From a virus: a stretch of DNA of 21,824 nt. The notes beneath the pieces were generated by a model. The model searched no databases. It saw only the letters and a program-made list of their open reading frames with translations, and was not told the DNA's origin. Each line of letters starts with the position of its first letter. Within the stretch, counting starts at the first letter, position 1. A program made the translations under genes and the position numbers. Positions 1 to 21,824 of this stretch are shown piece after piece. The DNA lies in IMG/VR virus record IMGVR_UViG_3300011114_000859, positions 1-21,824 of that record, one strand, 5' to 3'.

Positions 1-2
1 AT

Positions 3-131
3 ATAGCCTCTAAACAAGGTGCTGAATTGATGCATATGAGATCTATGCAATGTTTCCATTGTAGAATTAAAGAGCGAAGAGCAGGAGAGAGAGCAAAATT
101 TAATTACGGACTCGACTCTAATAGGAAGTAA
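3..131 (+). CDS. C-terminal end of an unknown small basic phage protein (partial)
   Basis: An open frame runs in from the left edge and stops with TAA at 129-131, three bases before the terminase start. The visible 42 residues are basic and contain a CFHC pair (Cys-x2-Cys), which could be half of a zinc site, followed by an Arg-rich stretch ending in SNRK. An in-frame ATG at 30 could be an internal start, but the frame is also open upstream to the edge. Its position directly before the large terminase would suit a small terminase subunit or a small DNA-binding protein, but too little is visible to assign it. The reading frame is likely; the function is unknown. Confidence 0.5.
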   Translation: MASKQGAELMHMRSMQCFHCRIKERRAGERAKFNYGLDSNRK

Positions 132-133
132 TT

Positions 134-1501
134 ATGGATATTGATACTGCTATATTCAATAGATTTATACCTCGTCCATATCAATTACGCCTTTGCGATG
201 CATTTGAATCAAATAAGTTTAAAAAGTTTTTAGTTGTATGGCCTAGACGTGCAGGAAAAGATATATGTGCGCTTAACTTACTTTTAAGAGCAGCTCTTCG
301 TAAAGTAGGTACTTACTTTTATATATTTCCTACTTTTCAGATGGGACGTCGTATTTTATGGGATGCCATAGATATATCTGGCAAGCGAATACTAACATAT
401 TATATTCCTGATGAGATTATAGAATCTCGCAATGAACAGCAGATGCGAATTCGTTTGGTTAATGGAAGCCAGATTCAAATTCTTGGATCAGATAACTTTG
501 ATAATACTCTTATTGGAACTAACGCTGTTGGTATGGTGTTTAGTGAATATGCATTGTCTGATAGTCGAGCTTATTCATATTCTATTCCTATTTTAAAGGC
601 TTCTAATGGTTGGGTATTAATGGTTTCAACTCCTAGAGGTAAAAATGCTTTATGGGACTTATATAATGTTGCTAGGAAGTCTGGTGATTGGTTTTGTGAA
701 AAGTTATCACTTGATGATACTAAGCATGTGGATGTTGTTGAGATTGAAAAGGAGATAGTTGAAGGACAAATGTCTCGAGATCTTGCATTACAGGAATTCT
801 GGACATCCTTTGAGTTAGGTGTTGAGGGATCTTTTTATAGTAAGTATATAGATGATCTTCGTCGCAAGAATCAGATTACTTCAGTCATGTGGGATCCATA
901 TCTACCAGTCCACACAGCATGGGATCTTGGTTATAACGATTCAACATGTATCATCTTTGCTCAGGTATCAAGAGATGGCCAAATTCGTATTATTGATTAT
1001 TATGAAAATAACAAAAAAGGACTCGATCACTATGTCAAGATCATCAAAGAAAAAGATTATACATATGGTAAACATATTGCTCCTTTCGATATCGCTGTGC
1101 ATGATCTTGGTACTGGAATTAGTCGCTGGAAAATGATGCATGACCTTGGAGTATCTTTTATTAAATATACTGAAAAGGCTATTGGGATAATGGATGGAAT
1201 TGAAGCTGTTCGTAGAAATTTACCTAAAATGTGGATTGATGAACGTTCATGCGCTCCATTACTTCGATCTCTTGAAAACTATCGTCAAGAATATGATAAT
1301 AAGCGTAAGGTTTATAATTTAAATCCACTTCATGATCAATTCTCTCATGCGGCAGATGCTATGAGATATCTTTGTTGCGCTCTTCCTAAATTAATGAGTA
1401 ATTCAGATCCAAAGCAATTAGAAGATAGATATAAAGAAGCAATGTATGGTGGAAATTCTAACCTACCAGCAATGTTTCAAGATAATGGACATAGATTTTA
1501 A
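134..1501 (+). CDS. terL: Terminase large subunit (DNA packaging ATPase/nuclease)
   Basis: Motor that translocates phage DNA into the prohead through the portal and cuts the concatemer. Seen in the 455 residues: a Walker A-type motif WPRRAGKD at 36-43; a hydrophobic strand ending in MVFSEY at 135-140, giving the Walker B acid E139 (Ser-Glu where many have Asp-Glu); a coupling motif STPRG at 166-170; then an RNase H-like nuclease domain with D265 (AWDLGYND), D325 (VHDLG) and D409 (HAADAMR) as likely metal ligands. The length matches terminase large subunits of short-tailed phages. The ATG at 134 follows an AGGAAG ribosome site at 123-128. It heads the packaging genes, with the portal two genes downstream. 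No frameshift or missing key residue is seen. Confidence 0.95.
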   Translation: MDIDTAIFNRFIPRPYQLRLCDAFESNKFKKFLVVWPRRAGKDICALNLLLRAALRKVGTYFYIFPTFQMGRRILWDAIDISGKRILTYYIPDEIIESRNEQQMRIRLVNGSQIQILGSDNFDNTLIGTNAVGMVFSEYALSDSRAYSYSIPILKASNGWVLMVSTPRGKNALWDLYNVARKSGDWFCEKLSLDDTKHVDVVEIEKEIVEGQMSRDLALQEFWTSFELGVEGSFYSKYIDDLRRKNQITSVMWDPYLPVHTAWDLGYNDSTCIIFAQVSRDGQIRIIDYYENNKKGLDHYVKIIKEKDYTYGKHIAPFDIAVHDLGTGISRWKMMHDLGVSFIKYTEKAIGIMDGIEAVRRNLPKMWIDERSCAPLLRSLENYRQEYDNKRKVYNLNPLHDQFSHAADAMRYLCCALPKLMSNSDPKQLEDRYKEAMYGGNSNLPAMFQDNGHRF

Positions 1502-1504
1502 ATA

Positions 1505-1522
1505 TTCCCACAGCTGTGGGAA
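1505..1522. repeat. Perfect 18-bp palindrome between terL and the next gene
   Basis: TTCCCACAGCTGTGGGAA reads identically on both strands and starts 4 bp after the terminase stop. As RNA it could form a 7-bp stem with an AGCT loop. Neither side has a T-tract, so it does not look like an intrinsic terminator. It might be a protein-binding dyad or an mRNA processing hairpin. Confidence 0.7.
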
Positions 1523-1536
1523 AAATAGGAATTATT

Positions 1537-1998
1537 ATGATGCAGAAAGAGTTTGATGAATTAATGATTGGTGTTCAATGTCTTGATGATGGAATACAGC
1601 ATTTAACATTAGTGTTACATGAATTGTTATCTCGTCCTGATAAAACATTTTCAATTTCTTTTAAAGGTCATTTGTATGAATTCTTCCCGGCAACAACTCA
1701 TGAAGAAGAACAAAGAATGTATAAACTTCGTCGTAGATTTATAAAATCATTGCTTCGACGAGTCGTTTCTTTTAATATTACGCATGATAATTATGGATGG
1801 GATGATATTTTAGCATTTGCTGTTGGACCAGATCCAAAAGATTTACAATATGAAAAAATAGATTTGTCAGAATTGTATGAAATTTCCGATGAGAATGGTG
1901 AAAAGATAACATCATTGCCATTAAATATTGATAGTACCTATATAAAGATGCAGGATAGTAGAAATGATAAGCAAGATCAGGAATTGGCTGAGAAATAA
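1537..1998 (+). CDS. Unknown phage protein in the terL-portal interval
   Basis: A 153-residue soluble protein. The frame extends back to a GTG at 1516 inside the palindrome, but the ATG at 1537 (or the next codon, 1540) has a good AGGA site at 1527-1530, so 1537 is preferred. The N-terminal half is helical and hydrophobic; the middle is basic (MYKLRRRF...LLRR, about residues 65-80); the C-terminus is acidic, ending KQDQELAEK. No signal peptide, membrane segment or known motif was recognised. It overlaps the next gene by 35 bp, which suggests translational coupling. A packaging or head accessory role is possible from position only. Confidence 0.7.
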   Translation: MMQKEFDELMIGVQCLDDGIQHLTLVLHELLSRPDKTFSISFKGHLYEFFPATTHEEEQRMYKLRRRFIKSLLRRVVSFNITHDNYGWDDILAFAVGPDPKDLQYEKIDLSELYEISDENGEKITSLPLNIDSTYIKMQDSRNDKQDQELAEK

Positions 1999-2284
1999 AA
2001 GACTTATTCGATCAGTTGATGTTTCAGCTGTTTCCGTAGTTCCATTTGTTCCTGTAGCTCAAGAAGATATGCGTGCAGCAACAGATGTAAAAAATTTCAA
2101 TAAATCATTTGATCAACAGCAAAAGCAAATGCAAGCAAAGGCTATGGTAGCACATGAACCTGATTGCGATGTAATCACTTGCACAAAAGTTTCTTGTTTT
2201 AAGTGGGAACCAGATAAGATAATAGCAACTAGAAAAATGAGTTCTACGAGAAAACGAATTAAGAAACCTATTCAAGGAGATTAA
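1964..2284 (+). CDS. Unknown small basic protein before the portal gene
   Basis: A 106-residue basic protein whose ATG at 1964 lies inside the end of the preceding gene, with AGGA at 1952-1955 and 8-bp spacing. It has a basic N-terminus (ISKIRNWLRNKRLIR), a Gln-rich central segment (about residues 50-60), a short Cys pair region (DCDVITCTKVSC, about 67-78) and a Lys/Arg-rich tail. It stops 2 bp before the portal ATG. The three Cys residues and basic ends could suit nucleic acid or metal binding, but no family was recognised. Tight packing and a good ribosome site argue that it is real. Confidence 0.65.
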   Translation: MISKIRNWLRNKRLIRSVDVSAVSVVPFVPVAQEDMRAATDVKNFNKSFDQQQKQMQAKAMVAHEPDCDVITCTKVSCFKWEPDKIIATRKMSSTRKRIKKPIQGD

Positions 2285-2286
2285 CG

Positions 2287-4341
2287 ATGCTGTTTCCCCA
2301 ACTCGGGCCCACCTATTATAATGAAAGACATAAGGGTATTTTATCTCGAATGGAAGCATTCTATGCTGAATCAATTACGATAAATCAGTCTTTTTGGGCT
2401 GAAGCTGACACAGATACTCGTTTTGAAACTGGTGATCAGACTTTATGGAATGATTTATATGGAAACCTTCCAGCAAACAGGGGAAGACAGTTTAATTTCA
2501 ACCGTATTCGTCGTGTTATTAATATGATTTCTGGTCATCAAAGAAGAAATCGTAAATCTACTATAGTTACTCCTGTAGAAAACGGAGACTCTGAAACAGC
2601 AGATCAATTTACTAAAGTCATGATGTGGATTAATAACCAAGAGCATGTTCTTGAAACAATCTCAGAAGCTTTTCAAGGTGCTTTAGTTACAGGAATGAAT
2701 TTACTTCAAGTTTGGGTAGATTATAGAACTGATCCAGTGTCTGGTAATATTAAAGTTGATAATTGCAGTTATAATAGTTTTTTAATTGATCCGTATTTTC
2801 GCAAAGCAGATCTTTCTGATTGCAATGCTTTATGGAAAAGATCTTTCCTGACAAAACGTGAAGTTATTTCACTTCTACCAGATCAATCAGAAGAGATATT
2901 AGGTCTTATTGGCAATGAGTCAGGGACTGGTAGGGATGGTAAATTTCAATTTATGCCAGAATCATATAATTATGGTTATAAAAATTTACTAACTTATGAT
3001 GAGTTTTATTATCGTGATTATAGAACCCAGAAGATGCTTGTTGATGCAGAAACTGGTGAGACTATGGAATGGAAAAGCGATAATCAAGAAGGCTTAGAAG
3101 CTTTCTTAGCTCAATATCCATCAGTTACCATTATTGAATCTGAAATTCCTACGGTTAATCTTGCTATTGTTGTTCAAGGTAAGGTTATGTATGATGGACC
3201 AAATCCAATTGGAACTGATAAGTATCCATTTATTCCTGTTTTAGGATATTACAATCCTCAAATGCCATACTTTCCATGGCGTATTCAAGGTGTTGTTAGA
3301 GGTCTTAGAGATGCTCAATATCTTTATAATCGTCGTAGAATTATAGAATTAGATATATTAGAAGCTCAAATGACATCAGGTTGGATTTATAAAGAAAATG
3401 CTTTAGTTAATCCTAAAGATGTGTTCTTATCTGGTCAGGGACGAGGTCTTGCTCTAAAAGAAGAAGCTCAAATGTCTGATGTTCAACAGATTGTTGCTCC
3501 ACAAATCCCACCATCAATGATTCAACTTTCTGAACTCTTAGCTCGTGAAGTTATGGAAATTTCTGGTGTTAATGAAGAACTTTTAGGTTCAGCTATGGAC
3601 GATAAAGCTGGAGTTCTATCTATGCTTCGTCAAGGTGCTGGTCTGACAACTCTTCAAACTCTCTTTGATCAGCTTGATAGGTCTCAGAAATTACTAGGTG
3701 AAATAATTATTGATATAGTTCAAGCAAATTTCACTCCTGGTAAAGTTAAACGCATCCTTGAAGAAGAAGAACCAACTCCTCAGTTTTATAACAAGGCGTT
3801 TGGAAAATATAATGCTGTTGTTGAAGAAGGTTTAAATACTTCTACTCAAAAACAAATGCAATTTGCACAAATGCTTCAGTTGCGAGAAGCTGGAGTTCCT
3901 ATAACAACACAAGATCTTTTAGAGGCGGCAACTATTCAAGGTAAGAAAAAGATTATTGAGAATGCTGTGAAGCAAGAACAGCAGCAAGCTCAAATGCAGC
4001 AAATGCAAATGCAATCTGCTATGCAACAACAACAAGCTCAAATTGAATTATCTCATGCAAGAGCTCAGGCTGACATTGGTCTATATGAAGAACGCTCTTC
4101 AAGAGTTGCTGAAAATAGATCCATGGCAATTGAAAGACTTCATAAGGCAAATGCAGAAGATGAATCTGCGTTACTAAGTAAAGTAAAAGCTTTGAAAGAA
4201 CTTGAATCAATGGATTTAAGTCATTTAGAGCGACTACTTTCTATGGCTCAAGGTTTAAAGCAATCAGAAGTAGTTCAATCTGAGCAAGGTGTTGAAAAAG
4301 TTGCTCAGATAGAAAAACCTCAGCCACAAGCAGTTGCATAA
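2287..4341 (+). CDS. Portal protein, P22 gp1-like family
   Basis: Forms the ring at one capsid vertex through which DNA enters and leaves, and onto which terminase and tail adaptors dock. The 684 residues are close to the size of P22-type portals. The N-terminal half (FNFNRIRRVINMISGHQRRN at about 75-95, then a helical region with ALVTGMNLLQVWVDY) resembles the P22-like portal family; a central region with PFIPVLGYYNPQMPYFPWRI precedes the stem/crown part (RGLRDAQYLYNRRRI). The C-terminus from about residue 560 is Gln/Met-rich and then a long coiled coil, like the helical barrel extension of P22-type portals. ATG at 2287 follows AAGGAG at 2275-2280. Family assigned from pattern memory and gene order with terL. 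Confidence 0.85.
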   Translation: MLFPQLGPTYYNERHKGILSRMEAFYAESITINQSFWAEADTDTRFETGDQTLWNDLYGNLPANRGRQFNFNRIRRVINMISGHQRRNRKSTIVTPVENGDSETADQFTKVMMWINNQEHVLETISEAFQGALVTGMNLLQVWVDYRTDPVSGNIKVDNCSYNSFLIDPYFRKADLSDCNALWKRSFLTKREVISLLPDQSEEILGLIGNESGTGRDGKFQFMPESYNYGYKNLLTYDEFYYRDYRTQKMLVDAETGETMEWKSDNQEGLEAFLAQYPSVTIIESEIPTVNLAIVVQGKVMYDGPNPIGTDKYPFIPVLGYYNPQMPYFPWRIQGVVRGLRDAQYLYNRRRIIELDILEAQMTSGWIYKENALVNPKDVFLSGQGRGLALKEEAQMSDVQQIVAPQIPPSMIQLSELLAREVMEISGVNEELLGSAMDDKAGVLSMLRQGAGLTTLQTLFDQLDRSQKLLGEIIIDIVQANFTPGKVKRILEEEEPTPQFYNKAFGKYNAVVEEGLNTSTQKQMQFAQMLQLREAGVPITTQDLLEAATIQGKKKIIENAVKQEQQQAQMQQMQMQSAMQQQQAQIELSHARAQADIGLYEERSSRVAENRSMAIERLHKANAEDESALLSKVKALKELESMDLSHLERLLSMAQGLKQSEVVQSEQGVEKVAQIEKPQPQAVA

Positions 4342-4342
4342 A

Positions 4343-4465
4343 TAAGTGCTTTACTTAATTTGGATGTTGTCTTAAAACTAAGATGTCTCTACCCACGAAT
4401 GGGTAAAAAGATAGAGGTAATATTTTAATCCTTGTAGTTAGGGAATGTTATTCCTAAGGCTACAG
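4343..4465 (+). other. Hairpin-rich spacer after the portal gene
   Basis: The 143-bp gap to the next start codon holds four consecutive potential stem-loops: TAAGT/ACTTA (4343-4357), TCTTA/TAAGA (4370-4383, loop AAAC), TACCCA/TGGGTA (4390-4405, loop CGAA) and a long imperfect one from TGTAG at 4433 to CTACA at 4464 that pairs TTAGGGAAT with ATTCCTAA around a GTT loop. No T-tract follows the last hairpin and no coding frame is seen. It may be an mRNA processing or stability region. Confidence 0.45.
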
Positions 4466-4484
4466 TTTCTTGAAAGGTCCTATT

Positions 4485-4691
4485 ATGGCGAAAAAACGTC
4501 ACTACGAATCAAGCATCAGCGAAGATAAATCATCTATTGCTAATCTTCCTCAAAATGCTTCATATAAACCATGGCCTAAAGCTGGTTCTTATGAAGACTA
4601 CGATTTAGATGATACTATCAAAGGTATCGATATGCAGATGGATGAAGATGGTGCTAAAATGAAAAAACATATTCAACCTGGTAAATACTAG
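4485..4691 (+). CDS. Small hypothetical protein with SSIANL motif (copy 1)
   Basis: A 68-residue hydrophilic protein. The frame runs back to a TTG at 4470, but ATG 4485 has a GAAAGG site at 4472-4477 and is chosen. It starts MAKKRHYES, has SSIANLPQ at about residues 16-23, and then an acidic stretch with DYDLDDTIKG and Asp/Met-rich residues. The SSIANL motif recurs in the next gene, and the encoding DNA differs by one base over 18. No membrane segment or signal peptide is seen. The function is unknown; position after the portal suggests a minor virion or assembly protein, which is inference. Confidence 0.65.
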   Translation: MAKKRHYESSISEDKSSIANLPQNASYKPWPKAGSYEDYDLDDTIKGIDMQMDEDGAKMKKHIQPGKY

Positions 4692-4699
4692 GAGCTATT

Positions 4700-4885
4700 A
4701 TGCAGAATAATGCTTTTAAAGTTCCTACTCCTAGGCTTGATGATAACTATAGAGATCCTAGAAGAGAAAAAGAGCGTAAAGATTACAATTTAATGCCTAA
4801 AGGTCAATCATCTATAGCTAATCTTGATCCTCAGCAATTTTATCAAACTGTTGATGAATCAGATAAAACAAATGGTGCTAATTAA
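4700..4885 (+). CDS. Small hypothetical protein with SSIANL motif (copy 2)
   Basis: A 61-residue charged protein with ATG at 4700 behind a TAGGAG site overlapping the previous stop. The first half is rich in Arg, Asp and Lys (DDNYRDPRREKERKDYN) and the second holds SSIANLDPQ (about residues 37-45), the same motif as in the previous gene. No known domain, signal or membrane segment is seen. The tight spacing (8 bp upstream, 15 bp downstream) indicates one operon. The two genes may bind the same partner through the shared motif or be partial duplicates. Confidence 0.65.
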   Translation: MQNNAFKVPTPRLDDNYRDPRREKERKDYNLMPKGQSSIANLDPQQFYQTVDESDKTNGAN

Positions 4886-4900
4886 CCTTTAGGAGAAATT

Positions 4901-5050
4901 ATGCCAGCTGCTCCTAGACTTAGAGGGAAGCCTGCTAAAATAGCATTTTCTATTTTAGGCGTTCCAGCAAATCTTAAAGAAAAGAAATCTAAGGCTCAAA
5001 AAGAGCTTGATAGAAGACTTTTATGTCAAGATACGCAAAGAGTTAGATAG
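4901..5050 (+). CDS. Very small basic hypothetical protein (49 aa)
   Basis: A short frame from ATG 4901 to TAG 5048-5050, preceded by AGGAG at 4891-4895 with ideal spacing. It begins MPAAPRLRGKPAKIAFSILG and ends with a basic helix rich in Lys and Arg. It is shorter than usual ORF cut-offs, but ribosome site, codon use and position in a run of equally spaced small genes support it. It is followed directly by a terminator-like hairpin at 5057. Function unknown. Confidence 0.6.
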   Translation: MPAAPRLRGKPAKIAFSILGVPANLKEKKSKAQKELDRRLLCQDTQRVR

Positions 5051-5056
5051 TTTATT

Positions 5057-5087
5057 TGGGAGAGGATAAAATCTCTCCCACTTTTAT
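5057..5087 (+). terminator. Likely intrinsic terminator after the small-gene run
   Basis: Perfect 8-bp stem TGGGAGAG (5057-5064) / CTCTCCCA (5073-5080) with an 8-base loop, followed by CTTTTATT. It begins 6 bp after the stop of the 49-aa gene and ends just before the ribosome site of the next gene. It may terminate partially, reducing expression of the DUF6496-like gene. Confidence 0.65.
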
Positions 5088-5097
5088 TGGAAGTATA

Positions 5098-5325
5098 ATG
5101 AAAAAAAAGCATGTTAAAAAAGCAAAAGTTAAAAGAGTTGCTAAAAAAATCATCAAATCATCTGTCGGTAAAGCAAAGATTAAGAAGGTTATGCATGAGG
5201 CATCAGTGGGGCAGTTGCGTTCCGGAAGTAAATCTGGTCCACTAGTAACTAATCCAAAACAGGCTATAGCTATAGCTTTATCAGAAGCTAAGCGTGCTGT
5301 TTCTAAAAAGAAAAAACGGAAATAA
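5098..5325 (+). CDS. DUF6496-like small basic protein
   Basis: The frame extends back to TTG 5056, but ATG 5098 with TTGGAAG just upstream gives a 75-residue protein starting MKKKHVKKAKVKR. After a Lys-rich leader of about 30 residues it has KVMHEASVGQLRSGSKSG and then NPKQAIAIALSEAKRAV, the hallmark pattern of the DUF6496 family found in bacteria and phages (K-V-M-H-E...G.L.SGS...QAIAIALSEA). It ends in a Lys/Arg run. The role of the family is not known; the charge suggests nucleic acid binding. The upstream start would lie inside the terminator hairpin, which argues against it. Confidence 0.7.
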   Translation: MKKKHVKKAKVKRVAKKIIKSSVGKAKIKKVMHEASVGQLRSGSKSGPLVTNPKQAIAIALSEAKRAVSKKKKRK

Positions 5326-5326
5326 G

Positions 5327-5482
5327 ATGAAAAAAGTTAAAAAAGTAATAGAGCATCTTAAAGGTGATATTAAAACTTTTAAGCACGAAGCTCACGAAGA
5401 TAAAGAACTTATTAAAGATTTGAAGAAGAAATCTTCTAAAAAAAGATCTATGAAAAAGAAACCCTCTAAAAAGAAAAAATAA
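5327..5482 (+). CDS. Lysine-rich small protein (51 aa)
   Basis: ATG 5327 lies 1 bp after the stop of the DUF6496-like gene; a GGA at 5318-5320 may serve as a weak ribosome site, so translation is probably coupled. The N-terminal half is an amphipathic helix (KKVIEHLKGDIKTFKHEA, then HEDKELIKDLKKK) and the last 17 residues are almost only Lys, Ser and Arg. No family was recognised. Such a polybasic tail could bind DNA or RNA; a DNA-condensing virion protein is a guess. Confidence 0.6.
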   Translation: MKKVKKVIEHLKGDIKTFKHEAHEDKELIKDLKKKSSKKRSMKKKPSKKKK

Positions 5483-5513
5483 GAGTCGACTTATCACATT
5501 GCGACGCTGCTTC

Positions 5514-5557
5514 TCCCCAAGTATAAAAGAGTAGAGTTATACTTGGGGATTTTCTTT
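5514..5557 (+). terminator. Strong intrinsic terminator closing the first late block
   Basis: A perfect 13-bp stem (TCCCCAAGTATAA at 5514-5526 pairs with 5537-5549) with a 10-base loop is followed by ATTTTCTTT on the + strand. The minus side has no T-tract. The right arm also encodes the last codons and stop of the convergent minus-strand gene. Confidence 0.85.
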
Positions 5558-5875
5558 AATGAAAGATGATCGTAAAAATTCATAGATTTCATTTGAAGTT
5601 GCTTTTGCTTTTTCAATAACCTTATATCCATCTTCAGTAATAATTCTTGGTAAGGTTGTGGTAACCCATTTGTAGCTTTGGCACATCAAAGAGTTTTTGC
5701 CATTGAGAATCTGATTAATAATCAAATATGATACAACTGTTACTTTTATTGGATTGCGTACTGTATATTCAATTGAATTTGCAATGATATCTCTTTCTGT
5801 TATATGTTTTCTTTCTTCAGAAGCAATAGACAGACTTGATATTGTCATTACACATAGAAATAATCTTTTAAACAT
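5537..5875 (-). CDS. Secreted or membrane moron-like protein, unknown
   Basis: A 112-residue protein read against the surrounding late genes. It starts MFKRLFLCVMTISSLSIASE: two basic residues, a hydrophobic core and a small-residue end, which looks like a Sec signal peptide with likely cleavage after A18. A second moderately hydrophobic stretch lies at about residues 43-57 (IKVTVVSYLIINQIL). The ribosome site AGGGAA precedes the ATG at 5875, and a promoter candidate lies at 5911-5938. Solo orientation, own promoter and a terminator at the end fit the definition of a 'moron', an accessory gene sitting between late modules, often altering the infected cell surface. No family was recognised. 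Confidence 0.65.
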   Translation of the reverse strand: MFKRLFLCVMTISSLSIASEERKHITERDIIANSIEYTVRNPIKVTVVSYLIINQILNGKNSLMCQSYKWVTTTLPRIITEDGYKVIEKAKATSNEIYEFLRSSFIKENPQV

Positions 5876-5907
5876 AGTTTTCCCTAAATAATGATTAAAT
5901 ATATAAT

Positions 5908-5938
5908 TATATTCTATATGAATATATTCTATTGTAAA
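5908..5938 (-). promoter_or_regulatory. Candidate promoter of the minus-strand moron gene, with tandem repeat
   Basis: On the minus strand TTTACA (5933-5938) and TAGAAT (5911-5916) are separated by 16 bp, close to sigma-70 boxes. The + strand decamer TATATTCTAT occurs twice (5908-5917 and 5923-5932), 15 bp apart, covering the -10 box and the spacer. It might be a repressor site or AT-rich coincidence. Confidence 0.45.
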
Positions 5939-5976
5939 AAGCCCCCCTCCTGTTTTTTCGATTCAAGCTTCAGTTC

Positions 5977-6005
5977 GTGACATTCCATCACACACTGTTT
6001 ATAAT
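5977..6005 (+). promoter_or_regulatory. Sigma-70-like promoter of the scaffold/lysis block
   Basis: GTGACA (5977-5982) and a perfect TATAAT (6000-6005) are separated by exactly 17 bp. Transcription would start near 6012, giving a leader of about 95 bases before the ATG at 6107. It follows the first block's terminator and the moron gene, where a new promoter is expected. Confidence 0.75.
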
Positions 6006-6011
6006 ACCGAT

Positions 6012-6106
6012 GACAAATGCTTAGTCAGGCATGGTCCTTTTTAAGGGGGAGTTGCGAACTAGATATCCGTAGCTCCCTTTATTTAAATCATACATAGGAG
6101 AGATAT
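6012..6106 (+). promoter_or_regulatory. Structured 5' leader
   Basis: Two potential hairpins: a small two-part one, GAC..AUGC / GCAU..GUC (about 6012-6036), and a 13-bp stem with several GU pairs, 6044-6056 with 6068-6080 (AGGGGGAG against CTCCCTT), followed by ATTTAAAT. The second could act as a weak attenuator or a stabilising 5' structure. AGGAGA just before the ATG stays outside the stems. No known riboswitch was recognised. Confidence 0.45.
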
Positions 6107-6643
6107 ATGAGTAGACAAACGATGGGTAAGATCGCTTCAGATCTTATGTTAAAGACTCCAGATAGTAATGATCCAATAGAAATACAAAGAGCAACAGAGC
6201 AAGAATATTTAGATAATTTAACTTGGTGTGTTCAGCATGCTTTAAAAAAAATTGATTGTTCTTCTATTAAGGGTCATGATGAATGTAAAAAGAGAACTGC
6301 ACTTGAAGGTGATTTTTTTATAGCAGCACTCTTAAAAAAGGAGAAGTTACTACAAAATGTTTTGCGTAATTACTTTATTGCAACAAAATGTTGCCCAACT
6401 CCTGAGTTCGATCAAACGATTTATAAATATAACTCTAAAAAAGAATCTATTGAGTTTTTATGGGTGGTTCCAGATCAAGAAACAGCGCTCACGCTCAAAG
6501 AAAATAAACAAATAGTTGTTCCATCAGAGCGTGGTTTACTCCAATTCGTTTTAGATTATTATGATGGTAATCTCCATAGAGTTTGTAAGAAACTTAATGG
6601 AGAAACTATGGATGCAGGTTCATTATTACAAAAAGGATTATAA
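6107..6643 (+). CDS. Unknown phage protein upstream of the scaffold
   Basis: A 178-residue soluble protein with ATG 6107 behind AGGAGA. It is mixed alpha/beta with Cys residues scattered (CVQHALKKIDC, CKKRT, CCPTPEFDQ) and a hydrophobic strand IEFLWVVPDQETALTL near residue 115. No signal peptide, membrane segment or catalytic motif was recognised. It is the first gene of the promoter's transcript, 2 bp before the scaffold-like gene, so a head assembly role is plausible. It could be a small head accessory or scaffold-partner protein; this rests on context only. Confidence 0.75.
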   Translation: MSRQTMGKIASDLMLKTPDSNDPIEIQRATEQEYLDNLTWCVQHALKKIDCSSIKGHDECKKRTALEGDFFIAALLKKEKLLQNVLRNYFIATKCCPTPEFDQTIYKYNSKKESIEFLWVVPDQETALTLKENKQIVVPSERGLLQFVLDYYDGNLHRVCKKLNGETMDAGSLLQKGL

Positions 6644-6645
6644 GA

Positions 6646-7593
6646 ATGACTAAACGTAGAGGTCCAAGTATTGATCAACGTGGTGAAATTGAAATGCCAC
6701 CATTAGACCATCAATTTCCTCATGAAATGGGTGTGCCCACCGCTGGTGTTCCTCAACCTGTTCAAAGTGCAGAATCTAAACAAGTGGTGGATAATCATCA
6801 AGTTCATGGAGAATATGCTGATCCTAATCAACAAGTTGAAGAACTAAATGAAGTTGAAGAGGTAGTTCAAGAAGAAGCAGAAGAGCCCATACAATTGGAA
6901 CCTGTACGAGCAAAATCAGAAACAGCTCAGCAAGAAAACTTCCGTAAAGTCAAAGAAGCAAGAGAGCGTGCTGAACGGGAGCGTGATGCACTTATGTCTC
7001 AGATGCTCGAGATGCAAGCCAAATTACAAGTTCAGCAACAAGTTGCTCAACAGCAACAACCAAAACAAGTAGTTGAAGAAGAGAAAGATTGGTTTGATGG
7101 TCTTGATCCAGAATCTTTAGTTGAAGGTAAACAGCTTAAAAACATTGCTCAAGAAATGAAAGCAATGAAAAAGATGCTTAGAGAGCAACAGGTTCAATCT
7201 CAAGAAGTAGCAATGCAGGCAAAAATTAAAGCGCAGTATCCTGATTTTGATGAAGTATTTAACGTTCAGACTATTAATTCTTTAAATGAACAATATCCAG
7301 ATGTAGCTAATGCTTTAAGAATAATGCCTGATGATTACAATAAAGCTACTGCTGCATACACTATGATTAAAAATCTTGGAATATATAAAGGACAAGAAAT
7401 GAAAAAACCTGCTTATGAATCAGATGTTTTAAGAGCTAAAATTAATGCTGCTAAACCAAGACCATTGACTTCAGTTAATCCTCAACAAGGTGATAGCCCT
7501 TTGTCTAAAGCTAATGCATTTGCTAATGGGCTTACTTCAGAATTAAAAGAGCAATTGCGCAATGAAATGAATGCTGCAAGAAAAGGTCACTAG
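6646..7593 (+). CDS. Capsid scaffolding protein (likely)
   Basis: Likely directs assembly of the capsid shell and then leaves it. The 315 residues have the usual composition of scaffolds: a Pro/Gln-rich disordered start, an acidic region (about residues 62-85, with VEELNEVEEVVQEEAEE), a long charged coiled coil (about 93-195) broken by a Gln run, then a globular part containing YPDFDEVFN and YPDVANALR, and a basic helix at the end (SELKEQLRNEMNAARKGH), the kind of tail that binds coat protein. It lies upstream of the major capsid gene. No sequence family was identified with certainty. It has no recognisable protease motif. Confidence 0.7.
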   Translation: MTKRRGPSIDQRGEIEMPPLDHQFPHEMGVPTAGVPQPVQSAESKQVVDNHQVHGEYADPNQQVEELNEVEEVVQEEAEEPIQLEPVRAKSETAQQENFRKVKEARERAERERDALMSQMLEMQAKLQVQQQVAQQQQPKQVVEEEKDWFDGLDPESLVEGKQLKNIAQEMKAMKKMLREQQVQSQEVAMQAKIKAQYPDFDEVFNVQTINSLNEQYPDVANALRIMPDDYNKATAAYTMIKNLGIYKGQEMKKPAYESDVLRAKINAAKPRPLTSVNPQQGDSPLSKANAFANGLTSELKEQLRNEMNAARKGH

Positions 7594-7917
7594 ATGGAAC
7601 AAAAAGCTTTGTTACAAAAAATATCTGATGACCAAAATAGATTTATTCCTTTAATGGAAGAGATATTTAAAAATCAAAATGAATTTTCAGCTCTTCAATT
7701 ACAATATTTAAAAGATTCAGCTGTTAACTTTCAAAAGGTAATAGATATTGATAATTCAATTATAAACAATTGTCAGAATTCTATATTTAATGATTTTGAA
7801 GATAAGGCAACTCTTATTGATGTTGCTAATAATCATAAAAATTCATTAAAAGATAATCATAGTCGCTTAAAAGCTACTTATAATAAAATAAAAGAAATTG
7901 AAAAATGGCTAGTATGA
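7594..7917 (+). CDS. Small coiled-coil protein, unknown
   Basis: A 107-residue, mostly helical, Asn/Lys-rich protein. Its ATG follows the scaffold stop without a gap, with AAAGG upstream, and its end overlaps the endolysin start by 13 bp. Heptad-like patterns run through most of it (LLQKISDDQNRFIPLMEEI, SRLKATYNKIKEIEKWL). It has no membrane segment, so it is not an obvious holin or spanin, despite adjoining the endolysin. It could be a head or lysis accessory protein; the sequence does not say which. Confidence 0.65.
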   Translation: MEQKALLQKISDDQNRFIPLMEEIFKNQNEFSALQLQYLKDSAVNFQKVIDIDNSIINNCQNSIFNDFEDKATLIDVANNHKNSLKDNHSRLKATYNKIKEIEKWLV

Positions 7918-8255
7918 CTCTTCAGCAAAAACAATCATTATTTGCTAAAAATGTAGCATCTTTAATTGATTATATCTTTGCTAATAAATATTCGGTTACA
8001 TTTGGTGATGCTTATAGAAGTCCTGAACAGGCAGCATTAAATGCCCAATCAGGAAAAGGTATTGCAAACAGTCTTCATTGTAAAAGACTTGCTATTGATT
8101 TGAATTTATTTAATGTTGATGGTAAATATGTTGAAGATAAAATTGAATATCAAAAGTTTGGTATGTATTGGAAAAGTTTGAATCCTTCTAATAGATGGGG
8201 CGGTGATTTTAAAACACTCGTCGACTCAAATCATTTTGAGATGCAGGATATTTAA
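7905..8255 (+). CDS. Endolysin, M15-family zinc peptidase (L-Ala-D-Glu/VanY-like)
   Basis: Cuts peptide cross-links or stems of peptidoglycan to lyse the host. The 116 residues are a single M15 domain: SLHCKRLAIDLN (56-67) gives zinc ligands H58 and D65 in the S-x-H-x6-D pattern, and VDSNHFEM (106-113) gives the catalytic-type D107 and third ligand H110. YRSPEQAALNA (37-47) is also typical of M15C phage endolysins such as that of T5. No signal peptide or wall-binding domain is present, so a holin is needed. The ribosome site is weak; the 13-bp overlap suggests coupling to the previous gene. A second ATG at 7914 is possible. Confidence 0.88.
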   Translation: MASMTLQQKQSLFAKNVASLIDYIFANKYSVTFGDAYRSPEQAALNAQSGKGIANSLHCKRLAIDLNLFNVDGKYVEDKIEYQKFGMYWKSLNPSNRWGGDFKTLVDSNHFEMQDI

Positions 8256-8287
8256 AAATGCTTCATTTGTCCTCCTTTTTTGATCAT

Positions 8288-8319
8288 GGGACGCTCTCAT
8301 CAGGCGTCCCTATTTTTTT
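8288..8319 (+). terminator. Strong intrinsic terminator after the endolysin
   Basis: A perfect GC-rich 7-bp stem GGGACGC (8288-8294) / GCGTCCC (8304-8310) with a 9-base loop is followed by TATTTTTTT. It ends the scaffold/lysis transcript and isolates the capsid gene. Confidence 0.9.
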
Positions 8320-8321
8320 AG

Positions 8322-8351
8322 TTGCATCTATTTTCAAATATCTTCTATACT
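8322..8351 (+). promoter_or_regulatory. Candidate promoter of the major capsid gene
   Basis: TTGCAT (8322-8327) and TATACT (8346-8351) are separated by 18 bp directly after the terminator. The -10 box is good and the -35 box only partly matches sigma-70. An independent promoter is expected here, because the preceding terminator is strong and capsid protein is needed in large amounts. Confidence 0.5.
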
Positions 8352-8356
8352 AATTA

Positions 8357-8491
8357 CGAGCGTCAATTGGCCTATCGCTCAGGCTAAAAACTTCGGGCGT
8401 AAATCTGGGCATCGTCCACCCAATGGCGTAAATCAAGATCTCGCCAATCTTAAGGACATAGACAATTCGTTTATAACTTAAGGAAAACCTT
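8357..8491 (+). promoter_or_regulatory. GC-rich structured leader of the major capsid gene
   Basis: About 135 bp without a coding frame, clearly richer in GC than its surroundings. It holds a GAGCG/CGCTC stem (8358-8380) that competes with a GCCT/AGGC pairing, a TGGG/CCCA stem (8406-8422), a GGCG/CGCC stem (8425-8445), and the decamer GGCGTAAATC twice (8396-8405 and 8425-8434). CTTAAGGA also occurs twice, the second copy being the ribosome site, inside a mini-hairpin AAGG-AAAA-CCTT that touches the ATG. Possible roles: mRNA stability, translational control or regulator binding. Confidence 0.5.
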
Positions 8492-9439
8492 ATGGCAATC
8501 ACAACAACTTCGTCATTGCCGGCACCGGTACAGCAAAGCTTTTCTTATAAATTGCTTGCAGTTCCAGTTCCGAATATGATTCATAAAATCCCTGCGATGC
8601 TTAAAAATATGCCTCGTAATGGTGGTACAACTCTGCGTATGCGTAGATACAATCCATTAAACACAGCTCTTGTTCCATTAGGAAACACAGGCGTCACCCC
8701 TCCAGCACAACAATTAACTGCTGTAGATATTGATGCTAAAATTTCTTTCTACGGAACATATGTAATCTTAAACGAACAAGTTACACTTCAAAACCAAGAT
8801 CCTGTCTTGAATGAAGCTGCTGCTCGTTTAGGTGTTTCTCTTCGTCAAACAGAAGATGAACTAACAAGAGATATGCTTGCTTCAACAGCAGCATTTATCA
8901 ACTGTACAGCTGGTGTCAATGGTGACAACCCTACTGAGCTTACTCGTTCAGATGTTGATGATGTAGTTCGTGCTTTGCTTGGAAACAATGCATACACGAT
9001 CTTAGACAACATTGAAGGGGAAGATAAATTTGGTACAGCTCCTGTTCGTGATGCGTATTTTGCGCTTTGCCATACAGATCTTACTAAAGATATGGACTCA
9101 GTTGATGGATTCATTCAAAAAAATCAATATCCATCACCTATGAATGCATTGCGTTCAGAATGGGGTGCTATTGGTAACTTGAGATTCTTAGTTTCATCTA
9201 TTGGATCAATAACAAACAATGCTTCAAACTTAGGTGCGAACGTATATAACATTTTCTGTGTTGGTATGGAAGCTTATGCTTGTATTGAACAAGACGGATA
9301 TAGCGCAAGCTTTATTTTTCGTCCTCCAATGTACGATGGACCTTTGGCTCTTAATGCTTCTGTTGGTTACAAGTTTGCTGAAGTTCCACGTATTCTCAAT
9401 GACCTTTGGGTATTGAATCTACGTTGTACATTAGCGTAA
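8492..9439 (+). CDS. Major capsid protein, N4-gp56-like family
   Basis: Builds the icosahedral shell. The 315 residues show the order typical of the N4-gp56-type coat family: an N-terminal helix region, a segment with TTLRMRRYNPLNTALVPLG and a PPAQQLTAVDIDAKI stretch, then ISFYGTYVILNEQV, a long helix (AAARLGVSLRQTEDELTRDM), an Asn/Thr-rich central part, and C-terminal strands in YGFA-like and VLNLRC segments. It is shorter than N4's own coat protein. ATG 8492 has AAGGA upstream; codon use is richer in C than in neighbouring genes, as expected for a highly expressed gene. Scaffold lies upstream and structural genes follow. The family call is by pattern, without a search. Confidence 0.8.
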   Translation: MAITTTSSLPAPVQQSFSYKLLAVPVPNMIHKIPAMLKNMPRNGGTTLRMRRYNPLNTALVPLGNTGVTPPAQQLTAVDIDAKISFYGTYVILNEQVTLQNQDPVLNEAAARLGVSLRQTEDELTRDMLASTAAFINCTAGVNGDNPTELTRSDVDDVVRALLGNNAYTILDNIEGEDKFGTAPVRDAYFALCHTDLTKDMDSVDGFIQKNQYPSPMNALRSEWGAIGNLRFLVSSIGSITNNASNLGANVYNIFCVGMEAYACIEQDGYSASFIFRPPMYDGPLALNASVGYKFAEVPRILNDLWVLNLRCTLA

Positions 9440-9455
9440 CTCAGAAAGGAATATT

Positions 9456-10448
9456 ATGGATAATACAATCATACAACAAGGTCGTTTTACAGCGACTGGA
9501 TCTGCGGTAACTCTACAACTTCGCTCAGATGTAGATTGGATAGAAGTTTATAACACTACTATTGGTGCTGCTTCTCAAACTACAGCTGTTGGTGTTAAGT
9601 ACAAATGGTTCCGCGGTTTTCCTGCTGGAGCTAAATGGACTACATTTAAATCTAACGCAGCTAACGCAGCTAACTTAGAGCAGTATTTAACTTCATCTGG
9701 ATTTACTTTAGTTGATAGCTCAGCAAATCCTAATGGAACTTTGAATGCTACAATTACAGCTCTTTCTAATGCTGCTATTCCTGTTGTTTCTAACAGTGGA
9801 ACAAATGGTCTATCTGCTGGTGACGTTGTACGTTTATTCAACGTTGCATCTGCTCAACAAGTTGGTGGATTTGATTTTACAGTTGGTTATAACACATTAA
9901 CTACTGGTACTTTCTCGCTTGACTATATGTCACAGCTTGTAACTGGTACTACTGGTTCTTGGAGAAAAATTAGCTTTGATCCATTATTCTATCCACGTCG
10001 TCGTTATATCACAAAAATTACAAAAGCTGCTTCAGCTGTTGTAACTATGTCTGTAACTCACGGTTATAAAGTTGGACAAGAAGTTCGATTCGTTGTACCT
10101 GCTGCTTTCGGCATGGTAGAAATGGATGGGCTATTGGGAACTATCACTGCTGTTGATACAACAACTACTACAGGTAACAGCATTACTGTAAATATTGATT
10201 CTTCAGCGTTTACAACATTTGCTTGGCCTTTATCAGCTGCGGTTCCATTCTCAGCTGCTGAAGTTGTTCCAGTTGGTGAAAATTCAGCGCAAGCTATTAC
10301 TTCATCAGTTGATACATTAAGTGATGCAACTGTAAACCAAGGATATATTGGATTAGTTCTTACTGGTGGCGCAAGCTGTCCAGGTGGAGCTGCTTCTGAT
10401 GTTGTTTATTGGGTTGCTGGTAAATCATTCAGCGTTGATAACCAATAG
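9456..10448 (+). CDS. Virion structural protein with C-terminal FCCH-like beta domain
   Basis: A 330-residue, Ala/Thr/Ser-rich, beta-strand-rich protein with few charged residues. The N-terminal half (about 1-180) has no recognised family; its start (VTLQLRSDVDWIEVYN) recalls jelly-roll or decoration-type proteins. Residues about 184-255 form the repeat domain shared with two later genes, similar to the E1-FCCH-type beta domain often seen in phage tail proteins (ITKITKAASAVVTMSVTHGY... then GM...MDG). ATG 9456 follows AAAGGA at 9443-9448. Its place directly after the coat gene and its composition suggest a decoration or head-tail structural protein. The exact role is inferred. Confidence 0.75.
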   Translation: MDNTIIQQGRFTATGSAVTLQLRSDVDWIEVYNTTIGAASQTTAVGVKYKWFRGFPAGAKWTTFKSNAANAANLEQYLTSSGFTLVDSSANPNGTLNATITALSNAAIPVVSNSGTNGLSAGDVVRLFNVASAQQVGGFDFTVGYNTLTTGTFSLDYMSQLVTGTTGSWRKISFDPLFYPRRRYITKITKAASAVVTMSVTHGYKVGQEVRFVVPAAFGMVEMDGLLGTITAVDTTTTTGNSITVNIDSSAFTTFAWPLSAAVPFSAAEVVPVGENSAQAITSSVDTLSDATVNQGYIGLVLTGGASCPGGAASDVVYWVAGKSFSVDNQ

Positions 10449-10470
10449 GTTGTTAACCAATAATTAGTAT

Positions 10471-10523
10471 TTAATTCTCTGCCTGGATGAAACGTAAATG
10501 TTAAACTAGGCAGAGAATATTAA
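10471..10523. other. Long stem-loop between structural genes
   Basis: ATTCTCTGCCT (10474-10484) pairs perfectly with AGGCAGAGAAT (10508-10518), with a TTA/TAA extension across a small bulge and a 23-base loop. Neither strand has a T-tract after it, so it looks like an mRNA stability or RNase processing hairpin rather than a terminator. Confidence 0.6.
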
Positions 10524-10548
10524 AAATGTGCAATCATGAAAGGACTTT

Positions 10549-11001
10549 ATGACAAATCAAACACATATACCAGATGTTAATGCTAAAAGAGTAAAAGATG
10601 GTAGCAAAGACATTCAGTTTCAACAAGCAGCGCGTCCATATGGAAACAGGTCTAAAAAATTAACTAAAGAAGAAAAAGAAGTTATCGCAAAAGAATTAAA
10701 AGTAAAACGAGATAAAGAACGTGAACCGGTTCGAGGTATTTTTAAATATCATGAATGCCCAGGAGCTTCTTTTGCCTTTATGTTTAAAAAGTATGCAGAA
10801 GATCCTTTAGAGAAATATGAATTTATTGATGGTGAAGTTTATACAATTCCTTTAGGAGTTGCTCGACATTTAAATACAAACTGCTGGTATCCTGTTCATG
10901 CATATAAAAGCAAAGACTCTGGAATGACTGTTCAAGAAAAGATAAGAAGAACAAGCTTTCAGAGCTTAGAGTTTGTTGAAGATACTTTAGGCAGTAACTA
11001 G
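10549..11001 (+). CDS. Conserved phage structural-region protein, unknown
   Basis: A 150-residue protein with ATG 10549 behind AAAGGA. The first third is basic and probably disordered (KKLTKEEKEVIAKELKVKRD, about 36-55). The rest is a compact domain with FKYHECPGASFAFMFKKY, YEFIDGEVYTIPLGVARHLN and NCWYPVHAY, a pattern I associate with conserved hypothetical proteins of podovirus-like structural regions, but no named function. Lys/Glu-rich composition is unlike its Ala/Thr-rich neighbours. It may be a head completion or tail assembly protein. Confidence 0.7.
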   Translation: MTNQTHIPDVNAKRVKDGSKDIQFQQAARPYGNRSKKLTKEEKEVIAKELKVKRDKEREPVRGIFKYHECPGASFAFMFKKYAEDPLEKYEFIDGEVYTIPLGVARHLNTNCWYPVHAYKSKDSGMTVQEKIRRTSFQSLEFVEDTLGSN

Positions 11002-11024
11002 TTACTCATTAAATAGGTGATATT

Positions 11025-11390
11025 ATGTCTATCCTGGCGACTGAAAATCCTGTCTTTCAACGAGCAATGAGAATCATTAGTTCTATTACTAATGCTAATC
11101 CTGCAGTTGTTACAACTACGTTCGATCATCAATATTTAACCGGTATGATTGTTCGATTAAATATTCCAAGAGGATATGGCATGACTCAAGCTAATCGATT
11201 GTATGGACCTATTATTGTGACAGGTGATACTACTTTTACGATCGATATTGATACAACTCATTTTGATATATTTGCTGCGCCATCAACTTTTCCTGAAAAT
11301 CAACAATCTGCACAAGTTACACCTATTGGTGAACTATCTGATACACTTTTAAATGCGACTCAGAATGTTTTACCGTTCCCGGCTAGTTAA
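11025..11390 (+). CDS. Small structural protein made mostly of one FCCH-like domain
   Basis: A 121-residue protein with ATG 11025 behind AGGTGA. Residues about 14-85 align by eye with the C-terminal domain of the 9456 gene: IISSITNANPAVVTTTFDHQ..., then an Ile-Pro-Arg strand, GYGMTQANRLYG and FTIDIDTTHFDIF. The similarity continues to the tail (AQVTPIGE here, AEVVPVGEN there), so the two genes share a whole C-terminal unit and probably arose by duplication. Such a free domain may sit on the capsid or tail as a decoration or adaptor. Function inferred. Confidence 0.75.
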   Translation: MSILATENPVFQRAMRIISSITNANPAVVTTTFDHQYLTGMIVRLNIPRGYGMTQANRLYGPIIVTGDTTFTIDIDTTHFDIFAAPSTFPENQQSAQVTPIGELSDTLLNATQNVLPFPAS

Positions 11391-11401
11391 GGAGATTTGT
11401 A

Positions 11402-12475
11402 ATGGCAACACCAGATTCAACACTTTCAACATTGGCTCAGATTCAAACTAAAGTAAGAAGACTTACTCGTAGTTTATCTGAATCACAATTAACCACTGCT
11501 CAATTGAATGATTATATTAATACATTTGTTCTTTATGATTTTCCAGAACATTTAAGATTATTTAATCTTCAAACAACATTTACTTTTTTTACAGAACCTT
11601 TTATAGATGAATATGAATCATCTGATAATCCATTAAGTGTTCTTTATAATTTTAAGAATAAATACTTAAATGTCATGCCTCCTATATTCATAGCAGGCAA
11701 ACAATCATTATTTCTTGAATCAAGAGAACAATTTTTTAGTATTTATCCAATGTTTAATAGTATTGCTTCTATTGGAACAGAAGGTGATGGAGTTACGACC
11801 GCATTTTCTGGAGTGATTAATACTCAACAAGCTATTATTCCATCAGGATTAACACAAGTAGTTTTATTATTACGAAATAATGTTTTGTTCGATTCTATTG
11901 ATGCAAGTGGTAATGGTCTTGCCATGATTGATTATCCTATTAGTTCCACTATTGGAAATTTATATGTTCCTGGTGGAGCTCCTACTTCAACAACCGTTCA
12001 AGATGTAAATAATTATATTAATTATACTACTGGTGCTTTTACTGTTACTTTTACAGCTGCTCCTGATACAGGTATTGCAATTAACAGTCAGACTGTTCCT
12101 GTTCAACCAACATTGCCACAAACTATGTTGTTTTATGATGGAAAGTTTACAATGCGTCCAGTTCCTGATCAAACATATAGAGTTCAGATGGAAGTAGCTC
12201 GTAGACCAACAGAATTGCTTTCTAACTCACAATCTCCTGAGCTTGCTGAATGGTGGCAATATATTGCTTATGGCGCAGCTAAGAAGGTATTTGAAGATAG
12301 AATGGATCTTGAAAGTGTTGCTCAAATACTTCCTGAATATAGAAAACAAGAGAATTTGTGTTTGAGAAGAACAATTGTTCAACAAACAAGTCAGCGAACA
12401 ACTACTATTTATTCCAATGAGGTTGGTGGTATTGGTTCTACGGCAAGTGGATCTGGTTTTGGTAGAACATTTTAA
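11402..12475 (+). CDS. Head-to-tail adaptor-like structural protein
   Basis: Probably connects portal and tail. The 357 residues have three parts: a helical N-terminus (IQTKVRRLTRSLSESQL...LNDYINTFVLYDFPEHLRLF, about 14-55) of the kind found in podovirus adaptors; a central beta insertion (about 123-232) with GDGVTTAFSGVI, PSGL and INYTTGAFTVTFTAAPDTG, a repeat-type beta domain common in tail proteins; and a helical C-terminus (AEWWQYIAYGAAKKVFEDRM, PEYRKQENLCLRRTIVQQ) ending in a Gly/Ser tail. ATG 11402 follows AAGGAG. The outer parts match conserved phage proteins I recognise but cannot name precisely; 'adaptor' is inference from shape and order. Confidence 0.65.
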   Translation: MATPDSTLSTLAQIQTKVRRLTRSLSESQLTTAQLNDYINTFVLYDFPEHLRLFNLQTTFTFFTEPFIDEYESSDNPLSVLYNFKNKYLNVMPPIFIAGKQSLFLESREQFFSIYPMFNSIASIGTEGDGVTTAFSGVINTQQAIIPSGLTQVVLLLRNNVLFDSIDASGNGLAMIDYPISSTIGNLYVPGGAPTSTTVQDVNNYINYTTGAFTVTFTAAPDTGIAINSQTVPVQPTLPQTMLFYDGKFTMRPVPDQTYRVQMEVARRPTELLSNSQSPELAEWWQYIAYGAAKKVFEDRMDLESVAQILPEYRKQENLCLRRTIVQQTSQRTTTIYSNEVGGIGSTASGSGFGRTF

Positions 12476-12500
12476 TTATTAAATCGATATAGGATAAGTA

Positions 12501-13064
12501 ATGGCATATAATGCAAATATTCCTCAGCCAACTGATGTTAAAAGCCAATCTCAATCGGCAATATTAAATAATTTTACCGCTCTTTCTCCTTTTGGAAATG
12601 GATTTGCTGATTTTACTGTTAAGGTTGCAACTCCTGCAATTACCGCTGGAGATACAGGTCTTTATACAAAGAATAATGCTACAACTACTCAAAATGAAAT
12701 GTATATTCAGAAAAAAATGAATGGCGTTGATACCCAAATTCCTATGACAGCATCTATAGCGAGTAACACTGCTGCTAGTAATGATTTAGCTGGATGGTCA
12801 TATTTGCCAAGCGGACTTCTTTTAAAATGGGGTAAAAAGCCTATAACGAACTCTCTTGTTGCTAATACAATTAACATAGATTCTATAAGTGGTGGCCCTG
12901 CATATAACAAAGTATTTACGGTTCAATTAACTGCTTATGATAGCCTTAATTATATTAGTACTTCAGCTAACTTATCAATTATTGTAAGTGGAACAGATGT
13001 TCGTGTTTGGTTAAATACTGGAAGTGCTACTACTGGTGCCTATTATTTCGCAATAGGAGTCTAG
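12501..13064 (+). CDS. Tail fibre-like protein with gp53-type C-terminal domain
   Basis: A 187-residue protein. The N-terminus (NANIPQPTDVKSQSQSAILN) is a common attachment segment of phage fibre and structural proteins. The C-terminal half, from about residue 98 (GWSYLPSGLLLKWG) to the end (YYFAIGV), follows the pattern of small receptor-binding fibre domains of the gp53-like type: a 'LPSGLLLKWG' start, several strands and a final 'FAIG' strand. Such domains trimerise and bind host surface sugars. ATG 12501 follows an AGGATAAGT stretch; the next gene starts 1 bp after the stop. It may be a short accessory fibre, the long one being encoded at 19473. Confidence 0.7.
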   Translation: MAYNANIPQPTDVKSQSQSAILNNFTALSPFGNGFADFTVKVATPAITAGDTGLYTKNNATTTQNEMYIQKKMNGVDTQIPMTASIASNTAASNDLAGWSYLPSGLLLKWGKKPITNSLVANTINIDSISGGPAYNKVFTVQLTAYDSLNYISTSANLSIIVSGTDVRVWLNTGSATTGAYYFAIGV

Positions 13065-13065
13065 T

Positions 13066-15348
13066 ATGGCTAAGACTGATCGTTTTATGATTGCACCCAT
13101 TTATAGTGGTATGCAAACAGATCTTAAACCATGGATGATTCCTGATGATGCATTTCAAACTTTAAGTAATGCATATGTATTTCGTGGACGTGTTCGCAAG
13201 AGATTTGGTTCTAGATTGATGGAAGGTTCTACACCTCCAACTGCTGGATATGAATCTCTTCGATCAAGATTAAGAGTAAAGCTTGGTACAACTGATGGAG
13301 CAGGAGGGTTTATTGGCTTTACTCCAGTAACAGCTACAATTCCTGATGTTACTGCTGCTATTGGTCAATTATTTTCTGCTGGCGATCAAATTTATACTTT
13401 AAAAGTACTTAGTGGAGCTGCTACTCCTTTGCTTAATACCGGTGCTGGAACTGGAACGTATGATACAACAAGTGGTAATGCTACCTCTGGACAACTTGTG
13501 TTAGTTGGTGCCCCAATACTTACTGATGTTTATTTTTATCCTGCCCTTCCTGTAATGGGGCTCATTACATATCAAGTAGCTGCTATTTTAAATGAATTAA
13601 TTTTTGGGTTTGACACTAGATTTGCTTATCAATTTACAGCTTCTGGATGGTCACGTCTTGGAACGGCTATATGGAAAGGTGGAGATGCTAACTTTTTCTG
13701 GGGATCTACGTGGCGTGGATCAACAGCTGCTCAAAATTATTTATTTGTAACTAATTATAATGCTGCCGATGGAGCAACTATTGCCGCTTCAGACACAATG
13801 TTTTATTGGGATGGAGCAGCATGGAATACCTTCGACCCAATATTTGATAGTACATCTGCTAATAATAAAATAGTTACTGCACGTATTATATTGCCATTTA
13901 GAAATAGATTAGTTCTTTTAAATGTTGTTGAAAATACTGGTGGTGCAACTAATACGACTTATGTAAATAGATGTCGTTTTTCTTGGATAGGTGATCCGAC
14001 AAATGTTGCAGCTTTTTATGATAACATTGATGGACATGGAGATTTTCTTGATGCTCCAACTAAAGAAGCTATTATTACGGCTCAATTTCTTAAAGATCGT
14101 TTAATTGTTTATTTTGAACAAAGTACTTGGGAGCTATGTTCAACTGGAAATGAAGTTCAGCCATTTAGATGGCAGCAATTAAATACCGAGCTTGGCGCTG
14201 AGTCAACTTTCTCTCAAGTTCCATTTGATAAAATAGTTCTTGGGGTTGGTAATGTTGGCATTATGGCTTGTAACGGTTCAAACGTTGAACGTATTGATGA
14301 TAAGATTCCTGATGAAGTCTTTCAAATACATAATGCTAATAATGGAATAGAACGTGTTGCTGGTATTCGAGATTATTATGTAGAGATGGTTTATTGGACA
14401 TTTCCTGATGTAACTCGTAATTCATCATTCCCATTTAACAATAAAGTTCTTGTTTATAATTACAAAACAGGTTCATGGGCATTAAATGATGACTCTATTA
14501 CTGCTTTTGGTTATTATCAATCATCTGCTAATGAAGGTGAAACGTGGGCTTCTGACATGGGAACATGGGAAGAAGATGAAACTACATGGCAAGATGGACC
14601 ATCAGTTCAGGCTCGATTTAGATCAGTTATTGGTGGAAATCAAGAAGGCTTTGTTTTTATTATTGATCCAGATGAACAGCGAAATTCACCAGCTCTTCAA
14701 ATAACAAATATAACCATAACTGATGCTCAAACTATTACTATTTCTTGTATAAATCACAATCTTCAAGCTGGATTTAACTCCATGGGAGATTATGTCATAT
14801 TGGAAAATGTGCAAGGAATGGCTGGTCTAACCAATTTAATTGTTCCAGTTAATGAAGTTGTTGATGCTAATACATTTAATATAATAGTAACTGCTGGAAG
14901 CGTGACAGGAACTTATACAGGTGGTGGTACATTAGCTCGTGTTTCTGCTATTGATATAGTCACTAAGCAGTATAATTTCTATGTTCAAGATGGTTATAAT
15001 GCATCTATTAATAAAGTAGATTTCTTAGTAGATAAAACATCTGATGGGCAGGTTACTGTTGATTATTCATTATCTTCTTCAGGAGAATCATCATTATTCT
15101 TTGGAAGTTTAAATGGATCTTTGGTTGGCACTGGAACATTGGAAACAAGTCCATATGCATTAGTTCCTCTTGAATCAACTCAAACTCGTATTTGGCATCC
15201 AATATACCCAATGGCTGAAGGTGAATGTGTTCAATTAAATATTTATATGACAGATACTCAATTACGTGATGCATCTATTGCTTGGTCAAGTTTTGTATTG
15301 CATGCAATGACATTTTATACGCAAAGAACAAGTTCAAGATTACAATAA
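13066..15348 (+). CDS. Large tail hub/nozzle-like protein with internal FCCH-like domain
   Basis: A 760-residue beta-rich protein, the largest in the window. Its start (MAKTDRFMIAPIYSG..., DDAFQTLSNAYVFRGRVRKR at about 27-46) is a signature I associate with podovirus tail tube/stabilisation proteins of the P22 gp10 or T7 gp12 type. Repeated Trp/Asp/Gly blade-like segments (about 180-540) suggest a beta-propeller. Residues about 545-625 carry the FCCH-like domain shared with the 9456 and 11025 genes; the C-terminal 130 residues form another beta domain. Expected role: closing the head below the adaptor and forming the tail nozzle. ATG 13066 has AGGAG at 13054-13058. The specific role is inferred. 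Confidence 0.7.
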   Translation: MAKTDRFMIAPIYSGMQTDLKPWMIPDDAFQTLSNAYVFRGRVRKRFGSRLMEGSTPPTAGYESLRSRLRVKLGTTDGAGGFIGFTPVTATIPDVTAAIGQLFSAGDQIYTLKVLSGAATPLLNTGAGTGTYDTTSGNATSGQLVLVGAPILTDVYFYPALPVMGLITYQVAAILNELIFGFDTRFAYQFTASGWSRLGTAIWKGGDANFFWGSTWRGSTAAQNYLFVTNYNAADGATIAASDTMFYWDGAAWNTFDPIFDSTSANNKIVTARIILPFRNRLVLLNVVENTGGATNTTYVNRCRFSWIGDPTNVAAFYDNIDGHGDFLDAPTKEAIITAQFLKDRLIVYFEQSTWELCSTGNEVQPFRWQQLNTELGAESTFSQVPFDKIVLGVGNVGIMACNGSNVERIDDKIPDEVFQIHNANNGIERVAGIRDYYVEMVYWTFPDVTRNSSFPFNNKVLVYNYKTGSWALNDDSITAFGYYQSSANEGETWASDMGTWEEDETTWQDGPSVQARFRSVIGGNQEGFVFIIDPDEQRNSPALQITNITITDAQTITISCINHNLQAGFNSMGDYVILENVQGMAGLTNLIVPVNEVVDANTFNIIVTAGSVTGTYTGGGTLARVSAIDIVTKQYNFYVQDGYNASINKVDFLVDKTSDGQVTVDYSLSSSGESSLFFGSLNGSLVGTGTLETSPYALVPLESTQTRIWHPIYPMAEGECVQLNIYMTDTQLRDASIAWSSFVLHAMTFYTQRTSSRLQ

Positions 15349-15359
15349 TAGGAGTGATT

Positions 15360-15716
15360 ATGTTTAAGAAAATATGCCTAATTTTATCTATATGTAATTT
15401 AATTAATTGTTCCGACTCTAATGGAAATGGTCACAATAATCATTGGAGCACTGAAGATCGTTCTTATAATGAACAGAGAAGAGAAAGTTTGCCAGCTTCA
15501 TCTTTGATCCATACAGCTTCTTCTTCTATTGTTTCTGCTAGATTAGATAGGGGAGTTATAGATCTTCCTGGAATTCCTAGGGTAACAAGCGATGAAAGCC
15601 CTAATAAGCAAACTATAAATGTCGCAACAACAATAGATGTTACAGCAAATTCTAAATGCTGTAATTCAAATTGCTGTGATGATGACAGAGATAATACATT
15701 TTGGTGTTGTTGTTAA
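15360..15716 (+). CDS. Cys-rich lipoprotein-like small protein
   Basis: The frame extends back to 15282 inside the previous gene, but ATG 15360 has AGGAG at 15350-15354 and gives a 118-residue protein. It starts MFKKICLILSICNLINCSDS, a basic start and hydrophobic core ending in LINC, close to a lipobox although Asn is unusual before the Cys (C17). The body is hydrophilic and Ser/Asn/Asp-rich. The last 19 residues hold seven Cys (C100, 101, 105, 106, 116-118), suggesting disulfides or metal binding outside the cytoplasm. It sits last in the tail operon. Phage lipoproteins in late operons often block superinfection or serve lysis (spanins); either is possible here. Unknown family. Confidence 0.65.
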   Translation: MFKKICLILSICNLINCSDSNGNGHNNHWSTEDRSYNEQRRESLPASSLIHTASSSIVSARLDRGVIDLPGIPRVTSDESPNKQTINVATTIDVTANSKCCNSNCCDDDRDNTFWCCC

Positions 15717-15724
15717 CTAAATAA

Positions 15725-15758
15725 ATTGGCCACGGATAACACCTATAACCGTGGCCAA
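15725..15758 (-). terminator. Intrinsic terminator of the minus-strand structural gene
   Basis: A perfect 10-bp stem TTGGCCACGG (15726-15735) / CCGTGGCCAA (15749-15758) with a 13-base loop. On the minus strand it is followed by AATTTATTTAG, on the + strand by AAAGAAATAG. It therefore terminates the minus-strand gene better, while also marking the end of the + strand tail operon. Confidence 0.7.
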
Positions 15759-15800
15759 AGAAATAGTATCTCAGATGAGCGAGACAATATAACTATATCA

Positions 15801-16361
15801 TTACTGTTTTAAATACTCGAGAACTACATACGTATTTGTATATGATGAATAATCTATAGCAGTTGTTATTACCACATTGGTATTAGTAACTTCTAGTTTA
15901 ATATTTTGATTTAGCGTTGAACTTGAAAATGGCAATGGAATAAAACTAGTTTGAGTTGCTCCGTTTGATGCAGCGCCATAAATTCGAGTAAATGAGTATG
16001 TTGTAGGGGTTGCTGGAGTGATTGGTATATTGTGAGCAACACTTTTTGCTCCTGCATTAGGAAGTGCTCCAAAATTAACAACAGTTCTAAATACTTGTCT
16101 ATATGTTGGTGATTGCGATGTTGAAGAGCTCAATGATGGATTTGGAAAAAATAATTGTCCATTAAGAAATTCTGAAAGAGTATAATATCCAACATCTTTA
16201 ATATTTAATGCTAAGCATATATTGTTTATGTTTTGATATAGCCTAACGAGAAGTTCTTTAAATTCTTCACTTTTAACATCTACTTCTTGTAGTCTTTGAA
16301 CATCCCATATATTTGTTAATGGAACAAAAGATCCTGTATTTGTTTGTTGATTAGTTCCCAT
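15801..16361 (-). CDS. Conserved phage structural protein, unknown, on the minus strand
   Basis: A 186-residue protein. The N-terminus (NQQTNTGSFVPLTNIWDVQ, then EFKELLVRLYQNINNICLAL) is followed by NGQLFFPNP (about 68-76) and a C-terminal beta domain with YRQVFRTVVNFGALPN, YSFTRIYGAAS and VVLEYLK. This layout is one I recognise from conserved hypothetical proteins in virion gene clusters of environmental phages; it may be a small tail or fibre-associated protein. The AGGAAG site precedes ATG 16361. It is the only structural-looking gene on the minus strand, bounded by its own terminator and a divergent promoter region, so it is expressed separately. Confidence 0.7.
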   Translation of the reverse strand: MGTNQQTNTGSFVPLTNIWDVQRLQEVDVKSEEFKELLVRLYQNINNICLALNIKDVGYYTLSEFLNGQLFFPNPSLSSSTSQSPTYRQVFRTVVNFGALPNAGAKSVAHNIPITPATPTTYSFTRIYGAASNGATQTSFIPLPFSSSTLNQNIKLEVTNTNVVITTAIDYSSYTNTYVVLEYLKQ

Positions 16362-16389
16362 TTTAAAGCTTCCTATTTTTTAAGGTTTT

Positions 16390-16398
16390 ACTATATCA
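16390..16398 (-). promoter_or_regulatory. Candidate extended -10 promoter for the minus-strand structural gene
   Basis: On the minus strand this reads TGATATAGT, an extended -10 box (TG-n-TATAGT) about 30 bp before the start codon. No good -35 box is seen, which extended -10 promoters tolerate. It overlaps the left arm of the inverted repeat. Confidence 0.4.
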
Positions 16399-16419
16399 TG
16401 GTGTTATAATAGCATGATA
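16394..16419. promoter_or_regulatory. Operator-like inverted repeat around the + strand -10 box
   Basis: TATCATG (16394-16400) and CATGATA (16413-16419) form a perfect 7-bp inverted repeat with a 12-bp spacer. The spacer contains the extended -10 box TGTTATAAT (16402-16410) of the + strand promoter, and the left arm overlaps the divergent minus-strand -10. A dimeric regulator bound here would control both directions. Confidence 0.5.
16402..16410 (+). promoter_or_regulatory. Extended -10 promoter for the ejection protein operon
   Basis: TGTTATAAT is a perfect extended -10 element (TG-n-TATAAT), about 50 bp before the start codon at 16461. No clear -35 box lies 17 bp upstream. It is needed because the preceding gene runs the other way. 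Confidence 0.6.
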
Positions 16420-16460
16420 GAAATTTAATAACGAACACACGAATGTGTAAGGAGTTTAAA

Positions 16461-17084
16461 ATGCCATTTCCAGCTTTAGCAGCTTTACTTCCATTTCTTG
16501 GCACTGCGGCCGCAGGTTTTGCTGGTGCAAAATTAGCAGGATTAGGAGATAATTCATCTAGCACTCAAAGAATACCTGGATCAAATACTAAACAATTAGG
16601 TTCTGAAGGTAACTTTTTAACTGGATATCCATCTCAAGTACATCAATTGCCACGATTTAATCCTCAACAAATAAATTTATTGAATCAAGTTGGTCAGCAA
16701 GGATTTCAAGGACTTCAAGGTAATAAGTTTGACTTTGCACCTATCGAACAGCAAGCAAGACAAGATTTTGAAAGAAAAACTCTTCCATCAATTGCTCAAA
16801 GATTTTCTAACATTGGTGGTATTAATTCTGGTGCTTACGGAAGACAACTTGGACAAGCTGGACAAGATTTAGAAACAAATTTAGCTGGTATGAGACAAGG
16901 TTATAACTTACAACAACAAGGATTTAATAAAGATCTTTTGAGTTTAGGACTTACTCCTCAATTTGATACTAAAATAGAAGCTGCAGCTCCTGGATTTGCT
17001 CAAACTGCTACTACTGGTGCTCTGCAAAACTTGCCTTCATTATTATTGTTGCTATCTCAATTAGGTTATCTAGGAGGAAAATAA
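16461..17084 (+). CDS. Ejection/internal virion protein-like
   Basis: The frame runs back to 16443, but ATG 16461 has AAGGAG at 16449-16454. The 207 residues start with a hydrophobic small-residue segment (ALAALLPFLGTAAAGFAGA, about 4-22), continue with a Gln/Asn-rich helical region (FNPQQINLLNQVGQQGFQG; DFAPIEQQARQDFERKTLPS; SGAYGRQLGQAGQDLETNLA) and end with another hydrophobic stretch (LPSLLLLLSQLGYLGG). This pattern matches a group of podovirus internal virion or pilot-type proteins that are injected and help DNA cross the envelope. The gene pairs with the next one, overlapping by one base. Role inferred from composition, not from a named family. Confidence 0.6.
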   Translation: MPFPALAALLPFLGTAAAGFAGAKLAGLGDNSSSTQRIPGSNTKQLGSEGNFLTGYPSQVHQLPRFNPQQINLLNQVGQQGFQGLQGNKFDFAPIEQQARQDFERKTLPSIAQRFSNIGGINSGAYGRQLGQAGQDLETNLAGMRQGYNLQQQGFNKDLLSLGLTPQFDTKIEAAAPGFAQTATTGALQNLPSLLLLLSQLGYLGGK

Positions 17085-18253
17085 TGGCTGATTATATACC
17101 AAACCAAAGTCTTGGTGGCATGTTTGCTCAAAGTCTTGGAACTGGTCTTGGTGAAGGACTTAAAGCACTAACTGAGCATAAGCTTGGTGAAGTTATGAAG
17201 CAAAAAGAATTGAATCAAGGCGCTCAGTTTTGGAAGTCTTTAGGACTTGATGATCAAACAGCATATGCATTCGCCTCTACGCCAAAAGAAGTTCAAAAGT
17301 CTTTATTAGATAGACTTGAAGGTGCTTCGATTGGTCAACCACAACAAGCTCAACAACCTTCTGCTATGGGCCAACAGGGTCAGATAGGGCAACAACAACT
17401 AGCTCAAGCTATTTCTAAGCCTGGTCAAGTAGGTCAGCCTCAACAAGCTGATCAACTACAGCAACCTGTTCAAGCGCAGCCAGGTCAAATAACTCTTGGT
17501 GCAAATCCATTAGAGAGAAGACATAGAGAAACTCTTGCTCAGCAAAAAGAAATTGCACAGCAAAAAATTTCTAAAGAAGTTAGGCATAAAATTGTTGAAG
17601 ATAAAAAGGTAGCTCGACAAGAACTTCATGATTTAAATAGAATGGAAGAACTTAATGAGGGTGGCAAGCTCGATACTCCTGGATATACTTCTTTCTTGGA
17701 AAGATCAGGATTAGATATATCAGCACTTCGTAGCCCTGATTCAGAAGAATTTCAAAAAATAGAAGCTGGTTTCTTGAAGAATATTGGAAGTTACTTTAAG
17801 GGCTCTATTTCTAACAATGAAATTACTCAATTCTTAAAAACAGTGCCTAATTTAAGTCAATCACCAGAAGGTCGAAAACGCGTGATTGCTATGCTAAAAA
17901 TACCAGCAAGAGCAAAGTTAGAGTATGCTACTGCTCTAAAAGAAGTTTTAGCTAAAAATAAAGGCATACCTCCTTTTGATCTAGAAGAACAAATAGAGGA
18001 CATTGTTGACACAAGAATGGATAAATTAGCTGAGCAATTCAAAAGAGACTTGGCTAAACCAGTTCCTAAGTCACAACCTCAGTTTGTAACTGCTTTACAA
18101 TCTGCCGCTGGTAGTGCAGCTAAGCCAGTTGGAGGTGCATTACTTGGCGCTGGTATTGGATCAATTTTTCCTGGAGTGGGAACAGCTCTTGGTGCTGGAC
18201 TTGGTGCTCTTGGTGGAGTTGGACTTGGCGCTTTGTCTAAAATTACTAAGTAA
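17084..18253 (+). CDS. Ejection/internal virion protein-like with C-terminal glycine zipper
   Basis: A 389-residue protein with ATG overlapping the previous stop and AGGAGG at 17072-17077. Residues about 1-80 are helical; 85-145 are Gln/Pro/Ala-rich and low complexity; 150-325 form a charged helical region with coiled-coil character (ETLAQQKEIAQQKISKEVRH). The end (about 345-389) is a Gly/Ala-rich hydrophobic repeat (GGALLGAGIGSIFPG, then ALGAGLGALGG) with GxxxG spacing, a glycine zipper that can form membrane channels or pilot tubes. Together with the preceding gene it probably makes the ejected conduit. No transglycosylase or peptidase motif was seen. Confidence 0.6.
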   Translation: MADYIPNQSLGGMFAQSLGTGLGEGLKALTEHKLGEVMKQKELNQGAQFWKSLGLDDQTAYAFASTPKEVQKSLLDRLEGASIGQPQQAQQPSAMGQQGQIGQQQLAQAISKPGQVGQPQQADQLQQPVQAQPGQITLGANPLERRHRETLAQQKEIAQQKISKEVRHKIVEDKKVARQELHDLNRMEELNEGGKLDTPGYTSFLERSGLDISALRSPDSEEFQKIEAGFLKNIGSYFKGSISNNEITQFLKTVPNLSQSPEGRKRVIAMLKIPARAKLEYATALKEVLAKNKGIPPFDLEEQIEDIVDTRMDKLAEQFKRDLAKPVPKSQPQFVTALQSAAGSAAKPVGGALLGAGIGSIFPGVGTALGAGLGALGGVGLGALSKITK

Positions 18254-18257
18254 ATTT

Positions 18258-18291
18258 AAAGGGATGGATTTACTCTGTCCCTTTCTATTAA
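18258..18291. terminator. Weak terminator between convergent genes
   Basis: AAAGGGA (18258-18264) pairs with TCCCTTT (18278-18284) with a 13-base loop. The + strand continues CTATTAAA; the minus strand continues AAATTTAC. It lies between the + strand ejection gene and the end of the minus-strand cassette and could serve both weakly. Confidence 0.5.
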
Positions 18292-18404
18292 ATACACAAT
18301 AATGTCGCACCTAATAGTATTAGCATCCAAGCTATAATAAGGTGCTGTATATTATTGCATTGTTTTTCGCAGCCAATTAAACAATGATATTTTTTTGATT
18401 CCAT
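18288..18404 (-). CDS. Very small membrane protein (38 aa), last gene of the RHH-HNH cassette
   Basis: Starts at ATG 18404 behind a strong AGGGGG site and ends with TAA at 18288-18290. The protein has a short Cys-rich polar start (MESKKYHCLIGCEKQCNN; Cys at 8, 12 and 16) and one C-terminal transmembrane helix (HLIIAWMLILLGATLLCI). It begins 17 bp after the stop of the next small membrane gene, so they form one transcript. It is below normal ORF cut-offs; ribosome site, membrane profile and tight spacing support it. A holin-type or toxin-type role is possible, but no family is recognised. Confidence 0.55.
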   Translation of the reverse strand: MESKKYHCLIGCEKQCNNIQHLIIAWMLILLGATLLCI

Positions 18405-18421
18405 GAAACCCCCTAAGGTTG

Positions 18422-18520
18422 TTAGTATCTAAGTATTAATGATTTAAATAATATATATGTAACTAATGCGCCCCAAACTAATGATCCAATAATTAATGCG
18501 TAGTTATTTAATTTGTTCAT
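18422..18520 (-). CDS. Very small membrane protein (32 aa)
   Basis: Starts at ATG 18520, inside the last codons of the HNH gene in another frame (17-bp overlap), with GGAAG nine bases upstream, and ends with TAA at 18422-18424. Apart from a short polar start (MNKLNNY) it is nearly all one transmembrane helix (ALIIGSLVWGALVTYILF) with a basic end. The overlap with HNH suggests translational coupling. No holin is seen next to the endolysin gene, so this and the following gene are candidates for holin/antiholin-type proteins; that is inference. It might also be a small membrane toxin. Confidence 0.55.
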   Translation of the reverse strand: MNKLNNYALIIGSLVWGALVTYILFKSLILRY

Positions 18521-19196
18521 TTACGTGCTTCCAGTTTTTATTTTTATAAATATTATCAATCATTTTTATGCTCACAGAAAACATTAATGATAATTGTTTT
18601 TGTGACATTGAATTAGTGGTTAATAATTCTCTGATTTTAATAACATCTTTTTCTTTTAATTTTGAACGCCAATGATTTTCACCAGATATAAATTTATTTT
18701 TTCTGTCATCATCTGGAGTCTTAATGTTTAAATGTTTCCAGCATTTTTTTGTTTTGATTCTGTAAACTATATGATTAGAAACATCCACAATTCTTGCTAT
18801 TTTTGAACTACAAATTCCTTCTTCTAATAATTTCTTAATATGAAGCGCTTGTTCATTTGTAATTCTTGCCGCTTTACTTTGTTCTCCAATATAAGTTATT
18901 TTTGGAGTAGATTGTCTATTACGATCCATCATATCTTTTGTATTTTGAGAATAGTCTCCTAAATATAAATGATCTACGCGAATGCAAGGTGGATTGTCGC
19001 ACTTATGAAGCACAAATAATCCATCAGGAATTAATCCATGATGCATAAACCATGAAAATCTATGAGCTCTGCGATAAGTGTTGCTATGAAAAGCTCCATA
19101 GCCATGTTCATCTTTTGCTCCAATAAATATCCAACATCCAGATTCTAGTTTTTCAATTTTTGAATTAAATCTATCAATATCAGATTGTTTTATCAT
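18504..19196 (-). CDS. HNH homing-type endonuclease with two C-terminal HTH repeats
   Basis: A 230-residue free-standing phage HNH nuclease. The N-terminal HNH_3-type domain has GCWIFIG (20-26), GYGAF (32-36), YRRAHRFSWFMHHG (41-54), then VLHKCDNPPCIRVDHLYLG (62-80): H64 and H76 with Cys 66 and 71, and N85 later. Two similar DNA-binding repeats follow (about 104-155 and 172-225), each starting GE/GEN, with a helix-turn-helix and ending in a W-K-H motif (CWKH, NWKH). They probably give site recognition. The start overlaps an RHH gene by 17 bp and the end overlaps a small membrane gene, so it is the middle of a minus-strand operon. AT-rich and opposite to its surroundings, it looks inserted. 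Confidence 0.85.
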   Translation of the reverse strand: MIKQSDIDRFNSKIEKLESGCWIFIGAKDEHGYGAFHSNTYRRAHRFSWFMHHGLIPDGLFVLHKCDNPPCIRVDHLYLGDYSQNTKDMMDRNRQSTPKITYIGEQSKAARITNEQALHIKKLLEEGICSSKIARIVDVSNHIVYRIKTKKCWKHLNIKTPDDDRKNKFISGENHWRSKLKEKDVIKIRELLTTNSMSQKQLSLMFSVSIKMIDNIYKNKNWKHVNEQIK

Positions 19197-19347
19197 ATTG
19201 TTCTTCTTTGAATATTTGATCGTTAATTATAGATGTAACATAGTCTTTCATTGTCACATTACGCTTTAAAGCTCTTTTTTTAATCTCATGATGCAGTTGA
19301 ACTGATATATGTATCAACAATGATTTTTCTGATTTTCGTATTTTCAT
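19180..19347 (-). CDS. Ribbon-helix-helix (Arc/MetJ-type) DNA-binding regulator, 55 aa
   Basis: ATG 19347 has a perfect GAGGTG site; the frame ends with TGA at 19180-19182, inside the HNH start (17-bp overlap). The protein shows the RHH pattern: a basic start (MKIRKSEK), a beta strand of alternating residues (SLLIHISVQL, about 9-18), helix A (HHEIKKRALKRN, about 19-30), the turn VT, and helix B (MKDYVTSIINDQIF, about 33-46), then a charged tail. RHH proteins bind operators as dimers through the strands. A perfect palindrome at its own promoter suggests autoregulation and control of the HNH gene. An antitoxin role is an alternative. It is too short for usual ORF filters. Confidence 0.75.
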   Translation of the reverse strand: MKIRKSEKSLLIHISVQLHHEIKKRALKRNVTMKDYVTSIINDQIFKEEQYDKTI

Positions 19348-19367
19348 ATATTACACCTCATATCTAT

Positions 19368-19395
19368 AACATATATTTATATAAATATATGTCAA
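19368..19395 (-). promoter_or_regulatory. Promoter of the RHH-HNH cassette
   Basis: On the minus strand a perfect TTGACA (19390-19395) is followed after 16 bp by TATGTT (19368-19373). The whole spacer and the -10 box lie inside the palindrome at 19369-19392, so a bound RHH dimer would block RNA polymerase. Confidence 0.55.
19369..19392. repeat. Perfect 24-bp palindrome, likely RHH operator
   Basis: ACATATATTTAT (19369-19380) is followed directly by its exact reverse complement ATAAATATATGT (19381-19392). It sits 21 bp before the RHH start codon and over its promoter. The AT-rich context makes short palindromes common, but 12 perfect pairs without a spacer are notable. Confidence 0.7.
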
Positions 19396-19472
19396 GTATA
19401 TCTTGCTTAAATATGAGTGTTGATTTTAAGTGTATATGTAAAATTTTTAATAATGTCTTTATGGAGATATAT

Positions 19473-21416
19473 ATGTCTATAAAAAAGAATTCAGCCTATG
19501 GGATTAATAATCCTCTTCAGGCTTTGGCGCCACAACCTATTATTGCTCAACGTACGCCCGTAGCTAACGACCAGGCCCCTATTGGCACTATTTGGATTGT
19601 TGAGCCATCAAATGTTTATTATGTGCTGACATCTAGTGGCACATGGACCGCTCAGGCTACCGGCTCGACGACAGTTGCTACTCTTGATATTACTGGTGGA
19701 GCTGGAACAGTTCTTACAGTTGATGCTGGTGGAGATACGGACTTAGGTGGTGATCTTGCTGTTGCTGGTGATACAGTAATGACAGGTGATCTAACTGTTA
19801 CTGGAGATATAGTTGCTAATGGGGATTTTGATATTTCATCAGCTCAAGCAATTTCGTTTACATCAACGGCAAACGTTTCTCCAGCTATTCTGTTTGAAAC
19901 AAATGGTGGAACAACTGAAACATTAAAGCTATATGCTAATCAAGGTACAGCTTTAGATTCAATATATCTTTTAAGTGATGCTGGTGGTATCAAACTTGAT
20001 GCATCTAAAGCTGACGTTGCGGCTATCAATCTTGTAGCTGGTGCTGGTGGTGTAAAAATAGACGCTGCACTTACTTCTGCTATTAATGTAACAGGTGCTG
20101 GTTCTGATATTCAATTGAATGCTACAGGTGGTTCTATTGCTGTTACAGCAACTGAAGCTACTGCTGGAGCAATCACTTTAAGCGCATCTGATGCTGCTGG
20201 TACTTTAATACTAGAAGGTGTTGGTGGAGCAACTTTAAGAACAACTAACGCTACTCTTGGTATTACTTCAGGAACTGGAACGTTAAACGTTTCTGCTGAT
20301 GCTGCTGCAACTACTGTAAACTTGGGAACTGGTGCTGCTGCTAAAACAGTTACGGTTGGTTCTGCGACTTCTACATCTGCTACAACAGTACGATCAGGAT
20401 CAGGCGCATTGAACGTTACTGCAACAGGTGGCGCATTGACTGTTAACTCAGGAGTTGGTGCTCTTGGTGTATCTACGGACGCTTCTGCTACTGTGGTTTC
20501 TTTGGGAACTGGTGCTGCTGCAAAAACTGTTACTCTTGGATCAACTAATACAACTTCTACGACAACAGTTCAATCTGGTTCTGGTGGTATAGCTGCTAAC
20601 TCAGGTACTGGTGCTGTTGGTATTTCAACTGATGCTGCTGCGACTTCTGTTTCTATAGCAACTGGAGCTGGTGTAAAAACTTTAGTTCTTGGAAGTACTA
20701 ATACAACTTCTATTTCTACTTTAACATCTGGTTCTGGTGGTGTAGTAATTACAGCAACAAACGGTGCTATCACTGCAAACTCAGGAACAGGTACTATTGG
20801 AGTTTCAGCAGATGCAACTGCAACTACTGTAAACTTGGGAACTGGAGCTGGAGTTAAAGGTGTTACCCTAGGAAGCACAAATACAACTTCTGCAACGACA
20901 GTTCAGTCTGGTTCTGGCGCATTAAATGTAACTTCTACTAATGGTGCCCTAACAGTTAATAGTGGAACAGGTGCTCTTGGAGTATCTACAGATGCTTCAG
21001 CTACTACTGTTTCTCTAGCAACAGGTGCAGCAGTAAAAACAGTTACTCTTGGTAGCACGAATACAACTTCTGTGACAACGGTAGCTTGTGGTACTGGTGG
21101 ATGTAACGTTGGTACTTCTGCAAATGCTCATGCAACTACTGTTGGTTCTACAACTGCTGCTGCTACATTGGTACTCCAAACGCCAACAGGAACAAACGTT
21201 CTTGCTGCTAATGGTTTGAGTGTTACAACTGCTGGTCGTGGACTATCTTTACCTGGTGGTGTATTAGTTCTTTCTGGATCTAGCTCTCCGAACACCGTCG
21301 TGACGGCACCTCAGGGCTCGTTATTCCTACGGACAGACGGATCAAGCACATCTACACGAGCTTATATCAACACTGATTCGGCAACCGCCTGGACAGCAAT
21401 AACAACTGCTTCCTAA
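19473..21416 (+). CDS. Tail fibre/shaft protein with 180-bp tandem repeats
   Basis: The frame runs back to 19320, but ATG 19473 with GGAG at 19463-19466 is the likely start, giving 647 residues. The first 60 or so (SIKKNSAYGINNPLQALAPQ...GTIWIVEPSNVYYVL) look like the virion anchor. A long Ala/Gly/Thr/Ser shaft follows, with 60-residue repeats starting GSTNTTS at 20358, 20538, 20691, 20871 and 21051, where GSGALNV, NSGTGALGVSTDA and SLGTGAAAKTV recur. The C-terminus (APQGSLFLRTDGSS...WTAITT) is a common end of phage structural proteins. The shaft probably forms a beta-helix-like fibre. Ends of the gene are richer in GC than the shaft. A fibre role is inferred. Confidence 0.75.
   Translation: MSIKKNSAYGINNPLQALAPQPIIAQRTPVANDQAPIGTIWIVEPSNVYYVLTSSGTWTAQATGSTTVATLDITGGAGTVLTVDAGGDTDLGGDLAVAGDTVMTGDLTVTGDIVANGDFDISSAQAISFTSTANVSPAILFETNGGTTETLKLYANQGTALDSIYLLSDAGGIKLDASKADVAAINLVAGAGGVKIDAALTSAINVTGAGSDIQLNATGGSIAVTATEATAGAITLSASDAAGTLILEGVGGATLRTTNATLGITSGTGTLNVSADAAATTVNLGTGAAAKTVTVGSATSTSATTVRSGSGALNVTATGGALTVNSGVGALGVSTDASATVVSLGTGAAAKTVTLGSTNTTSTTTVQSGSGGIAANSGTGAVGISTDAAATSVSIATGAGVKTLVLGSTNTTSISTLTSGSGGVVITATNGAITANSGTGTIGVSADATATTVNLGTGAGVKGVTLGSTNTTSATTVQSGSGALNVTSTNGALTVNSGTGALGVSTDASATTVSLATGAAVKTVTLGSTNTTSVTTVACGTGGCNVGTSANAHATTVGSTTAAATLVLQTPTGTNVLAANGLSVTTAGRGLSLPGGVLVLSGSSSPNTVVTAPQGSLFLRTDGSSTSTRAYINTDSATAWTAITTAS
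20358..21090 (+). repeat. Tandem 180-bp coding repeats in the fibre gene
   Basis: Repeat units begin at 20358, 20538, 20691, 20871 and 21051 (spacings 180, 153, 180 and 180 bp). The second unit lacks 27 bp (nine codons) after GSGG. The fifth is partial and diverges after about 13 codons, changing to a Cys-containing sequence (ACGTGGCNV). A related half-unit precedes the first. Confidence 0.8.
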
Positions 21417-21495
21417 GTAGACAAATGTAAATAACCAAGATAGAATCTTTAAATATTATTAATTAAATAAGGGTTCTATCTTGGAAGTAGACAAA
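21415..21495 (+). repeat. 11-bp direct repeats around a hairpin
   Basis: AAGTAGACAAA occurs at 21415-21425, overlapping the fibre stop, and again at 21485-21495, inside the first codons of the HNH gene. The 70-bp period encloses the hairpin at 21435-21484. Confidence 0.6.
21435..21484 (+). promoter_or_regulatory. Hairpin masking the ribosome site and TTG start of the HNH gene
   Basis: CCAAGATAGAA (21435-21445) pairs perfectly with TTCTATCTTGG (21474-21484), and weaker pairs extend inward to about 21451/21468, giving a stem of about 17 pairs. The right arm contains the AAGGG ribosome site (21469-21473) and the TTG start (21481-21483). No T-tract follows, so it is not a terminator. Read-through from the fibre gene would fold it and reduce translation. 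Confidence 0.6.
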
Positions 21496-21824
21496 AAGTG
21501 CTTACAGTGTTCAAAGGATTATATTCCTCGTAGTGATAACTTAAAAACATCTAAGTTTTGTTCTAGAAAATGTCAGCAACCATGGATAACTAAACAGTCT
21601 GTTTTAAAAATGAGAGAAAGATGGGCCAATGAAGATGCTGCTGTGAAGATGCAAGAATCATTTGACCGATTTGCTGTAAAGAAATCTGGTTGCTGGGATT
21701 GGAATGGATGTAAGTCTAATCTATATGGAGCATTTACTTTTAGAGGCAAAGTGTTTAAAGCCCACAGAGCTTCATGGGAGCTATATAGGGGACCTATTCC
21801 AGCTGGCATATGGGTTTTACATAG
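21481..21824 (+). CDS. HNH endonuclease with N-terminal Cys4 zinc finger (partial, runs off the edge)
   Basis: No ATG exists near the 5' end; the frame opens just after a TAA at 21460-21462 and TTG 21481 has AAGGG seven bases upstream, so TTG is the likely start. The 114 visible residues start LEVDKKCLQC and contain C7-x2-C10 and C27-x3-C31, a small zinc finger, then a basic helical linker and the beginning of an HNH_3-type domain: GCWDWNG (70-76), YGAF (82-85), FKAHRASWELYRGPIPAG (92-109) and WVLH (111-114), where the first His of the HNH core is reached. It matches the order in the nuclease at 18504-19196 but has a different N-terminus. It is probably a free-standing homing nuclease. Confidence 0.8.
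   Translation, partial: MEVDKKCLQCSKDYIPRSDNLKTSKFCSRKCQQPWITKQSVLKMRERWANEDAAVKMQESFDRFAVKKSGCWDWNGCKSNLYGAFTFRGKVFKAHRASWELYRGPIPAGIWVLH

Follow-up and report, generated by a model that had tools for sequence, protein, structure and literature searches.

The region directly upstream of the major capsid protein (MCP) gene in this phage genome (positions 8357-8491) raises the question of whether it is an RNA element and, if so, what it does for the capsid mRNA. It belongs to a virus record of 21,824 bases, analyzed over its whole length and referred to here as the window, that carries genes for terminase, a P22-like portal, an M15 peptidase and other phage proteins. From its sequence and that of its relatives, the region is the putative 5' leader of the capsid mRNA, conserved and structured, and we regard it as almost certain that this leader folds into tandem H-type pseudoknots (Table 1). 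The earlier note on this DNA had suggested that a new phage RNA element lies ahead of the coat gene, and the proposal holds: the element recurs before homologous MCP genes and both of its helices covary strongly, so that the conservation and covariation in relatives, whose absence would have told against it, are present. The tandem H-type pseudoknots themselves had been missed, the first of them lying approximately at the expected transcription start. As for the suggestion that the element controls coat synthesis or mRNA stability, the element is supported and the control is something we infer.

Table 1. Predicted features of the capsid leader and its surroundings (window coordinates; S, stem; L, loop).
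Feature	Position	Strand	Sequence	Basis or remark
Intrinsic terminator-like hairpin	8288-8310	+		3' of upstream genes
-35 box	8322-8327	+	TTGCAT	18-nt spacer; TTG 16-19 nt before -10 in 25/71 relatives' arrays
-10 box	8346-8351	+	TATACT	Predicted transcription start ~8357-8359, from the box
Pseudoknot unit 1	8358-8387	+		Homologous units covary
Unit 1 S1	8358-8362, 8376-8380		GAGCG/CGCTC	
Unit 1 L1	8363-8366			
Unit 1 S2	8367-8372, 8382-8387		TTGGCC/GGCTAA	
Unit 1 L2	8373-8375		TAT	
Pseudoknot unit 2	8395-8422	+		Homologous units covary
Unit 2 S1	8395-8399, 8413-8417		GGGCG/CGTCC	
Unit 2 L1	8400-8405		TAAATC	
Unit 2 S2	8406-8409, 8419-8422		TGGG/CCCA	
Unit 2 L2	8410-8412		CAT	
Pseudoknot unit 3 (last)	8424-8451	+		Homologous units covary
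Unit 3 S1	8424-8428, 8442-8446		TGGCG/CGCCA	
Unit 3 L1	8429-8434		TAAATC	
Unit 3 S2	8435-8438, 8448-8451		AAGA/TCTT	
Unit 3 L2	8439-8441		TCT	
Alternative hairpin	8448-8483 (8448-8454, 8477-8483)	+	TCTTAAG/CTTAAGG	MFE fold and relatives
Shine-Dalgarno sequence	8480-8484	+	AAGGA	Read from sequence
MCP gene	8492-9439	+		PHROG 1357 major head protein, E 7.4e-33; Pfam Phage_capsid_4

The repeats reported earlier are present, GGCGTAAATC at 8396 and 8425 and CTTAAGGA at 8449 and 8477. First-order Markov shuffles of the stretch contained a repeated 10-mer in 2.5% of cases and a repeated 8-mer in 24%, so the CTTAAGGA repeat is weak by itself. The first repeat corresponds to the first strand and loop of units 2 and 3, which have only their S1-L1 letters in common, and the second to the alternative hairpin, which draws on the 3' strand of S2 in unit 3 and overlaps part of the Shine-Dalgarno sequence. 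The region had also been called an island of higher GC; this is a fair description of a modest rise, from 35.4% in the window to 44.4% in 8357-8491 (94th percentile of 135-nt windows), with 50.5% in 8357-8451 and 39% in the MCP gene. Nested folding of the leader gave -32.6 kcal/mol (z -1.93, with 11 of 200 shuffles equal or better), a z-score that understates the structure because the helices cross and cannot be drawn by the folding program; nested folding alone would have given a false negative. A peptide-coding reading of the array was rejected: frame 8284-8481 is open, but no ordinary start for it was seen in the leader, and by eye the many length differences among relatives would break the frame.

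The units have the form S1 - UA.. - S2 - NYU - S1' - AN - S2', the loop letters UA.., NYU and AN being conserved. The S1/S1' pairing spans S2, and S2 pairs with a strand 3' of S1', which is the topology of an H-type pseudoknot with small loops (L1 from 2 nt, L2 ~3 nt and L3 ~2 nt). Relatives were collected by an MCP protein search of IMG/VR, in which at least 597 of 599 stretches were related, and the best 80 were kept (at least 83% identity in the best segment). The 200 nt before the MCP match, taken from 76 of these 80 loci, contained the same unit pattern in most. Selecting units by S1 and loop letters only yielded 87 in 40 of 63 leaders, compared with 1.6 ± 1.3 in Markov shuffles, and none in the other 23 leaders under this strict choice. 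S2 paired in 60 of these 87 units, as against 17.5 ± 3.4 when the 3' strands were re-dealt (maximum 27 in 1000 deals).

A formal covariation count was carried out on 65 units of one geometry, again chosen by S1 and loops, with ten chance-looking rows retained. S1 pairing in this set is 100% by choice, while S2 pairing, at 87.6% of cells, is free of the choice. The covariation score over both crossing helices was 0.572 compared with 0.211 ± 0.016 after shuffling (reached in 0 of 500 shuffles), and fell to at most 0.190 when the partner was slid by 1 to 3 columns. Paired cells amounted to 94.7% (74.8 shuffled), cells with changes on both sides to 87 (24.1 shuffled) and further pair types to 25 (14.9 shuffled); all 7 pairs had changed on both sides, compared with 5.2, a result reached by 22 of 500 shuffles. 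The units thus contain the two crossing, covarying helices of an H-type pseudoknot. The pairing is also specific to the unit, S2 strands matching inside their own unit in 156 of 238 cases but with neighbours of different S2 in only 34/134 and 31/134. Neither S1 with a flanking base (14 versus 12.3 and 15 versus 15.6 shuffled in the 9- and 10-base gap classes) nor S2 with a fourth inner pair (9/44 versus 8.8 and 22/65 versus 17.6 in the same classes) was retained as an extension; the 11-base gap class gave some support for both (inner pair 24/55 versus 15.1, flank 25 versus 17.9).

A later full caller, applied to 95 distinct leaders, found 261 units at threshold 21 (two or more in 83 leaders) and 236 at threshold 22 (two or more in 73), against totals of 13-23 and 10-17 units, respectively, in each of three shuffled sets; since the sequences are related, such unit and array counts are not independent events. 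The caller misses unit 1 of the window, as it demands other L1 letters. By eye, many of the 21 leaders with fewer than two called units carry units with other loop starts, and three of them (L084, L086 and L143) have none.

We then examined where the units occur. Related phages carry arrays of 2-5 units at a median spacing of 28 nt (71 chained arrays), and a median of 42 nt of varying sequence separates the array end from the MCP start codon. Stem letters differ between the units of one leader, loop letters are conserved, and the MCPs of array-bearing relatives range down to ~38% identity. A specific descriptor run on 86 sequences (871 kb) matched 122 times within 600 nt before the MCP gene, 65 times elsewhere on the + strand and, over the whole of the - strand, 83 times, an enrichment of units in the MCP leader of ~30-fold. 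Of the 65 off-leader matches, six (in L066 and L068) resemble real units that an insertion has apparently displaced. The pattern GACGTAN{4,14}TCGTC occurred 33 times in 15 contigs, 32 of these matches falling in a single place or tight cluster of each contig and on one strand, and its backward-read control occurred 5 times.

Searching all of IMG/VR with two unit patterns returned 49 stretches, some on contigs found previously. An MCP homologue of 38-93% identity lay downstream in 41 of them, so the element stays with the MCP gene even where the sequences have diverged greatly; two contigs (L106 and L124) end inside the MCP start. The remaining six stretches (L110, L112, L126, L128, L129 and L132) showed no downstream MCP homologue and look like chance matches, several being in coding DNA by eye. 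The element is not universal, seven relatives (L084, L086, L143, L149, L150, L151 and L155) having no array. In all seven an open frame of at least 151 codons ends 11-33 nt before the MCP gene, leaving no room for a leader. The weak proteobacterial homologues L161-L164 likewise have no array and a tight layout (11-65 nt), and in two cultured phages with distant MCP homologues (L082 and L083) no unit was found and the MCP gene follows an open frame by 11 and 22 nt. Three of the seven array-less relatives and L164 gave one isolated call each, as expected of chance. Single-protein scans for more distant MCP relatives gave only 1, 2 and 3 loci. The label 'N4-gp56-like' given earlier to the coat protein is loosely right: among the matches listed (20 of 25), the best E-value belonged to the protein of Pseudoalteromonas phage vB_Pun_Y3, annotated 'N4-gp56 family major capsid protein', at 27% identity.

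The candidate promoter had also been noticed before, and boxes are indeed found 5' of the leader and, similarly placed, in relatives, although a stricter promoter scan did not list the TTGCAT/TATACT pair of the window. When the 71 arrays are anchored on the first called unit, TTGCA appears at about -35 and TATACT at about -12 to -7. In 35 of the 71 arrays the first unit is preceded, at a distance of 4-7 nt, by the end of a -10 box (TANNNT, five or more of six), and 25 of these 35 also have TTG at -35. Among later units 1 of 136 has a box so placed, and among random positions drawn from these leaders 91 of 3550. The other 36 first units lack a clear box 4-7 nt upstream; some of these misses arose because the caller had passed over the real first unit, as in the window, where it took unit 2 as first and where TATACT lies 6 nt before unit 1. 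With the -10 box so placed, transcription should begin at or within ~2 nt of the first stem, and the mRNA should start with a pseudoknot. The hairpin resembling a terminator is not a constant part of this arrangement, because a strict scan upstream of the arrays was positive in only 6 of 71 relatives (0-1 in shuffles), and it was dropped as a fixed part. Directly 5' of the capsid leader lies the M15 peptidase gene (7905-8255; Peptidase_M15_4, endolysin PHROGs).

Sequence comparison shows the units with their crossing, covarying helices and conserved loops, and it shows that they are concentrated in MCP leaders and locked to the promoter. The explanation that we tentatively prefer, with rather less than even confidence in the full mechanism, is that a 5'-terminal pseudoknot array protects the capsid mRNA and that in some arrays the last knot serves as a gate. 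Immediately behind a dedicated promoter would stand the three small H-type pseudoknots, with a short spacer between them and the ribosome-binding site of the MCP gene, and arrays in general have this order (their own promoter where visible, knots at once, then a variable spacer). Because the start is expected so close to the first stem, the capsid mRNA would have no free single-stranded 5' end, and the stacked, compact knots would hinder enzymes of 5'-end decay, whether of the RppH/RNase E type or an RNase J-type 5'-3' exonuclease. Late capsid mRNA would be kept alive in this way, with the extra knots as back-up road-blocks, and the presence of several copies fits a road-block better than a single binding switch. 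In roughly one-third of the arrays, including that of the window, the last knot may also have come to serve as a gate for translation, because its 3' strand has two possible partners, one inside the knot and the other the Shine-Dalgarno strand. A review attributes stabilization by 5' structures to the dependence of RppH and RNase E on single-stranded 5' ends, and the effect of 5' road-blocks to the RNase J1 exonuclease (PMC3997798).

The conserved loop letters (UA, U and A) are not obviously needed for protection and may point to a particular tertiary fold or to a protein ligand. Exonuclease-resistant RNA knots are found in some eukaryotic RNA viruses, and the 'cap' proposed here, if it is real, would do for a bacterial virus what those knots do for them; as a stabilizer of mRNA it would also offer a ready-made, compact part for 5' protection. 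The function should be directly testable because the element is tied to one gene and one promoter-adjacent position and comes with a large data set of clean covariation.

A protein ligand is the essence of the strongest alternative, in which each knot is a site for one phage or host protein whose cooperative binding to 2-5 sites times or limits capsid translation. Conserved loops on stems free to vary are typical of a recognized fold, the copy number varies, and T4 gene 32 offers a precedent: gp32 binds a pseudoknot 67 nt upstream of the start codon and spreads from it over the ribosome-binding site (from passages of PMC3014915). The arrays studied here, however, leave a median of 42 nt, of varying sequence, between their end and the start codon, and we consider such an operator unlikely, if still a serious competitor. 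Were it correct, it would reveal how capsid production is controlled in phages that probably infect hard-to-grow intracellular bacteria.

Somewhat more doubtful is a translational switch as the main job of the element, in which S2 of the last knot and the Shine-Dalgarno hairpin would replace each other, so that the ribosome-binding site is opened or masked; folding kinetics, temperature or a ligand would drive this exchange. The 'competing stems' described earlier are real, the alternative hairpin and S2 of the last knot being mutually exclusive. In 23 of 71 arrays, the window included, the 3' strand of the last unit (with the letters following it) can form a helix of 6 bp or more with the Shine-Dalgarno strand, compared with 10.0 ± 2.4 when tails were re-dealt (maximum 17 in 200 deals) and with 4 of 136 non-last units; the mean helix score was 11.1 against 8.7 ± 0.25 (69 of 71 arrays). 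The letters of the helix vary among arrays (for example, CTTGAAGTA/TATTTCAAG and CTTAGATTG/CAATTTAAG), which suggests selection in this group of 23, and there the hairpin side (median -9.1 kcal/mol) is stabler than the S2 duplex alone (-2.3). Yet the helix is absent from 48 of the 71 arrays, many of them with GAG/CTC as the last S2, so the switch is not the common function, and it leaves the upstream units unexplained. By eye, several leaders with GAG/CTC as the last S2 (L051, L060, L073, L074, L076, L115, L123 and L125) contain an extra hairpin of variable stem (for example, TTGCAC..GTGCAA), seemingly between the array and the Shine-Dalgarno sequence near GTTGTTTT and TTTGTTTTAAT.

It is very improbable that the knots are excised and act as RNA decoys that neutralize a pseudoknot-reading host defence, in the manner of pseudo-ToxI against a type III toxin-antitoxin system. 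ToxI units are indeed tandem-repeat pseudoknots, and an expansion of pseudo-ToxI repeats lets phage PhiTE evade ToxIN (according to passages of PMC3475682), but repeats of that type are near-identical within an array whereas the stems here differ from unit to unit, and a decoy would have no need to stay next to the capsid gene in phages so diverged (MCPs of only ~38% identity). A DNA-level element or remnant, whose repeats with inner symmetry beside a promoter could bind a regulator or serve in recombination or packaging, is hardly credible given that the crossing helices covary in a fixed 5'-3' order and tolerate G-U pairs, that the clusters keep to one strand of each contig and that, where a -10 box is visible, the array lies downstream of it.

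In order to place these phages, we looked for relatives of the MCP in bacterial and archaeal genomes. Five GTDB contigs carried one, assigned to Simkaniaceae, Parachlamydiaceae, Parachlamydia, Methanomicrobiales and Methylococcaceae (one each). Relatives were present in 8 of the 232 genomes from the phylum to which the Simkaniaceae bin belongs (38-82%, main matches) and in 7 of 299 from the phylum of the Methylococcaceae bin, where six did not exceed 32%. Among the former eight, arrays were found in G144 (two strong units), G039 and G002 (one called and more by eye) and no array in G001, G124, G165 or G217; G004, with intron-like insertions, was counted in neither group. Binning error is possible, as the MCP genes of G144 and G165 are on contigs of 40 and 36 kb, and the host is, tentatively, likely to belong to the Chlamydiota. 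It is conceivable, though we hold this with less assurance than the mechanism for the single leader, that the arrays form a widespread, undescribed RNA class of tailed phages, probably of chlamydiae and their relatives, in which a promoter-locked 'cap' of 2-5 knots covers the capsid mRNA and the last knot acts as a ribosome gate.

Intron-like insertions were also seen in the MCP genes of viral relatives, with several per gene in L086:7200-9400 and L087:7600-9300 and others near MCP codons 9-14 in L038, L041, L045, L066, L068, L097 and L101; the window MCP has none. The insertions in MCP genes contain letters that we take to be a group I-like core (GACTTGG/GACTTGAA, CAAGGGGCAAG and CAGCCTGAACG), and a large terminase-like open reading frame of one relative (L121:1102-3543) contains what is presumably an intein-like insertion, from 'CLSGESHILLPDGSFKLL' to 'LVHNSGKD'. 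In the window, an HNH endonuclease gene on the - strand (18504-19196; Pfam HNH_3, E 1.6e-10; resolvase-type HTH) perhaps encodes a homing endonuclease, and an open reading frame at 21481-21822, without a Pfam match, resembles it by eye. A 698-aa open reading frame at 19320-21416, likewise without a Pfam match, has many near-repeats such as 'SLGTGAAAKTVTLGSTNTTSTTTVQSGSG' and is perhaps a tail or fibre protein.

Finally, we compared the element with known RNA families. Rfam 15 gave no match in the window at the gathering score and, up to E 5, none at the leader and three sub-threshold matches elsewhere in the window; at the gathering score, the only match in 20 related loci was a tRNA gene (L029:397-470; Rfam tRNA, 66 bits), which lies upstream of the capsid leader in that relative. 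Searches of open-access PMC papers turned up no description of the MCP-leader element. The 5'-terminal stabilizers of mRNA known to us are simple hairpins, from which the present element differs as a conserved class of tandem pseudoknots with fixed loops. It would resemble the stabilizing structures of bacterial mRNAs in its predicted position at the very 5' end, where structure blocks 5'-end-dependent decay of those mRNAs (passages of PMC3997798). With the T4 gene 32 leader it shares a phage pseudoknot of two coaxial helices in a gene leader (in the parts of PMC3014915 that describe it), but the T4 structure is a single knot and not an array, and it precedes an unrelated gene, that for a single-stranded DNA-binding protein (SSB). 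ToxI and pseudo-ToxI are also built of tandem pseudoknot units and exist in a phage version (passages of PMC3475682), but ToxI consists of 36-nt near-identical repeats with a cognate toxin; units of MCP leaders are spaced at ~28 nt with different stems, and near-identical tandem repeats were not found among them. A Pfam scan of 17 open reading frames of the window identified no toxin family.

The STAXI motif (RF01728), for which passages of its description give no known function (PMC2864571), also consists of tandem pseudoknots, in two or three copies compared with 2-5 here. Run on 20 records that carry arrays, its covariance model gave no match up to E 10, and weak STAXI matches would mean little because 7 of 14 control genomes show them below the cut-off. 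STAXI frequently has UUCG tetraloops, a further difference from the MCP-leader element, and is found near ssb, integrase, topoisomerase and antirestriction genes of Enterobacteriales, whereas the present arrays stand before phage MCP genes and most of the pattern matches, as given above, precede an MCP homologue and not genes for binding or manipulating DNA. Among the tandem pseudoknot RNAs compared, STAXI is nevertheless the closest by architecture.
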